From Ruminococcus flavefaciens (GTDB taxonomy: Bacteria; Bacillota; Clostridia; Oscillospirales; Ruminococcaceae), in NCBI GenBank assembly GCA_023667045.1, contig JAMPAU010000001.1, forward strand, positions 1 through 64,000: a stretch of DNA of 64,000 bases, given 5' to 3'. Within the stretch, counting starts at the first letter, position 1. Every line of letters starts with the position of its first letter. Shown in pieces: positions 1-64,000 of this stretch. The notes under the pieces were generated by a model. It had not been told where the DNA came from and ran no database searches. It saw only the letters and a program-made list of their open reading frames with translations. Made by a program: the position numbers and the translations under genes.

Positions 1-39
1 GTTAATTATTTGTAAATTATGCTTTTTAGGGGTTGATTT

Positions 40-735
40 TTATTTGCAGGTCTCATCTGTTATAACATAAAGTACGTTTTTCTTGTGTTCCATTGTATTA
101 TACTGTAAGCATGTCACGGGAATAACTTCCGGACGTGCAAGATATACGGCAGTATCTTCTTCTATTCTGTCAAGACGGCGGTTTGTTTCTTCCAGACTGA
201 AAGAATCTATCTTTTCCTGCACCCATACATTGAAATTATTAACACTGTTCTGAATACTCTTATTAGCAGTATCAGTATGTTGCTGAAGTTCTTCCAGACA
301 CTCAGCTGTCACAACAGTTATACTGTTTATAAACTGCTCCTCAGTATCGGGCAACGGCTGATTTTTTCCGTTGATAGTGGGCTTTACATGAACTGCCGGC
401 ATATCGTATTTTATTATAGTGTGAATCTCGTCATTTACAGTTTCAAAAGCTCTGAGTTCAAGACGAAGTTTTCCGGCGTTTGCTGTAAAGTCTCCCGATA
501 CGTTCCATTTTAGCCTTATATACTTGTTGTCGGCTCTTTTCGACGACAAAATCTGACTTACTTCTGTGTCGTCTTCCGTAAGACCTACTATCATGAATTT
601 ATATTCGCTTATGTCGGTATCATTGTAGTAACGTTCAACCGATAAAATAATTGTATCAGCTAGTCTTTCACCTTGAATAAAAAGATTGCCGAAAGAATAG
701 GTAGGTATGTTTTTACCCTTTGCAAAAACTTCCAA
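40..735 (-). CDS. Phage baseplate-like (BppU N-terminal-type) protein
   Basis: Protein of 231 residues with no signal peptide or membrane segment. Residues 1-130 are beta-rich and resemble the N-terminal domain of phage baseplate upper proteins. Residues 135-190 look like a helical or coiled-coil linker (EELQQHTDTANKSIQNSV and EETNRRLDRIEED). The start is TTG at 735, chosen because TAAGGAGTG lies about 7 nt upstream on the minus strand. It sits at the window edge, so whether it belongs to a prophage, a tailocin or a lone remnant cannot be decided. A terminator and a distant promoter lie upstream, so expression may need read-through. The family assignment rests on overall appearance. Confidence 0.5.
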   Translation of the reverse strand: MEVFAKGKNIPTYSFGNLFIQGERLADTIILSVERYYNDTDISEYKFMIVGLTEDDTEVSQILSSKRADNKYIRLKWNVSGDFTANAGKLRLELRAFETVNDEIHTIIKYDMPAVHVKPTINGKNQPLPDTEEQFINSITVVTAECLEELQQHTDTANKSIQNSVNNFNVWVQEKIDSFSLEETNRRLDRIEEDTAVYLARPEVIPVTCLQYNTMEHKKNVLYVITDETCK

Positions 736-795
736 ATGCTACACTCCTTAAATAAATTGAAAGAAACTCCGCAGTATTGCTTTCTGTAAGGGTGC

Positions 796-836
796 AAAAA
801 AAACGCCTCATTCAACGGCAAACCATTGAATAAGGC
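796..836 (-). terminator. Intrinsic terminator upstream of the baseplate-like gene
   Basis: Arms 805-818 and 823-836 pair over 14 positions with two G-U pairs and a 4-nt loop. On the minus strand the stem is followed by eight T residues (796-803). No gene ends just upstream, so it terminates either a short RNA or a leader of the gene starting at 735. Confidence 0.75.
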
Positions 837-1006
837 AGAAAATTAACAAAAAGTTCAAAAAAGATAAAAGGAAAATTTTATGAAAAAAAGAGTTGGAACA
901 AGCAAATTAAAAAAATTATCCTAAGAATGAACATTTATTACAGAAATAAAAATAAGTTAAAATAAACTTATGTACATTCTCTTAATTTTATACAACTTTT
1001 CATTAC
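796..1006 (-). ncRNA. Candidate short transcript or attenuated leader, about 210 nt
   Basis: This AT-rich stretch runs from a consensus minus-strand promoter to an intrinsic terminator and contains no convincing gene. The only open frame of note (934 to 878) would encode an 18-residue hydrophobic peptide, but it has no ribosome binding site. The unit could be a small RNA, a tiny hydrophobic toxin-like peptide gene, or an attenuated leader for the gene at 735. Promoter and terminator are seen; the RNA is inferred. Confidence 0.3.
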
Positions 1007-1012
1007 ATTTAT

Positions 1013-1041
1013 ATTATATCAAAAAAATTCCGATTTGTCAA
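1013..1041 (-). promoter_or_regulatory. Consensus sigma-A promoter
   Basis: On the minus strand, TTGACA (1041-1036) and TATAAT (1018-1013) are separated by exactly 17 nt. Both hexamers are perfect. Transcription would begin near 1006 and run toward the terminator at 796-836. Confidence 0.75.
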
Positions 1042-1129
1042 GTGTTATTGGTAATTTTTTCTGAAAAAAATAAAAATCTCTCTTAATTATAATATTCATA
1101 GCATTTCAGATTTATACATAAATAAGAAG

Positions 1130-1155
1130 ACTGCCATAAATTTCTTTACGGCAGT
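1130..1155 (-). terminator. Terminator hairpin of the four-gene operon
   Basis: ACTGCCGTAAA and TTTATGGCAGT (minus strand) form an 11-bp stem with one mismatch or wobble and a 4-nt loop. A T-rich tail follows. It lies 11 nt after the stop of the TPR-like gene and is the natural end of the operon that starts at 5371. Confidence 0.65.
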
Positions 1156-1165
1156 CCGGAATCAC

Positions 1166-2248
1166 TCATTTCTGAGGGTTATTATTTACAGTCTGTGTAA
1201 TATTTGGCTGTTCGTCGTCATCTCTGAGTGGGTGTTTTTCTGCGTCGGGTTCATATTTGAGAATAATATTCTTTACCTTTTCGTCTCTTGTGAGGTTGTA
1301 AGTAATTTTGAGAGCGTTAAGGGCATTAGGAATATCCCTCTCTCCCAGATAATAAGCCGCAAGCTGTGAAGCCACTTTGATTACTTCCGGATTAGGTCCG
1401 AACTCTATTTCATACTTCTTGAATATATCAATAATCTGCTCATGGCTGAACTGTTTCAGCGGTGTGCCTTTCATCTGTGCGAGATTACGCATTTCGTACG
1501 GTATCATCTTGTGCGGGTACATCATAACGCTTGCCGTATAGAAAGCCGCAGCGTCATCATAATCCTGAGAATCAGTGAGAATATAGCCGATATTTGCATA
1601 ACATCTTGCAAGTGCTACCGGCGAGGAGGCTACTTTTATTGTATCACGGGTGATTTCAAAGAGCCTTTTTCTGTTGGACAAGAGCTTATACACTTCAGCG
1701 AGTTCAAACATAGGTCCGCAGTCAACCGGATTAAATTCAATAGCCTTTCTGAGAACCGGTATAGCGTCAAGCGGTGAACCTGTTTCAGTGAGTATGTATG
1801 CGTATGTAGTAAGATATGTGGCAAGGTCGAAAGGCGCTCTGTTAAGTACCTTATCCTGTTTGAAAAGAATCTGTAAAAGATTATCCTCAAAGGGATTTCT
1901 TGTTGATACAAACTTTGCCTTTTCGCCCTCTTTGAACTCAACTGTAATTTTCTTGTACAGTCTTTCAGCAAGAGGTTTAGCCTCAATAGCACTGTGCTTA
2001 TTGATAAATTCAACGATTTTGTTGTGCATAACATCAAGTCGCATTCCGTCGACATGAGTAATACGCTTTATCTCCTCCAGTTCTTCTTCCGGCATATTTT
2101 CAAGCAGAAGGTCTCCGGCAGCCTTTACGCCGTCGCTGTTTTTTTCCTTTGCAAACCTTTCAGCTTCCTTGCGGAGCATTCTGTCATTTTCCTTAATATC
2201 ATCGGTAAGCTTTGATTTAAGGTCTGCGAGAATTTCGTCATATGACAT
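1166..2248 (-). CDS. TPR-like helical repeat protein
   Basis: Cytoplasmic protein of 360 residues without signal peptide or membrane segment. The N-terminal 90 residues are charged helices. From about residue 140 to 340 there are helix pairs with the spacing and small-residue pattern of tetratricopeptide repeats, for example around LDAIPVLRKAIEFNPVDCG and YDDAAAFYTASVMMYP. The C-terminus is a short polar tail. TPR proteins are usually scaffolds for protein contacts; no enzymatic motif is visible. It is the last gene of the operon starting at 5371, 15 nt after the preceding small gene, and probably acts with its products. The partner is unknown. Confidence 0.7.
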   Translation of the reverse strand: MSYDEILADLKSKLTDDIKENDRMLRKEAERFAKEKNSDGVKAAGDLLLENMPEEELEEIKRITHVDGMRLDVMHNKIVEFINKHSAIEAKPLAERLYKKITVEFKEGEKAKFVSTRNPFEDNLLQILFKQDKVLNRAPFDLATYLTTYAYILTETGSPLDAIPVLRKAIEFNPVDCGPMFELAEVYKLLSNRKRLFEITRDTIKVASSPVALARCYANIGYILTDSQDYDDAAAFYTASVMMYPHKMIPYEMRNLAQMKGTPLKQFSHEQIIDIFKKYEIEFGPNPEVIKVASQLAAYYLGERDIPNALNALKITYNLTRDEKVKNIILKYEPDAEKHPLRDDDEQPNITQTVNNNPQK

Positions 2249-2263
2249 AAGTATTTCCTCATT

Positions 2264-2524
2264 TCATGAATTATTGTTTTTATTCTGTATCTCCTGCCGG
2301 ACTTTTTCAAAGTTTCCGGACATAGCCGAAATAATATCTTCCACCGAATCCAGTACAGGCATAGTGCATGGCGGTTCATCTTCATCAAGCAAAAAATCCA
2401 CAGGATTTTCACTTGTATATTCTTCTATAAGTTCTATGCACCTGTCTGTCACTGAATCAGCAAATTTTTTTGTTTCCTCTTGAATAATCCGGCGGAGTTC
2501 ACTGTAAAATTCATTATTCAACAT
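2264..2524 (-). CDS. Small PVLDSIEDIL-module protein A
   Basis: Protein of 86 residues with no recognised family. It starts MLNNEFYSELRRIIQEETKK, which closely matches the start of the neighbouring 102-residue protein (MDNEFYTEINRIISEETEK). Near residue 56 it has PVLDSVEDIIS, a motif also found in that protein and in the large disordered protein at 2909-5371. Unlike those two it lacks the basic tail ending in KKGF. The first 40 residues are predicted helical and highly charged. Probably a paralogue by local duplication; function unknown. Confidence 0.7.
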   Translation of the reverse strand: MLNNEFYSELRRIIQEETKKFADSVTDRCIELIEEYTSENPVDFLLDEDEPPCTMPVLDSVEDIISAMSGNFEKVRQEIQNKNNNS

Positions 2525-2593
2525 AAACTGTTATCTAAATTTCCTCTGTTAAAAATCCACGCACTTGCATTGATTTTTCTTTCTGTAATTTTA

Positions 2594-2902
2594 TCAGAAG
2601 CCTTTCTTATTGAGTTCTCTCTTGAATTTAGCGTCGATTTTTTCCTGTTTTTTCTTTTCTCTGAGTTCTGCCTTTGAGAGCGGTCTAGAAGAAGAAAGTA
2701 TATCCTCAATGGAATCAAGTACAGGCTGTTTATTTACGTACTGATTTTCAGACTGACCGCTTTTATACTGTTCAGCGAAAGAAATACATCTTTTAGTAAG
2801 CGTATCGGTAAACTTTTTTGTTTCCTCGTTTACTTTGGCTGTAAACTTTTCAGTTTCCTCACTGATAATGCGGTTAATTTCTGTGTAAAATTCATTATCC
2901 AT
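2594..2902 (-). CDS. Small PVLDSIEDIL-module protein B
   Basis: Protein of 102 residues. The N-terminal helix (EFYTEINRIISEETEKF) matches the 86-residue neighbour. PVLDSIEDILS lies near residue 60. The C-terminal 30 residues, beginning RPLSKAELREKKKQ and ending in KKGF, are almost identical to the C-terminus of the large upstream protein. It starts 6 nt after the stop of that gene, so the two are co-transcribed and probably translationally coupled. The shared end modules suggest a common binding partner or location. No known family is recognised. Confidence 0.75.
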   Translation of the reverse strand: MDNEFYTEINRIISEETEKFTAKVNEETKKFTDTLTKRCISFAEQYKSGQSENQYVNKQPVLDSIEDILSSSRPLSKAELREKKKQEKIDAKFKRELNKKGF

Positions 2903-2908
2903 AATCTA

Positions 2909-5371
2909 TCAGAAACCTTTCTTAGCAAGGTCTTTCTTGAATTTAGCGTCGATTTTATCCTGTTTCTTCTTTTCTCTGAGTTCTGCCTTTGAGAGCGGTC
3001 TTTGAGGTTCAGACTGTTTCTGAGATTTAGCCTGACCTGTTCTCACAGGATTTGAAGAAGCAGTATATTCCTGATATACTGGGACGTTCTTTTTCATGCT
3101 TTCCTGTCTCTGACGCTTTTCTTTTTCGGAGTTGTCGCCCAGATTAGAAAGTATATCCTCAATAGAATCAAGCACAGGCATATTTCTCGGCTGATTGCCT
3201 TGCGTTTCGGTAAGGCTCTTGTTTGCGTATTCTTTGGACTCTGCAATGGCGTTAATAAATACCTGAGAAGTAGAACGGCTATGCTCATGTACAGCGATTT
3301 TTGATATATTGGCAGCAGTAGCAGGCATACCGCCGTTAGCGGCAGCAGCAGCGGCTATTTTCTGACCGGGAGTAAGAGGTTTGTTTTCTTTTTTAGGTGT
3401 AACAGGCACTGACGGTGCAGGAGCTACAGGAGCAACCGGAACAGGTTGTGCATACGGCTGTGCGTATGGCTGTTGCATAACTGGCTGTTGCATTGCAGGC
3501 TGTCCGAAAGGCATATATATTGGCTGACCGTTTGCACTGTAGCCGGTTAACTGCATCTGAACATACATATATACAGGCTGATTGTTCTGGTCGTATCCCT
3601 TGAACTGTGGCACGCTCACTACCTGACCTATCTGACCGACAGGCTGTTGTGGATATGCTGTCTGCTGGGGGAATACAGGCTGTTGTGGGTATACAGGTTG
3701 CTGAGGATATGCAGACTGCACAGGTGTAGGCATAGGCGGTACAGGCATAGGAGCTGGCTGTACTGGTGGTACTGTCGGCTGTACCGGAGCTTGCTGTGGA
3801 ATGTTCTGTACTGGAGTAGGCTGTTCTGTATATGTAGTTTCTTCTTCGGTTATTTCCTCGGAAACTTCTTCAGCTATTTCTTCCTGCTCCACAAGAGTAG
3901 CCATTTCGTCAAGTGACGGCAAACCGGAATTTTCGTAAACAGGCTCATCATACTCATCAGTAACTTCTTCTTCCTGTACTGTTTCAGAATCATCAATTGA
4001 TGGTAATTCTATATCGTCCAAAGCAGGAGCGGTATATTCCGGCACTGATTCTTCGTCCTGTACTGGAGCGACATCTTCCAGTGACGGCAGTTCTATATCC
4101 TCTAAAACAGGAGCGGTATATTCCGGCACTGATTTTTCCTGTACTGGAGCGACATCTTCCAGTGACGGCAGTTCTATATCTTCTAAAACAGGAGCGGTAT
4201 ATTCCGGCACTGATTTTTCTTCCTGTACCGGAACAACGTCTTCCAGTGAGGGTAATTCTATATCCTCTAAAACAGGAGTGGTATATTCCGGTACTGATTC
4301 TTCTTTCTGTACTGATACAACATCTTCCAGTGAGGGCAGTTCAATATCAGTCATTTCTTTTGGTTCTTCCTGCTCCGGTTCATTCTGTGCAGAATTTTCA
4401 ATACCGAAAAGCTTATTAGCGACATAATCCCAGTCAGAATTAACAGGAGTTTCGGAATATGCCGGAGTTTCTTCAACAGGTTCTTCCATTGCCGGAGAGT
4501 TATAATTATATTCGGGTGTTTCCACTGCCGGAGACTGACTTGAAGACGCTTTGACATTGCCGAAAGCAAACATCTTCATGATGTCGCTCTCGTCTATGAT
4601 ACCAACGGGGTTTTCGTCAGCCTCATGCGTATTTTCTTCGGGTTCTTCATAGGCAGACGGAGGCGGATTTATTTCTGAAAAATCAATAGATTCTTCGGGT
4701 TCTTTAGGCACTGACTGCTGAATCTCTGCTGGTTCTTCCTGAGACGGCACATTAACAGCAAACTGAGCGAGAAAATCATTCTGCATATTGTTTTTCACTG
4801 CCGGAGCAGGCTGTACTTCTTCTTCCGGCTGAGGTTTCTGCACTGCAAACTGAGCGAGGAAATCGTCCTCTTTAGGTTCGGGGGCAGGTTCTTCAGCAGG
4901 TGGAGGAGTTATATTAAACTGTGCAAGACTGCTGTCGAGGGCTATACCAGTTCCGGCGATAGTCTGCTTTGGCTGTTCGGGTTCTGGTTCGGGGGCGGGG
5001 GCAGGTGCGGAGATTGGAGTTCTTTCAAAAGGCACTGGAGCTGGTTCTTCCTCTTTTTTAACAGAAGTAATCTTTGCTGTTCTTCCGCCGAGGTCAACAA
5101 TACCCTCATCTGCAAGTCCAGCCTTTTCACGCTGTCTTTCTTCTTTCAGCAGACGTGCCATTTCCTTTTTGTCTGCCTTAATCATTTTCTTAGCAAAAGC
5201 ATTTTTACATCTTTCGCAGGTAATTTCTTTAAGTTCAGCTGTTTTTCCGCCACGACGATATTTATTGATGTTATCGCCTTTCTGTAGATTTATACCACAG
5301 CCGGTTTTTTTGTCATTATCAGTACCGTGAATATCATCATTCATGATAGATGTCACAAGTATAATATCCAT
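2909..5371 (-). CDS. Large proline/glutamate-rich disordered protein with Cys N-terminal module
   Basis: Protein of 820 residues. The start is the ATG at 5371, with GAAAGGAAAGG about 6 nt upstream; a longer reading frame to 5410 lacks such a site. The N-terminal 80 residues hold cysteines including CERC and a lysine-rich helix, possibly a metal-binding module. The middle is disordered. It has two DDFLAQFAV/NDFLAQFAV motifs, a run of 28-residue repeats, PQQP-rich tracts, and GY-and-GQP-rich segments. The last 120 residues have NMPVLDSIEDILSNL and a basic tail starting RPLSKAELREKKKQ, both shared with the two small downstream proteins. It heads the four-gene operon. It looks like a scaffold or tether, but this is inference. 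Confidence 0.75.
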   Translation of the reverse strand: MDIILVTSIMNDDIHGTDNDKKTGCGINLQKGDNINKYRRGGKTAELKEITCERCKNAFAKKMIKADKKEMARLLKEERQREKAGLADEGIVDLGGRTAKITSVKKEEEPAPVPFERTPISAPAPAPEPEPEQPKQTIAGTGIALDSSLAQFNITPPPAEEPAPEPKEDDFLAQFAVQKPQPEEEVQPAPAVKNNMQNDFLAQFAVNVPSQEEPAEIQQSVPKEPEESIDFSEINPPPSAYEEPEENTHEADENPVGIIDESDIMKMFAFGNVKASSSQSPAVETPEYNYNSPAMEEPVEETPAYSETPVNSDWDYVANKLFGIENSAQNEPEQEEPKEMTDIELPSLEDVVSVQKEESVPEYTTPVLEDIELPSLEDVVPVQEEKSVPEYTAPVLEDIELPSLEDVAPVQEKSVPEYTAPVLEDIELPSLEDVAPVQDEESVPEYTAPALDDIELPSIDDSETVQEEEVTDEYDEPVYENSGLPSLDEMATLVEQEEIAEEVSEEITEEETTYTEQPTPVQNIPQQAPVQPTVPPVQPAPMPVPPMPTPVQSAYPQQPVYPQQPVFPQQTAYPQQPVGQIGQVVSVPQFKGYDQNNQPVYMYVQMQLTGYSANGQPIYMPFGQPAMQQPVMQQPYAQPYAQPVPVAPVAPAPSVPVTPKKENKPLTPGQKIAAAAAANGGMPATAANISKIAVHEHSRSTSQVFINAIAESKEYANKSLTETQGNQPRNMPVLDSIEDILSNLGDNSEKEKRQRQESMKKNVPVYQEYTASSNPVRTGQAKSQKQSEPQRPLSKAELREKKKQDKIDAKFKKDLAKKGF
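3917..4333 (-). repeat. Tandem 84-bp coding repeats (28 residues each)
   Basis: Five consecutive units inside the large disordered protein. Units begin SLEDV or SIDDS and end DIELP or SGLP. Four are highly alike (4333-4001; the third is one codon shorter) and the fifth (4000-3917) is diverged. Near identity at DNA level suggests recent expansion by slippage or unequal exchange, so copy number is likely to vary between strains. Confidence 0.85.
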
Positions 5372-5440
5372 ACAAACCTTTCCTTTCTGTAAAATAGATT
5401 TCCGGAACACACATAGCTGTGTGCGTCACAATACATATAC

Positions 5441-5469
5441 ATTATACAATACAAACTATAAAAAATCAA
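5441..5469 (-). promoter_or_regulatory. Promoter of the disordered-protein operon
   Basis: Minus-strand TTGATT (5469-5464), 17-nt spacer, and TATAAT (5446-5441). The predicted start near 5434 leaves a leader of about 60 nt before the ATG at 5371. Confidence 0.65.
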
Positions 5470-5689
5470 CACTTTCTGAAAAATTTGCACTATCAATTAT
5501 ACTGTTTACAAAATTTTCGGTAAAAACAACAAAATGTTATTGTTTTTTTTGTCAAAAACAACATAACAGGCTTAAAATAATTTTTTTAAATTAACTATAT
5601 TATTTTACAGAAAAAAACACTATTCCGGCAGACAAAATATTCAATATTTTATACAAAAGCAAAAAATTATAAAATATCTGAAATTACTC

Positions 5690-5718
5690 TTGCATTATCC
5701 GGCGATTTGGTGTATTAT
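5690..5718 (+). promoter_or_regulatory. Promoter of the glycosyltransferase / early purine operon
   Basis: TTGCAT (5690-5695), 17-nt spacer, TATTAT (5713-5718). It precedes the GTG start at 5754 by about 30 nt after the predicted transcription start. No other promoter is evident before purE, so it may serve genes up to the terminator at 11017. Confidence 0.55.
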
Positions 5719-5753
5719 TATTAGTGTATTAATAAAATGTAAGGGGGAGTTAC

Positions 5754-6752
5754 GTGAAACTCGTTTCAGTAGTCGTACCGTGCTACAATGAAGAAGAAGT
5801 ACTGCATATGTTTTATGATGAAATAACAAAAGTAACAGCTCAGATGTCCGCTGATTTTCCGGAGCTGGAGTTTGAATTTCTTTTCATAAATGACGGTTCA
5901 AAAGATAAAACACTGGAAATATTCCACGAACTTGCCGACAGGGACAAAAGAGTAAGATATATATCTTTTTCCAGAAATTTCGGCAAAGAATCCGGTATGT
6001 ATGCCGGACTGAAAAACGCTAAGGGCGATTATGTCGTTGTTATGGACGCTGATTTACAGCACCCGCCGTCATTCCTGCCGGATATGTACAAGTATGTCAA
6101 GGACGGCGAATACGACTGTGCAACTACACGTCGTGTAAACCGCAAGGGCGAATCAAAAATACGCTCATGGTTTGCTATGAAATTCTATAAGATAATGAAT
6201 AAAATCTCACAGACCGAAATTGTAGACGGTGCTCAAGATTTCCGTTTCATGACAAGACAAATGGTTGATTCTATTCTCGAAATGTCCGAATACAACCGCT
6301 TTTCAAAGGGCATATTCAGCTGGGTAGGATTCAATGTAAAATATCTGCCCTATGAAAACGTTGAACGTCCGGCAGGCACAACCTCATGGTCTTTCTGGGG
6401 GCTTTTCAAGTATTCGCTTGAAGGAATCATGGCATTCTCCACAGCACCGCTTGCTATATCTTCACTGTTAGGTATCATAAGCTGTATTATATCATTCATT
6501 CTTATAATAGTCACTGTCATCAAAACTCTTGTTTTCGGCGAGAGTGTTGACGGCTACCCTACCACTATATGCGTTATATTCATGTTAAGCGGATTACAGC
6601 TTTTCTGTACAGGAATACTCGGACAGTACCTCTCAAAGACCTACCTTGAAACAAAACACCGTCCTATCTACATCGCAAAGGAAACGGACGAGCTTTACAG
6701 GCAGAAAAAAAAGGAAACTGACGATAAAAAGGATTCTCAGTCAGAAAATTAA
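5754..6752 (+). CDS. Polyprenyl-phosphate glycosyltransferase, GT2 family (GtrB-like)
   Basis: Protein of 332 residues. An N-terminal GT-A catalytic domain (1-220) has SVVVPCYNEEE, the FINDGSKDKT motif and DADLQHPP, which supplies the metal-binding aspartates. Two membrane segments follow (about 230-262 and 273-297), then a charged cytoplasmic tail. This layout is that of GtrB/DPM-like enzymes, which move a sugar from a nucleotide donor to undecaprenyl phosphate for wall or surface glycan modification. The start is GTG at 5754 after GGGGGAG. The sugar and acceptor cannot be told from sequence. It is followed closely by a WG-repeat membrane protein. Confidence 0.88.
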   Translation: MKLVSVVVPCYNEEEVLHMFYDEITKVTAQMSADFPELEFEFLFINDGSKDKTLEIFHELADRDKRVRYISFSRNFGKESGMYAGLKNAKGDYVVVMDADLQHPPSFLPDMYKYVKDGEYDCATTRRVNRKGESKIRSWFAMKFYKIMNKISQTEIVDGAQDFRFMTRQMVDSILEMSEYNRFSKGIFSWVGFNVKYLPYENVERPAGTTSWSFWGLFKYSLEGIMAFSTAPLAISSLLGIISCIISFILIIVTVIKTLVFGESVDGYPTTICVIFMLSGLQLFCTGILGQYLSKTYLETKHRPIYIAKETDELYRQKKKETDDKKDSQSEN

Positions 6753-6769
6753 TCAGGGGGTGCGGACTT

Positions 6770-7843
6770 CTGAATAAGCAGACAAGATTTATAGTTTCTG
6801 CACTCTTTATAGTGATAATTCTGCTTGCCGTTGCTATCAGAAGATTCTACTCAGATACGACCACAAGCACAAAAAACAATAATTTTCAGACGGATATTAT
6901 CAGCAGTCTTGAAACAGACGATTCGGGAAACAGAATCTTCAAAGACAACAGCGGTCTTTCCGGAATAATAGACAGCAGTGACAGAATTATTGTTGCTCCC
7001 GAATGGCACGAGCTTAAATTCACAAGCAATAATATGTGCATAGCACGTCTAAGGCTTGACGACAAACTACTCACAGGCTGTATAGACTATGAGGGAAATA
7101 TAACAGTGCCTTTAATATACAACAGCATAGAACGTCATCAGGAAGACGATTTTATATTCTATACTGCCGTTTCCGGCGATAATTCATGCGTGATATATGA
7201 CAGCCGTTTTGTGCCGTGCTTTAAAAGGTCATGGAAAAGCTACAGTCTGTCAGACGAAGAAATAACTTTAAAAACCGATAACGGCACTTATGAATATGCC
7301 ATAAATAATGATGGCTTCCGTCTGAAATCCGCTGAAATAGTCGGAAAAACTCTCGACCGCAGTTATGTTCTGAGCGTATACAGCAGAATACTTCTATCAA
7401 AGCTGAGTGTTTCCATGCTTGAAAAAATGTCCGATACCGCCGGAAAGTATATTGAATACGCCTACACAGGCAACGACGAAATACTTGAAAATATAACAAA
7501 CAGCAATCGCTCTGGTTTTTCACAGCTTTTTCCAGAAGACCATGTGATACTCTCAAAGAAACTGCTGAATATTTCCGAAATATTCATATATTCAGTACGG
7601 TCAGACGACGACACACCGCACTATGCAGTATCGGTCACTGCTGACACGGAAATTGAATATTCCGACGAAACAAGCGGAAAAAATACTCTCCGTGACGAGT
7701 ACACAGCGGTTATAGAGTTCAGCGGATATTGTGAAAACGACCTCACGGCAGTCTCCGGAAAATTCAATCAAGACGAGCCGGAATATCCTAATCCGGAAGA
7801 AAAAACAGAAACTACTTCCGTCAGTGAAGAAGAAAAAGAATAA
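6770..7843 (+). CDS. Membrane-anchored WG-repeat protein, probable CTG start
   Basis: Read from CTG at 6770 the protein has 357 residues. It begins with a short basic segment (NKQTR) and one strong membrane helix ending at AIRRFYSD. The first conventional start, GTG at 6812, would cut that helix in half. AGGGGG lies 9 nt before the CTG, and no other start with a Shine-Dalgarno site exists. Residues 50-150 contain WG-repeat-like units (GLSGIIDSSDRIIVAPEW and LLTGCIDYEGNITVPLIY). The rest is a polar extracytoplasmic domain with no catalytic motif. It lies 17 nt after the glycosyltransferase, which suggests a joint envelope role. Confidence 0.7.
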   Translation: MNKQTRFIVSALFIVIILLAVAIRRFYSDTTTSTKNNNFQTDIISSLETDDSGNRIFKDNSGLSGIIDSSDRIIVAPEWHELKFTSNNMCIARLRLDDKLLTGCIDYEGNITVPLIYNSIERHQEDDFIFYTAVSGDNSCVIYDSRFVPCFKRSWKSYSLSDEEITLKTDNGTYEYAINNDGFRLKSAEIVGKTLDRSYVLSVYSRILLSKLSVSMLEKMSDTAGKYIEYAYTGNDEILENITNSNRSGFSQLFPEDHVILSKKLLNISEIFIYSVRSDDDTPHYAVSVTADTEIEYSDETSGKNTLRDEYTAVIEFSGYCENDLTAVSGKFNQDEPEYPNPEEKTETTSVSEEEKE

Positions 7844-7872
7844 ATTTTTTAAATAAAAAGGAGTTTTTTGAA

Positions 7873-8373
7873 ATGTCAAAAAAAGTAGCAGTAATAATGG
7901 GCAGTAACAGTGATTTTCCTGTTGTGAAGTCTGCCCTCACAGAGCTTAAAAAATACGGCGTTGAGTTTGAGTGCCGTGTAATGTCAGCACACCGCACACC
8001 TGTTGAGGCTTGCGAGTTTGCAGACAAGGCAAAGAAAAACGGTTTCGGCGTTATCATATGTGCGGCAGGTATGGCTGCACACCTCGCCGGAGTAGTTGCC
8101 GGACACACCACACTGCCTGTTATTGCCATTCCCATGAAGTCCGCCGTACTTGAGGGCATGGACGCTCTTTTATCGTCCGTCATGATGCCCCCCGGAGTAC
8201 CTGTCGCTACAGTAGGAATAAACGGTGCAAAGAATGCCGGCATTCTCGCAGTGCAGATGTTGGCTATTTCTGACGACGAACTCGCACAGAAACTCGCCGA
8301 CGAAAAAATAAAAATGGCTGAGGGTGTACGTCAGAAAGACGCTGAACTTCAAGAGGAAATAAAATGTCTTTAA
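7873..8373 (+). CDS. purE: N5-carboxyaminoimidazole ribonucleotide mutase PurE
   Basis: Protein of 166 residues, the usual length of class I PurE. GSNSDF near the start and SAHRTP bind the ribonucleotide phosphate; AAHLAG carries the active-site histidine; PPGVPVATVGI is the conserved C-terminal core. The enzyme converts N5-CAIR to CAIR and normally works with PurK, which is not in the window. AAAAGGAG precedes the ATG. It overlaps the next small gene by 10 nt, so the two are translationally coupled. Confidence 0.95.
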   Translation: MSKKVAVIMGSNSDFPVVKSALTELKKYGVEFECRVMSAHRTPVEACEFADKAKKNGFGVIICAAGMAAHLAGVVAGHTTLPVIAIPMKSAVLEGMDALLSSVMMPPGVPVATVGINGAKNAGILAVQMLAISDDELAQKLADEKIKMAEGVRQKDAELQEEIKCL

Positions 8374-8570
8374 GAGGCAAGAAAGAAACACGCTTTATCG
8401 TCAAGGAAGCACAGAAACTCGGTATGGGTGCGGTACAGGTTATCGTTGATACTACCACAGGCGTTAATTATCTTAATACCGTCGGCGGTTCGTCACAGGG
8501 ACTTACCATAATGCGTGACGAAAACGACAAAATAATTGTTGACGATGTAAGCAAGATTTCAGAAGAATAA
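8364..8570 (+). CDS. DUF6440-family small protein 1
   Basis: Protein of 68 residues overlapping the end of purE. It has the pattern RFIVKEAQ...VIVDTTTGVNYL...GLTIM.D.., typical of short DUF6440-type beta-rich proteins. It is a paralogue of the next gene. No function is known for the family; the start ATG at 8364 is preceded by AGAGGAA inside purE. Confidence 0.75.
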   Translation: MSLRGKKETRFIVKEAQKLGMGAVQVIVDTTTGVNYLNTVGGSSQGLTIMRDENDKIIVDDVSKISEE

Positions 8571-8585
8571 CAGGAGGATTCAAAT

Positions 8586-8792
8586 ATGGGACTTTTTGAC
8601 AAAGATGAAAAGAAAAAAGGCAAACGCTTTGTTGTCAAGGAGGAGCAGACTCTCGCTATGGGTGCGGTACAGATTATCGTTGATAATGCCACAGGCGTTA
8701 ACTATATGAACGTTCTGGGCGGTGCTATGAACGGACTCACTCCCTTGCTTGACAGCAACGGAAACGTAATCGTTGACAAGAAAGAAAAATAA
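8586..8792 (+). CDS. DUF6440-family small protein 2
   Basis: Protein of 68 residues, about half identical to its upstream neighbour (RFVVKEEQ, IIVDNATGVNYM, GLTPLLDSNGN). It has a more basic N-terminus (DKDEKKKGKR). CAGGAGG lies upstream of the ATG. The tandem pair between purE and purC is a local duplication with unknown role. A small hairpin (GTTCAC 8805-8810 with GTGAAC 8817-8822) follows it. Confidence 0.78.
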   Translation: MGLFDKDEKKKGKRFVVKEEQTLAMGAVQIIVDNATGVNYMNVLGGAMNGLTPLLDSNGNVIVDKKEK

Positions 8793-8854
8793 AATGCTTT
8801 ACCTGTTCACAATGATGTGAACTTGTATATATATTTCACAGGAGGAATTTTAAA

Positions 8855-9574
8855 ATGGAAAACATTGTTAAAAAGGAACAGCTCTACGAGGGCAAGGCTA
8901 AGAAAGTCTATGCTACAAACGACCCCGACCTCGTAATCGTTGATTACAAGGACGACGCTACAGCTTTCAACGGAGAAAAGAAAGGCACAATCTCCGGCAA
9001 GGGCGTTGTAAACAACAGAATGACTAACTTCATGTTCAAGATGCTCGAAAAGGAAGGCGTTCCGACACATCTCGTTGAGGAAATCAGCGACCGTGAAACT
9101 ATCGTAAAGAAAGTTTCTATCGTACCGCTTGAAGTTATCGTAAGAAACGTTGCAGCAGGTTCATTCTCAAAGAGAATGGGCGTTGAGGAAGGAAAACAGC
9201 TCCTCACACCTATCCTTGAATTCAGCTACAAAAACGACGACCTCGGCGACCCCTTTATAAATGACTATTACGCTCTCGCTCTTGGTCTTGCTACTAAAGA
9301 AGAAATCGACACAATCGCTAAGTATGCATTCAAGGTAAATGAATTTATGCTTAACTTCTTCAAGGGTCTTAACATCGACCTTATAGATTTTAAGATTGAG
9401 TTTGGCAAGACTTCCGACGGAACTATTATTCTCGCTGACGAAATCTCACCCGATACCTGTCGTTTCTGGGACAGCACAACCCACGAAAAACTCGACAAGG
9501 ACCGTTTCCGTCGTGATATGGGCGGTGTTGAAGAAGCTTATCAGGAAATCATGAAAAGATTAATGGGAGAATAA
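8855..9574 (+). CDS. purC: SAICAR synthetase PurC
   Basis: Protein of 239 residues, full length. It condenses CAIR with aspartate using ATP to give SAICAR. Conserved features include YEGKAKKVY (ATP loop), [18 protein letters not shown], and the metal-binding [13 protein letters not shown] near residue 190. An AGGAGG site is 9 nt before the ATG. It is followed by the PurF homologue after 4 nt, clearly the same transcript. Confidence 0.96.
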
Positions 9575-9578
9575 TTCT

Positions 9579-11003
9579 ATGGGTGGATTTTTTGGTGTAG
9601 CTTCCAAAAACGACTGTGTAACAGATGTTTTTTTCGGAACAGACTACCATTCACATTTAGGCACACGCCGTGGCGGTATGACCGCTTATTCTGAGGAGCT
9701 TGGCTTTCAGAGAAGTATTCACAGCATTGAAAACTCTCCGTTTAGAACAAAATTCGAGAACGACGTTGTAAAAATGCGTGGCAAGCTCTGCATAGGCAGT
9801 ATCAGCGACACAGACCCTCAGCCTATACTTGTCCGCTCAAAACTCGGTCTTTATGCCGTTTGTTCAGTAGGCATAATAAGAAACGCTGAGGCTCTTGTTG
9901 ACGAACTTCTTGAAAACGGCTGTGCAAACTTTGAGACAATGAGTAGCGGAAGTATAAACTCCGGCGACTTAATCGGTGCTTTGATTGCACAGAAAGATTC
10001 TTTTGTTGAGGGCATTCGCTATGCACAGCAGAAAATTGAGGGTACAATGTCCTTGATTATCCTTACAAAAGACTGCATTATAGGTGCAAGAGATGAATAC
10101 GGCAGACTTCCTATTGTAATAGGAAAAAGAAGTGACGGTTTCTGTCTTTCAACCGAGTCTTTCGCATTCCAGAAATTAGGCTATCAGACATACAAGGAAC
10201 TCACCGCCGGCGAAATAGTCCGTATTGATTCGGACGGCTGTGAAACTATCAGTGAGGGCGACCCCTCAAAAATGAAGATATGCACTTTCATGTGGACATA
10301 TTACGGCTACCCGACCGCTGTATATGAGGGCGTAAACGTTGAAGTCATGCGTACACGCAACGGCGAAATCATGGCTGAAAACGACATAAAAGCCGGTAAA
10401 CTTCCGGACGTTGACTATGTATGCGGTATTCCTGATTCGGGAACTCCTCACGCTATCGGTTACGCAAACAGAAGTGGTATTCCTTTCGCAAGACCGTTTA
10501 TTAAGTATACTCCCACATGGCCACGCAGTTTCATGCCTACTAATCAGAGCATGAGAAATCAGGTTGCAAAAATGAAACTCATTCCCGTGCATGAACTCAT
10601 CGAGGGAAAGAAACTTCTCTTTGTAGATGACAGCATAGTACGTGGCACTCAGATGCGTGAGACTGTAGAGTTTCTTTATGAAAACGGTGCAAAGGAAGTG
10701 CATATGCGTTCTGCCTGTCCGCCTATTATGTATGGCTGTAAGTATCTTAACTTCTCAAGAAGCCACTCTGAACTTGAACTTATCGCAAGACAGATTATTG
10801 ACGAATTTGAGGGTGCAGAGGGCGTTAAGTACCTTGCTGAATACAGCGATACTAATACTGAACGTGGCAAGCGTATGCGTGACGAAATATGCAGAAGATT
10901 AAAGCTCACATCACTTGAATTTCAGTCTCTCGAAGGCAAGGTTAAGGCTGTAGGTCTGCCGGAGTGCAACCTCTGCACTTACTGCTGGAGCGGAAACGAA
11001 TAA
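9579..11003 (+). CDS. purF: Amidophosphoribosyltransferase (PurF) homologue lacking the N-terminal Cys nucleophile
   Basis: Protein of 474 residues with glutaminase-like and phosphoribosyltransferase domains. The PRPP loop LLFVDDSIVRGT is intact, as is GIPDSGTPHAIGYA. Canonical PurF begins MCGVFGI, where Cys becomes residue 1 and attacks glutamine; here the start is MGGFFGVASKNDC, so that cysteine is glycine. RGGM and GTRRGG show the rest of the glutaminase fold is kept. Cysteines in KICTFMW, SACPPIMYGC and CNLCTYC sit where Bacillus-type PurF binds an Fe-S cluster. The protein may use free ammonia or have another role. A normal PurF may exist elsewhere. Confidence 0.85.
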   Translation: MGGFFGVASKNDCVTDVFFGTDYHSHLGTRRGGMTAYSEELGFQRSIHSIENSPFRTKFENDVVKMRGKLCIGSISDTDPQPILVRSKLGLYAVCSVGIIRNAEALVDELLENGCANFETMSSGSINSGDLIGALIAQKDSFVEGIRYAQQKIEGTMSLIILTKDCIIGARDEYGRLPIVIGKRSDGFCLSTESFAFQKLGYQTYKELTAGEIVRIDSDGCETISEGDPSKMKICTFMWTYYGYPTAVYEGVNVEVMRTRNGEIMAENDIKAGKLPDVDYVCGIPDSGTPHAIGYANRSGIPFARPFIKYTPTWPRSFMPTNQSMRNQVAKMKLIPVHELIEGKKLLFVDDSIVRGTQMRETVEFLYENGAKEVHMRSACPPIMYGCKYLNFSRSHSELELIARQIIDEFEGAEGVKYLAEYSDTNTERGKRMRDEICRRLKLTSLEFQSLEGKVKAVGLPECNLCTYCWSGNE

Positions 11004-11016
11004 TATAAAAATTCAG

Positions 11017-11046
11017 AACCTGTTTTCAGACACGTGAAAACAGGTT
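11017..11046 (+). terminator. Hairpin terminator after the PurF homologue
   Basis: A perfect 12-bp stem (11017-11028 with 11035-11046) and 6-nt loop. The arm itself ends in TT and a short T/A-rich tail follows. It separates the early purine genes from the purM transcription unit. Confidence 0.7.
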
Positions 11047-11065
11047 TTGAAATAATATTACAAGA

Positions 11066-11094
11066 TTGACAACAAATCAAAATACTGGTATAAT
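11066..11094 (+). promoter_or_regulatory. Perfect consensus promoter of the purM operon
   Basis: TTGACA (11066-11071), 17-nt spacer, TATAAT (11089-11094). The leader of about 70 nt contains GAACGG and CCGTTC arms (about 11106 and 11144) flanking an A/T-rich centre. No known purine riboswitch or PurR box was recognised. All genes to 23086 could be read from here. Confidence 0.8.
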
Positions 11095-11170
11095 TAAATC
11101 AGAAAGAACGGATATTTTTTTGTATTAATATTTATGAAAAACCGTTCACGAATATAAGGAGGAAATCCCA

Positions 11171-12208
11171 ATGAATAACAGTTTTTCAAAAAGCTATGAA
11201 AAAGCCGGCGTTGATGTTACAGCAGGCTATAAGGCTGTTGAACTCATGAAAAAACACATTGCACGTACCATGACAGCAGGTGCTATCTCCGGTATCGGCG
11301 GTTTCGGCGGTCTCTTTGAACTCGATATGACAGGCATCTCAAAGCCCGTGCTTGTTTCCGGCACTGACGGCGTAGGAACTAAAATCAAAATCGCATTCAT
11401 CATGGACAAGCACGATACAGTCGGCATTGACTGTGTGGCTATGTGCGTTAACGACATCATCTGCTGTGGTGCTAAACCTCAGTTTTTCCTTGACTATATC
11501 GCCTGTGGCAAAAACTACCCCGAAAAAATCGCCGAGATAGTTTCTGGTGTGGCAGAGGGTTGCGTACAGGCTGGCTGTGCATTAATCGGCGGTGAAACTG
11601 CTGAACACCCCGGACTTATGCCCCTTGATGAATACGACCTCGCAGGTTTTTCAGTGGGCGTTGTTGACAAGGACAAGATTTTAAAGCCCGAAACCCAAAA
11701 AGCCGGAGACGTTCTCATAGCTATAAAGTCAAGCGGTGTACACTCAAACGGTTTTTCACTTGTAAGAAAAGTCTTTGAGGTAAACGAGCAGAATCTTGCT
11801 GTACATTTTGACGATTTAGGAACAACTCTAGGTGAATGTCTGCTTACTCCTACAAGAATTTATGTAAAGCCTATAATGAATCTCATTAACTCTGTAAACG
11901 TAAAGGCTATCTCACATATAACCGGAGGCGGTTTCTATGAGAATATCCCACGTGTACTTCCGGCAGGAATTTCTGCAAAAATTGAAAGAAACGCTGTACA
12001 GGTGCTTCCAATATTCGACCTTATCAAGCGTACCGGCGATATACCGGAAAGAGATATGTTTAATACTTTCAATATGGGCGTTGGTATGATAGTATCCGTT
12101 GACAAGAACGACGCTGACAAGGCTATTGAAGTACTAAAGGCTTCCGGAGAAGACGCATACGTACTCGGCGAACTCGTTGAATCAGAAGACGGCGTTATTA
12201 TCTGTTAA
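11171..12208 (+). CDS. purM: Phosphoribosylformylglycinamidine cyclo-ligase PurM
   Basis: Protein of 345 residues, usual length. It closes FGAM to AIR using ATP. GIGGFGG and SGTDGVGTK lie in the ATP-binding region; [10 protein letters not shown] and [11 protein letters not shown] are typical of the PurM/PurL superfamily. AGGAGG precedes the ATG. Its TAA overlaps the ATG of the expansin gene by one base, so that odd neighbour is translationally coupled to purM. Confidence 0.96.
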
Positions 12209-13056
12209 TGAAAAAAATTATAATATCACTTGCTGTCATGCTGGGAGTGTCAGCACTTCCGGCAATGTCGGCAGGCGATTCTCTTGATGTTAATTCCGAC
12301 GGTCGTGTTGACTGCTTTGATTTGGTGCTTGCCCGTCAGAATAATACGACCTCTGAGGAACTCACTGCCATAAATGATTTTATTCTCGGACGTGAAACAA
12401 ACTCAAATCCGGAATATGCCGTTGACGAATCATGTATACTTGAACCAAAAGGCACTATACATACCGGAGATGGAACTTTTTACGGCGGAGGCTATGAGAG
12501 CGGTTGTGCCATGCTCGACCCAGTATCTAAAGACTACTGGATAGTGGCAATGAATCTCCCCGACTATAACAACGCACAGCTTGCCGGAGCATATATTGAA
12601 GTAACAGGAGAACTCGGTACTATAAATATGCTTGTCACCGACCTGCTCCCAGAGGGCAAAAAGGGCGACCTCGATTTATACACAGACGCTTTTCCGCTTA
12701 TCGCTCCGGTTGAAAAGGGACGTGTTCCAGTATCATGGAAAATAATCCCTCTTGACAGTGCAGAAAACGATCCTGTATCATATAAATATAAAGAGGGTAC
12801 TACTGAATACTGGTGCGGTATTCAGGTACGCAACCACCGCTATCCTGTCACAAGGCTGGAGTACCTTGACGAAAACGGCGAATTTATCGAGATAGAAAGA
12901 AAACAATATAATTACTTTGAGTCTGACAAAATGGGAAAAGGTCCTTTTACGTTCCGGATTACCGATATTTACGGACAGATGATTATTGACGAAAATATTC
13001 CCCTCTCATACGACGACACAGAAATAATACAGGGAAACGTACAGTTTCCGGAGTAA
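12208..13056 (+). CDS. Secreted expansin with N-terminal dockerin-like module
   Basis: Protein of 282 residues. Residues 1-22 are a signal peptide (cleavage after AMSA). Residues 25-62 form one dockerin F-hand (D27, N29, D31, D38 in DVNSDGRVDCFDLVLARQ) plus a helix; a second calcium loop is absent. Residues 85-180 are a double-psi beta-barrel with VTDLLPEG and the GDLDL aspartate (D156) matching the catalytic Asp of Bacillus EXLX1. Residues 185-282 match the CBM63 domain (YWCGIQVRNHRYPV, ending GNVQFPE). Expansins loosen cellulose-containing walls without hydrolysis. The module suggests attachment to a cohesin. It lies inside the purine operon between purM and purN. Confidence 0.88.
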   Translation: MKKIIISLAVMLGVSALPAMSAGDSLDVNSDGRVDCFDLVLARQNNTTSEELTAINDFILGRETNSNPEYAVDESCILEPKGTIHTGDGTFYGGGYESGCAMLDPVSKDYWIVAMNLPDYNNAQLAGAYIEVTGELGTINMLVTDLLPEGKKGDLDLYTDAFPLIAPVEKGRVPVSWKIIPLDSAENDPVSYKYKEGTTEYWCGIQVRNHRYPVTRLEYLDENGEFIEIERKQYNYFESDKMGKGPFTFRITDIYGQMIIDENIPLSYDDTEIIQGNVQFPE

Positions 13057-13058
13057 AT

Positions 13059-13523
13059 ATGAAAGTAAGTATAATTGATATAGTATGGTCGGTTGTTTCC
13101 ATGATAGTGCTTGCTGTATCTTTTCTTATGGGACATCTTATATATGGTCTTCTGATTATATACGCCATGATGACCGGTATATTTTTTGCACACATATTCA
13201 AAATACGCAAAGCTACCGAAAAAAGCGTGGCAGTATACGGCGAAATAACTGACTACCACAAGGAAAAAACAGGAAAAGGCTACTGCCCTGTTGTAAAGTA
13301 CACTACTGAGGAAGGTCGGGAAATAACTTCTATATATACGGTTGTTTCAAAAAAACAGGAATTTGAAACAGGCACAGAAGTAACAGTATGTTACGACCCC
13401 GAAAATCCAATGTCATTCTACTTTATGGGTCGTGAAAACGAACTTACAGATACATACTATCGTTTTATAATAACAGGAGGCATAATTTCAGTCATACTGC
13501 TGATAATTTCAGCAATATTATAA
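13059..13523 (+). CDS. DUF3592-type membrane protein
   Basis: Protein of 154 residues. Two membrane helices at residues 8-48, a soluble beta-rich domain (about 55-120) with GKGYCPVVKYTTEEGREI and EVTVCYDPENP, and a C-terminal membrane helix (133-153). This arrangement, including a YDPENP-type turn, is typical of DUF3592. It starts two nt after the expansin stop. Function unknown. Confidence 0.75.
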   Translation: MKVSIIDIVWSVVSMIVLAVSFLMGHLIYGLLIIYAMMTGIFFAHIFKIRKATEKSVAVYGEITDYHKEKTGKGYCPVVKYTTEEGREITSIYTVVSKKQEFETGTEVTVCYDPENPMSFYFMGRENELTDTYYRFIITGGIISVILLIISAIL

Positions 13524-13536
13524 AGGAGTGATTATA

Positions 13537-13857
13537 ATGAAGTGTTCATATTGCGGAGCAGAAACAAACTCCTCGCAGTGCGAATACTGCAACGCTCCCA
13601 CAGGACAGCCAAAAACAAGCATACCCCGTAAGCCTTACAAGAAAATTTCACGGAAAAGCAAGTCAACGGCAATTACATTATGCTGTCTCGGATTTTTCGG
13701 ATTGAGCGGTTTGCACCGCTTTTATGCCGGAAAAATCAGCACGGGCATAATATGGCTTCTTACCGACGGCTGTTTCGGGATAGGAACAATCATGGATTTG
13801 GTTTCTATCATCACAAATAAATTTTATGATGACAAGGGCAGATGCATATCAAGATGA
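13537..13857 (+). CDS. TM2-domain protein with zinc-ribbon N-terminus, copy 1
   Basis: Protein of 106 residues from the ATG at 13537; an in-frame GTG at 13528 overlaps the AAAGGAG site and is unlikely. CSYCGAE and CEYCNA form a two-knuckle zinc ribbon. Residues 45-100 are the TM2 domain, two membrane helices flanking a short turn with GLHRFYAGK and GIGTIMDL. TM2 proteins are membrane proteins of uncertain role. First of three consecutive paralogues. Confidence 0.85.
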   Translation: MKCSYCGAETNSSQCEYCNAPTGQPKTSIPRKPYKKISRKSKSTAITLCCLGFFGLSGLHRFYAGKISTGIIWLLTDGCFGIGTIMDLVSIITNKFYDDKGRCISR

Positions 13858-13897
13858 TAAAAAAATAAATATTTTTATATAAAAGGAGTGAATATAC

Positions 13898-14287
13898 ATG
13901 AAATGTCCATATTGTGGAGCTGAAACACGCTATGCAAAATGCGAATTTTGTGATGCAATAATAGACCAGTCAATCTCAGAGACAGTCAATGAAGCACTTC
14001 AGGATGTGACACGCAATGTAACACAGAATATCGTACAGAATATCACAGCAAATCAAAACCCTACAGAAGAAATCTCTAAAAAGAGTAAATCCACAACTAT
14101 AATACTCTGCTGTCTCGGATTTTTTGCACTGGGCGGTTTCCACCGTTTCTATACCGGAAAAATCGGTACTGGCATACTGTGGTTTCTTACACTTGGGTGT
14201 TTCGGTATAGGTACTATAATAGACCTTGTTTCAATAATTATAGGAAAATTCTATGACAGCAAGGAAAAACGTATAGCCAAATGGTAA
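13898..14287 (+). CDS. TM2-domain protein with zinc-ribbon N-terminus, copy 2
   Basis: Protein of 129 residues. CPYCGAE and CEFCDA form the zinc ribbon; a longer polar linker (residues 25-60, rich in Gln, Asn and Thr) precedes the TM2 domain with GGFHRFYTGK and GIGTIIDL. AAAGGAG lies before the ATG. It is the best-preserved intact member of the triplet. Confidence 0.85.
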   Translation: MKCPYCGAETRYAKCEFCDAIIDQSISETVNEALQDVTRNVTQNIVQNITANQNPTEEISKKSKSTTIILCCLGFFALGGFHRFYTGKIGTGILWFLTLGCFGIGTIIDLVSIIIGKFYDSKEKRIAKW

Positions 14288-14317
14288 AAAAAGATATTCA
14301 TGCAAGGAGTGATATAA

Positions 14318-14716
14318 GTGAAATGTCCATACTGCGGAGCAGAAACAACAAGCCACAGGTGTGAATACTGCGATTCCGACCTGAGCTATCTGTACACGAA
14401 CCACACAACTATAAACGATGAGTTTTCAAAAGATATAAATAATATCCCTTATGGCTACCGGAATACAGGCAATCCTCAGACACAGGCGAATGCTTCAAAT
14501 AAAAACAAAAACGTTGCACTTATATTATGTATAATCGGATTTTTCGGAGTAAACGGACTGCACCGCTTTTATACCGGTCATATCCTTACTGGTCTGTTGT
14601 AGCTGTTTACAGACGGATTATTCGGTATAGGCACGATTATCGACCTAATAATGATTCTCTCAGACAACTTCAAAGATAACAAACAATTTAAACTTTTATC
14701 AGAGGTGAAACAATGA
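14318..14716 (+). pseudogene. TM2-domain protein copy 3, interrupted by an amber stop
   Basis: From GTG at 14318 (after AAGGAG) the frame runs 94 residues through the zinc ribbon (CPYCGAE, CEYCDS) and first half of the TM2 domain, then meets TAG at 14600-14602. The same frame continues as LFTDGLFGIGTIIDLIMILS and ends at TGA 14714-14716, overlapping purN. Intact copies have Trp (TGG) at the stop, so one G-to-A change explains it. The reading frame beyond is clean, which suggests a very recent lesion or rare read-through. Confidence 0.85.
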
Positions 14717-15339
14717 AAAACATAGTTGTTCTCGTTTCGGGCGGAGGAACAAACCTACAGGCACTTATAGACGCTGAAAAATCCGGCATTATAAAAAACG
14801 GAAAAATCACGTGTGTCATTTCCTCAAAGCCGGACGTTTACGCACTCGAAAGAGCAAAGAATAATGACATTCCGGCAAGAGTTATTCCACGCAAGGAGTA
14901 CTCCGACAGCGTGACATACAGTCAGGCAATTCTTAACGCACTCCGTGAAGAAAAGGCAGACCTTGTTGTGCTTGCCGGATTCATGACTATCCTTGACGAG
15001 TGCGTTACAAAAGAATATGCCTATAAAATAATAAACGTCCACCCCGCACTTATACCGTCGTTTTGCGGAGAGGGTTACTATGGACTTAAAGTACATGAGG
15101 CAGTCCTTGAATACGGAGTTAAGGTGTCCGGTGCGACTATACACTTTGTCAACGAAAAAGCAGACGCTGGTGCAATAATATTGCAAGGTGTTGTTGACGT
15201 TAATAAAGACGACACGCCGGAAATACTCCAGAGACGTATCATGGAGAATGTCGAATGGAAGTTACTGCCGGAGGCTGTATCGTTATTCTGTCAAGACAGA
15301 ATAGAAATAGTTGACGGAAAGGCTTACGTGACAGAATGA
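14713..15339 (+). CDS. purN: Phosphoribosylglycinamide formyltransferase PurN
   Basis: Protein of 208 residues. It transfers the formyl group of 10-formyl-THF to GAR. SGGGTNLQAL binds the GAR phosphate; NVHPALIPSF carries the catalytic Asn and His; the catalytic Asp lies in KADAGAIIL. AGAGGTG precedes the ATG, which overlaps the stop of the broken TM2 gene. Its end overlaps the next lipoprotein gene by 4 nt. Confidence 0.96.
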   Translation: MKNIVVLVSGGGTNLQALIDAEKSGIIKNGKITCVISSKPDVYALERAKNNDIPARVIPRKEYSDSVTYSQAILNALREEKADLVVLAGFMTILDECVTKEYAYKIINVHPALIPSFCGEGYYGLKVHEAVLEYGVKVSGATIHFVNEKADAGAIILQGVVDVNKDDTPEILQRRIMENVEWKLLPEAVSLFCQDRIEIVDGKAYVTE

Positions 15340-15839
15340 AAAAACTGTCTGTACTGCTGATATGTCTGATTATGCTTGTATCATGCAATAATAAAGCAGT
15401 CACTCAGGATTACGGCAAAATATACGAATCAGAAGAAAGTTATGAAATTGACGGCTGTGTATTCGATTATAAAAAGTATACAGGCTGTGAAATAAATGAC
15501 TTTGAAGGTGTTCTGAAAAAAGACGACAATATTATATGCGAATACAAGGCATCTGGCTATGTGGGAAATTATCCCAAAAAAGCGGTGAATCTTTTTGACG
15601 ACGTTTATTACATAGAAAACCGTGCAGTCGAAAACAGGGACACTTTATTCTACATTGCCAAAGACGGAAAAATTTACCCTAATTTCATGCAGTCTGACAA
15701 ACAGTCAAAACATGAACAGCTTGAATATATTTCGGAATTTCTGCATGAAAACATCACCGAACAGGAAATTACTGACATATTTGACAAGTGCGGATATGAT
15801 GATACGCATATTCTTGAAATGTACAGATTTAAGGAATGA
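15336..15839 (+). CDS. Putative lipoprotein
   Basis: Protein of 167 residues. Signal peptide with lipobox LVSC at residues 14-17 predicts a lipid-anchored surface protein. The mature part is acidic and tyrosine-rich and has no recognised family. ATGA overlap with purN implies translational coupling. Nothing indicates a part in purine synthesis. Confidence 0.7.
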   Translation: MKKLSVLLICLIMLVSCNNKAVTQDYGKIYESEESYEIDGCVFDYKKYTGCEINDFEGVLKKDDNIICEYKASGYVGNYPKKAVNLFDDVYYIENRAVENRDTLFYIAKDGKIYPNFMQSDKQSKHEQLEYISEFLHENITEQEITDIFDKCGYDDTHILEMYRFKE

Positions 15840-15843
15840 TTTT

Positions 15844-16185
15844 ATGGATAATTTTAATTTTTTTCTGAAATCTTCAATACTGAAATGGTATTTTCAGCCG
15901 AAGACGAAGTAAGCATTGAGTACGCACAGAAATGTATGGAACATTTTCAGAATTTAAACCCTAAAATACTTCAGACCGACTGTACTTTACGTGGAAGAGC
16001 CGGAAGACGAAAACAAAATCGGCTATCAGATTGGTGCAGACTGTGACTGGGAAATAGAACACGGCATAGAAATTGACATACTCGACGATAAAGTTGTTTA
16101 TCTTAGTTTATTCAATGGCTATTCGCCGTGGCTTGAATACGATGACGACGACACCGACAATTACATAAATCACATAAAGGAGTAA
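15844..16185 (+). pseudogene. Decayed DUF6985-like paralogue
   Basis: The DNA matches the intact gene at 16189-16680 in two pieces. Around 15868-15970 it parallels the N-terminal part (STOP-broken, with VEYAQKC-like AQKCMEHFQ). From about 15995 to 16185 an open frame reproduces the C-terminal part (NKIGYQIGADCDWEIEHG and SLFNGYSPW). The central section is deleted and the frame shifts. It is a tandem duplicate of the next gene in decay. Confidence 0.75.
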
Positions 16186-16188
16186 AGC

Positions 16189-16680
16189 GTGATTACAGAC
16201 ATAAAGCAAGGTTCATACGGCACTGAGGGTAAGTTATATTCTGAAATATTCAATACTGAAATCGAAGTCATGATTAAAGATGGTGCAAGCGTTGAGTACG
16301 CACAGAAATGTGCCGAACATTTCAACAGTCTCAACAGCAAAATGGTTGAAACTATCTGCAAAGGTGCTAAAGCCTACTGTCTTGACTTCATGGAAATTGC
16401 AGATGAAGACTGGGAAGAATATTTGACAATACCCATTAATGCAGATACTCCACCACTTGAAATGCTGAAATGTTTCAGACCGAATACCCTCATAATCGAA
16501 AAAACCGAAGACCTAAACAAAATCGGCTATCAGCTTGAATGTTCATGTGAATGGGAAATAGAACACGGCATGGAAATTGACATACTCGATGATAAAGTTG
16601 TTTATCTCAGTTCATTCAATGGCTATTCGCCGTGGCGTAAATACAATGACAACCAATACAATTATATAAATCAAATATAA
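16189..16680 (+). CDS. DUF6985-like protein
   Basis: Protein of 163 residues from GTG at 16189 after AAGGAG. The N-terminal half looks like the DUF6985 pattern (GKLYSEIFNTEIEVMI), and the C-terminal part has CEWEIEHGMEIDILDDKVVYL followed by FNGYSPW. No signal peptide or membrane segment. Relatives occur as single small genes, sometimes near polymorphic toxin loci, but no toxin is visible here. Function unknown. Confidence 0.65.
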   Translation: MITDIKQGSYGTEGKLYSEIFNTEIEVMIKDGASVEYAQKCAEHFNSLNSKMVETICKGAKAYCLDFMEIADEDWEEYLTIPINADTPPLEMLKCFRPNTLIIEKTEDLNKIGYQLECSCEWEIEHGMEIDILDDKVVYLSSFNGYSPWRKYNDNQYNYINQI

Positions 16681-16693
16681 AGGAGAAATTACA

Positions 16694-17407
16694 ATGAAAA
16701 AACTTGATATTGCACAGGAGCTTTCCACAAACGCATACCCCGGCAGAGGTATAATCATAGGCAGATGTGAGTGCGGTAAATACGCCGTTACAGCATACTT
16801 CATCATGGGCAGAAGCGAAAACAGCCGTAACCGTGTTTTCGTTGAGGAAGGCAGAGGCATACGCACAGAGGCTTTTGACCCGTCCAAACTCATCGACCCA
16901 CATCTTATTATATACGCTCCGGTGCGTGTTCTCGGTAACAAGCTTATCGTCACAAACGGCGACCAGACAGACACTATTTACGACCTCATGGACAAACAGT
17001 ACACATTCGAGCAGTCGCTCCGCACACGTGAGTTTGAGGACGACGCACCAAATTACACTCCTCGCATTTCTGGTATAATGCACTTTGAAGACAACGGCTT
17101 TAACTATGCTATGTCAATCCTCAAGAGCAACAACGGCAACCCCGATTCTTGTTTAAGGCACACTTTCACATATACAAATCCCGTTGCTGGCGAGGGACAT
17201 TTCATTCATACATACATGGGCGACGGAAACCCACTCCCGAGCTTTGAGGGCGAACCTAAGCTTATTGCCATAAAGGGCGGTATAGACGAGTTTACTGACA
17301 CTCTCTGGAACAGTCTCAATGAAGACAACAAAGTATCGCTTTTTGTACGCTATGTAAATCTTGAAACAGGCGAAGAGGAAACAAGAATAGTAAACAAAAA
17401 CAAGTAA
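16694..17407 (+). CDS. purO: IMP cyclohydrolase, archaeal PurO type
   Basis: Protein of 237 residues. It matches the PurO family (IMP_cyclohyd), not the N-terminal domain of PurH. Conserved stretches include YPGRGIIIG, IMGRSENSRNRVFVEE, TEAFDPSKLIDP, TNGDQTDTIYD and PNYTPRISGI. It closes FAICAR to IMP, the last step. With the separate formyltransferase at 18949 it replaces bifunctional PurH. AAAGGAG precedes the ATG. Confidence 0.92.
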   Translation: MKKLDIAQELSTNAYPGRGIIIGRCECGKYAVTAYFIMGRSENSRNRVFVEEGRGIRTEAFDPSKLIDPHLIIYAPVRVLGNKLIVTNGDQTDTIYDLMDKQYTFEQSLRTREFEDDAPNYTPRISGIMHFEDNGFNYAMSILKSNNGNPDSCLRHTFTYTNPVAGEGHFIHTYMGDGNPLPSFEGEPKLIAIKGGIDEFTDTLWNSLNEDNKVSLFVRYVNLETGEEETRIVNKNK

Positions 17408-17787
17408 TGCAGAATTTCAGAAAACTTCTTCTTTTATTCAACAAACTGCTTATTTTTCCGTTGTGCATAACGTATATACTCATAAATTCCCTAACGATTT
17501 TAAACTATCTGGATAGTCTTCATATCTATAATAAAGTATGGAGTTTCTGTTATAATCATGGCATATCGGCTTATTTTCACTGGTTTGGAGATATAGGCAT
17601 GAAACTGTCATATACCTGCAATGATATAATATCAGTAATACTTACGCTTATGATGATAACTGATATAATTTTCAGCATAAAAAACGGCAGAAAACAGGTT
17701 GTGAAGTGGATTCTGTATGGAATAATTACAGTTGTTATTCTGTTTATCGGATTTGTCGCTTCACCCGAATTTTATGACAGCGTATAA
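17407..17787 (+). CDS. Small membrane protein
   Basis: Protein of 126 residues with three predicted membrane helices (about 10-32, 70-88, 96-118). Its ATG overlaps the purO stop by one base. No family recognised; low-complexity hydrophobic sequence limits the call. Confidence 0.55.
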   Translation: MQNFRKLLLLFNKLLIFPLCITYILINSLTILNYLDSLHIYNKVWSFCYNHGISAYFHWFGDIGMKLSYTCNDIISVILTLMMITDIIFSIKNGRKQVVKWILYGIITVVILFIGFVASPEFYDSV

Positions 17788-17805
17788 GAAAGGAGATGAA
17801 ATACT

Positions 17806-18255
17806 ATGGCAGAGGTTGTAAAATGCCCTAACTGCAATGCACAGATTCATGCAGTACCAAATACAAACGTCCTGAAGTGCGATTACTGTGACACAGAAAT
17901 AATTATAGACAACAATATTCAGAATCTTTCAGCACAGACAAACGGCATCACAGAAAACTATGAGGAAAAAAAGAAAAAATGGGACAAATCATTTTTTATA
18001 CATCTGATAATACAGGCTGTACTTTCGGCTCTTTTCGCAATCTTTATAGAAACATCATCAGTTGTTGCATTGATTATGTTTCTTGCTTCCGCTGTTTACT
18101 CTTTTGTATTGCCGTTTTACCTGCTCAAAGACAAACCGCTTTTATCACAGTCGCAGAATAACAGAAAGTTTCTTGAATTTATAAAAATTTATCCTGCATT
18201 TGCCGGAGTGTTCTGGGGCGGTATAATACTGGTTACTGTTCTTGTGAATATATGA
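17806..18255 (+). CDS. Zinc-ribbon membrane protein
   Basis: Protein of 149 residues. CPNCNAQ and CDYCDTE form a zinc ribbon at residues 6-30. A charged linker is followed by three predicted membrane helices (about 62-82, 84-105, 128-148). AAAGGAGATG lies before the ATG. It has the same ribbon-plus-membrane design as the TM2 genes but no TM2 motif. Confidence 0.68.
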   Translation: MAEVVKCPNCNAQIHAVPNTNVLKCDYCDTEIIIDNNIQNLSAQTNGITENYEEKKKKWDKSFFIHLIIQAVLSALFAIFIETSSVVALIMFLASAVYSFVLPFYLLKDKPLLSQSQNNRKFLEFIKIYPAFAGVFWGGIILVTVLVNI

Positions 18256-18736
18256 TAGTCACTTTTGATTTGGACGAAACGCTTTTCATAAATCCTGAAA
18301 AATTCCGGCGGAAGACAAACTCGGTTTTCCGCTGGACAGGATTTTTAAAGACAGACTAAGAAAAGGCACTCCATTACTTCTATAATGGATAAACTAAAAC
18401 GATATAAAGCTCTGGATTTATGCAACCTCTTTCCGTCCGGAGTGGTATATAAAGGCAATTTTCAGACACTACAGCATAAAAGTTGACAACATCATAAATG
18501 GCAAACGTCATGCGGAAGAAGTCCAGAAAAACAACACTGAAATACTTCCGTCAAAATATCCCTCAAAGTACCACATAGACCTGCACGTTGACGACAAAAT
18601 TTCAGTTTATCAGAACGGTATTTCTTATGGTTTCCGTGTGTATCTCCTAAAAGAAAATGACATCAACTGGACGGACAATATCAGAAATGAAATAATCCGC
18701 ATAAGAAAAAATTTATTGCCGTTTTATGCTATTTAA
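18252..18736 (+). pseudogene. HAD-family phosphatase, frameshifted remnant
   Basis: The frame opens MIVTFDLDETLF, a classic HAD motif I, and breaks near 18306. A second frame then reads PLDRIFKDRLRKGTP and stops. Further frames give RHYSIKVDNIINGKRHAEEV and YHIDLHVDDKISVY before the stop at 18734. The pieces follow the order of one small HAD hydrolase, so at least two frameshifts and small deletions are inferred. Confidence 0.75.
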
Positions 18737-18738
18737 CA

Positions 18739-18933
18739 ATGCATGGAAGAAGTTTCACTGAAATAAATGATAATTATAATGACAATAACAATGTTATTAA
18801 GGTTTTAAGGGAACAAAGAAGCGGTTCAACCGAGACCGAAAAATATGAATATGATTCTCAAAATCATGTTATAAAGTATTGTAACAGTCAGAAAAATTTG
18901 ACTGAAACATATCAATATGAATTTTATATTTAA
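18739..18933 (+). CDS. Short YD-repeat-like fragment
   Basis: Open frame of 64 residues ending KYEYDSQNHVIKY...YQYEFYI, a pattern like one RHS/YD repeat unit. There is no Shine-Dalgarno site before the ATG. It is most likely a remnant of a longer gene and may not be expressed. Confidence 0.3.
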   Translation: MHGRSFTEINDNYNDNNNVIKVLREQRSGSTETEKYEYDSQNHVIKYCNSQKNLTETYQYEFYI

Positions 18934-18948
18934 AAGGAGGACATTATC

Positions 18949-20130
18949 ATGTCAAATGAAATGCAGTTAAAATACGGCTGTAACCCCAATCAGAAACCGT
19001 CAAGGGTTTACATGGCTGACGGCTCTGAACTTCCTATAGAGGTTCTCTGCGGTAAACCCGGCTATATAAATCTCCTCGACGCATTCAACGGCTATCAGCT
19101 TGTCAAGGAACTCAAAAAGGCTACCGGCGTATGTGCGGCTACATCTTTCAAGCACGTTTCACCGGCTGGTGCTGCTATCGGCAGACCTCTTTCTGACGAC
19201 CTCAAAAAAATTTACTGGGTTGACGACTTAGGCGAACTCACTCCCCTTGCAAGTGCCTATGCAAGAGCAAGAGGTGCTGACAGAATGTCATCATATGGCG
19301 ACTTTATAGCACTCTCCGACAAGGTGGACGTTTGCACAGCTAAAATGATTCAGCGTGAAGTATCGGACGGTATCATTGCCCCCGACTATGACGAAGAAGC
19401 TCTTGAAATCCTCAAGTCCAAGAGAAAAGGCACTTACTGCATTCTCAAGATAGACGAAAATTACAAGCCTGCTCCGATTGAAACCAAACAGGTTTATGGT
19501 GTATCTTTTGAACAGGGCAGAAACGAACTCGACATTAACAAGGAACTCCTCGCTAATGTCGTTACTGAAAACAAGGACATTCCGGCTGACAAGCTCGACG
19601 ACTTAATGATTTCGCTTATCACACTTAAATATACACAGTCCAACTCCGTATGCTATGTCAAGGACGGTCAGGCTATCGGTATCGGAGCAGGTCAGCAGTC
19701 AAGAATCCACTGCACACGCCTTGCCGGACAAAAGGCTGACAACTGGTGGCTGAGACAATCCCCTAAGGTTATGGGACTTGATTTTGTTGACGGTATTCGC
19801 CGTGCAGACCGTGACAACGCTATAGATGTTTACATCGGAGACGAGTACGAAGATGTTCTCCGTGAGGGCGAGTGGCAGAAGATTTTCAAGACAAAACCGG
19901 AAGTCTTCACAGTTGAGGAGAAAAAGGCATGGCTTGCAAAGAATACAGGCGTTTGCCTCGGCTCTGACGCATTCTTCCCGTTCGGCGACAATATCGAACG
20001 TGCCAAGAAGTCTGGCGTTGAGTACATCGCTGAACCCGGTGGCTCTATCCGTGACGATAACGTTATTGAAACTTGCAACAAGTACAATATCGCTATGGCG
20101 TTCACAGGAATAAGACTTTTCCACCACTGA
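18949..20130 (+). CDS. AICAR transformylase, monofunctional (PurH C-terminal domain only)
   Basis: Protein of 393 residues that corresponds only to the formyltransferase part of PurH. The catalytic Lys-His pair is in SFKHVSPAGAA; KYTQSNSVCYVKDGQAIGIGAGQQSR and DAFFPFGD are conserved substrate-binding segments. The N-terminal methylglyoxal-synthase-like cyclohydrolase domain of bacterial PurH is missing. The partner cyclohydrolase is PurO at 16694. Such stand-alone enzymes have been called PurV in archaea. AAGGAGG precedes the ATG. Confidence 0.92.
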   Translation: MSNEMQLKYGCNPNQKPSRVYMADGSELPIEVLCGKPGYINLLDAFNGYQLVKELKKATGVCAATSFKHVSPAGAAIGRPLSDDLKKIYWVDDLGELTPLASAYARARGADRMSSYGDFIALSDKVDVCTAKMIQREVSDGIIAPDYDEEALEILKSKRKGTYCILKIDENYKPAPIETKQVYGVSFEQGRNELDINKELLANVVTENKDIPADKLDDLMISLITLKYTQSNSVCYVKDGQAIGIGAGQQSRIHCTRLAGQKADNWWLRQSPKVMGLDFVDGIRRADRDNAIDVYIGDEYEDVLREGEWQKIFKTKPEVFTVEEKKAWLAKNTGVCLGSDAFFPFGDNIERAKKSGVEYIAEPGGSIRDDNVIETCNKYNIAMAFTGIRLFHH

Positions 20131-20134
20131 TATT

Positions 20135-20698
20135 ATGAGAAGAATATTATTGATTTCCGCTCTGTCGCTGATGTTTCTGCTGTCGGCGACAGCCTGCGGA
20201 AGCAGTGAAAATAATCAGACTGCTGAAAAAACTACCGAAGCAAAAAAAATATATCAGTCTGAAGAACCGGCTACAGACCCTGATTTCGATATAGTTGAAA
20301 TGAACGATATACAACAGCTTATTGACAGTTTCGACAATGACCCAGCAGTTGTTGATAAAATATACTATGAAGTATATGCTGAAAAAGTCATGGTAAATGG
20401 CAACGACTTTGACAAGGACGGCGATAATATACAGGTGGTTGTTATGTGCAGGACTGAAAACATAGAAGATAAAAGCCAGCGTTACAAAACAATAGCGGCT
20501 GAAAAAGATTTCTATGATGCAACAATAACCGACAAACCGGAAGTTGAAAGCCGTGAATACTGGAAATTTGAAGATAATGGATATTACGCATGGAGTGCCG
20601 AATCTATTATAAAATCTGCACTTGATTACATGAATATGTCTGAAGATGACATGGAAATGTATAAGCGTTATATCATAAAGACAACTTTTCCAGAATGA
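20135..20698 (+). CDS. Putative lipoprotein
   Basis: Protein of 187 residues. Lipobox ATAC ends at Cys21, followed by a Gly-Ser-Glu-Asn-rich linker. The mature domain (about 55-187) is acidic, with no known family. It starts 4 nt after the AICAR transformylase and overlaps the next membrane protein gene by 4 nt. Confidence 0.7.
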   Translation: MRRILLISALSLMFLLSATACGSSENNQTAEKTTEAKKIYQSEEPATDPDFDIVEMNDIQQLIDSFDNDPAVVDKIYYEVYAEKVMVNGNDFDKDGDNIQVVVMCRTENIEDKSQRYKTIAAEKDFYDATITDKPEVESREYWKFEDNGYYAWSAESIIKSALDYMNMSEDDMEMYKRYIIKTTFPE

Positions 20699-21174
20699 TT
20701 TCAGCAGTTATTTCAGCGGTTCTTCCGGTAATCTATGTGATTCTAAGTTTCATAAATATTTATAACACGGATATATCAACGGCTATTTTTCATGAAACTT
20801 ATGATTTTTGGAAAGACTCAACATGGTTTACACCGCTTATTCCTGTTGAGATTGAAGATTATATTTTTTCAATAATATTTATTATTCCGTACGTAATAGT
20901 ATGTCTTGTCAGTATATTTCCAGAAAAACTCAAAGGCAAAAATAAACTAACATATTCTACAATCAGTTTTTTAATATTTATATTTATAAATTATATACAA
21001 ATGAACGAAATAAGTCAGTCAACCACTTCTGACAACTGGGTACAGATTGGTCTTGTTTCAAGGTTGCAGAATATTTTTATGTTACTCAATATAATATCAT
21101 TTATGATTATGTGCTGTACGGCTTTTATTGAAATCCGCACAGCAAAAAAATTTGACAGGAGGTTATCCCAATGA
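20695..21174 (+). CDS. Small multi-pass membrane protein
   Basis: Protein of 159 residues with four predicted membrane helices (about 3-24, 58-80, 87-108, 127-148). ATGA overlaps on both sides (lipoprotein gene before, purD after) put it firmly in the operon. No family recognised. Confidence 0.62.
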   Translation: MISAVISAVLPVIYVILSFINIYNTDISTAIFHETYDFWKDSTWFTPLIPVEIEDYIFSIIFIIPYVIVCLVSIFPEKLKGKNKLTYSTISFLIFIFINYIQMNEISQSTTSDNWVQIGLVSRLQNIFMLLNIISFMIMCCTAFIEIRTAKKFDRRLSQ

Positions 21175-22457
21175 AAAATGTTTTAGTAGTCGGCGGTGGC
21201 GGTCGTGAACACGCCATTATCATGAAACTTGCAGAGAGCAAGCACGTTGACAAGCTCTACTGCACACCCGGTAATGCCGGCATATCAAAGTATGCAGAGT
21301 GCTTTAACGTGGGTGCAACCGATATTGACGGCGTTGTAGCACTCGCTAAGGAAATCAAACCCGATATGGTAGTTGTAGCACCCGACGACCCGCTTGTTAT
21401 GGGCATGGTCGACAGGTTACAGGCTGAGGGCTTTATGACATTCGGTCCTAAGGCAAATGCTGCAATAATTGAGGGTTCTAAGGTATTTTCTAAGGAACTT
21501 ATGAAAAAGTACAATATCCCGACGGCTTTCTATGAGGTCTTCACGGAGAGCGACAAGGCTATTGCTTATCTTAAGGAACAAAACAGCTATCCGGCAGTAA
21601 TCAAGGCTGACGGTCTCGCACTTGGCAAGGGTGTTATAATCGCTCAGAACGAAGAAGAAGCTGTACAGGCTGTCCATGAAATGATTGATAATCTTAAATT
21701 CGGAAAGAGTTCTGCAAGAATTGTAATCGAGGAATTTTTAACAGGTCCGGAAGTCTCTGTACTCTCTTTCACTGACGGAAAAACTATCGTGCCTATGATT
21801 TCTTCTATGGACCACAAGCGCGCATTGGACGGCGACATGGGTCTTAATACAGGCGGTATGGGTACTCTCTCCCCTAACCCTTACTACACGGAAGAAGTCG
21901 CTAAGGAATGCATGGAAAAGATTTTCATTCCCACTATGAACGCCATGAACGCTGAGGGCAGAACTTTTGAGGGCTGTTTATATTTCGGACTTATGATTAC
22001 TCCTAAGGGTGCTAAGGTCATTGAATACAACTGCCGTTTCGGCGACCCTGAAACACAAGTAGTACTTCCCATGCTTGACGCTGATTTGTATGAAATCTTT
22101 GAAGCAATCTATAACCACGAACTTGACAAGATTGACATCAAGTGGCATGACGGCAGTTGTGCGTGTGTCGTAATGGCAAGCGGTGGTTATCCGGAAAGCT
22201 ATCCTAAGGGCATTGAAATGAACGGCTTTGACGAAAAAGGACAGGTTGACGGCTGTTTTGTATACCATGCAGGCACTAAACTCTCAGATGACGGAAAATT
22301 CCTCACTAACGGCGGTCGTGTAATCGGCGTTACTGCTAAGGGCGAAACTCTGCAAAAGGCACTCGACAACGCTTATGACGGCGTTTCAAGAATCAGCTTT
22401 GAAAATGCTCACTACAGAAAAGACATAGGACAGAGAGCTTTAAAGGCTCTGCAATAA
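21171..22457 (+). CDS. purD: Phosphoribosylamine-glycine ligase PurD
   Basis: Protein of 428 residues, full length ATP-grasp enzyme joining phosphoribosylamine and glycine. VVGGGGREHAI is the N-terminal phosphate loop; VIKADGLALGKGV and EFLTGPEVSVLSF belong to the ATP-grasp fold; NTGGMGTLSPNP and EYNCRFGDPETQ are signature and metal-binding segments. AGGAGG precedes the ATG. Its stop overlaps the next ATG by one base. Confidence 0.97.
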   Translation: MKNVLVVGGGGREHAIIMKLAESKHVDKLYCTPGNAGISKYAECFNVGATDIDGVVALAKEIKPDMVVVAPDDPLVMGMVDRLQAEGFMTFGPKANAAIIEGSKVFSKELMKKYNIPTAFYEVFTESDKAIAYLKEQNSYPAVIKADGLALGKGVIIAQNEEEAVQAVHEMIDNLKFGKSSARIVIEEFLTGPEVSVLSFTDGKTIVPMISSMDHKRALDGDMGLNTGGMGTLSPNPYYTEEVAKECMEKIFIPTMNAMNAEGRTFEGCLYFGLMITPKGAKVIEYNCRFGDPETQVVLPMLDADLYEIFEAIYNHELDKIDIKWHDGSCACVVMASGGYPESYPKGIEMNGFDEKGQVDGCFVYHAGTKLSDDGKFLTNGGRVIGVTAKGETLQKALDNAYDGVSRISFENAHYRKDIGQRALKALQ

Positions 22458-23086
22458 TGGAAGATATGCACAAAAAGCTCAATATCGGGCTTAATCTCGG
22501 ACTTATCGGAAATGCACTGTTTATAGCATTCAGTGCTGTATGTTATGTGTACTATCTTATTTTTGACCCCGAAAGTGCTTTTGTTAAGTTTCTAGAAATC
22601 ACAGCTTATATATTTGAATTTTCCGGATTTATTTCACTTATCATTTCCGACATTCTTATAATCAAAACTGCACGTATGAGAGACTGGCTGAAAATAGGCT
22701 TTTCTGTGTATATTGTAGTTGAAGCTGTAATGATGACCCTTGAACTCAACTCTTACAGAATAGATTTTTACAAGCCGTATTCATTACTGCTTGCTATAGT
22801 TCATTCAATATTTTCTGCAATGATATGCTTTTCGTTCCTTACGCTTGACCCCGACAAAAAAGCCTATGAAATTATCGTCATAATCTGTATAGGAATAATG
22901 CTCGGCGGAATGTTCGGCAACATAATGGGAATAAGAATATATTTCAGCATATTCACAAACGCCATAGCATTTACAGTGCTTTTCGGCTCAATAAAGTTCA
23001 TGCTGAAACGTGAGACTATTGAGATAGACTGTTACGGCGACAGGGCGAGGGTTGCGGAATACAGAAGCACATTCTTTGAAGAATAA
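22457..23086 (+). CDS. Multi-pass membrane protein, last gene of the purine operon
   Basis: Protein of 209 residues with about six predicted membrane helices and a short cytoplasmic tail. The start overlaps the purD stop. A terminator follows directly. No family is recognised, and a transport function for purines would be speculation. Confidence 0.6.
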   Translation: MEDMHKKLNIGLNLGLIGNALFIAFSAVCYVYYLIFDPESAFVKFLEITAYIFEFSGFISLIISDILIIKTARMRDWLKIGFSVYIVVEAVMMTLELNSYRIDFYKPYSLLLAIVHSIFSAMICFSFLTLDPDKKAYEIIVIICIGIMLGGMFGNIMGIRIYFSIFTNAIAFTVLFGSIKFMLKRETIEIDCYGDRARVAEYRSTFFEE

Positions 23087-23097
23087 TTCAAAAAAGG

Positions 23098-23124
23098 CGG
23101 AATATACATATTCCGTCTTTTTTT
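23098..23124 (+). terminator. Terminator of the purM-purD operon
   Basis: CGGAATAT (23098-23105) and ATATTCCG (23108-23115) form a perfect 8-bp stem; it is followed by TC and seven T residues. Confidence 0.85.
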
Positions 23125-23163
23125 ATCCGTACAATATATCACGCCGTGTGCATATAATAAAAA

Positions 23164-23191
23164 AAAGTGCAGATACTATAAATGGCACTTT
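23164..23191 (+). promoter_or_regulatory. Inverted repeat in the hsp20 leader or promoter
   Basis: AAAGTGC (23164-23170) and GCACTTT (23185-23191) are a perfect 7-bp inverted repeat with a 14-nt spacer. It lies just after a TATAAT box (23153-23158) and 14 nt before the GGAGG site of hsp20. It could be an operator or a leader hairpin. It is not CIRCE. Confidence 0.45.
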
Positions 23192-23219
23192 CCTAAAAAA
23201 TAATCGGAGGTATGTTTTT

Positions 23220-23645
23220 ATGTACGGAATTACACCATTCGGACGTAACCCTTTCAGCCTTTTCAACGTCTTCAACGAACTTGACAGGGATTTCTTCAAC
23301 GACACTATGCAGGTTAACTCTTGCCGTACCGATATAAGAGACGCTGGCGACAAGTATATCATGGAAGCTGAACTTGCCGGTTTTGACAGAGACGATATAA
23401 ATATTGATATTAAAGACTCCTATCTTGTAATCTCTGCTGAACACAAAAACTCGTCTGAAGACAAAAACGAAAACGAAAAATATATACGCCGTGAACGTTC
23501 ATACAGTTCTTACAAAAGAAGCTTTGACGTTTCGGACGTAAACACGGAAGACATCAACGCTGAATACAAAAACGGCATTCTCACTATCGACCTGCCGAAA
23601 AAGAAACATGAAGAACCTGTTTCAAGACGGCTCGAAATAAAATAA
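23220..23645 (+). CDS. Hsp20-family small heat shock protein
   Basis: Protein of 141 residues from the ATG at 23220 (CGGAGG 9 nt upstream); a longer in-frame reading from 23052 crosses the purine operon terminator and is rejected. The alpha-crystallin domain (about 36-130) contains the pattern DKYIMEAELAGFDRDDINI, SYLVISAEH and YKNGILTIDLPKK. The N-terminus (FGRNPFSLFNVF) is typical of class A holdases. It prevents aggregation of unfolded proteins in the cytoplasm. Confidence 0.92.
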   Translation: MYGITPFGRNPFSLFNVFNELDRDFFNDTMQVNSCRTDIRDAGDKYIMEAELAGFDRDDINIDIKDSYLVISAEHKNSSEDKNENEKYIRRERSYSSYKRSFDVSDVNTEDINAEYKNGILTIDLPKKKHEEPVSRRLEIK

Positions 23646-23653
23646 CAGATAAA

Positions 23654-23679
23654 AAAGGAACTGTAATTACAGTTCCTTT
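23654..23679. terminator. Bidirectional terminator
   Basis: A perfect 26-nt palindrome AAAGGAACTGTAA/TTACAGTTCCTTT lies between convergent genes. T-rich tails occur in both directions. It overlaps the stop of the CPBP protease gene. Confidence 0.85.
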
Positions 23680-24626
23680 CTGTTTTGTTTTTTCATTCTG
23701 AAAAGCACAAGGGCGATTCCGGCTGAAAGAACTATAGTAGTAAATATACTTCCCTCTATACCGAACTCTCCACCACTTAACCAGCCGTGAGAAGTCTGTG
23801 CGGTTGTCCGGAAAACCGATTCAGTATTACCCGTACCGCTTACACTTATGCCATAAAAATTGCCCTGCATGAAGTTCCATATTGAATGAATACCGCATAC
23901 GCCCCATATATCTCCAAAGTAAATCATATACAAAGAAGCAAACACACCAAAAAGTATAAGGTTTATACACGGCACTGCACTGAATCCCGGATTAAAAGCG
24001 TGTGCCACTGCAAAAGCTACTGAACTAACTCCCACTGCCGTATATGCCGAATGATGACCGCCTACTGTAGTAAGCAGATACCCTCTGAAAATAAATTCCT
24101 CGCTCATGCCCTGAACAAAGAATCCGAGAAGATAGAGAAGAATTATTCCGGCATTTATGTTACTGCACATTGAAATGCTGTTTACTCCGGTTACAACGCT
24201 GAGAAGTGTTATAGCGGACATCATGACAGCTCCGGTCAGAAGTCCGGTGAGGTAGTGCGGTACAAGCTTTTTCTTTGTCACGCCCATAGAACTTACCGGA
24301 CGCACTTCTATATTACGGCAGTATATAACGCTTGCAATAGTTCCGAAAACAGTAGACAGCAATGACGGTATCATTATTTTTGGCGACGCTGAAATAATAG
24401 TAGCAGTTGCCATTGAACTTTTAAAGCTGATTTTCGTTGTATCGTCAAGCATACCCTGAGACTGCATTTCCTGCATCATGGGCTTGACTGAAACTATCGA
24501 CGGAATAATTGCCTCCAGTATATATATGATAAGGAATACTATAACAAATGAAAATATCTGTGTCGGCAGTGACGGTGAAGCGAGCGATTCACCGGATTCA
24601 TCAAAAAGCTTGGATTTGATATTCAA
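23667..24626 (-). CDS. CPBP-family intramembrane metalloprotease
   Basis: Protein of 319 residues. The start is TTG at 24626, 7 nt after GGAGG; the longer frame to 24683 has no such site and would overlap the promoter. About eight membrane helices. The CPBP motifs are present: EEFIFRG (glutamate pair and arginine), a histidine in VAHAFNPG, and HSIWNFMQG. Relatives cleave prenylated or other membrane proteins or serve in bacteriocin immunity; the substrate is unknown. Confidence 0.85.
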   Translation of the reverse strand: MNIKSKLFDESGESLASPSLPTQIFSFVIVFLIIYILEAIIPSIVSVKPMMQEMQSQGMLDDTTKISFKSSMATATIISASPKIMIPSLLSTVFGTIASVIYCRNIEVRPVSSMGVTKKKLVPHYLTGLLTGAVMMSAITLLSVVTGVNSISMCSNINAGIILLYLLGFFVQGMSEEFIFRGYLLTTVGGHHSAYTAVGVSSVAFAVAHAFNPGFSAVPCINLILFGVFASLYMIYFGDIWGVCGIHSIWNFMQGNFYGISVSGTGNTESVFRTTAQTSHGWLSGGEFGIEGSIFTTIVLSAGIALVLFRMKKQNRKEL

Positions 24627-24639
24627 AAAAACACCTCCA

Positions 24640-24683
24640 TTACAGTATAAAATAATTGTACTGTAAAAGGGTGTTTTTGTCAA
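24640..24683 (-). promoter_or_regulatory. Promoter with overlapping operator-like palindrome (CPBP gene)
   Basis: Minus-strand TTGACA (24683-24678), 17-nt spacer, TACAAT (24660-24655). A perfect 8-bp inverted repeat, TTACAGTA (24640-24647) and TACTGTAA (24659-24666), covers the -10 box and the predicted start, the usual place of a repressor site. Confidence 0.6.
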
Positions 24684-24692
24684 TAGTTATTT

Positions 24693-25613
24693 TTATATTA
24701 CCGCCATGACGTTCAAAAGCATGGTTATGCCCACCATAGAAAGAAGTGAAAGCGACATAGTAATAAGGGTTATTATTATGATATTTACAGGCTTTACTCC
24801 GCCGACTGTCATTAATATGCGTGGACTGATTCTTTTGTGATTCAGCGATTTCTTGATAACCTGCAATTTTTTCACAGAAAATTTAAAGTAAATCCAGTTT
24901 GCGAAAAGACACATAACCAGCCTTGAAATCCAAGACCCCCACATACATATGCTTTCGAGTTCTTCAATGAGGTTCTGGTTCTGATATATGACGTTCATAA
25001 TGCTGTCAGTAAATACGCCCTGTTCAGCCATTATGAGTACAGTTGCGGGAATATTGAATAATACGCTGAAAAGAGTAGCAATAATCGCCCACAGCCACAT
25101 CTTGCGGTTTGCGAAGTAAAACGACGGAAAAACAAAGCATGAAAAGTTGAATGAAATCTTTGAGCCTAAGTCTTTCATTCTCTTGAAAATAGGAATATAG
25201 TAAAATGTATTTGTGCCTACAAACATAGACAGCTCTTTAAGAGTAGCACCGCCCATATCCTCATCAGGATTGAAACCCGTATCGGTTCTGGCATTTATGT
25301 TTTCGTCTTCAACTGTTGCGGTTTTAGAGTTATTTTTTTCTGTAAGGTCTGTACCGCATACCATGCAGTTTTCTGCATCCGGCGGATTTTCCGGAAAGTG
25401 ACATACCGGACACTGTATTTTTTCTGCCTTTTCAAAAATTTTTTCTCTATGCCATTTTTCGCCTTTTTCATGCAGTTCAGAATTAGCACAACTGTTTTCT
25501 TTTTTGTAGCACTCTCTGTGGTGAGGAGAGCCACATTCCGGACAAACTACAACGTCGTCGCCTTCCTCAAAAGTCCTGCCACAGCATACGCATTTTTCGC
25601 CTATGAAATTCAT
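24693..25613 (-). CDS. Prokaryotic RING-like zinc protein with DUF2628 membrane domain
   Basis: Protein of 306 residues. Residues 8-42 have paired Cys knuckles (CVCCGRTF, CPECGSPHHRECY) like prokaryotic RING finger family 1; a second ribbon (CPVCHF, CMVCGTD) follows at 68-90. After an acidic linker, about residue 130 onward resembles DUF2628, with four membrane helices. AGGAATG precedes the ATG. The two zinc modules suggest protein binding at the membrane; ubiquitin ligase activity should not be assumed. Confidence 0.75.
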   Translation of the reverse strand: MNFIGEKCVCCGRTFEEGDDVVVCPECGSPHHRECYKKENSCANSELHEKGEKWHREKIFEKAEKIQCPVCHFPENPPDAENCMVCGTDLTEKNNSKTATVEDENINARTDTGFNPDEDMGGATLKELSMFVGTNTFYYIPIFKRMKDLGSKISFNFSCFVFPSFYFANRKMWLWAIIATLFSVLFNIPATVLIMAEQGVFTDSIMNVIYQNQNLIEELESICMWGSWISRLVMCLFANWIYFKFSVKKLQVIKKSLNHKRISPRILMTVGGVKPVNIIIITLITMSLSLLSMVGITMLLNVMAVI

Positions 25614-25652
25614 AAAACATTCCTCCGTTTCTTTATTTCATATCCAAACTAT

Positions 25653-25682
25653 ATTATAACACGTAATCTGCTGTAAAATCAA
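25653..25682 (-). promoter_or_regulatory. Promoter of the RING-like gene
   Basis: Minus-strand TTGATT (25682-25677), 18-nt spacer, TATAAT (25658-25653), about 40 nt before the ATG at 25613. Confidence 0.6.
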
Positions 25683-25747
25683 GTGTTTCAGTAAATTTTA
25701 CAAAACAGAGTAAATGATGATTTTCATGTGATAATTTAAAATTTTGA

Positions 25748-25776
25748 TTGACATTCCCATAAATTTGCAGTATAAT
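25748..25776 (+). promoter_or_regulatory. Perfect consensus promoter of the two-component operon
   Basis: TTGACA (25748-25753), 17-nt spacer, TATAAT (25771-25776). The leader is about 37 nt. Confidence 0.8.
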
Positions 25777-25819
25777 ATTATTAATGTTATTTCTGAATAA
25801 AAGAAAGAGGGTATATAAA

Positions 25820-26527
25820 ATGGCAAATGAAAAAAGCCTTAAAGTTCTTATTGTTGATGATGATAAAAATATATGCGACCTGCTCAGACTTTACCTTGAA
25901 AAAGACGGATACGGTGTGATTCTCTCTCATGACGGTGCTGAGGCGGTTGTAAAATTTAATGCACTCAAACCGGATATTGTTCTGCTTGATATTATGCTTC
26001 CGTCTATGGACGGCTGGCAGGTATGCCGTGAAATAAGAAAAAAGTCAAACGTGCCGATTATTATGATTACAGCTAAAGGTGAAACTATTGACAAAATTAT
26101 AGGTCTTGACCTCGGTGCAGATGACTACATCGTAAAGCCTTTTGACGCAAAGGAAGTTATAGCACGCATAAATGCCGTTACCAGACGTATGGGCAATGCA
26201 AATACTGAACCGGAAGTTAAGGAAGTTCACTATGATAAGCTATCAGTGAATATGACAAGGTATGAACTGAAAGTTAACGGAAAAACTATAGACACTCCCC
26301 CGAAAGAACTTGAACTCCTCTACTATCTCGCATCAAATCCTAACCGTGTATACACTCGTGACCAGTTGCTTGATGAAGTATGGGGATTTGAATATTACGG
26401 CGATTCAAGAACCATTGACGTGCATATAAAAAGACTCCGTGAAAAGCTGGAGGGTGTTTCTGACAAGTGGCTTTTGAAAACCATATGGGGCAGAGGTTAT
26501 AAATTTGAAGTTGAGGAAGACGAATAA
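25820..26527 (+). CDS. OmpR/PhoB-family response regulator
   Basis: Protein of 235 residues from ATG 25820 (AGAGGG upstream). The receiver domain (7-120) has the acidic pocket VDDD, the phospho-acceptor D57 in LLDIMLPS and the conserved Lys in KPFDAKE. The winged-helix DNA-binding domain covers 135-230 (TRDQLLDEVWGFEYYG, RTIDVHIKRLREKL). It acts with the kinase that follows; an HtrA protease next in line is a plausible target, suggesting an envelope stress role like CssRS or related systems. Confidence 0.93.
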   Translation: MANEKSLKVLIVDDDKNICDLLRLYLEKDGYGVILSHDGAEAVVKFNALKPDIVLLDIMLPSMDGWQVCREIRKKSNVPIIMITAKGETIDKIIGLDLGADDYIVKPFDAKEVIARINAVTRRMGNANTEPEVKEVHYDKLSVNMTRYELKVNGKTIDTPPKELELLYYLASNPNRVYTRDQLLDEVWGFEYYGDSRTIDVHIKRLREKLEGVSDKWLLKTIWGRGYKFEVEEDE

Positions 26528-26545
26528 TTCCGGAATATAAAATCT

Positions 26546-26568
26546 CAGGGGACTTATTTCGTCCCCTG
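26546..26568 (+). terminator. Hairpin between regulator and kinase
   Basis: CAGGGGAC (26546-26553) and GTCCCCTG (26561-26568) form a perfect 8-bp stem, followed by a short T-rich tail (TCTTATT). It probably lowers kinase expression relative to the regulator and does not end the transcript fully. Confidence 0.5.
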
Positions 26569-26594
26569 TCTTATTAAACAGAGGTGACTTTTCG

Positions 26595-28028
26595 TTGCAT
26601 AACAATAATTCATATAATAAGTTTCTGAGATATTCAATGTTTCTTATGATGTCAGTTATAATTATTCTCGGCGTTATTATTATCGGTATAAGTTCTTCTA
26701 TATGCAAACAGAATGAACTCGAAAGGCTCAAAAACACAGGCAGTCTTTTCATAAGCTGTATAAAAAAAGAATATAATGATACCCACGGCAGTCTGAAAAA
26801 TGAAAACACGCTGACAATGCAAAGGCTTTTTGAGGAAGAACACAACATTATGATATACATATATGACAATGACGGAAAATGTCTTCTCTCAGACGGCAAC
26901 GACAAAGAAGAAAAGCTGAATATTCCGGAAATCATGAAGTCATATATAGACAGTGGACAATATCTCGACCTTAATTCAGAGGGTATCTCCAGCAAAGAAC
27001 CGTATCTTCTCTATGGCGATAAATTCACTATGAAACGCAATGGTTTGCCGTCTGAAAACATATATATCCTTATTTACGGAAGTACCCACAATATCAGTAT
27101 GTTTACTATGGAAATATTTCTGATTTATTCTATTTCTGCAATAATTATACTGTTCTTTTTATATCTTATTCTGAAAAAGAAAGTCCGCAGATACGCTCAG
27201 TACAAAAACGACATAACACGCATACTAAAAAAATATTCCCAAGGGGATTTCTCTGAAAAAATAAGACCCGACAATACTATATTTCCCGACGAAACGGCTA
27301 AATATATAAATACTCTCGCCTCAAATGTAGAAACAAGCGAGGAAACAAGCAAGACATTTATAGCAAACGTCTCCCACGAACTCCGCACTCCGATAACCAC
27401 AATAGGAGGTTTTGTGGACGGAATACTTGACGGCACTATACCTAAAAACCGCCGTAACGAATATCTTGTGCTTGTCTCAAACGAAATACAGCGTCTCAGT
27501 ATTCTTATAAGTTCAATGCTTAATATGAGCCGTTTTGAATCGGGTACGCTTAAACCTAACTTTCAGGAAACTAACCTTACTGACCTCGTTATAAAAACTG
27601 CTTTTATGTTTGAAAAGAAAATAGAAGCCAAAAATATTGAGGTTGAGGAATTTGACAGCGAAAACCTTATCGCCGAAGTAGACCCCGACCTCATGCAACA
27701 GGTTATCTATAATCTGATAGAAAACGCCGTGAAGTTTGTAAATACAGGCGGTAAACTGTCTTTCTGTTTTGAAAAAGAGGGCAATATGTGCATTGTCGGA
27801 ATAAGAAACACCGGAGAGGGTTTAAAAGACAGCGAAATACCTCAAGTATTCGACCGTTTCTATAAAACAGATTCTTCACGTGGAAAAGATACTACAGGTC
27901 TCGGTCTCGGTCTTTCGATTTCAAGGAGAATACTTCACATAAACAACGGCAACATAGCCGTTAAAAGCGTATACGGCGAATACACTGAATTTCAGATACA
28001 AGTACCCGAAAAACAGCACCTTGAATAA
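26595..28028 (+). CDS. Membrane sensor histidine kinase
   Basis: Protein of 477 residues from TTG 26595 with GAGGTGA upstream. TM1 is at 13-35, an extracellular sensor at 36-170, TM2 at about 178-202, and a HAMP-like linker follows. The HisKA box has H261 in ANVSHELRTP. The ATP-binding domain has NLIENAVKF (N box), NTGEGL (G1), FDRFYKTD (F box) and GLGLGLSI (G2). Partner of the preceding regulator; the signal is unknown. Confidence 0.92.
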   Translation: MHNNNSYNKFLRYSMFLMMSVIIILGVIIIGISSSICKQNELERLKNTGSLFISCIKKEYNDTHGSLKNENTLTMQRLFEEEHNIMIYIYDNDGKCLLSDGNDKEEKLNIPEIMKSYIDSGQYLDLNSEGISSKEPYLLYGDKFTMKRNGLPSENIYILIYGSTHNISMFTMEIFLIYSISAIIILFFLYLILKKKVRRYAQYKNDITRILKKYSQGDFSEKIRPDNTIFPDETAKYINTLASNVETSEETSKTFIANVSHELRTPITTIGGFVDGILDGTIPKNRRNEYLVLVSNEIQRLSILISSMLNMSRFESGTLKPNFQETNLTDLVIKTAFMFEKKIEAKNIEVEEFDSENLIAEVDPDLMQQVIYNLIENAVKFVNTGGKLSFCFEKEGNMCIVGIRNTGEGLKDSEIPQVFDRFYKTDSSRGKDTTGLGLGLSISRRILHINNGNIAVKSVYGEYTEFQIQVPEKQHLE

Positions 28029-28049
28029 AGCGTACGGAAAGGAGTTAAA

Positions 28050-29414
28050 ATGGACGAAATCGAAAACTACAATTCCGGATATAATCCGGAACAGGAAAAC
28101 CAATATATCCCCAGACACGAAAAACCAAGCGATAACTATGAAAACAGCTACTCAGACTATACTGATTTCATGTACGGACAGCAGTTTACAGAAGACCCAC
28201 TGCCTGCTCCCGAACCTCCGCCAAGCATAAGAAAAAGAAAAAATACCGGCGGTGAAAAGTTTATAATCTTTCTTTTTGTTGTTATCATACTGCTTGCTGT
28301 GGGACTTTCAATATACGGCATAACCAATGACATCTACAGAAGCCAGTCTGCAATTGACGAAATGAAAAAACAACAGCACGTAATTGTTTATCAGAACAAC
28401 AAGCCAAGCGGTGCTAACGATTTGAACAACTTTGTTGACGAAAACGGCAAGTACACTATAGAAGGCTCTGCAATGTCCGTGAAAGATTCTATTGTTGAAA
28501 TATACACATATTCCGATATGAAAAAGACAAAACTTTCCGGTACTGGCTCTGGTGTTGTGCTTTCGGAAGACGGCTACATTGTAACTAATGCGCACGTTCT
28601 TAATGCCGACGGATTTCATGAGGTTCACACAACGGACGATAAAATATATAACGCCAAAATAATTGGCAGAGACTCCAAAACCGACATAGCCGTGATAAAA
28701 GTAGACAACGCCAATCTTGTACCCGCCATGCTCGGTAATTCCGACGAGGCGATAGTAGGCGAACAGGTTATAGCTGTCGGAAACCCTGCCGGACTTTCAA
28801 ATACCGTTACCGACGGAATAATTTCAGCCGTAAACAGAAAAATCCGCAGTGATTCGACTGGTTTTGAAATGAACTGCATTCAGACTAACGCCGATATAAG
28901 TCCCGGAAACTCCGGCGGTGCTTTGGTAAATATGTACGGTCAAGTTATCGGCATAACTTCCTCTAAATATGTAAGCTCCAGTTTTGAGGGTCTCGGATTT
29001 GCTATAACTATAAACGACGCTCTCCCTATTATTGAAGAACTTATAGACACGGGTTTTGTAGGCGGACGTTTCAGAATAGGAATACAGTTACTTGATATGG
29101 AAACTCCCGAAAAAGTCCTTATGATTGAAAGCGAACTGGGTTTCGAGCTTCCGGACGGCTTTGAGGGCGTTTATATCGACGCTATAAGCGAAGACTGCGA
29201 CATAGCCAACACAGAACTAAAAGCCGGTGACTTCATAACAGAAATAAACGGCTCTCCCATAAAGACTTATGACGAACTCTACAACAATATAAGCAGTAAA
29301 TTCGGTGCTGGCGATAAAGTACCTGCAAAATGCGCTCACGTTGATAAAAACGGCAAGGTGACATATTATGACATCGAATTTAAACTTATGGAAGATACTT
29401 CCGGAGACTATTAA
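28050..29414 (+). CDS. HtrA/DegP-like membrane-anchored serine protease
   Basis: Protein of 454 residues. A disordered acidic cytoplasmic N-terminus (1-60) is followed by one membrane helix (69-90). The trypsin-like domain has H182 (TNAHV), D212 (KTDIAVIK) and S288 (GNSGGAL). A PDZ domain spans roughly 345-445. Such proteases degrade misfolded exported proteins. It lies 21 nt after the kinase gene, so it is probably regulated by that system. AAAGGAG precedes the ATG. Confidence 0.93.
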   Translation: MDEIENYNSGYNPEQENQYIPRHEKPSDNYENSYSDYTDFMYGQQFTEDPLPAPEPPPSIRKRKNTGGEKFIIFLFVVIILLAVGLSIYGITNDIYRSQSAIDEMKKQQHVIVYQNNKPSGANDLNNFVDENGKYTIEGSAMSVKDSIVEIYTYSDMKKTKLSGTGSGVVLSEDGYIVTNAHVLNADGFHEVHTTDDKIYNAKIIGRDSKTDIAVIKVDNANLVPAMLGNSDEAIVGEQVIAVGNPAGLSNTVTDGIISAVNRKIRSDSTGFEMNCIQTNADISPGNSGGALVNMYGQVIGITSSKYVSSSFEGLGFAITINDALPIIEELIDTGFVGGRFRIGIQLLDMETPEKVLMIESELGFELPDGFEGVYIDAISEDCDIANTELKAGDFITEINGSPIKTYDELYNNISSKFGAGDKVPAKCAHVDKNGKVTYYDIEFKLMEDTSGDY

Positions 29415-29416
29415 CC

Positions 29417-29755
29417 ATGAAAAAAATAGATTTCATACAAAGAATAATCTTAATTACCGTTATTCTGCTGAGTGCAATATCTTTTCTTGTATTGCCGGAA
29501 AATGTGGCAGTACAATGGAACTACTCCGGAGCAAACAACTATATCCCTAAATTTTATGCTGTGCTGATACCTCTTGCTATAAGCACTTTCGGCATATGCT
29601 CATGGAAATATTCTTCTTTACGGTACAGCAGAAATATCAAAACGTCAGATAAACTTCAGACAATTCATTCTGCTATATGGGGGACTGTCTCGTTAATCGG
29701 AATTATTATAAATATACTTTTCATGATTATGAACGGCAGACCCTTTATTCTGTAA
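29417..29755 (+). CDS. DUF1648-type membrane protein
   Basis: Protein of 112 residues, three membrane helices (about 8-28, 43-60, 88-108). LPENVAVQWNYSGANNYIPK resembles the DUF1648 turn between helices. It begins two nt after the htrA stop. Its last 11 bases overlap the convergent TIGR04086 gene. Confidence 0.65.
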   Translation: MKKIDFIQRIILITVILLSAISFLVLPENVAVQWNYSGANNYIPKFYAVLIPLAISTFGICSWKYSSLRYSRNIKTSDKLQTIHSAIWGTVSLIGIIINILFMIMNGRPFIL

Positions 29756-30143
29756 AGTTCTTAGGGCGTTTTGAGTTTACACCAGTTACTCCTCCCACTG
29801 CACCCGAAACGGTCAGCAGGAGGAGCTTTTTTATTCCGGTAAACTCTCCCAGAAAAACAACTCCGCATACCGCTATAACCGTATATATTATTGCACCACA
29901 CATAATGCCCTCAGCAAGTCCATGCTTACGCCGAAACTTGCCACAGAAATATGTACTGAAATAAGTGCCTATACACATAGATATTATTGAAAAAACAACC
30001 GATACTTTCATATCTTTGAGAATATAGTACATCACAGCGGATAATAATAATGCTGTAAGAAATATAAAGGCGATTCCGGCAAGTACTGATATTGTTATGC
30101 TGACAAGACTGTTTGTCCATACGCTCTTACGGTGACGACGCAT
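29745..30143 (-). CDS. TIGR04086-family membrane protein
   Basis: Protein of 132 residues from ATG 30143 with GCGGAGG upstream; a longer frame to 30278 overlaps yajC and lacks a site. Four membrane helices (about 10-32, 40-60, 70-90, 100-120) with glycine-rich AIIYTVIAVCGVV and TVSGAVGGVTG. The family is regularly found beside yajC in clostridia, as here. Its ribosome binding site is buried in a hairpin, so it is probably made only when yajC is being translated. Confidence 0.78.
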   Translation of the reverse strand: MRRHRKSVWTNSLVSITISVLAGIAFIFLTALLLSAVMYYILKDMKVSVVFSIISMCIGTYFSTYFCGKFRRKHGLAEGIMCGAIIYTVIAVCGVVFLGEFTGIKKLLLLTVSGAVGGVTGVNSKRPKNFTE

Positions 30144-30151
30144 AAAAATAA

Positions 30152-30192
30152 CCTCCGCACAAAATAATTGTTCAAACAATTCTATGCGGAGG
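30152..30192 (-). promoter_or_regulatory. Hairpin sequestering the ribosome binding site of the TIGR04086 gene
   Basis: CCTCCGCA (30192-30185, minus strand) pairs exactly with TGCGGAGG (30159-30152), which is the Shine-Dalgarno site for the ATG at 30143. An inner 5-bp stem (30181-30177 with 30170-30166) adds stability. The first arm begins 10 nt after the yajC stop, within reach of a terminating ribosome. Confidence 0.7.
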
Positions 30193-30201
30193 AATGCAAT
30201 A

Positions 30202-30729
30202 TTATTCTTCTTCGTCTTCTTTTTTCTTTTTCTTAGATTTCTTTTCGGGTTCGTCCTCAACCACTCCGGCAGATGCAAGTGCAGTCTCCTTTTTCTTAGC
30301 GTTTGCCGATTTGAGAGCCTTTATACGCTCCTGTGCGGTTACGTTTTCAGTGATAGCCCAAGTCTTTATACGGAGCTTGTGTCTTGCACCGCCTGTCTCA
30401 ATAACAACAGTGTCCTCGCCCTTAGATACAACAATGCCGACAATACCGCCACCGGTTACTATTTCGTCGCCTACCTCAAGACTGTTCTGCATATCCTTGA
30501 GTTCGTTGTCACGTTTTTTCTGTGGTCTGATAACCATAAAGTACAGCAGTACAAACATTATTATAAGCGGAAAAACAAGTGTCCAGAAAACAGAACCTGT
30601 CTGAGCCTGTGCCTGTGTGCCGGAAGCTGTCGTTGCCTCGCCTGTTGCAAAAGCCGTCATGCCCATAGACACTGCTGTAAAAAGCATACCCGAAACTGCC
30701 GTAATAATGCCGATAAATTTCTTCTTCAT
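30202..30729 (-). CDS. yajC: Preprotein translocase subunit YajC
   Basis: Protein of 175 residues. A signal-like N-terminus (to about residue 29), then one membrane helix (46-66) and the YajC core: FMVIRPQKKRDNE, GDEIVTGGGIVGIV, and a small beta domain. The protein ends in a very charged tail of Lys and Glu. YajC associates with SecDF at the membrane. Longer than typical YajC (about 90-110) because of the signal segment and the tail. Confidence 0.92.
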   Translation of the reverse strand: MKKKFIGIITAVSGMLFTAVSMGMTAFATGEATTASGTQAQAQTGSVFWTLVFPLIIMFVLLYFMVIRPQKKRDNELKDMQNSLEVGDEIVTGGGIVGIVVSKGEDTVVIETGGARHKLRIKTWAITENVTAQERIKALKSANAKKKETALASAGVVEDEPEKKSKKKKKEDEEE

Positions 30730-30765
30730 AATTATAAACTCTCCATTCTTTTGAATATACTGGTT

Positions 30766-30794
30766 ATTATAACATATTTTTCCGGAAATTTCAA
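30766..30794 (-). promoter_or_regulatory. Promoter of yajC
   Basis: Minus-strand TTGAAA (30794-30789), 17-nt spacer, TATAAT (30771-30766), about 30 nt of leader before yajC. Confidence 0.65.
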
Positions 30795-30923
30795 GACATT
30801 ACAATAAATTTTCATTTAATCATTTCAGAGAAAAATTTTTTGAATATTTATAACATTTTTTTCCACAAATAGCTCTGCTGATTATGCATTTAGACGTTTT
30901 TTATGAAAATTTTGCGAATACTC

Positions 30924-30951
30924 TTGATTTCTTCTGAAAAGATGATAAAAT
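30924..30951 (+). promoter_or_regulatory. groESL promoter
   Basis: TTGATT (30924-30929), 16-nt spacer and TAAAAT (30946-30951) just before the CIRCE element. An overlapping TATAAT (30951-30956) has poorer spacing to any -35. Confidence 0.5.
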
Positions 30952-30955
30952 ATAA

Positions 30956-30982
30956 TTAGCACTCAATCAGAGAGAGTGCTAA
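30956..30982 (+). promoter_or_regulatory. CIRCE operator (HrcA binding site)
   Basis: TTAGCACTC, 9 nt, GAGTGCTAA. This is a perfect match to the CIRCE consensus, so the heat-shock repressor HrcA should control groES-groEL. hrcA itself is not in the window. Confidence 0.97.
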
Positions 30983-30997
30983 ACAAAAAGATTTTAA

Positions 30998-32941
<1,944 letters not shown>

Positions 32942-32958
32942 TAAATCTTAAATAAAAA

Positions 32959-32987
32959 GCATGGTGAGTTTAATTAACTCATCATGC
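32959..32987 (+). terminator. Hairpin after groEL
   Basis: GCATGGTGAGTT (32959-32970) pairs with AACTCATCATGC (32976-32987) with one G-U pair. No T-run follows, so it is more likely an RNA-stabilising or partial terminator element. Confidence 0.5.
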
Positions 32988-33012
32988 TAATAATGATAAG
33001 GGAGGATTAAAT

Positions 33013-33294
33013 ATGAGTTGGGTTAAAAGACAGTTAGAAAATCAGTATGCATATGAAGAAATTGCTAAAGATATATTAAAATCCATAGGAGCAATCGGAA
33101 CTTGTCCATTTCATGAAGATGAATGGTATTATGACAATTATATGGATGAAAATGAAGTTTATGCAATGGCTACAAGAGAATTAAAAGCTGAATATCCAAA
33201 TATGAATGATTTGAAACTTTTTCATGCAAGTATCAAAAATGTATTAAACTATGCATCTTCAGATAGTACTTGCCCATTCTGCGAAAATGACTAA
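33013..33294 (+). CDS. Small CPF(H/C)-motif protein, unknown
   Basis: Protein of 93 residues with GGGAGG upstream. The sequence is more AT-rich than groEL. CPFHEDEW (near 31) and CPFCEND (at the end) could bind zinc together. No family recognised. It lies downstream of groEL and is closed by a strong terminator, so it may be a groESL operon member by read-through. Confidence 0.6.
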   Translation: MSWVKRQLENQYAYEEIAKDILKSIGAIGTCPFHEDEWYYDNYMDENEVYAMATRELKAEYPNMNDLKLFHASIKNVLNYASSDSTCPFCEND

Positions 33295-33314
33295 AAAGCA
33301 TATTATCAAAAAAG

Positions 33315-33345
33315 CAGTTTCCATTTTTCCGGAAACTGTTTTTTT
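33315..33345 (+). terminator. Intrinsic terminator
   Basis: CAGTTTCC (33315-33322) and GGAAACTG (33331-33338) with an 8-nt loop and seven T residues. It directly abuts the promoter of the next unit. Confidence 0.88.
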
Positions 33346-33346
33346 G

Positions 33347-33375
33347 TTGACTTTTCGGGAATTTACTGCTATAAT
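33347..33375 (+). promoter_or_regulatory. Promoter of the paralogous membrane pair
   Basis: TTGACT (33347-33352), 17-nt spacer, TATAAT (33370-33375). The start would be near 33382, only about 15 nt before the ATG at 33398. Confidence 0.7.
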
Positions 33376-33397
33376 TGTACTAATCGGAGGTGAAGTC

Positions 33398-33910
33398 ATG
33401 AAAGAAATTGAAGTAAACCATACACCCGACTTCATGAAATGGGTGGCAATAGCTATGTTTATTTTATGGATAATTTCTACAGTTATTATCTGTTATAATA
33501 CGTCGGAAGCTATCGCCCTGCTACTGTCACTTGGCATTTTAATTGCTATTATAGGCATTGCTTTTTATATCGACTGCACAAAAACCGTCATTGAATATGA
33601 TGAGGAAAAAATCCGCTGGAAGTGGATATGGATTACATATAAAGTTAATTTTAAGGAAATGGAATCCGTACACTATACGATAACCTCAGAACGCACACGC
33701 TACGGCGGTTACATACGACGTTTTGAGATAGTTTTCAAAGTTAATGATGATGAGTTAAGGCTTAATGACAATCTGAAAATCGAAGACATAGAAAACAGCA
33801 TAAACGGCACTCCGGACGATATAAAGCTTATGGAGTTGTATAAATTTATTGAAAGTGTCTGTCCAGAAAAGTCAAAGGGCTTTATAAAGACCGACCCCGA
33901 AATATTCTGA
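33398..33910 (+). CDS. Two-helix membrane protein, paralogue 1
   Basis: Protein of 170 residues from ATG 33398 with GGAGGTGA upstream; a longer in-frame start at 33251 lies before the terminator and is rejected. Two membrane helices (about 14-35 and 41-62), then a soluble PH-like domain with VIEYDEEKIRWKWIWITYKV and a C-terminal region ending CPEKSKGFIKTDPEIF. No named family. Paralogue of the next gene. Confidence 0.7.
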   Translation: MKEIEVNHTPDFMKWVAIAMFILWIISTVIICYNTSEAIALLLSLGILIAIIGIAFYIDCTKTVIEYDEEKIRWKWIWITYKVNFKEMESVHYTITSERTRYGGYIRRFEIVFKVNDDELRLNDNLKIEDIENSINGTPDDIKLMELYKFIESVCPEKSKGFIKTDPEIF

Positions 33911-33926
33911 CAAATGAGGTGATTTT

Positions 33927-34433
33927 ATGAAAAAAATTGAAGTAAACCACACTACCGACTTCATACGTGGAGTTTCAATAGCCATTGCTTTTTTATGGGC
34001 AGGACTGATAGTTTTTCTGTGTTCTGTTAAGTCAGATAGCGTCATGTGGGTTTCAACTGTAGGTGTACTAATTATGCTCATCATTGCTTCTGTCACGAAC
34101 GACAGCAAAACCATTGTTGAATACGATACGGAAACAATCCGCTGGAAATGGCTGTGGCTGACGTATACAGTCAATTTAAATGAAATGCTATCCGCACACT
34201 ACACGATAACCTTAGAACGCACACGAGGAGATTATATACGCCGTTTGGAGATAGTATTTAATGTCAAGGAAGGCACGTTAAGGCTTAATGACAAGCTGAA
34301 AACAGAAGACATAGAAAACTACATAAACGGCACTCCGGACGATATAAAGCTTATGGAGTTGTATAAATTTATTGAAAGTACCTGTCCGGAAAAATCTCAC
34401 GGATTTACTAAAACATCAGACGAAATATTTTAA
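33927..34433 (+). CDS. Two-helix membrane protein, paralogue 2
   Basis: Protein of 168 residues, closely related along its whole length to the preceding gene (shared KIEVNHT, IRWKWLWLTYTV, INGTPDDIKLMELYKFIES). Conservation is highest in the soluble part. TGAGGTGA precedes the ATG. The pair is a recent tandem duplication; function unknown. Confidence 0.7.
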   Translation: MKKIEVNHTTDFIRGVSIAIAFLWAGLIVFLCSVKSDSVMWVSTVGVLIMLIIASVTNDSKTIVEYDTETIRWKWLWLTYTVNLNEMLSAHYTITLERTRGDYIRRLEIVFNVKEGTLRLNDKLKTEDIENYINGTPDDIKLMELYKFIESTCPEKSHGFTKTSDEIF

Positions 34434-34442
34434 CACGAAAAC

Positions 34443-34474
34443 AAAAAAAACCGTTCTCCCGAAAGAGAACGGTT
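34443..34474. terminator. Bidirectional terminator at the end of the ribosomal operon
   Basis: AACCGTTCTC (34449-34458) and GAGAACGGTT (34465-34474) form a perfect 10-bp stem. On the minus strand it is followed by eight T residues (34450-34443), ending the rpsJ-rplQ transcript; the plus strand has a weaker T/A tail. Confidence 0.88.
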
Positions 34475-34493
34475 ATATTTATATATCTGCCAA

Positions 34494-34844
34494 TTAAACG
34501 AGCTTGATAATAGCCATTTCAGCAGAATCGCCACGGCGAGGACCGATTTTTACAATCTGTGTGTAACCGCCGTTTCTGTCGGCATACTTCGGTGAAATCT
34601 CATCGAAAAGCTTCTTTGCGACAGATTCCTTTGTTACATATGCAAATACCTGACGCTTGGAGTGCAGGTCATTATTCTTACCGATAGTAATCATCTTCTC
34701 TGCCACAGCACGAACTTCCTTAGCTCTTGTAACGGTTGTTTCAATCTGACCGTTTTCAAGAAGGAAAGTTACCATGCCTCTGAGCATTGCTTTTCTATGG
34801 TCAGATGTTCTGCCCAGCTTTCTTGTACCCGGCATGTAATTCAC
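34494..34844 (-). CDS. rplQ: 50S ribosomal protein L17
   Basis: Protein of 116 residues. [19 protein letters not shown] at the start is the L17 signature; the C-terminal [20 protein letters not shown] is standard. It binds domain III of 23S rRNA near the tunnel exit. Last gene of the operon, 38 nt after rpoA. Confidence 0.97.
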
Positions 34845-34882
34845 TCCTTTTCATACAGTGCATAAAAGCACATTTTATGGGT

Positions 34883-35848
34883 TTATTCCTCCTCTGAGGA
34901 AAGGTCAAAGCCAAGTGACTGTAACTTTTCCTTAACCTCATCAAAGGATTTCTTTCCAAGGTTTCTAACCTTCATCATTTCTTCCTCAGACTTGTTAATC
35001 AAGTCGTCTACGGTATTAATTCCGGCACGTTTCAGACAATTGAATGAACGCACCGACAAGTCAAGGTCCTCAATAGTCATTTCAAGGATTTTTTCCTTGC
35101 CCTTTTCGTCCTTTTCAACAAGAACTTCAGCAAGTCCTGCCTCTTCAGAGAGGTCAATGAAAAGCTTAAGATGTTCATTGAGAAGATTGGCTGCCTGAGA
35201 GAGAGCCTCCTTAGCGGAGATAGTGCCGTCTGTCCAGACTTCCATAGTAAGCTTATCATAATCAGTCACCTGACCGAGACGGGTATCTTCAACAGTGTAA
35301 TTAACTTTGAGAACAGGCGTATAGATGCTGTCTACGGCTATTACATCAACAGGCATATTTATCTGCTTCTTGTTACGTTCAGCAGAAACATAACCTCTGC
35401 CTCTGTCGATAGTAATTTCCATGTAAAGCTTAGCGTCTTTTCCGAGAGTAGCAATGTGCATACCGGGGTCAAGAATATCGACCTCAGAGTCAGTTTTTAT
35501 ATCACTGGCTGTGATTTCGCACTCGCCCTCTGCCTCTACGTATACTGTTTTAGGACCTTCTCCGTGAAGTTTTGCTGTAAGTCCCTTAATGCTGAGGATT
35601 ATTTCCGTAACGTCTTCCTTAACGCCCGGAATTGTTGACAATTCATGGTGAACCGTACCGTTCTTGCCCGAAAGCTTTACAGAAGTTACAGCCACACCCG
35701 GAAGTGAGGAGAGCAGCACACGTCTGAGGCTGTTTCCAAGTGTTATACCGTATCCACGCTCCAGCGGTGCTAAAACGAATTTGCCGTATTTGCCGTCACT
35801 TTTAAGCTCGACAATTTCTATATCAGGCTTATTGATTTTCTCCAGCAT
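34883..35848 (-). CDS. rpoA: RNA polymerase alpha subunit
   Basis: Protein of 321 residues from ATG 35848 with AGGAGGG upstream; a longer frame to 35869 is not needed. The N-terminal assembly domain ([20 protein letters not shown]) and C-terminal DNA- and activator-binding domain ([26 protein letters not shown]) are both complete. Confidence 0.98.
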
Positions 35849-35912
35849 AAAAACCCTCCTATTTCGCAATAACTGTTAATTTCGAGTTCTGACGATTCAA
35901 GCAATATGAATA

Positions 35913-36512
35913 TTACTTGGAGTACAACTCGACGATGAGGTGTGTAGAAACCTCGTAGTCAATATCCTCTGCTGAGGGAAGACGGTTTACAGTTGCAGAG
36001 AAATCGTCCTTCTTAGCATCAAGCCAGATGGGAACAAGTCTGTCCTTAGTTTCTTCAACTGTTGCCTTGAACTTTTCGGAAGTTCTGTCTTTTTCACGGA
36101 GAGCGATAACGTCGCCGACCTTAACTCTGTATGAAGGAATATTTACCTTCTTGCCGTTTACTGTGTAGTGGCTGTGAGCAACGAGCTGTCTTGCCTCACG
36201 TCTTGTGAGAGCGAGACCCATTCTGTATACTACACTGTCAAGTCTTGATTCGAGACAAGTGATGAGGTTGTCACCGGTCTTGCCTTCCATCTTTGAAGCG
36301 ATTTCAAAGTAGTGAGCAAACTGCTTTTCGAGTACGCCATAGATAAACTTGAGCTTCTGCTTTTCTTTAAGCTGAAGACCATATTCAGAAATCTTCTTTC
36401 TGTTGTTAGCGTTCTTGAAACGGATAGACTCCTTCTTGGAAACGCCCATTACTGCTGGGCTGATACCCAGATATCTGCACTTTTTAAGAATTGGTTCTTT
36501 CTGTACTGCCAT
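35913..36512 (-). CDS. rpsD: 30S ribosomal protein S4
   Basis: Protein of 199 residues. It has the S4 RNA-binding domain (SRLDSVVYRMGLALTRREAR, LVAHSHYTVNG). The N-terminal zinc-type cysteine cluster of some S4 proteins is absent (only KKCRYLG). Primary 16S binder and, in many bacteria, operon regulator. Confidence 0.97.
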   Translation of the reverse strand: MAVQKEPILKKCRYLGISPAVMGVSKKESIRFKNANNRKKISEYGLQLKEKQKLKFIYGVLEKQFAHYFEIASKMEGKTGDNLITCLESRLDSVVYRMGLALTRREARQLVAHSHYTVNGKKVNIPSYRVKVGDVIALREKDRTSEKFKATVEETKDRLVPIWLDAKKDDFSATVNRLPSAEDIDYEVSTHLIVELYSK

Positions 36513-36533
36513 TTTAAAACACCTCCTGTATAA

Positions 36534-36938
36534 TCAGACACGACGTCTCTTAGGTGGACGGCAACCATTGTGAGGAATAGGAGTAACGTCCTTAATCATC
36601 TTAACTTCGAGACCTACAGTCTGAAGTGCTCTGATAGCAGCCTCACGTCCTGCACCCGGACCTTTAACGTATACTTCAACGTTCTTGAGACCGTGTTCCA
36701 TAGCAGCCTTAGCGGCTGTTTCAGCAGCTGTCTGTGCTGCGAAAGGAGTGGACTTCTTAGAACCTCTGAAACCGAGTTCACCAGCACTTGCCCATGAAAT
36801 AGCATTGCCTGCTGTATCGGTGATAGTTACGATTGTGTTATTGAAAGTGGACTGGATATGAACTGCACCACTCTCGATATTTTTACGCTCTCTACGTCTT
36901 CTGATAGTAGAAACCTTTTTACCTTTCTGCTGTGCCAA
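36534..36938 (-). CDS. rpsK: 30S ribosomal protein S11
   Basis: Protein of 134 residues. [17 protein letters not shown] and the C-terminal [15 protein letters not shown] are diagnostic. It lies on the 30S platform near the mRNA exit. AGGAGG precedes the ATG. Confidence 0.98.
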
Positions 36939-36952
36939 AGCTCATAACCTCC

Positions 36953-37321
36953 TTACTTCTTCTTGTTAGCGATTGTCTTTACAGGACCTTTACGGGTTCT
37001 TGCATTTGTCTTGGTTCTCTGTCCTCTTACAGGGAGACCCTTTCTGTGACGAACGCCTCTGTAGCACTGAATCTCAACGAGTCTCTTGATATTGAGAGCT
37101 ACTTCACGTCTGAGGTCACCCTCAACAGTGTAGTTAGCGTCAATATAGTCACGGAGCTTAGCTACATCTTCTTCAGCGAGGTCTTTAACTCTTATATCAG
37201 GGTTAACGCCTGTATTGCTGAGGATATCTGTTGCAGTCTGACGACCGATTCCGTAGATATAAGTTAAACCGATTTCGATTCTCTTATTCTTAGGAAGGTC
37301 AACACCAGCTATTCTTGCCAT
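36953..37321 (-). CDS. rpsM: 30S ribosomal protein S13
   Basis: Protein of 122 residues. [20 protein letters not shown] and the basic C-terminal [18 protein letters not shown] are typical; it contacts the P-site tRNA and bridges to the 50S subunit. Confidence 0.98.
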
Positions 37322-37358
37322 AAATTTATTTGCACCTCCAAATAATGCGTTTCGGGGA

Positions 37359-37472
37359 TTAGCCCTGACGCTGCTTATGCTTAGGGTTTTCGCAGATTAC
37401 CATGATTCTGCCTTTACGTTTAATAACCTTGCACTTTTCGCAAATAGGTTTTACTGAAGGTCTGACTTTCAT
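37359..37472 (-). CDS. rpmJ: 50S ribosomal protein L36
   Basis: Protein of 37 residues, too short for many gene finders. It starts [15 protein letters not shown] and ends [10 protein letters not shown]. The CxxC, a third Cys and a His form the zinc site, so this is the zinc-containing form. AGGAGG lies upstream. It sits in the usual place between infA and rpsM. Confidence 0.96.
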
Positions 37473-37517
37473 TGAAAATACCTCCTTTAGCGGATAGCGG
37501 ACTTAATAAGCCCTTTA

Positions 37518-37742
37518 TTACTTTACACGCCAGGTGATGCGACCTTTAGAAAGGTCATACGGCGACATTTCAAGTTTCACCTTGTCACCAGGCACGATTC
37601 TGATATAATTCATTCTGAGCTTGCCGGAAACATGGGCAAGAACCTCATGACCGTTTTCAAGCTGAACCTTAAACATTGCGTTCGGCAGAGCGTCTGTAAC
37701 AACACCCTCAACCTCGATTACATCTTCCTTTGACACACTCAT
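37518..37742 (-). CDS. infA: Translation initiation factor IF-1
   Basis: Protein of 74 residues, an S1-like OB fold. [33 protein letters not shown] and [13 protein letters not shown] are conserved. It occupies the A site during initiation. Confidence 0.97.
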
Positions 37743-37750
37743 AACCTCCT

Positions 37751-37993
37751 TTACTCTTTCACTGCAAGCTGTCTAAGCAGTGTTCTGAGTTTTTTATCAG
37801 TTATATCATTAATATCTATCATACTGTCTGTCGGGCATATATGCTTTATATTCTTCCTCTTGTGCGAGGCGAGCTTACGGCTTCTGCCGTCTACTATAAA
37901 GCAGTATCCGCCCTGAATATCGGTCACAGCGAATAATTTACCGCTGTCTTTTCCGGCGGTAGCCCATACAACTGAGCCTTTGCTTAACTTCAC
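37751..37993 (-). CDS. KOW-domain RNA-binding protein
   Basis: Protein of 80 residues. The KOW-like start ([19 protein letters not shown]) and [18 protein letters not shown] are typical of the small L14e/L27e-like protein found between map and infA in Bacillota. It probably binds ribosomal RNA; no exact function is known. Confidence 0.85.
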
Positions 37994-38008
37994 AATGGTT
38001 TCCCTCCG

Positions 38009-38761
38009 TCATGGAGCTGTCAGAATGACGGGACCGTCAGGAGTTATTGCGATAGCGTGTTCAAAGTGAGCCGATAATGAACCGCTTACGGTCTTGACGG
38101 TCCAGCCGTCTTTCATGACCTTTACATCGTCGCCCTTTGCATTAATCATAGGTTCGATGCAGATAGTCATACCTGCGACGAGTCTCGGACCGTGACCCGC
38201 ACGTCCCCAGTTCGGAATTTCGGGAGATTCATGAACCTCCCTGCCGATACCGTGACCGCAGTAATTTCTTACGATTCCGTAGCCTCGTGAAGAACAATAG
38301 ACCTCTACAGCATGAGAAATATCTCCGACTCTTGCGCCAACTTGAGCTTGAGCGATTCCCTCATAGAGAGACTGCTCTGTAACCTCAAGCAATGCCTTTG
38401 CTTCATCAGAAATTTTGCCGACAGGGAAGGTCCAGCAACTGTCACCGTTAAAGCCCTTATAAGCCGCACCAGTGTCAATGCTTACTATATCGCCTTCTTC
38501 AAGTCTGCGATTTGCTTTCGGTATGCCGTGAATTACTTCATCATTTACCGAAATACAGGCGTTTGCCGGAAAACCGTACAAACCCTTGAAACAGGATTTA
38601 CAGCCGTGCTTTGCAAAATAACTGCCGATAAGCTTATCAACATCAAGCGTTGACATACCTGCCTTTAATCTTTCGCCCGCATACCATATTGCGTTGCAGG
38701 TGATTTTACCTGCTTCACGCATTATGGCGAGTTCGGACTTTGATTTGATGGTTATACTCAT
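38009..38761 (-). CDS. map: Type I methionine aminopeptidase
   Basis: Protein of 250 residues. It removes the initiator Met. Metal ligands fall in SIDTGAAYKGFNGD, GHGIGREVHESPEIPNWG, TICIEPMIN and HFEHAIAIT. It lacks the N-terminal zinc/SH3-binding extension. Its ATG overlaps the adk stop by 4 nt. Confidence 0.97.
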   Translation of the reverse strand: MSITIKSKSELAIMREAGKITCNAIWYAGERLKAGMSTLDVDKLIGSYFAKHGCKSCFKGLYGFPANACISVNDEVIHGIPKANRRLEEGDIVSIDTGAAYKGFNGDSCWTFPVGKISDEAKALLEVTEQSLYEGIAQAQVGARVGDISHAVEVYCSSRGYGIVRNYCGHGIGREVHESPEIPNWGRAGHGPRLVAGMTICIEPMINAKGDDVKVMKDGWTVKTVSGSLSAHFEHAIAITPDGPVILTAP

Positions 38762-39396
38762 TTAGCAACTCCTACAGCAGCAAGAGTGAGCTTTGAAGTA
38801 TCAGCAACCTCTTCCTGTCCTATAACAGTTTCGAGCTTGCCCTGTTTCTCATAGTAGTCCTTGAGAGGAGCGGTTTTTTCGTGATATGTTGCGAGTCTGT
38901 CGATAACGACTTCCGGCTTATCGTCCTTACGGATAATAGTTTTGTCACCGCAATTATCACAAACGCCCTCAACCTTTGACGGCTTATATTCGATGTGATA
39001 AGATGCACCGCAACCCTGACATACTCTTCTGCCGGAAACTCTCTGCTTGATTGTTTCATCGGGAACATAGATTTCAATTACCTTGTCAATCTGTATGCCC
39101 ATAGCGTCGAGTGCCTCAGCCTGCGGAACTGTTCTTGGGAAACCGTCGAGGATAAAGCCGTTCTTACAGTCGTCTTCAGCGATTCTGTCTTTGAGGATAC
39201 CTATTACAATATCGTCAGAAACGAGAGCGCCTGCGTCCATAGCCTCTTTAGCCTTAAGACCGTACTCTGTACCGTTCTTTACAGCTTCACGGAGAATATT
39301 GCCTGTTGAAATCTGCGGGATATTCAGAGCATTGGAAACTACCTCTGCCTGAGTACCTTTACCTGCACCAGGTGCGCCTAAAAAGATAAGATTCAT
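38758..39396 (-). CDS. adk: Adenylate kinase, zinc-lid type
   Basis: Protein of 212 residues. P-loop GAPGAGKGTQ, GFPRTVPQAEALD and the LID with four cysteines (CQGCG and CDNCG) that bind zinc. It equilibrates ATP, AMP and ADP. Located between secY and map as usual. Confidence 0.98.
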   Translation of the reverse strand: MNLIFLGAPGAGKGTQAEVVSNALNIPQISTGNILREAVKNGTEYGLKAKEAMDAGALVSDDIVIGILKDRIAEDDCKNGFILDGFPRTVPQAEALDAMGIQIDKVIEIYVPDETIKQRVSGRRVCQGCGASYHIEYKPSKVEGVCDNCGDKTIIRKDDKPEVVIDRLATYHEKTAPLKDYYEKQGKLETVIGQEEVADTSKLTLAAVGVAK

Positions 39397-39411
39397 AAGT
39401 TCAGCCCCTCC

Positions 39412-40734
39412 TTACTTTAAGAATCCGGAGTGATGACGCATCATCATGTGGGATTCAAGTGTACGTGTTGTTTCAAGTGCAACGCTTACAGCGATAAGAA
39501 TTGTAGTTCCGCCCATTGAAAGCGATGCAAGTGCTGTGTCAGCCATAGAAATGAATATCGGAATTACAGCGATAATTCCAAGGAAAAATGCACCAACGAG
39601 TGTAATCTTAGAGAGTACTCTCTGAATGTAGTCGGCAGTAGGTTTGCCGGGTCTGATACCGGGAATACCGCCGTTGCTCTGTCTGAGGTTGTTAGCCATT
39701 TCGACAGGATTATACTGAATTGATACATAGAAGTAGTTGAACGCAATGATAAGCAGGAAGTATATTATTGCGTATGACCAGCTACGTGTGCTGAAGAAGT
39801 TACAGAAGTGGTAATAGAAACCGCTTGTCTTTGTTACAGGCTTGAAAAGCTGTATTGTAGCCGGAAGTGACATAAACGACATTGCAAAGATGATAGGCAT
39901 AACACCACTCATACATACTTTAATCGGAATATGTGTCTTCTGTCCGCCGTACTGTTTTCTGCCCACTACACGCTTGGCATACTGTATCGGGATTCTTCTT
40001 TCAGATTCGTTCATGAATACAACGAAACCTATTTCAAAAATCAAGAATACAAGATAGCCTAGTGATACGAATAAATACTTGCTTGGTTCGTCCATTGTAA
40101 GTCTGATAAGAGTTCCTGCGTCGGTTGGAAATCTTGCCGCTATACCTGCAAAAAGGATAATTGAAATACCGTTGCCTATACCTTTTTCGCTTACACGGTT
40201 GCCCATCCATACTACCAGTAAAGCACCGGCTACAAAACAGGCTACTATTACCGCACCGGAGAAGTACATCTGCCAGCCGGAAGTATACTTGACGGCATTT
40301 ACTCCGTCAACGCTCATTCGCTTAAGTGTTATATAGTAAGCAAACGACATGAACACAGCAAGTGCCATAGATACAAACTGTGTTATCTTTTCAATCTTCT
40401 TTCGCCCTTCCTCGCCCTCGTCTCTTAGACGTTCAAGCGGAGGCAGTGCATAGGTTAATAGTTGCATTATAATCGACGCATTAATAAATGGGGTAATCGA
40501 CAGGGAGAATATGGTAGCCTTTGAGAGACCACCGCCTGTCATGGTATTCAGATATTCAAGGAAGTTACCAGTACCCTCAGTATTCATCTTAACCCATGAG
40601 CTTACTACCTCAGTGTTAAGAAACGGCACGGTTACGGCACTTCCGAATCTGAATATAATAATCATGAGTAATGTATAGAGGAGCTTTTTCCTTATTTCCG
40701 GAACACTCCAGGCACGTTTCAGTGTCTGAAACAC
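39412..40734 (-). CDS. secY: Protein translocase subunit SecY
   Basis: Protein of 440 residues with ten membrane helices. The plug and lateral-gate regions (GGGLSKATIFSLSITPFINAS) and the cytoplasmic loop KRVVGRKQYGGQKTHIPIKV are conserved. It forms the channel for exported and membrane proteins. It follows rplO by one nucleotide. Confidence 0.98.
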   Translation of the reverse strand: MFQTLKRAWSVPEIRKKLLYTLLMIIIFRFGSAVTVPFLNTEVVSSWVKMNTEGTGNFLEYLNTMTGGGLSKATIFSLSITPFINASIIMQLLTYALPPLERLRDEGEEGRKKIEKITQFVSMALAVFMSFAYYITLKRMSVDGVNAVKYTSGWQMYFSGAVIVACFVAGALLVVWMGNRVSEKGIGNGISIILFAGIAARFPTDAGTLIRLTMDEPSKYLFVSLGYLVFLIFEIGFVVFMNESERRIPIQYAKRVVGRKQYGGQKTHIPIKVCMSGVMPIIFAMSFMSLPATIQLFKPVTKTSGFYYHFCNFFSTRSWSYAIIYFLLIIAFNYFYVSIQYNPVEMANNLRQSNGGIPGIRPGKPTADYIQRVLSKITLVGAFFLGIIAVIPIFISMADTALASLSMGGTTILIAVSVALETTRTLESHMMMRHHSGFLK

Positions 40735-40735
40735 A

Positions 40736-41176
40736 TTACATCACCTCTGCCTTCCCGCCAGCCTTTTCGATTTTTTCGATAGCGCTCTGTGAGAATTTAG
40801 CAGCCTTTACAGTTAATTTTGCAGTGAGTTCACCATTGCCGAGAATTTTAACTCCGTCATTGACTTTCTTTACAAGTCCGGAAGCAACGAGTAACTCTGT
40901 ATCTACTACAGTATCGTCCTTAAATTTGTTAAGGTCGGATACGTTTACTACAGCATACTTTGTTGCAAAGATGTTATTAAAACCTCTCTTAGGAATACGT
41001 CTTGCGAGGGGCATCTGTCCGCCCTCAAAGCCGATTCTTACGCCGCCGCCAGAACGTGCATTCTGACCCTTGTGACCCTTACCTGCGGTTTTTCCGTTTC
41101 CTGAACCATGACCTCTGCCTACACGCTTTACAGCCTTATTTGAATCAGGAGCGGGTGTTAACTCGTGAATTTTCAT
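40736..41176 (-). CDS. rplO: 50S ribosomal protein L15
   Basis: Protein of 146 residues. The glycine/arginine-rich N-terminal extension ([20 protein letters not shown]) threads into 23S rRNA; the globular C-terminal part has [10 protein letters not shown] and [12 protein letters not shown]. Confidence 0.98.
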
Positions 41177-41197
41177 GCTTTTTGCACCTCCTTGTTT

Positions 41198-41374
41198 TTA
41201 CGCTTCTGTAACCTCAATGAGGTGTGAAATCTTGTTGATTTTTCCTGCGGTCTGTGCATTATCGGGCTGAGTTGTTACATCGCCGATTTTCTTAAGACCG
41301 AGAGACTCAGCAGTAGCAATCTGGTCTTTCTTTCTGCCGATGAGGCTCTTAACGAGCTTGATATTCTTTGCCAT
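41198..41374 (-). CDS. rpmD: 50S ribosomal protein L30
   Basis: Protein of 58 residues, starting [15 protein letters not shown] and ending [28 protein letters not shown] is the L30 core. AGGAGG is upstream. It lies between rpsE and rplO as expected. Confidence 0.95.
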
Positions 41375-41387
41375 AGTTACTGCCTCC

Positions 41388-41888
41388 TTAGCCTAAAATT
41401 TCTTTAACAGTCTTGCCTCTCTTAGCAGCAACTTCCTTAGCAGAAGTGCATGATGTAAGACCATTGATAGTAGCTCTTACCACGTTGCAGGGATTATTGG
41501 AACGAAGTGACTTTGTTCTGATATCCTTGATACCTGCAACCTCGATTACAGCACGGACAGGACCGCCTGCGATAACACCAGTACCGGGTGCAGCTGGTTT
41601 CATAAGAACTCTGCCAGCACCGAAAGCACCGACGATTTCGTGAGGGATTGTTGTTCCCTTAAGCGGAATCTTAACGAGGTTCTTCTTAGCGTCTTCAATA
41701 CCCTTGCGGATAGCGTCCGGAACTTCACCAGACTTGCCGAGACCAAAACCTACAGTACCGTTTCCGTCGCCGACTACAACGAGTGCGGAGAACTTCATGA
41801 TACGACCGCCCTTAACAGTCTTTGATACACGGTTGATAGCAACAACCTTTTCAACGAGTTCAGGAGCCTGTGTTTCAATATTTGCCAT
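41388..41888 (-). CDS. rpsE: 30S ribosomal protein S5
   Basis: Protein of 166 residues. An N-terminal double-stranded-RNA-binding-like domain ([20 protein letters not shown]) and the C-terminal S5 fold ([17 protein letters not shown]) are present. Important for decoding accuracy. Confidence 0.98.
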
Positions 41889-41903
41889 TGTTTTACCTCC
41901 CTC

Positions 41904-42263
41904 TTAGAACTTTAATCCGTTTTCACGTGCGCCGTCAGCGAGTTCCTTGACACGTCCGTGATAAAGGTAGCCGCCTCTGTCGAAAACAACTTCTGTGATG
42001 CCCTTGTCAGCAGCATTCTTAGCAATCATTTCGCCAACCTTGCGGGCAGCCTCGATATTACCGCCGTTGCCCTCAAAGCCTTTGTCCATGCTTGATGCAG
42101 CAGCAAGAGTAACACCGTTCACGTCGTCGATAATCTGAGCATAGATATGCTTTGATGAACGGAACACATTGAGACGGGGACGCTCAGGAGTACCGGAGAT
42201 TTTTGCACGTACTCTGCGGTGTCTCTTTAATCTTGCCTTATTGCTGTCGAATTTCTTAATCAT
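41904..42263 (-). CDS. rplR: 50S ribosomal protein L18
   Basis: Protein of 119 residues. [29 protein letters not shown] and [20 protein letters not shown] are typical. It binds 5S rRNA. Confidence 0.98.
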
Positions 42264-42282
42264 AGCAATTTGCTCCTTTTAA

Positions 42283-42828
42283 TTACTTCTTGCCCTTACC
42301 GGACTTACCTTCCTTGCGGATAATACGCTCGCCGGCATATCTTATACCCTTGCCCTTATACGGCTCAGGCGGACGCTTTTCACGTATTTCAGCTGCAAAC
42401 TGACCTACAGCCTGTTTGTCGATACCGCTTACCACGATTCTGTTAGGCTGAGGAACATCAAGCTTTATAGCCTCTGTTTCCTCAATAACAACGGGGTGCG
42501 AGAAACCAAGGCTGAGATTAACCTTAGTACCCTGCTTTGCAGCACGGTAGCCGACACCCTCGATTTCGAGAGTTTTTGAGTATCCGTTTGTAACACCCTC
42601 TACCATGTTGGCGATGAGTGTTCTTGTAAGACCGTGAAGTGAACGATGCTTCTTGTCATCGCTTGGTCTTGTAACAGTGATAACACCCTCAGCAACTTCT
42701 ATGCTGAGTTCTGTGCTGAACTGCTTTGTAAGTTCGCCCTTAGGTCCTTTTACGGTGATAAGGTTGTTTTCGTTCTTAACCTCTACACCTGCTGGAACTG
42801 TAATGGGCATTCTGCCGATTCTTGACAT
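42283..42828 (-). CDS. rplF: 50S ribosomal protein L6
   Basis: Protein of 181 residues from ATG 42828 with AAGGAGG upstream; an in-frame extension to 42876 overlaps rpsH and is rejected. MSRIGRMPI at the start and [13 protein letters not shown] near the end are diagnostic. Confidence 0.98.
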
Positions 42829-42841
42829 TATTAGTTCCTCC

Positions 42842-43240
42842 TTACCAGATGTATGCGAGAACTTCACCGCCGACATTCAGCTCTCTTGCTTTCTTGTCGG
42901 TAACGATTCCCTTTGAAGTTGAAACGATTGCGATGCCCAGACCTTTTCTTACCTTAGGCATATCTGCACAGCTTGAGTAGATACGCAGACCGGGCTTTGA
43001 AACTCTTCTGAGTCCTGTTATAACCGGTGACTTGTTGTCGCCGTATTTAAGCGTGATTCTGATAACACCCTGCTTACCGTCCTCAATGAGCTTGAAGTCC
43101 TTCACATAGCCCTCATCAACGAGAATCTGTGTGATGTCCTTCTTTACTCTTGAAGCGGGAACGTCAACTGTGGCGTGCTTTGCAGTATTCGCATTGCGAA
43201 TTCTTGTTAATAAATCTGCTATTGTATCAGTGATTTGCAT
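42842..43240 (-). CDS. rpsH: 30S ribosomal protein S8
   Basis: Protein of 132 residues. [18 protein letters not shown] and [20 protein letters not shown] are signatures. A central 16S rRNA binder and often an autoregulator of the spc genes. Confidence 0.98.
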
Positions 43241-43264
43241 GCCGAATGACCTCCTTCTTGTATT

Positions 43265-43450
43265 TTACCAGCTTGCCTTTTTAACACCCGGTATCTGACC
43301 GTCGTGCGCAAGCTCTCTGAAACAGATACGGCAGATGCCGAACTTTCTGAGATATGCGTGCGGTCTGCCACAAATCTTGCATCTGTTGTATGCTCTTGTG
43401 GAATACTTGGGAGTTCTCTGCTGCTTGTTAATCATTGCCTTCTTAGCCAT
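43265..43450 (-). CDS. rpsN: 30S ribosomal protein S14, zinc type
   Basis: Protein of 61 residues. [20 protein letters not shown] gives the four-cysteine zinc site of the short S14 form (RpsZ/type Z). Confidence 0.97.
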
Positions 43451-43466
43451 TTCAAAACCTCCCTGA

Positions 43467-44006
43467 TTACTTGATGAACGGAGCGCCCAGAAGTGTCAGG
43501 AGCTCTTTAGCTTCTTCATCAGTATTAGCTGTAGTGATGAAGTTGATGTCCATGCCTCTTACCTTGTCGATTTTATCATATTCGATTTCAGGGAAGATAA
43601 GCTGTTCCTTGATACCAGTTGAGTAGTTGCCCTTGCCGTCGAAGGAATTTCCGTTGATACCTCTGAAGTCACGAACACGGGGGAAAGCTACATTGAAGAG
43701 CTTATCCACAAATTCGTACATCTTTTCACTTCTGAGAGTAACCTTAACGCCGATAGGCATTCCCTCACGGAGCTTGAAGTTAGCTACAGATTTCTTGGCT
43801 CTGCACACTATCGGCTTCTGACCTGTGATAGCAGCGAGGTCAGTCATGATAGCGTCGATAACCTTAGCGTTGTCCTTTGCTTCGCCAGCACCGACGTTGA
43901 TAACAACCTTTTCGAGCTTCGGAATCTGCATAACGCTCTTGTAGCCGAACTTCTTCATAAGTGCAGGAGCAACGTCGCTAACGTAATAATCTTTTAATCT
44001 TGCCAT
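43467..44006 (-). CDS. rplE: 50S ribosomal protein L5
   Basis: Protein of 179 residues. [19 protein letters not shown] and [13 protein letters not shown] are conserved; it binds 5S rRNA and contacts P-site tRNA. Confidence 0.98.
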
Positions 44007-44024
44007 TGTCGTTTCTCCTTTATA

Positions 44025-44366
44025 TTATTCAAAAGACTTACCGCACTTTTTGCAAGCACGGAGCTTTTTGCCGTCCTCGATAACGTGACCAACCCTTGTG
44101 GGCTTACCGCATTCAGGGCATACGAGCTGTACCTTTGAAGCATAAACAGGAGCTTCAGTCTTAACGATACCGCCCTTTTCGCCCATTCTTGTAGGCTTTA
44201 CGTGCTTGGTAATCATATTGATACCCTCAACGATTACCTTGCCTTCCTTGGGGCTTACTTCAAGAACCTTGCCGGTCTTTCTGTCGCCCTTACCGTTGAA
44301 CTTATCCTCATACTTACCAGTGAGGAGGATAACAGTGTCACCGGTTTTTACGTGTACTTTGCTCAT
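44025..44366 (-). CDS. rplX: 50S ribosomal protein L24
   Basis: Protein of 113 residues. KOW motif at the start (VKTGDTVILLTGKYEDKF) and a C-terminal zinc ribbon (CPECGKPT, ACKKCGKSF), a form common in Bacillota. Assembly initiator of the 50S subunit. Confidence 0.97.
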   Translation of the reverse strand: MSKVHVKTGDTVILLTGKYEDKFNGKGDRKTGKVLEVSPKEGKVIVEGINMITKHVKPTRMGEKGGIVKTEAPVYASKVQLVCPECGKPTRVGHVIEDGKKLRACKKCGKSFE

Positions 44367-44384
44367 AATCGAATGACACCTCCA

Positions 44385-44753
44385 TTAAAGAACTTCCGGA
44401 GCAAGGCTGAGGATTTTTGTGTATTCCTTTTCACGCAGTTCCTTGGCTACTGGTCCAAAGATACGTGTGCCTTTCGGGTTCTTGTCTTCCTTGATAATAA
44501 CAGCAGCGTTCTCATCGAAACGGATATAAGTACCGTCTTCACGTCTGAGACCCTTTGCTGAACGAACGATAACTGCCTTTACAACATCGCCCTTCTTTAC
44601 AACGCCTCCGGGTGTTGCCTTCTTAACGGAAGCAACCACTACATCGCCGATATTAGCATATCTACGGCGTGTACCTCCCAGAACTCTGATACACATAAGT
44701 TCCTTAGCACCTGTGTTATCAGCGACTTTAAGATAAGTCTGCATCTGTATCAC
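44385..44753 (-). CDS. rplN: 50S ribosomal protein L14
   Basis: Protein of 122 residues. [20 protein letters not shown] and [20 protein letters not shown] are diagnostic. It forms a bridge to the 30S subunit. Confidence 0.98.
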
Positions 44754-44794
44754 AGCGAGTTCCTCCTTTCAAGCTTAAAAAGCTTATATAAAAA

Positions 44795-45055
44795 TTACTT
44801 AGCCTTTTCAATGATGGTTGTTACACGCCATCTCTTGTCCTTGGAAAGCGGACGTGTTTCCATAACTTCAACACGGTCGCCTATTCTGCACTCATTGTTT
44901 TCATCATGAGCCTTGAGCTTGACGGTACGCTTGATGATTTTCTTATAAAGCGGGTGTTTAACGTTATCAACGATAGCAACTACGACGGTTTTATCCATCT
45001 TATCGCTTACAACCTTACCTACTCTTGTTTTTCTAAGGTTTCTCTCAGCAGACAT
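44795..45055 (-). CDS. rpsQ: 30S ribosomal protein S17
   Basis: Protein of 86 residues. [20 protein letters not shown] and [19 protein letters not shown] mark the OB fold of S17. Confidence 0.98.
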
Positions 45056-45074
45056 TAGCTAAATCCTCCCTTTC

Positions 45075-45260
45075 TTACTGCACGGCGTTGAGCTGTGTCT
45101 TGACACGTGCAATATCTTTCTTTACAGCCTTTAAACGTGCTGTATTGTCAAGCTGGTTGATAGCAAGCTGAAAGCGGAGCGCAAAAAGTTCCTCCTTTAA
45201 GCTTGTAAGCTTTTCATTCAGCTCGTCAACAGACATTTCTCTGATTTCTGATGCCTTCAT
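45075..45260 (-). CDS. rpmC: 50S ribosomal protein L29
   Basis: Protein of 61 residues, a helical hairpin. [17 protein letters not shown] and [13 protein letters not shown] are typical. Near the tunnel exit; its ATG overlaps the rplP stop by one base. Confidence 0.97.
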
Positions 45261-45685
45261 TACTGCTCCACCTCCTGCTCTGCTTTAGTAACGAACTTGC
45301 ACTTGATAGGAAGCTTGTGCATAGCGAGACGCATAGCTTCTCTTGCTGTTTCCTCCGGAACTCCCTTGATTTCAAAAAGAACTCTGCCGGGCTTGACAAC
45401 TGCAACCCAGTATTCCGGTGAACCTTTACCTGAACCCATTCGGGTTTCAGCTGGCTTTTCTGTGATAGGCTTGTCAGGGAAAATCTTAATCCATACCTGA
45501 CCGCCTCTCTTGATATAACGTGTCATAGCGATACGGGCGGACTCAATCTGGTTGGAAGTAATCCAAGCCGGTTCAAGTGCCTGAAGACCGAAATCACCGT
45601 ATGTCACTTTATTTCCTCTGTAAGCCTTACCCTTTAAACGTCCTCTGTGGACTCTGCGGTATTTAACTCTCTTTGGAAGAAGCAT
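45260..45685 (-). CDS. rplP: 50S ribosomal protein L16
   Basis: Protein of 141 residues. [19 protein letters not shown] and [19 protein letters not shown] are diagnostic; it supports the A-site region. Overlaps rpsC by one base. Confidence 0.98.
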
Positions 45686-46470
45686 TACTGGTTACCTCCT
45701 TCTCTTTTTGAATCACGGTTGAAATTTCTACCGCCACGTCTGTTTCCGTCACGTCTGTCATCACGTCTGCGACGGTCATTGTTTCTTGTGTCGGACTTTC
45801 TTTCAACCTTTTCTCTCTTTTCGGCAGCCTTAGCAGCATCGCCCTTGAGAACTTCGCCCTTGTAAATCCATACCTTTACGCCGATTTTGCCGTAGGTTGT
45901 ATCAGCCTCTGCAAAGCCGTAATCGATATCAGCACGGATTGTCTGAAGCGGAATAGTACCCTCGTGGTAGCTTTCGCTTCTTGCGATTTCAGCTCCGGCA
46001 AGTCTGCCCGAAACCTTAACCTTGATACCCTTAGCTCCGAGACGCATTGTTCTGCCGATAGACTGCTTCATAGCACGTCTGAAAGAAACTCTGTTCTCGA
46101 GGTCGAGAGCGATTTTTTCAGCAACGAGCTGAGCGTCCATATCGGGCTGTTTTACTTCGATGATGTTGATGAAAACCTGCTTCTTCATCATCTTTTCAAG
46201 CTGAACTCTGAGTTTTTCGATTTCTGCACCGCCTCTGCCGATAACGATACCGGGCTTAGCGCAGTGAATGTGGATTCTTACCTTGTCGGCGAAACGCTCG
46301 ATTTCAATTCTGGGAACACCAGCAGCATATAAATTCTTCTTAATGAAGTTACGAACGTTGTAATCTTCAACGAGGTTACAGCCGAACTCTGCCTTATTGG
46401 CATACCAGCGAGAATCCCAATCTTTAATAACGCCGACACGAAGACCGTGCGGATTAACCTTCTGTCCCAT
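45685..46470 (-). CDS. rpsC: 30S ribosomal protein S3 with basic tail
   Basis: Protein of 261 residues. [20 protein letters not shown], the KH domain ([13 protein letters not shown]) and C-terminal domain are complete. The last 45 residues are an Arg/Asp/Gly/Asn-rich extension that most S3 proteins of about 220 residues lack. Confidence 0.97.
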
Positions 46471-46489
46471 TAATCAGACCTCCTTGGGA

Positions 46490-46825
46490 TTATTCTTTTT
46501 CTTTAAGAACAACTGTGATGTGTGATGTTCTCTTTAAAATTCTGTATGCTCTGCCCTGAGCTCTCGGCATGATTCTCTTCATGATAGGACCGGGTGTAAC
46601 AAAGCACTCGGAAACCACGAGATTATCCTTGTCCATGCTGAAGTTATTTTCAGCATTTGCCTGAGCGGACTTTACAAGCTTTGCAACGATAGGACTTGCA
46701 GCCTTCGGAGTCAAATCCAAAGTAGCTAAAGCAATATCAACAGGCTTGTTTCTGATAAGGTCCAGAACAATCTGCACTTTTCTGGGTGATATGCGAGCAT
46801 TTCTTAAATAAGCTCTTGCTTCCAT
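46490..46825 (-). CDS. rplV: 50S ribosomal protein L22
   Basis: Protein of 111 residues. [20 protein letters not shown] and [17 protein letters not shown] are typical; its beta-hairpin lines the exit tunnel. Confidence 0.98.
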
Positions 46826-46843
46826 CTGAACTCCTCCTTCCGC

Positions 46844-47128
46844 TTATTTCTTACCGTTGTTAGATGTTTTTGAACCGGCATGACCCTTGTAGGTTCTTGT
46901 AGGTGCGAACTCACCGAGCTTGTGACCTACCATATCTTCTGTTACATAAACCGGCACGTGCTTGCGACCGTCATGAACAGCAAAAGTGTGACCTACGAAG
47001 TCGGGGAATATTGTTGAAGAACGGCTCCAAGTCTTGAGAACTTTCTTCTCTCCTGCCTCGTTCATAGCAACAACTCTCTTAAGGAGAACTTCCTGCACAT
47101 AAGGACCTTTTTTAATACTTCTACTCAT
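46844..47128 (-). CDS. rpsS: 30S ribosomal protein S19
   Basis: Protein of 94 residues. [18 protein letters not shown] and [16 protein letters not shown] are diagnostic; it lies in the 30S head beside S13. Confidence 0.98.
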
Positions 47129-47149
47129 GAATAAGTTCCTCCTTTCAGA

Positions 47150-47983
47150 TTACTTGCCGTTACGACGTTTTACGATAAACTTGTCAGTTCTGTGGTGAGC
47201 CTTACGTGTCTTATAACCAAGAGCAGGCTTGCCCCAAGGTGTGACAGGTCCGGGACGACCAACAGGTGACTTACCTTCACCACCGCCGTGCGGGTGGTCA
47301 CATGGGTTCATGACAGAACCACGTACAGTAGGTCTCCAGCCCATGTTACGAACTCTACCAGCCTTACCGTAGTTAACGTTTTCGTGGTCGATATTTGAAA
47401 CCTGACCGATAGCTGCCTTGCAGTTAATCGGAACTTTTCTCATTTCGCCAGAGGGAAGTCTTACGAGAGCGTAAGTTTCTTCTTTACCCATAAGCTGTGC
47501 CTGATTTCCTGCACTTCTTACAAGCTGTGCGCCCTTGCCGGGATAAAGCTCGATAGCGTGAATGAATGTACCAACCGGAATATCAGCAAGCTTAAGAGCA
47601 TTGCCGGGCTTGATGTCAGCCTCTGAGCCGGATTCAATCTTGTCGCCAACCTTAAGACCGTTAGGAGCAAGAATGTATCTCTTTTCACCGTCTTCATACT
47701 GAACGAGAGCGATGAATGCACTTCTGTTGGGGTCGTATTCGAGTGTAAGAACAGTAGCAACTACATTATCCTTATCACGCTTGAAATCAATAACACGGTA
47801 CTTTCTTCTGTTACCGCCGCCTCTGTGGCGAACTGTAATTCTGCCGTAGCTGTTTCTTCCCGACTTCTTCTTCATAGGTTCGAGAAGGCTTTTCTCCGGC
47901 TCAACCTTTGACAGAACCGAGTAATCAGTAACAGTCATCTGACGTCTCGAAGGTGTCGTAGGCTTGTAGCTTTTAATAGCCAT
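47150..47983 (-). CDS. rplB: 50S ribosomal protein L2
   Basis: Protein of 277 residues. [17 protein letters not shown], and [19 protein letters not shown] with the histidine near the peptidyl transferase centre. Confidence 0.98.
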
Positions 47984-48057
47984 TTATTTCACTCCTTAAA
48001 ATGCGTTTTTTGCGGGAGCATTACTCCCATACCTGTTTAATTTAAAGCGTATTTAAA

Positions 48058-48351
48058 TTAAACCATGCCCTCGAAGAACTCAATAGCCTTAGAGCCTTCT
48101 GTGAGAGTAACGATAGCTTTCTTCCATGAAGGTGTCATGCCCTCATATCTGCCTACTCTCTTGAGCTTGCCCTTTACATTGATAGTAGTAACCTTAGCAA
48201 CCTCAACACCGAAAAGCTTTTCTACAGCCTTTTTGATTTCGGGCTTAGTAGCATTCTTAGCTACCTTAAAGGTGTACTTGCCTATCTGAAGATTATCCAT
48301 GCTTCTTTCAGTAATAACGGGCTTGAGAATGATATCCTGAGGTGTGTTCAT
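48058..48351 (-). CDS. rplW: 50S ribosomal protein L23
   Basis: Protein of 97 residues. [20 protein letters not shown] is the L23 signature. Docking site for trigger factor and SRP. Its start overlaps the rplD stop by one base. Confidence 0.97.
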
Positions 48352-48974
48352 TATGCGTATACCTCCTCAATTTTTCCTACTGCATTCTTTACAACAATGA
48401 ACTTGTCGTAGTTGAGAATGTCGTATACGTTAAGAGTGTTTACAGCAGCAGTCTTAACGCCGGGGATATTAGCTGCACTCTTGATAACCTTTGTATCTGC
48501 TTCAGCAGTAACGATAAGAGCCTTGCCCTCAACGCCGAGTGCCTTAAGCATTTCAACAACGGTCTTTGTCTTGTAGCTGTCAAGTGTGAGAGCATCAAGA
48601 ACGATGAGATTATTGTCAAGCACCTTAGTGGAAAGAGCGGACTTCATAGCAAGTCTTCTGACTTTCTTGTTAAGTGTGTAGCTGTAATCTCTGGGCTTAG
48701 GTCCGAGAGCAACACCGCCGTGTGTCCACTGAGGAGCTCTTGTTGAACCCTGTCTTGCGTGACCTGTTCCCTTCTGTCTCCAAGGCTTTCTGCCGCCACC
48801 TCTTACTTCTGTTCTTGTAAGAGTGGACTGAGTACCCTGTCTCTGATTAGCGAGGTAGTTAACAACCATAGCGTGCATAACAGCCTCGTTTGGAGTAATT
48901 CCGAAAACATTGTCGTTAAGCTCTGTTTCGGAAACCTGCTTACCTGTCATATCAAATACTGAAATTGTTGACAT
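48351..48974 (-). CDS. rplD: 50S ribosomal protein L4
   Basis: Protein of 207 residues. The tunnel loop has [19 protein letters not shown]. In other bacteria L4 represses its own operon at the S10 leader. Confidence 0.98.
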
Positions 48975-48991
48975 ATCTGTTTCCTCCTTCC

Positions 48992-49624
48992 TTAAGCCTT
49001 AACGCTGTCTACGATATAGACAATACCGCCCTTAGGACCAGGGATTGCACCCTTGATAGCGATAAGATTGTTTTCTGCGTCTATTTTAACGATTTCGAGG
49101 TTCTGAACAGTAACCTGCTCTGCACCCATGTGACCTGCCATGCCCTTGCCCTTGTAAATTCTTGAAGGTGAGGAGCAAGCACCCATTGAGCCAGCCTGTC
49201 TGTGAACAGGACCAGTACCGTGAGTTTCTCTAAGGCTGTGCTGATTGTGACGCTTGATAGCACCCTGGAATCCTTTACCCTTGCTGATGCCTACAACGTC
49301 AACAGCGTCGCCGATAGCGAAAGTATCAGCCTTTACTATGTCGCCAACGTTAAGAGAATCGCAGTCTTCAAGTCTGAACTCTTTAAGAGTTTTCTTGCAG
49401 GCAACGTCAGCCTTGTCAAAATGACCTTTCATAGGCTTGTTTACTCTCTGAACCTTAACATCGCCATAGCCGAGCTGAAGTGCTGAGTAGCCGTCGTTTT
49501 CAACGGTTTTCTTCTGAACAACAACGCACGGACCGGCTTCTACTACTGTAACAGGAACAACTTTTCCTGCCTCGTCGAAAATCTGTGTCATACCGATTTT
49601 CTTTCCGATAATGCCTTTCTGCAT
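48992..49624 (-). CDS. rplC: 50S ribosomal protein L3
   Basis: Protein of 210 residues. [18 protein letters not shown] and the tip near the peptidyl transferase centre ([20 protein letters not shown]) are intact. It follows rpsJ after a 101-nt gap that holds two small hairpins (49672-49685 and 49689-49703). Confidence 0.98.
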
Positions 49625-49725
49625 TTCAATTTCCTCCTGAATGGTTATTGGTTGAATAAATCAACTTGACCGGCGGACTACCGCCATTCCGTTTTCCAAA
49701 CGGTAATTTACAAGCGTAATGGAAA

Positions 49726-50040
49726 TTACTTAACTTCCATAACAACGTCTACGCCTGCCGGAATTTCAAGCTTATCAAGAGCAGCAGTTGTCTTTTCTGT
49801 AGGACGGATAACGTCTACAAGTCTCTTGTGAGTTCTCATCTCGAACTGCTCACGGCTGTCCTTATACTTGTGAACTGCACGGAGAATAGTAACAACTTCT
49901 TTATCAGTAGGGAGCGGGATAGGTCCTGAAACTCTTGCACCGCTTCTCTTAGCTGCTTCTACGATTTTAGCTGCTGCAATATCAACAGTAGCGTGGTCGT
50001 AGCCCTTAATCTTGAATCTGATTTTTTCGTTGACTGCCAT
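49726..50040 (-). CDS. rpsJ: 30S ribosomal protein S10
   Basis: Protein of 104 residues. [20 protein letters not shown] and [16 protein letters not shown] are diagnostic; S10 is also NusE in antitermination complexes. First gene of the operon, with AAGGAGG upstream. Confidence 0.98.
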
Positions 50041-50367
50041 TTATTTCGCCTCCTTGGATAAATTTACGGGGGCGGAGAAACAACTCTCCTCTGGGACCTC
50101 ACACGTTTCCGTGTGTTTCATGCATTATCTGACAAAAAAACCGAAAAACAACATAATGTTTTCCGGTAATCAGAATGCAAGCACAAAAATAGCGTAGTCG
50201 GCACACCTGCATGGTGCAGACCAAAAAAGCACTAACTGTGTTCATTATCCCAATCGCCCGGTTTGAAATCGGACATACTCCGCAGAAATTACCCGACACA
50301 CCGCCGGCAACCTTCTGTTTCCTCGCATATCTTCTCGCAGTCTAGTATACTTACTGTACACCCAACG
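50041..50367 (-). promoter_or_regulatory. Structured leader of the S10 operon
   Basis: About 325 nt between the promoter and rpsJ with no gene. On the minus strand it contains a hairpin near 50199-50222 (GTCTGCAC with GTGCCGAC-type arms), an intrinsic terminator (50133-50165), a CACACG/CGTGTG stem (50100-50115) and a GGAGA/TCTCC stem (50074-50089) next to the ribosome binding site. This is the arrangement of an attenuated leader; the ligand could be L4 or another r-protein. Confidence 0.7.
50133..50165 (-). terminator. Leader attenuator of the S10 operon
   Basis: On the minus strand CCGGAAAACA pairs with TGTTTTTCGG across a short loop and is followed at once by seven T residues. It lies about 95 nt before rpsJ. 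Confidence 0.72.
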
Positions 50368-50373
50368 ATTGTT

Positions 50374-50402
50374 ATTATATCATACTTTTCCGGATAATGC
50401 AA
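50374..50402 (-). promoter_or_regulatory. Promoter of the S10-spc-alpha operon
   Basis: Minus-strand TTGCAT (50402-50397), 17-nt spacer, TATAAT (50379-50374). Transcription would start near 50367. No equally good promoter was seen inside the gene cluster. Confidence 0.8.
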
Positions 50403-50547
50403 CTATTTACAGAAAAAAATATCGGAAATAAAGTAAATTTTCAGTGAATAAAAAAATATTTTAAACTATTTATAATATATAAACTCCCCTGCCTTTATGA
50501 CAGAGGAATTTATTATGTGAAAAAAACTGCTTTCTATATTTTTATAA

Positions 50548-50624
50548 TTCGGGACATACTTTCATAACAAGAGGAAAAATCTATCTTTTAATTCAGTTGC
50601 CTGTTATGAAAAATATGTCCCGAA
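50548..50624. repeat. Inverted repeat, 22-23 bp arms
   Basis: Arms 50548-50569 and 50602-50624 share TTCGGGACATA...TTTCATAACA as reverse complements with one mismatch and a one-base indel; the loop is 32 nt. No T-run follows on either strand, so it is not a simple terminator. It could be a small RNA, a MITE-like remnant or a protein target. Confidence 0.75.
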
Positions 50625-50711
50625 AAAAGCCCCTTTCATATATGAGACGGCTGACAGGTAAAAATCTCTCAGCGATTTCAGAAAAATTTTCCAGAAAATC
50701 CCATAAACGTG

Positions 50712-50749
50712 ATTATGCACAAAGCAGTATATCATTATTTGTGCATAAT
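50712..50749. repeat. Perfect 12-bp inverted repeat
   Basis: ATTATGCACAAA (50712-50723) and TTTGTGCATAAT (50738-50749) with a 14-nt loop. It is 33 nt upstream of the promoter of the trpB2-like gene, so it may be an operator or part of an upstream RNA. Confidence 0.75.
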
Positions 50750-50781
50750 ATCAAATCGGATTCAATGCTTTTAACGTCTGC

Positions 50782-50810
50782 TTGACATTAAAGGATATTC
50801 GTGATAAAAT
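50782..50810 (+). promoter_or_regulatory. Promoter of the trpB2-like gene
   Basis: TTGACA (50782-50787), 17-nt spacer, TAAAAT (50805-50810), followed by a T-rich start region and AAAGGAG before the ATG at 50864. Confidence 0.72.
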
Positions 50811-50863
50811 TTTTTTATAAAAAGCCTTGACAGGCAATCAAATTAAAAAGGAGAATCCTTATA

Positions 50864-52237
50864 ATGTCAGATAAAAAAATCCCGTACAAAATATACCTCG
50901 AAGAAAACGAGATGCCTAAGCAGTGGTATAACGTCCGTGCAGATATGCAGAAAAAACCTGCTCCGCTTCTCAACCCTGCAACCTGCAAACCCATGACAGC
51001 CGAAGAACTCGGTCACGTCTTCTGCGACGAACTCGTTAAACAGGAACTCAACGAGACAGACAGATACATTGATATTCCGGAAGAAATTCAGGAGTTTTAT
51101 AAAATGTACCGTCCGTCTCCGCTTGTAAGAGCATACTGCCTTGAAAAGAAACTCGATACTCCGGCTAAGATTTACTACAAATTCGAGGGCAACAACACAA
51201 GTGGCAGTCACAAGTTAAACTCCGCTATCGCTCAGGCTTACTATGCTAAACAGCAGGGTCTTAAAGGCGTTACTACTGAAACAGGTGCAGGTCAGTGGGG
51301 TACGGCTCTTTCTATGGCTTGCTCTTATTTCGACCTCGACTGTAAAGTATATATGGTTAAATGTTCATATGAGCAGAAACCTTTCCGCCGTGAAGTAATG
51401 AGAACGTACGGTGCTAACGTTACTCCGTCGCCGTCAAACACTACAGAAGTAGGCAGAAAGATTTTAGCTGAGTTCCCCGACACTAACGGAAGTCTCGGCT
51501 GTGCAATCTCTGAAGCTGTTGAATCGGCTACTTCACAGGACGGCTACAGATATGTTCTCGGAAGCGTTCTCTCACAGGTACTTCTTCACCAGTCTGTAAT
51601 AGGCATGGAGTCTAAAATAGCCATGGACAAATACGGCATAACACCCGATATAATCATAGGCTGTGCCGGTGGCGGTTCAAATCTCGGCGGACTTATTTCA
51701 CCATTCATGGGCGAAAAACTCAGAGGTGAAAAAGACTACAGATTCATTGCCGTTGAGCCAGCGTCCTGCCCAAGCCTTACAAGAGGTGTTTACGCTTATG
51801 ACTTCTGTGATACCGGTAAGGTTTGTCCGTTACAGAAAATGTACACTCTCGGCAGTGGATTCATGCCGTCAGCTAACCACGCCGGAGGTCTCCGCTATCA
51901 TGGCATGAGTGCTGTCCTCTCCGAACTCTACGACCAAGGTCTTATGGAGGCAGTTTCAGTTGAACAGACAGCAGTATTCGAGGCAGCCCAGCAGTTTGCA
52001 AGAGTAGAGGGAATTTTACCCGCTCCCGAAAGCAGTCACGCTATCAAGTGTGCTATCGACGAAGCTATGAAGTGCAAGGAAACAGGCGAGGAAAAAACTA
52101 TCCTCTTTGGACTTACTGGTACGGGCTACTTTGATATGTACGCTTACGGTGCTTACAACGACGGCAAGATGAGCGACTATATCCCCACAGATGAGGAACT
52201 TCAGAAATCCTTTGATACTCTGCCAAAAATAGACTGA
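50864..52237 (+). CDS. Tryptophan synthase beta chain, TrpB2 type
   Basis: Protein of 457 residues, longer than classic TrpB and with the TrpB2 pattern (RPSPLVRA, a long N-terminal extension). PLP lysine K117 lies in GSHKLNSA; the catalytic Glu (E139) in TTETGAGQWG; the cofactor phosphate loop is GCAGGGSNLGG. TrpB2 joins indole and serine to tryptophan and often occurs without TrpA, as here. It may salvage free indole. Confidence 0.93.
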   Translation: MSDKKIPYKIYLEENEMPKQWYNVRADMQKKPAPLLNPATCKPMTAEELGHVFCDELVKQELNETDRYIDIPEEIQEFYKMYRPSPLVRAYCLEKKLDTPAKIYYKFEGNNTSGSHKLNSAIAQAYYAKQQGLKGVTTETGAGQWGTALSMACSYFDLDCKVYMVKCSYEQKPFRREVMRTYGANVTPSPSNTTEVGRKILAEFPDTNGSLGCAISEAVESATSQDGYRYVLGSVLSQVLLHQSVIGMESKIAMDKYGITPDIIIGCAGGGSNLGGLISPFMGEKLRGEKDYRFIAVEPASCPSLTRGVYAYDFCDTGKVCPLQKMYTLGSGFMPSANHAGGLRYHGMSAVLSELYDQGLMEAVSVEQTAVFEAAQQFARVEGILPAPESSHAIKCAIDEAMKCKETGEEKTILFGLTGTGYFDMYAYGAYNDGKMSDYIPTDEELQKSFDTLPKID

Positions 52238-52242
52238 TAAAT

Positions 52243-53307
52243 ATGGCAAACAATAATAAAGCACTTTCAAACGCAAGTAAGGCGAAAAAAGATGAGTTTT
52301 ATACTCGACTATACGATATTGAGAATGAACTTAAATATTATAGAGAATATTTCAAAGGTAAAACAATACTCTGTAACTGTGACGACCCATATGAGAGTAA
52401 CTTTTTCAAATACTTTGCTTTGAATTTCAATCATCTTGGTATAAAAAAATTAATATGTACGTGCTATTCCGGCTCTCCAGTTATATACACACAACTTTCT
52501 TTTTTCGGAGAAGATAAAGTTATCGGAACATCTCCAGATAATAAAAAACCTTATAAAATAGAAATAACACAAGCAAAAGACCTAAATGGCGACGGAGCAT
52601 ATGACCTTTCAGATATTGAGTTATTACTCCAATCAGTTAATGGCAAACCCGAACTTCTTAAAGGTGATGGCGATTTTCGTTCAGAAGAATGTATAGAGCT
52701 TCTGAAGGAAGCAGATGTTGTAGTAACTAATCCGCCATTTAGTCTGTTTCGTGAATATGTGATGCAACTTATTGAGTATAACAAGAAATTCATAATCATA
52801 GGCAATCAAAATGCTATCACTTACAAGGAAATTTTTCCATTGTTAAAAGATAACAAAATATGGCTTGGTTATCATTCGGGAGATATGGCTTTCACTGTAC
52901 CGGAAAGTTATGAAATAAGGGAAACACGATTTTGGATAGATGAAAACGGTCAGAAATGGCGAAGTTTGGGTAATATTTGCTGGTTCACAAATCTTGATAT
53001 ACAAAAAAGATATGAAGATTTGATACTTTTCAGAAAATACACTCCCGAAAATTATCCTCATTATGATAACTATAATGCTATTGAAGTAAGCAAAGTATGT
53101 GATATTCCATATGATTATGACGGTGTTATGGGAGTACCAATTACATTTCTTGATAAATATAACCCAAAGCAGTTTGAAATACTTGGTGCAACAGAAAGCG
53201 AAGGCAAAGGATTTTCTAACGGTTTATGGATAGAAGAAAGCAAGGTAGCACAGCCACTTATCAATGGCAAACGTAAATACAAAAGAATATTTATCAGAAA
53301 TAAATAA
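52243..53307 (+). CDS. EcoRI-type adenine-specific DNA methyltransferase, solitary
   Basis: Protein of 354 residues. The N-terminus (NASKAKKDEFYTRLYDIENE) and the catalytic NPPF motif (near 166) place it in the EcoRI methylase family (N6-adenine). ILCNCDDPYESNF resembles its AdoMet region. No restriction endonuclease is adjacent. It starts 5 nt after the trpB2 stop with no Shine-Dalgarno site, so it may depend on coupling. Codon use is more AT-rich than trpB2, which points to acquisition by transfer. Target site unknown; GAATTC cannot be assumed. Confidence 0.88.
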   Translation: MANNNKALSNASKAKKDEFYTRLYDIENELKYYREYFKGKTILCNCDDPYESNFFKYFALNFNHLGIKKLICTCYSGSPVIYTQLSFFGEDKVIGTSPDNKKPYKIEITQAKDLNGDGAYDLSDIELLLQSVNGKPELLKGDGDFRSEECIELLKEADVVVTNPPFSLFREYVMQLIEYNKKFIIIGNQNAITYKEIFPLLKDNKIWLGYHSGDMAFTVPESYEIRETRFWIDENGQKWRSLGNICWFTNLDIQKRYEDLILFRKYTPENYPHYDNYNAIEVSKVCDIPYDYDGVMGVPITFLDKYNPKQFEILGATESEGKGFSNGLWIEESKVAQPLINGKRKYKRIFIRNK

Positions 53308-53309
53308 TA

Positions 53310-53343
53310 AAAACGCACGGACTTATTACAGTTCGTGCGTTTT
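53310..53343. terminator. Bidirectional terminator
   Basis: AAAACGCACGGACT (53310-53323) pairs with AGTTCGTGCGTTTT (53330-53343), one G-U/G-T pair, loop of 6. A/T tails on both sides serve the methylase gene and the convergent XRE gene. Confidence 0.85.
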
Positions 53344-53347
53344 AGTT

Positions 53348-54049
53348 TCAGTATTTTTCACGGGTACGGGCTATTTTTTCCTCACTGCGTTTTATAAGGT
53401 TCAATAATGATGACGAATACTGTGCATAGTCTTTCTGTAAGGTAGCGGTGGTAAGATAGAGAGTATCAAAGTTATCAACACAGTCGTTGCCGTCGAGGGC
53501 TATACCGCTTGATGCGGCTTTTATGTTGGATTCACTCATTGCTACAATGGCGTTGGCACTGTCGTTGGCGGTTACTTTCGGAATGCGGAAAAGTTTCTGG
53601 TCGTTGTGGGGGTTGGCGTTGTAGACTATGCGGAAAAGTTTGTACACGCTAAGCATAAGGTATGTAGAGACTTCTTTTATCAGAGTAATGCTGTTGGCTT
53701 TCTGTGCAAGGCTGAAAAGCAGACTGATTGAATTATTTATGATACGCCTGTTGAAGTTGATAATTTCCGGAGAGGGCATTCTGAGCTTGTTGTTGCCGTC
53801 GTCGTCGGGAATGTCTTCAATAGTGATATTTTTTCCGCCGGGTTCGGGGGTTCTGCCTAAAAGATAGTCGCATGATACATTATAATAATCTGCAATCTTC
53901 ACAAGGAAGTTAAGACCGCATTCACGTATGCCCTTTTCATAGTGTGAGAGCAGAGCCTGAGATATACCCAAATCGCTTGCTGCCTGTTTCTGACTTATAT
54001 GTCTTTCTTTCCTCTGCAAAGTAATAATTCTTGCAAAATCTGAGTTCAT
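53348..54049 (-). CDS. XRE-family transcriptional regulator
   Basis: Protein of 233 residues. The N-terminal helix-turn-helix (7-62) has ISQKQAASDLGISQALLSHY and ends CDYLLGRTP. The remaining 160 residues are mostly helical with no recognised domain and may sense a ligand or oligomerise. AGGAGG lies before the ATG. It has its own promoter; the target is unknown, though divergent genes at 54373 are possible. Confidence 0.85.
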   Translation of the reverse strand: MNSDFARIITLQRKERHISQKQAASDLGISQALLSHYEKGIRECGLNFLVKIADYYNVSCDYLLGRTPEPGGKNITIEDIPDDDGNNKLRMPSPEIINFNRRIINNSISLLFSLAQKANSITLIKEVSTYLMLSVYKLFRIVYNANPHNDQKLFRIPKVTANDSANAIVAMSESNIKAASSGIALDGNDCVDNFDTLYLTTATLQKDYAQYSSSLLNLIKRSEEKIARTREKY

Positions 54050-54086
54050 TTCAATTTCCTCCTAAAAAAATACTAATCTAATATTT

Positions 54087-54115
54087 ATTATAATACACTT
54101 TGTATAATATGTAAA
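54087..54115 (-). promoter_or_regulatory. Promoter of the XRE regulator
   Basis: Minus-strand TTTACA (54115-54110), 17-nt spacer, TATAAT (54092-54087). Confidence 0.62.
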
Positions 54116-54309
54116 CATGGGAAAATATGAAATAATTCCTGTCGATTTGACATTTTTTTCATTATATTTGCCGGAAGTTAAAAAATAGTATATATTATTT
54201 ATGCATTCTGCACATATAAATGAGACAAATCTGCTGTTATTAATATTATTGTTAATTAAAAAAATATTACATTGTTTATAATTTTAATATTAAATCATAT
54301 GGTTTATGC

Positions 54310-54338
54310 TTGACAAAAAATACTTAAAACAGTATAAT
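54310..54338 (+). promoter_or_regulatory. Perfect consensus promoter of the phosphatase-luxS operon
   Basis: TTGACA (54310-54315), 17-nt spacer, TATAAT (54333-54338), leader about 28 nt. Confidence 0.78.
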
Positions 54339-54372
54339 TAATTATAAATGTCATGAAAGGACTGAATATATT

Positions 54373-55008
54373 ATGAAAGGCTACAGAATAAGCGTACTCC
54401 GTCACGGCATGACAGACGCTAACGAAAAAGGCATTTATATAGGCAGAACAGACCTTCCTCTTTCTGCTAAGGGTTCGGCGGAAATAGCCTCTAAAATGGA
54501 CGAGTTTGACTATCCGGCAGTACACCGTGTATACAGCTCACCACTGAAAAGATGTACTGAAACCGCTGATATACTCTTTCCGGAAACACAGCTTGTACCG
54601 GTAGACGATTTGCGTGAACTTGATTTCGGAGACTTTGAAAACAAAAGTGTTGACGAATTAATCAATAATCCCGACTATAAAAAATGGCTTAAAGGCGGTA
54701 AGGATTCCCACGCACCAAACGGCGAAAGCCTTGAAGAAATGACCGCCCGAACATACAAGGCTCTGCACAATATAATCATGGATATGATGAATGACGGCAT
54801 AACCCACAGTGCTTTAATTACGCATGGGGGAATAATTTCAAATATGATGCTTTGTTTCGGACTGCCTAAATATAATCCCGATGTATTAAACGCACCTTTC
54901 GGCGAAGGATTCGATATTCTTGTTACCGCTCAGATGTGGCTAAACTCTCAGGCTTTTGAGATTTTAGGCTACTGCCCTTACAATAAAGTACCGGAAGAAT
55001 TTCTTTAA
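54373..55008 (+). CDS. Histidine phosphatase family protein
   Basis: Protein of 211 residues. The RHG motif (VLRHGMTDAN) carries the phosphohistidine; YSSPLKRCTETA, ELDFGDFENKS and ITHGG complete the active site. Similar to CobC/GpmB-like phosphatases; the substrate is not evident. GAAAGGA precedes the ATG. Confidence 0.9.
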   Translation: MKGYRISVLRHGMTDANEKGIYIGRTDLPLSAKGSAEIASKMDEFDYPAVHRVYSSPLKRCTETADILFPETQLVPVDDLRELDFGDFENKSVDELINNPDYKKWLKGGKDSHAPNGESLEEMTARTYKALHNIIMDMMNDGITHSALITHGGIISNMMLCFGLPKYNPDVLNAPFGEGFDILVTAQMWLNSQAFEILGYCPYNKVPEEFL

Positions 55009-55070
55009 TGCATGAATATTTTACCGTTTCCGGCACATAATACCTCTGAATACGTCCGGAGGTGAATTTT

Positions 55071-55955
55071 ATGAAATTACGGGAACTTATAAAATATTCA
55101 AAAGCCCTGCTGAAAAACAACCGCATAAGTACCATGATTATATGTCTTCTGCCTTTTCTGCCAGAAATATTTTTCCGGTTTGCCGAGGCGACAGTATACA
55201 GTCTGGTGCTGTACTTCAATGATATAGACCCTATACTGCTTTTCAGCGGTGAAAACCCACTGCTGATTATAATTTCAGTATGCAGTCTGTTGATTAGGTG
55301 GATTGCGACAGCTCCGCTTGTGTATATTTCGGCGTTCAGACTGTGCGAAATATGCTATGACAGCAGACGGAAAAATTTCACGCCCATATCTGAAATCTTA
55401 ATCAATGGCAGAAACTTCCGGCGTAGTCTTGCGGTATCGCTATGGTCGGAATTTATCGGATTTCTTGCCCTAATACCCGCCGGAATTTCCGGTCTGACAG
55501 CATACTATTTTATCATGAATACAGACGATTTATTCATGGCGGTACAGGCTATTGTACTCACAGTTGTATCATTGTTTTTATGGCTGAATGTCCGTCTGAC
55601 GCTTTTTTCCGTACCGTTTCTTATGGCACACTTTCCGCATAAAAGCGTTTTCCGGCTGGTATTTTATTCATTTAAGTTCATGCACGGCAGACTTTCCGAT
55701 ATGTTTAAACTATTCACGGCTTATGTCTTTCCGGCGGTGACTTTAATTTCATTCCCATACTTTCTGCCCGAACTTATGACGGCTTTTTCACTCAGCATAT
55801 CAATCTATATAAGGGAGGACGACTATTCTGAAAGAATTAAAATTAACTGTAGATTCAGCAAGTCCGGTAACGCTACAAAAATTCCTCACAGAAAAAGGCG
55901 TTTCACGGCGTTTGCTGACAAAACTAAAGCGTCAGGATTCGGGCATAACCTGTAA
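55071..55955 (+). CDS. Multi-pass membrane protein with an out-of-frame tail
   Basis: Protein of 294 residues from ATG 55071 after CGGAGG. About six membrane helices in residues 15-245, with a layout like DUF975-type proteins. From about residue 250 the sequence (RKRRFTAF and onward) is basic and reads another frame of the following pseudouridine synthase gene, overlapping it by 128 nt. The natural end was probably near 55820, so a frameshift or lost stop is likely. Confidence 0.62.
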   Translation: MKLRELIKYSKALLKNNRISTMIICLLPFLPEIFFRFAEATVYSLVLYFNDIDPILLFSGENPLLIIISVCSLLIRWIATAPLVYISAFRLCEICYDSRRKNFTPISEILINGRNFRRSLAVSLWSEFIGFLALIPAGISGLTAYYFIMNTDDLFMAVQAIVLTVVSLFLWLNVRLTLFSVPFLMAHFPHKSVFRLVFYSFKFMHGRLSDMFKLFTAYVFPAVTLISFPYFLPELMTAFSLSISIYIREDDYSERIKINCRFSKSGNATKIPHRKRRFTAFADKTKASGFGHNL

Positions 55956-56679
55956 CGGAAAAACTGTCCGCTCTATAGATACGGTATACAACGGCAATGT
56001 GATTGTTTTAAAAATCGAAGACAGCAGTTTTCTTGAACCTAATCCACTGCTTAACGTCCCTGTAGCATTTGAAAACGACAATCTTGTAATCTTCAATAAG
56101 TCCGGCGGTATGCCTGTACACCCTTCCATAAAACATCAAGGCGATACTCTCGGAAATTTCTTTGCCTCGCTTTATCCCAATTTGACTTTCCGTCCGGTAA
56201 ACCGTCTTGACAGGGACACTTCCGGACTGGTCGTTATCGCAAAGAACGCCTATTCCGCAAATCTTTTACAGGATTCATGCACAAAGACGTATTTTGCTGT
56301 GGTACAGGGAGTTACAGAAGAATACGGCACTATAGACGCTCCCATTGCACGTGAGCGTGAGTCAATAATAGTCCGGTGTGTGCGTGAGGACGGACAAAAG
56401 GCAGTCACGCACTATAAAAGAATCGCCCACAATAAAAAATATTCACTGCTTGAAATACACCTCGAAACAGGTCGCACCCACCAGATAAGAGTGCATTTTT
56501 CGCATATCGGACACGCTCTTGCCGGTGACGACCTTTACGGCGGTAGCCGTGAGGATATTTCAAGACAGGCTCTGCACTGCGGTATCATGACTTTCCGAGA
56601 ACCTATAACAGACAGAATTATTACGGTAAAATCGGATTTTCCCGATGATATAAAAAATTTAATGAACGGAGAATTATAA
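55828..56679 (+). CDS. RluA-family rRNA pseudouridine synthase, probable CTG start
   Basis: The frame open from about 55825 gives 283-284 residues. GGGAGG at 55813-55818 precedes ATT 55825 and CTG 55828; there is no ATG, GTG or TTG until TTG 55912, which would remove most of the S4-like N-terminal domain (LQKFLTEKGVSRRLLTKLKR). The catalytic motif is NRLDRDTSGLVVIAKN; GRTHQIRVHF is also typical. It isomerises uridines in 23S rRNA; the exact site is not predictable. Ends one base into luxS. Confidence 0.85.
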   Translation: MKELKLTVDSASPVTLQKFLTEKGVSRRLLTKLKRQDSGITCNGKTVRSIDTVYNGNVIVLKIEDSSFLEPNPLLNVPVAFENDNLVIFNKSGGMPVHPSIKHQGDTLGNFFASLYPNLTFRPVNRLDRDTSGLVVIAKNAYSANLLQDSCTKTYFAVVQGVTEEYGTIDAPIARERESIIVRCVREDGQKAVTHYKRIAHNKKYSLLEIHLETGRTHQIRVHFSHIGHALAGDDLYGGSREDISRQALHCGIMTFREPITDRIITVKSDFPDDIKNLMNGEL

Positions 56680-57158
56680 TGGAAAAAATAGCAAGTTTTC
56701 AGGTAGACCACACAAAATTCGGCGTTGGTATGTACATATCAAGGACAGACGACGATATTATAACCTATGATGTAAGAATGGTACGCCCCAACGGCGGAAA
56801 ATACATCTCAAATCCCTCACTCCACACAATTGAACACATTTTCGCAACCTATGCGAGAAATTCAGCATTCGGAAAGAATATAGTCTATGTAGGACCTATG
56901 GGTTGCAGGACAGGCTTTTATCTTATCACAAGGGGAATGTCCCACGAAAATGCTATAGAGCTTGTACGTGACGCATATAAATATATATCGGAATATGAGG
57001 ACGAAATAATGGGCTGTTCTGCTGTAGAGTGCGGAAACTACCTCGAACATGATTTACAGTCAGCAAAAAAAGACGTTCTGCCACTGCTTGAAAAACTCAA
57101 AGACTATACTGTTGAAATGCTTGACTACTCGTGGCATTACGACAAAGAAATAATATGA
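56679..57158 (+). CDS. luxS: S-ribosylhomocysteine lyase LuxS
   Basis: Protein of 159 residues. Metal ligands H49, H53 (HTIEH) and C117 (ECGNYLEHDL); catalytic C76 (GCRTGFYL) and E52. It splits S-ribosylhomocysteine to homocysteine and DPD, the precursor of AI-2, in the activated methyl cycle. ATGA overlap with the M23 peptidase gene. Confidence 0.96.
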   Translation: MEKIASFQVDHTKFGVGMYISRTDDDIITYDVRMVRPNGGKYISNPSLHTIEHIFATYARNSAFGKNIVYVGPMGCRTGFYLITRGMSHENAIELVRDAYKYISEYEDEIMGCSAVECGNYLEHDLQSAKKDVLPLLEKLKDYTVEMLDYSWHYDKEII

Positions 57159-58870
57159 AAAACCACTTTCTTTCTGAACTCGGTCAATCTATCATAAAAT
57201 TATTTCATTCGTTTTTTTCGGGAATCATAAAAACTACCGGTTTTATATGGCTGGCAGTATGGAGTTTTCTGTATTCCATATTTATAGGTGTGAGGTGGAT
57301 TTGCAGAGACTTCATGGAATCTTTCCGAAAACGTATTCAAACCTCACGGCAGTTACAGCAGGAAATAAGGCGTGCCAAAGCTGAGGGGAGTTCCGAACAG
57401 AAAAAAGCCGTTATAAAGTTTGCAGGGTCGTTTCTTTTCGGCGAGGACGGCGTATTCTATACGGCTTTCAATTACATAATGCCAGCTGTCTCGATAGTAT
57501 TTCTGATATGTATAATAAAATATGGCTCAGGTCTTGAATATGGCATAAGCGTGGAATACAACGGAAAAGAAATCGGGATAATCCACGAAGAAAGCGAATT
57601 TGATACGGCTGAAAAAGAAGTGAGAAAAAGAATAGTAAACTCCGGCAGTGATGAAGACTTCATTATTCCGGCGACCCTCTCACTGCGTATCATCTCGGAC
57701 AGCGACAGACCTTTGACGTATGCCCAGCTTGCAAATAATATACTATCATCTTCCGGCGAAGAACTGGCAGAGGCTTACGGCATATACATAGACGGAGAGT
57801 TTATAGGTGCAGTCAAGGACAAAGAACCCGTTCAGGACGCACTAAACGACAAACTGCTTACATACAATGCTGGAAGCAATGTAAGGGACGTTTCATATCA
57901 GAACAAAATCGAGTATGTCAAGGGAATATATCTCACGGAAAGTATCATGACAGAAAAAGAGGCGTGCAAGATGCTTACGTCTTCAAAGTCAAAAAAAGGC
58001 GTATATATTGCACAGACCGATGATTCTCCGGCTATTATATGTCAGAAATATAATATGGATTTGGAAGAATTTGAAACTCTTAATCCGCACATAAAAAGCA
58101 CTTTACGTGCAGGACAGATGATAAATGTTATTGAGCAGGAAAGTTTTCTGCCGATACAGTACGTCCGTGAACTGAATGTAACTGATTTTCTTGACTATGA
58201 AACAATAGAAATAGAAACAAGCAGTCTGAATGTCGGAAAAAAAGCCCGTCTGGTCAAGGGCGAAAAGGGCGAAAAAGTAAGCAGAGTGGAAATAACTTAT
58301 GTGAACGGCATTGAATATTCACGGAAAGTACTCAGCAGTAAAGTCACAAAACAGCCTGTTGTTGAGCAGATAGGTGTAGGGACTTTTTCGGCACGTCCTT
58401 ACAGCTCCGATACCATTCTGACAGGTACTGGAGAATTTAGCTGGCCTGTAAATGGCGGTTGGATAAGCGATACATTTATCAGCGACCGCAATCACTGCGG
58501 ACTTGACATAGCCGCCGACATGGGAACAGAAATATACGCTTCCGGAACTGGTGTGGTTGTTTCTGCCGGCTGGAATCCGGGCGGTTACGGATATGTGGTA
58601 ATGATAGACCACCTCGACGGTCACCAGACAGTATACGCTCACATGAGTGAAGTTCTCATTGAGGAAAATCAAGTAGTCGCAAGAGGTCAGCTTATCGGAA
58701 AAGTAGGCTCTACCGGAGATTCTACCGGTCCTCACTGTCATTTTGAAGTGCGGTACATGGGAATATGTTACGACCCTGCTTCATATCTGAATACAGTTGA
58801 CATGGGTGAAGAAAATAAAAGCATTGACAAAAAATTCTCTGAAATATTTTCAGATATTCTTGAATTTTAA
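57155..58870 (+). CDS. LysM-G5-M23 peptidoglycan endopeptidase
   Basis: Protein of 571 residues from ATG 57155. Two membrane helices (about 23-45 and 108-128), an extracellular region, LysM (283-327), G5 (333-408) and an M23 metallopeptidase domain (430-545). Zinc ligands are H447 and D451 in NHCGLD and H529 in HCHFE; H496 in YAHMS also fits. It should cut peptide cross-links in the wall. A terminator follows. Confidence 0.92.
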   Translation: MKNHFLSELGQSIIKLFHSFFSGIIKTTGFIWLAVWSFLYSIFIGVRWICRDFMESFRKRIQTSRQLQQEIRRAKAEGSSEQKKAVIKFAGSFLFGEDGVFYTAFNYIMPAVSIVFLICIIKYGSGLEYGISVEYNGKEIGIIHEESEFDTAEKEVRKRIVNSGSDEDFIIPATLSLRIISDSDRPLTYAQLANNILSSSGEELAEAYGIYIDGEFIGAVKDKEPVQDALNDKLLTYNAGSNVRDVSYQNKIEYVKGIYLTESIMTEKEACKMLTSSKSKKGVYIAQTDDSPAIICQKYNMDLEEFETLNPHIKSTLRAGQMINVIEQESFLPIQYVRELNVTDFLDYETIEIETSSLNVGKKARLVKGEKGEKVSRVEITYVNGIEYSRKVLSSKVTKQPVVEQIGVGTFSARPYSSDTILTGTGEFSWPVNGGWISDTFISDRNHCGLDIAADMGTEIYASGTGVVVSAGWNPGGYGYVVMIDHLDGHQTVYAHMSEVLIEENQVVARGQLIGKVGSTGDSTGPHCHFEVRYMGICYDPASYLNTVDMGEENKSIDKKFSEIFSDILEF

Positions 58871-58872
58871 AA

Positions 58873-58902
58873 AAAACTGGTGAATGTACGTTCACCAGTT
58901 TT
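58873..58902. terminator. Bidirectional terminator
   Basis: AAAACTGGTGAA (58873-58884) and TTCACCAGTTTT (58891-58902) form a perfect 12-bp stem with flanking A and T runs. It ends the luxS-M23 operon and, on the other strand, the lipoprotein operon. Confidence 0.9.
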
Positions 58903-58907
58903 TATAT

Positions 58908-59570
58908 TTATTCAACAGGAATAGGGTCGCCTGTTTCAATTATATTGCCGTTTGCGTCTGTTTCTACAGGTGTGAGAACATAACCGCTGTCTTGCTGAGA
59001 CATAAGTTCCTCATAGTATGCCACGAAATCAAAATCCTGAAATTCGTCAACCTTATCAAGATATATTCCTTCTGCTTCACTGACATTTACAAGCTGACCA
59101 TCTTCAAGAGTATATACTATCACACTGCCGTTTGAGCCGGATATTTCAATTTCGCTTTCGCTTATAAGTCCCCATGAGTAAGTTATAGGGTTTTCGGGGT
59201 CGGAAATTTCCATAAGAGAATCGGGAAGTGCTACTGTGCCGTCCTCAAGAATATCATACTGAAAAACAGCATATACCGGAATACCGGATAAATCTGTAAC
59301 TTCGCCCTCTTTAGAAACAAGCTTACTGCATTCCCACTTGCCAAGAAAAGCGGTTGCGTCAGCGTCTTCAATATATTCATGAGTACCTAACTGTATTGAA
59401 TTTTCCTCACTTGCTTGCTCAGTATTGTTTTCTGATTCAGATTCGGAAACTGATACATCTACAGTATCTGAAACACTTGATTCAGAGGAAGATTTTTCTT
59501 CTTTGTCTCCGCATGAACCAAAAGCACACATGACAGAACAGGCTGTTAAAATTACAAGTAACTTTTTCAT
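58908..59570 (-). CDS. Lipoprotein with one repeat domain (family member 1)
   Basis: Protein of 220 residues. Lipobox FGSC (Cys20), Ser/Glu-rich linker to about 66, then one domain of about 100 residues running from FLGKWECSKLV to YLDKVDEF. Within it, GIPVYAVFQYDILEDGTV and YSWGLISESEIEISG follow the pattern of a lipocalin-like barrel. Last of five tandem paralogues; no enzymatic motif. Confidence 0.75.
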   Translation of the reverse strand: MKKLLVILTACSVMCAFGSCGDKEEKSSSESSVSDTVDVSVSESESENNTEQASEENSIQLGTHEYIEDADATAFLGKWECSKLVSKEGEVTDLSGIPVYAVFQYDILEDGTVALPDSLMEISDPENPITYSWGLISESEIEISGSNGSVIVYTLEDGQLVNVSEAEGIYLDKVDEFQDFDFVAYYEELMSQQDSGYVLTPVETDANGNIIETGDPIPVE

Positions 59571-59585
59571 AGCAGTACCCCAGAA

Positions 59586-60323
59586 TTACTCAGCGGAAGG
59601 TGCAACGGATTCGGCAGATTCGCTGTCAGATATTTCAGAATCTTCATCATCTGTTATCCACTCGCCTGCTCCCTCGTCTTCTTCCATGCCGTCCATCTGG
59701 AAATCATTCATGAAACTTTCAAGGTCAAAAGGTGTGAACTCGTCAACTTTAGCAAGATAAAGCTGTTCATCATATCCCTCTTCTGTACCTATAAGATAAT
59801 CGCCGTCAAGAGTAAAGAGCATAGTATCATCTGTATCATTGATGATTGCAATTTCTGTATCGCTTACAACACCCCATGTATAAGATATTGCTTCTTCGGA
59901 TTCGCTCATTTCTGCTACCGCTTCAGCCATAACAGCAGTGCCGTCTTCCTTTATTTCAAGCTGGAATACTGCATAGAGCGGTATACCCATAAGGTCGGTC
60001 ATTTCCTCGCCCTCAATTACGAGCTTTTCGCACTCCCACTTGCCAAGAAAAGCAGTTTTGTCAGCGTCTTCAATAAACTCATATGTTGTCTTCTCTGCTT
60101 CTGAGATTTCAGATTCTTCCTCGTCTGCAACAGTAGTATCTTCTTCTGTTACCTCCTCAGTTGTTTCTTCCTCAGTAGTTTCTTCTTCGGTAACTTCCTC
60201 AGTAGTAGTTTCAGCCACGCTTGACTCTGAAACAGATGATTCAGAACTCTCCTCATCTCCGCATGAAGCGAAAGCACAGGTGATAGTTGTGCAAGCCATT
60301 AAAAGTGCAAGTAATTTTTTCAT
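59586..60323 (-). CDS. Lipoprotein with one repeat domain (family member 2)
   Basis: Protein of 245 residues. Lipobox FASC (Cys21), a long acidic Thr/Glu linker (residues 25-80), one domain from FLGKWECEKLV to YLAKVDEF, and an acidic C-terminal tail. Signal peptide nearly identical to the other members. Confidence 0.76.
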   Translation of the reverse strand: MKKLLALLMACTTITCAFASCGDEESSESSVSESSVAETTTEEVTEEETTEEETTEEVTEEDTTVADEEESEISEAEKTTYEFIEDADKTAFLGKWECEKLVIEGEEMTDLMGIPLYAVFQLEIKEDGTAVMAEAVAEMSESEEAISYTWGVVSDTEIAIINDTDDTMLFTLDGDYLIGTEEGYDEQLYLAKVDEFTPFDLESFMNDFQMDGMEEDEGAGEWITDDEDSEISDSESAESVAPSAE

Positions 60324-60344
60324 AATTTGTTTTTCTCCTTTGAA

Positions 60345-61370
60345 TTATTCATTTATAGTATCGGTACTTTCTGTACCGGAAACTGTATCGTCCTCAGCCT
60401 CTGTCGTGTCGGTATCATCAATGCTGTAACCGTTCATAAAGCTTTCAAGGTCAAAGGCTTCAAATTCGTCAACCTTTGCGAGATAAGCCTTTTGTCCGTC
60501 GGCATTTGAAACGAGATAGTCGCCCTCAAGTTCCATGACTACGGCAACCTGCATTTCTACATTTACGATTTCTATTTCTGTATCGCTGATAACTCCCCAT
60601 GTGTACTCAGTAGTGTCACCGCTGATTTCCATAAGACTGTCACCTAAAGCAAGTGTGCCGTCTTCCTTTAAATCGTACTGATAGAGTACAGAAACAGATA
60701 TGTCCATTACGTCGGTAGCTGTTTCGCCCTCAAACTCTATCTTTTCGCCCTGCCACTTTCCGACAAATGCCGTCTTGTCAGCGTCTTCAATAACTTCGTG
60801 TGTGGTAAACTCTGTATCTTCTGTAATCCATTCACCCTCGCCCTCAGTTTCTTCAGGCTGGTACTCCGTGAACTCGTCTACCCTTTCAAGATAAACCTTT
60901 TCGTCATCTTCGGTTATTACAAGATAATCACCGTCAATTGTAAGTGTTGTAGAATCACTGCCGTCATCACTGAAAAACTCACATTGTGTATCGCTTGTTG
61001 CTTTCCAACTCCATGTAACATCACTGTGGGTAATGTGCTGTGACATAAACTCACCAAAATTTACAATGCCGTCTTCACAGAGTTCAAGCTGAAACATAGC
61101 ATATATCGGCTCACCCATAAAATCAGTTGATTCTTCGCCGTCCGCTACAAACTTCAAACCCTGCCACTTTCCGACGAATGCCGAAACCTCGTTCTGTTCT
61201 GTTGTAGGTTCAGCAGTTTCTTCTTCAGTAGCGGATTCTGTAGTTTCTTCTGTTGTTTCAGATGTGCTTGATTCAGAAACGGAAGATTCTGAACTCTCGT
61301 CATTTCCGCATGAGACAAAAGCACAGGTCATTGTAGCACAAGCCATTAAAAGTGCAATTAATTTTTTCAT
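60345..61370 (-). CDS. Lipoprotein with two repeat domains (family member 3)
   Basis: Protein of 341 residues. Lipobox FVSC (Cys21), Thr/Glu linker, domain 1 (FVGKWQGLKFV to YLERVDEF) and domain 2 (FVGKWQGEKIE to YLAKVDEF). The two domains are more like neighbours' domains than each other in places, which suggests mixing by recombination. The start follows GGAGAATG. Confidence 0.78.
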   Translation of the reverse strand: MKKLIALLMACATMTCAFVSCGNDESSESSVSESSTSETTEETTESATEEETAEPTTEQNEVSAFVGKWQGLKFVADGEESTDFMGEPIYAMFQLELCEDGIVNFGEFMSQHITHSDVTWSWKATSDTQCEFFSDDGSDSTTLTIDGDYLVITEDDEKVYLERVDEFTEYQPEETEGEGEWITEDTEFTTHEVIEDADKTAFVGKWQGEKIEFEGETATDVMDISVSVLYQYDLKEDGTLALGDSLMEISGDTTEYTWGVISDTEIEIVNVEMQVAVVMELEGDYLVSNADGQKAYLAKVDEFEAFDLESFMNGYSIDDTDTTEAEDDTVSGTESTDTINE

Positions 61371-61412
61371 AAAACATTCTCCTTTATAATAAACCGTTAT
61401 TTTTCAGCGGTT

Positions 61413-62702
61413 TTAATCTTCTGATTCATCAAAGTTTCCAAAGTCAACTGGAACAAACTCGTCAACTCTTTCAAGATAAGCCTTTTGTCCGTTAAACTCA
61501 TACACAAGATAGTCTTTGCCGTCCACGTTTTCCAGACAGTACTCACCGGTGAGAACAAACAAGAGTGTTTCTTCCGGCACAATCGGAACAAACTTTACAG
61601 TGTCCGTATCAACGTATTCCCACGAATAAAGCGAATCATTAGCCAGTCCGCCTCCGCCCAGTTCAACAACGCCGTCTTCTTTGAGTTCAATCTGGTAAAA
61701 CTTCGGTATCACATCATCAAAAAACTTTTCACCGTTTTCGTCAATAACGTATTCGCCCTGCCACTTGCACATAAAAGGGTCTTCTTGTTCGGGTTCAGTT
61801 GATGATTCTTCTGTTTCTTCTTCTGTGAAACTTTCAATAAATGCTTCCATATCAAAAGGCGTGAACTCGTCTACCTTTTCAAGATAAAACTCTAAGTCAT
61901 CGTCTTTAATTACAAGAAAATCGCCCTCCAAAGTCAGAACCACCGAATTGAAATATTCATTGACCATTTCAATTTTCTTTGCACCTATCAAGCTCCATGT
62001 ATAACTGCTTGAATAACCGCCTAACATTTCATTATTGATTTCAACAGTGCCGTCTTCCTTTAACTCGTACTGATACATTGCATAAACAGGCATATCCATG
62101 TATTCAGTGTATGATTCGCCGTCCACTACAAGACTATAGCCCTGCCACTTGCCTGTAAAATACTCCTGTAATTTGCTGATATTTTCCTTTTCATCATACT
62201 GATACGGTCTGAACTCGTCAACCCTTTCAAGATAAACCGTATCATTTGAACCTTCATATATAAGGTAATCGCCGTCAAGTTTCAATATGGAACTATTTTC
62301 GTCATCTTCACTTTCAAAAAATTCAATTTCATTACCGGCTGACGTGCGATTCCATTTCAATGAATTTTCATCTCCGACAATTTCAGCGGTAGTCTCGCCG
62401 AGTTTAACAGAGCCGTCTTCACAGAGTTCAATCTGATAATACGCATATACCGGAATTCCTTCATATATGTCCAATTCCTGTCCGTACTCAATTATCTTAA
62501 CGCCCTGCCACTTTCCGACAAAAGCTGAAACTTCGTCCTGTTCTGTTGTAGGTTCAGCAGTTTCTTCTTCAGTGGCGGATTCTGTATTTTCTTCTGTGCT
62601 TGACTCGGAAACAGATATTTCCATGCCCTCATCATCTCCGCATGAGACAAAAGCACAGGTGACAGTTGCACAGGCAACTAAAAGTGCAAGCAGTTTTTTC
62701 AT
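61413..62702 (-). CDS. Lipoprotein with three repeat domains (family member 4)
   Basis: Protein of 429 residues. Lipobox FVSC (Cys21), short acidic linker, and three domains beginning FVGKWQG, FTGKWQG and FMCKWQG, each ending in YLE(R/K)VDEF or an equivalent. The third domain is the most diverged. AAAGGAG precedes the ATG. Confidence 0.78.
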   Translation of the reverse strand: MKKLLALLVACATVTCAFVSCGDDEGMEISVSESSTEENTESATEEETAEPTTEQDEVSAFVGKWQGVKIIEYGQELDIYEGIPVYAYYQIELCEDGSVKLGETTAEIVGDENSLKWNRTSAGNEIEFFESEDDENSSILKLDGDYLIYEGSNDTVYLERVDEFRPYQYDEKENISKLQEYFTGKWQGYSLVVDGESYTEYMDMPVYAMYQYELKEDGTVEINNEMLGGYSSSYTWSLIGAKKIEMVNEYFNSVVLTLEGDFLVIKDDDLEFYLEKVDEFTPFDMEAFIESFTEEETEESSTEPEQEDPFMCKWQGEYVIDENGEKFFDDVIPKFYQIELKEDGVVELGGGGLANDSLYSWEYVDTDTVKFVPIVPEETLLFVLTGEYCLENVDGKDYLVYEFNGQKAYLERVDEFVPVDFGNFDESED

Positions 62703-62714
62703 AAATATACTCCT

Positions 62715-64000
62715 TTAATAGTCGGTGGTGGCTAAGGCTTTCAAGTCCTGATATGTCGTATCAAATTCGTCAACTTTTTCAAGGATCCTTTTATCTCCGT
62801 CGTGATTGTATGTGAGACGGTGTGGGTTTTCTTCGTCGGACTCAACATATCTGTAATTAAAAACTTCCTGTTCGCCGTCGGCACTGATTATGTTAACGTC
62901 GTTTCCAGATATTTCCCATTTATATATACCGTCACCCTCGTGGTACTCCGCAAGCACTTCACCGAATGACACAGTACCGTCTTCATTAAATTCAAACTGA
63001 TAAATCATAGCTGAAGCGTCAGTGTACATTCCCTGCCACTTTCCTATAAGCATTTCGGGCGTAAGGTCATTAACAACAACATTCGTTTTTTCTTCGTGGT
63101 CTTCTTCTTCGTACTCATACGGCATGAACTCGTCAACCCTTTCAAGATACAGAAAGTCGCCGGAATCTTCAAATACAAGATATTCGCCGTCAAGTCTAAA
63201 TACCTCAACATATTCAATATCTTCTTCTCTGTACAACTCAATTTCCGTACTGCTTATTTCATGCCAGCCCATTGTAATGTTATTTTCGATAAGGCTTGAA
63301 ATATTTTCGCCGAACTTAACAGAACCGTCCTCACAAAGTTCAAACTGATACATTGCGTATACAGGCATATCTATAATTTCTGTACATTCTTCGCCGTCTG
63401 TTACAATCTTCATGCCCTGCCACTTTCCGACAAAATCGTTTTCCGTAACGTCCGCAACTGATTCATTTGTTTTCATAAACGAAATCTTAATGTCTTTGTT
63501 TTCAAAAGTAAGATAATCACCGTCAAGAGTAAGTGGGATAATACTTCCGTTGTCGCCGGTAAGTTCCATTTCGTTTCCGCTTACCATACCCCATGTACAG
63601 TTTACAGGGTTTTCGTCGCCTGTCACCTCAACGCCTAATATAACCGCCGTGCCGTCGTCGTATATTTCAAGACTGCACACGTCTGTAAACGGTTCACTCA
63701 TAAGATACTGTTTTTTACCGTTGACTGTAAGTTTTTTAATCTCCCACTGTCCTATAAATGCGGTCGGGTCTGCTTCGATATAATCGTGGGACGTTCTTTC
63801 AGTAGTCTCTTCTTCATACGGCGTGAACTCTTCAACTTTTTCAAAATACAATACGTTGCCGTACTGTTCAAATACAAGATATTCGCCGTCAAGTGTCATT
63901 ACTGAAATATCGTCGTAGTTGTCGCAAACCTCAATTTCCGTACTGCTTATTTCATGCCATTTCCATTCAGAAGTAACAAGTCGGGAAGTAGTTTCGCCGA
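62715..64000 (-). CDS. Multi-domain member of the same family (member 5), partial
   Basis: The frame is open to the right edge, so the start is missing; an internal ATG at 63899 is not the true start, because the frame upstream encodes more of a domain (EWKWHEISSTEIEV). Visible: the end of one domain, then three more, starting FIGQWEIKKL, FVGKWQGMKIV and LIGKWQGMYT. The last is shorter. It probably also begins with a lipoprotein signal. It ends 12 nt before member 4. Confidence 0.75.
   Translation of the reverse strand, partial: GETTSRLVTSEWKWHEISSTEIEVCDNYDDISVMTLDGEYLVFEQYGNVLYFEKVEEFTPYEEETTERTSHDYIEADPTAFIGQWEIKKLTVNGKKQYLMSEPFTDVCSLEIYDDGTAVILGVEVTGDENPVNCTWGMVSGNEMELTGDNGSIIPLTLDGDYLTFENKDIKISFMKTNESVADVTENDFVGKWQGMKIVTDGEECTEIIDMPVYAMYQFELCEDGSVKFGENISSLIENNITMGWHEISSTEIELYREEDIEYVEVFRLDGEYLVFEDSGDFLYLERVDEFMPYEYEEEDHEEKTNVVVNDLTPEMLIGKWQGMYTDASAMIYQFEFNEDGTVSFGEVLAEYHEGDGIYKWEISGNDVNIISADGEQEVFNYRYVESDEENPHRLTYNHDGDKRILEKVDEFDTTYQDLKALATTDY

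Follow-up and report, generated by a model that had tools for sequence, protein, structure and literature searches.

Why does a gene for a plant-wall-loosening protein stand among purine biosynthesis genes, and can the single calcium loop near the protein's N terminus still act as a docking tag? Both questions are raised by a stretch of Ruminococcus flavefaciens DNA (64,000 nucleotides, here called the window; GCA_023667045.1, contig JAMPAU010000001.1, positions 1 to 64,000), in which the initial annotation had described a dockerin-expansin gene translationally coupled to purM inside the purine operon. The expansin and its immediate neighbors are as follows.

11171 to 12208, forward strand: purM (TIGR00878, 444.9 bits)
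12208 to 13056, forward strand: EXLX1-family expansin of 282 aa, with a signal region and an N-terminal one-loop dockerin-type module (open reading frame, ATG start)
12208 to 12279, forward strand: signal peptide region, residues 1 to 24 (judged by eye)
12466 to 13050, forward strand: two-domain expansin part (full-length NF041144 match)
13059 to 13523, forward strand: DUF3592 gene, the usual downstream neighbor (in 40 of 50 comparable loci)
14713 to 15339, forward strand: purN (TIGR00639, 197.7 bits)

The expansin has both of its domains, as had been claimed. NCBIfam expansin_EXLX1 (NF041144) scores 238.8 bits, passing the curated cutoff of 100, with profile positions 1 to 194 of 194 covered by protein residues 87 to 281, and alignment to Bacillus subtilis YoaJ (EXLX1, structure 2bh0) gives 150.2 bits over residues 84 to 282. 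The further claim that its key residues match EXLX1 is mostly, not wholly, right: among the YoaJ positions that we take to matter for expansin function, T12, D71, D82, K119, W126, and Y157 are retained as T90, D145, D156, K195, W202, and Y234, but T14, Y73, and W125 have become Y92, L147, and Y201. The family is presumably marked by wall loosening that involves no hydrolysis and by a conserved Asp equivalent to YoaJ D82 together with an aromatic surface on D2, and here D82, W126, and Y157 are kept and W125 is Tyr. YoaJ thus resembles the window protein in its whole two-domain expansin with D71 and D82, and differs at the three replaced positions and, we assume, in having no dockerin. A profile search of this genome up to an E value of 1 returned this one expansin match.

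The N-terminal module divides into two parts.

12286 to 12321, forward strand: single calcium-loop segment DVNSDGRVDCFD, residues 27 to 38 (loop pattern and alignment)
12322 to 12399, forward strand: rest of the module, residues 39 to 64, comprising LVLARQ and then the loop-less, helix-like EELTAINDFILGR (alignment; helices predicted from dockerin homology)

The loop, which spans D27 to D38, is dockerin-like and stands alone, confirming the initial reading of one clear calcium loop. The pattern of a second loop occurs in none of the 76 aligned pur-locus rows, the window included (L047, L085, and L102, with no start under the start rule, are not among the 76). The distance from the loop end to Phe58 is 17 to 23 residues in these rows; it is 27 in L099 and 31 in L118. 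Three copies from the genus that lie away from the pur locus do have a second loop segment, in genomes G028 (L118/L143), G061 (L147, in which it is degenerate), and G102 (L151), as does L099, from a record labeled Ruminococcus sp. The window module therefore lacks the two calcium-binding F-hand repeats that characterize type I dockerins, and it has the single calcium repeat that characterizes the group-2 short dockerins of R. flavefaciens FD-1.

Whether such a module is a dockerin at all was left in doubt by the profile search. Pfam Dockerin_1 scores 14.4 bits, below its cutoff of 22.9 bits, so that formally there is no profile match, the outcome that the initial annotation had named as counting against a dockerin; the ligand positions of the single loop are nonetheless retained. 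The low score would suit a module that is a relic, in which cohesin binding was destroyed when the second loop was lost, leaving a free, secreted expansin whose remaining loop serves local folding only. One-loop forms also recur, as if the second loop were easily lost: among 17 readable expansins from other genera, inspection by eye counted 6 with a single loop, and these have no pur neighbors (L179, with its late start, is outside the 17, and the N-terminal part of L149 was unread). For the same reason, relocation to the pur locus is not supported as a general cause of loop loss.

Conservation within the module is concentrated on the loop. Across the 76 rows, Asp occupies loop positions 1 and 12 without exception and position 5 in 72 rows (Asn or Ser in the other 4), position 9 is always Asp, Asn, Ser, or Thr, and position 3 is mixed. 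Beyond the loop, Arg43 is found in 74 rows, L52 in 66, F or Y at 58 in 75, and L60 in 73. Mean entropy at the five ligand positions is 0.63 bits, as against 1.87 bits in the rest of the module, a difference that a mere relic would not lead one to expect; the corresponding values are 1.75 bits for the linker, 2.33 bits for the signal region, and 0.36 bits for the expansin part. Estimates of dN/dS (Nei-Gojobori), which are rough because dS is near saturation, are 0.20, 0.10, 0.07, and 0.11 for the module in four clades, 0.16, 0.11, and 0.14 for the linker where computable, and 0.02 to 0.05 for the expansin part. Judged from these alignments, selection for the loop ligands is clear, and the remainder of the module is under selection at most as strong as that on the linker, a point on the side of a relic.

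The closest published counterparts of the module bear directly on its function. Group-2 short dockerins of FD-1 have one recognized calcium repeat (PMC2930009), have been called truncated derivatives of group 4 (PMC5429695), and are reported to bind the ScaE and ScaH cohesins (PMC5301203); a single loop is therefore not by itself dead. The window module, compared with their published description, shares the single repeat and differs in its placement, since the FD-1 modules form protein C termini and this one is N-terminal. Given this precedent and the guarded ligand positions, we regard the relic interpretation as rather unlikely, and prefer to view the module as a docking tag that is reduced in length yet still functional and would bind one Ca2+.

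Potential partners for such a tag, which the initial annotation had proposed to search for, are present: the same genome holds 12 cohesin matches, 10 of them above cutoff, and 86 dockerin matches. The window loop resembles repeats of FDxVxxR type in other dockerins that the same genome encodes. Similar loops are found there in a rhamnogalacturonan lyase with a two-loop N-terminal dockerin (L192) and in a CE2-type esterase (L189, 1354 to 3063), whose N-terminal one-loop module has the reversed order, with the loop-less, helix-like part preceding the loop. Whether the presence of the expansin tracks that of a cellulosome offered no contrast, cohesin matches occurring in 124 of 125 genomes of the genus.

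Dockerin-bearing expansins are already known. CclEXL1 (Clocl_1862) of Clostridium clariflavum is a published cellulosomal dockerin-expansin. Like the window protein, it carries its dockerin at the N terminus, ahead of a two-domain expansin, and comes from a host that has cohesins; its dockerin, however, is termed type I and was examined by ELISA against scaffoldins (PMC4788839), whereas the window protein has one loop and its gene lies beside purM. Ruminococcus is among the main bacterial sources of rumen expansin-like proteins, and the bacterial ones carry dockerin-like domains, in an account whose available text does not discuss genome place or loop number (PMC12632131). None of the papers on the genome and dockerins of FD-1 (PMC2721979, PMC2930009, and PMC5301203) uses the word "expansin" in its main text, and the term "half-dockerin" occurs in PMC8063739. 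In the open-licence PMC literature, we found no paper that combines expansin with purine biosynthesis, operon, and cellulosome, none that combines expansin with Ruminococcus and purM, and no report of an expansin beside purM across a genus of fiber degraders. What is new is thus the one-loop tag and the genus-wide place among purine genes.

That place is stable. Expansin matches occur in 98 of the 125 genomes of the genus, 110 matches in total, and were assigned to the pur locus when the same strand carried purM no more than 3 kb upstream or purN no more than 4 kb downstream. By this rule 86 matches have both genes nearby, 4 have purM only, 2 have purN only, and 18 have neither, and 92 of the 98 expansin-bearing genomes have an expansin at the pur locus. 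Since most expansin-bearing relatives keep the place, the arrangement reported in the initial annotation is no assembly oddity. Among loci fetched by similarity, purM and/or purN stands beside the expansin in 78 of 80, the exceptions being L099 and L118. The laboratory isolates R. flavefaciens 007c and ATCC 19208 are among those that carry the locus (L093 and L115). Beyond the genus, 18 expansins scored above cutoff in the family (397 genomes sampled, members of the genus included), and none of the 18 has pur genes within about 1.5 kb per side, some of these flanks being cut by contig ends.

The 18 matches outside the pur locus include 10 paralogues of 523 to 560 aa without a dockerin recognizable by eye; the other 8 are a G106 copy cut by a contig end, short copies in G028, G061, G089, and G102, and three fragments. 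The paralogues (L140 to L142, L145, L146, L148, L150, L153, L156, and L157) constitute a second kind of expansin, with a common N-terminal region.

Twenty-seven genomes of the genus lack an expansin, 24 of which have purM and/or purN, and the loci of 20 of these were read (all except G037, G095, G113, and G124). Fifteen of the 20 keep the DUF3592 gene, four others keep TM2 genes, and one (L124) has neither. A C-terminal expansin fragment remains in L121, and a weak C-terminal expansin match remains in L155 (G106). In G102, the purM-purN gap (L152) contains, in place of the expansin, a 264-aa open reading frame that by eye is phage-type lysozyme-like.

The history of gain and loss was traced on a purM+purN tree of 100 of 106 candidate rows (76 with and 24 without expansin), six rows lacking a long enough purM match. 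This was a quick tree with many weak forks, its root chosen manually among rows lacking an expansin at the pur locus, such that L132, L144, L152, and L158, which have no expansin there, stand opposite all other rows. At least 15 changes of presence are needed on it, a pattern that can be read as a single gain followed by about 14 losses, with the number of gains uncertain because it depends on the chosen root. In the expansin-domain tree, the 36 pur-locus rows do not form one clade in the best free topology, the backbone of which is weak, and a single clade of these rows is not rejected (p-AU, 0.394). This tree replaced a first one that was set aside when long branches met, and was built without 12 rows: seven long paralogues plus L149, L176, L178, L179, and L182. 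Two of the 12, L176 and L182, come from other genera and have one loop.

So much turnover would also be expected if the purM-purN interval simply tolerated inserts and the expansin had been inherited there neutrally, its expression unrelated to purines or growth, a situation compatible with a functional docking tag. The interval also contains DUF3592, TM2, and further unrelated genes, and the neighbors of the expansin put its constancy in proportion. Among 50 loci holding both purE and purH, an unrelated upstream gene (at 6812) is present in 42, nearly as steady, like the DUF3592 gene, as the expansin, which is in all 50 by construction because the loci were fetched by it; the steadiness of the expansin is therefore high but not unique. 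Several other inserts, however, turn over while the carriers of the expansin retain its place: TM2 genes occur in 4 of the 50 loci each, the gene at 15336 in 2, that at 17407 in 2, that at 17806 in 9, and that at 16189 in 13. Together with the transcriptional features described below, this leaves neutral inheritance of the place a serious contender, to which we give somewhat less than an even chance. The DUF3592 gene was considered as an obligate partner and rejected, as it persists in loci that have no expansin. Three adjacent TM2-domain genes with cysteine-pair starts lie at 13528 to 14602 of the window.

The surrounding cluster is one of purine biosynthesis: purE (TIGR01162), purC (TIGR00081), purM, and purN all score above NCBIfam cutoffs, as does a formyltransferase at 18949 (PRK07106), and an IMP cyclohydrolase-like gene lies at 16694 to 17407. 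The gene called purF scores 188.8 bits against a cutoff of 350 and is therefore a divergent relative. The junctions around purM contain three features that bear on how the expansin is expressed.

11017 to 11046, no strand assigned: 12-pair inverted repeat between purF and purM (by eye, retained in L040 to L044 and L050)
11066 to 11094, forward strand: candidate sigma-A-type promoter between purF and purM, TTGACA-17-TATAAT with a TG preceding the second hexamer (perfect match to consensus)
12206 to 12210, forward strand: TAATG stop-start overlap, in which the purM TAA (12206 to 12208) shares its last base with the expansin ATG

The one-base overlap is as first described, and the six best-matching relatives (L040 to L044 and L050) share it as TGATG, so it is not peculiar to one assembly. 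Among 78 rows scored, 7 have the overlap, 68 have a called start and a gap of 6 to 1060 nt between purM and the expansin, and 3 (L065, L099, and L118) have no purM in the locus. Translational coupling to purM, as the initial annotation proposed, is plausible in the window, where the ribosome-site energy of the expansin, -2.0 kcal/mol, is the weakest of 11 genes (the other ten range from -4.5 to -11.8 kcal/mol). The overlap is not, however, the usual arrangement across the genus; the six overlap-bearing relatives have somewhat better sites (-4.3 to -6.4 kcal/mol), indicating that the weak site is the window's own, and many of the gapped loci have good sites.

Co-transcription with purM would fit the gene order. 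The gene is on the same strand as the pur genes and between them, and the overlap leaves no space for a terminator in the window, all as expected of a member of a purine operon. Terminator-like sites occur in 10 of 62 purM-expansin gaps, against 5.8 expected in shuffled sequences, and thus no consistent terminator precedes the expansin gene, a point against an expression wholly unrelated to purines. The initial annotation had allowed that separate transcription from a promoter of its own would undo the operon reading; a perfect promoter match does exist nearby, but it lies upstream of purM and not of the expansin, so that the two genes could share a transcript. A promoter scan gave 55 promoter-like sites compared with 28.8 in shuffles, and the purF-purM site is the only one to match at 12 of 12 positions; it is equally perfect in L044 and is absent from L040 to L043 and L050. 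This site suggests a possible separate transcription unit, and the simplest reading of the sequence would be that purM and the expansin share a transcript, one that in the window may be separate from purE-purC-purF. Promoter-like matches at 10 of 12 positions in a few long purM-expansin gaps (L051, L053, L057, and L066) count against such sharing. An 11 of 12 match inside the expansin gene (12752 to 12781) could drive the downstream DUF3592 gene. An inverted repeat, GAACGG...CCGTTC, follows the purF-purM promoter match within 11066 to 11160, and this promoter segment, considered as a repeat element, has one copy in the genome.

The explanation that we favor, if by a modest measure, is that the locus encodes a secreted accessory expansin of cellulosome type with a functional one-loop tag, transcribed with purM. 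The expansin part would loosen cellulose-matrix contacts, and the tag would attach it to a cohesin of the cell surface or scaffold. The gene may have arrived between purM and purN early in the main radiation of the genus, with inheritance in place and loss from several lineages thereafter. Transcription together with purM and, in the window, coupling of translation through the stop-start overlap would make expression follow biosynthetic growth and not cellulose induction. A stronger version, in which the module is a docking class distinct from FD-1 group 2 that fixes the expansin to a particular cohesin, and in which wiring to the purine transcript sets expression by biosynthetic growth rate instead of cellulose induction, we consider unlikely.

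The 76 aligned modules form a natural set of one-loop, dockerin-type variants that retain the calcium ligands, and with two-loop homologues in the genus and family as contrast, they offer a test of the minimal dockerin for binding. Whether accessory cellulosome proteins can fall under housekeeping control could likewise be tested simply at this locus. If the wiring to the purine transcript is real, the cell would have a simple means of holding the amount of wall opener in fixed proportion to the number of growing cells.

That wall loosening is itself tied directly, in function, to purine metabolism appears very improbable. The conserved neighborhood is the sole point in favor of such a tie; we know of no purine role of expansins, and the two dozen genomes with pur genes and no expansin argue against one. 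A riboswitch or other known structured RNA at the locus was considered and dismissed, as positions 7700 to 14800 have no Rfam match up to an E value of 1, a result that also weighs against the tie. The sole Rfam match in the window at gathering score is an S10-Clostridia ribosomal protein leader (RF03136), just above that score, at 50254 to 50331 on the reverse strand.
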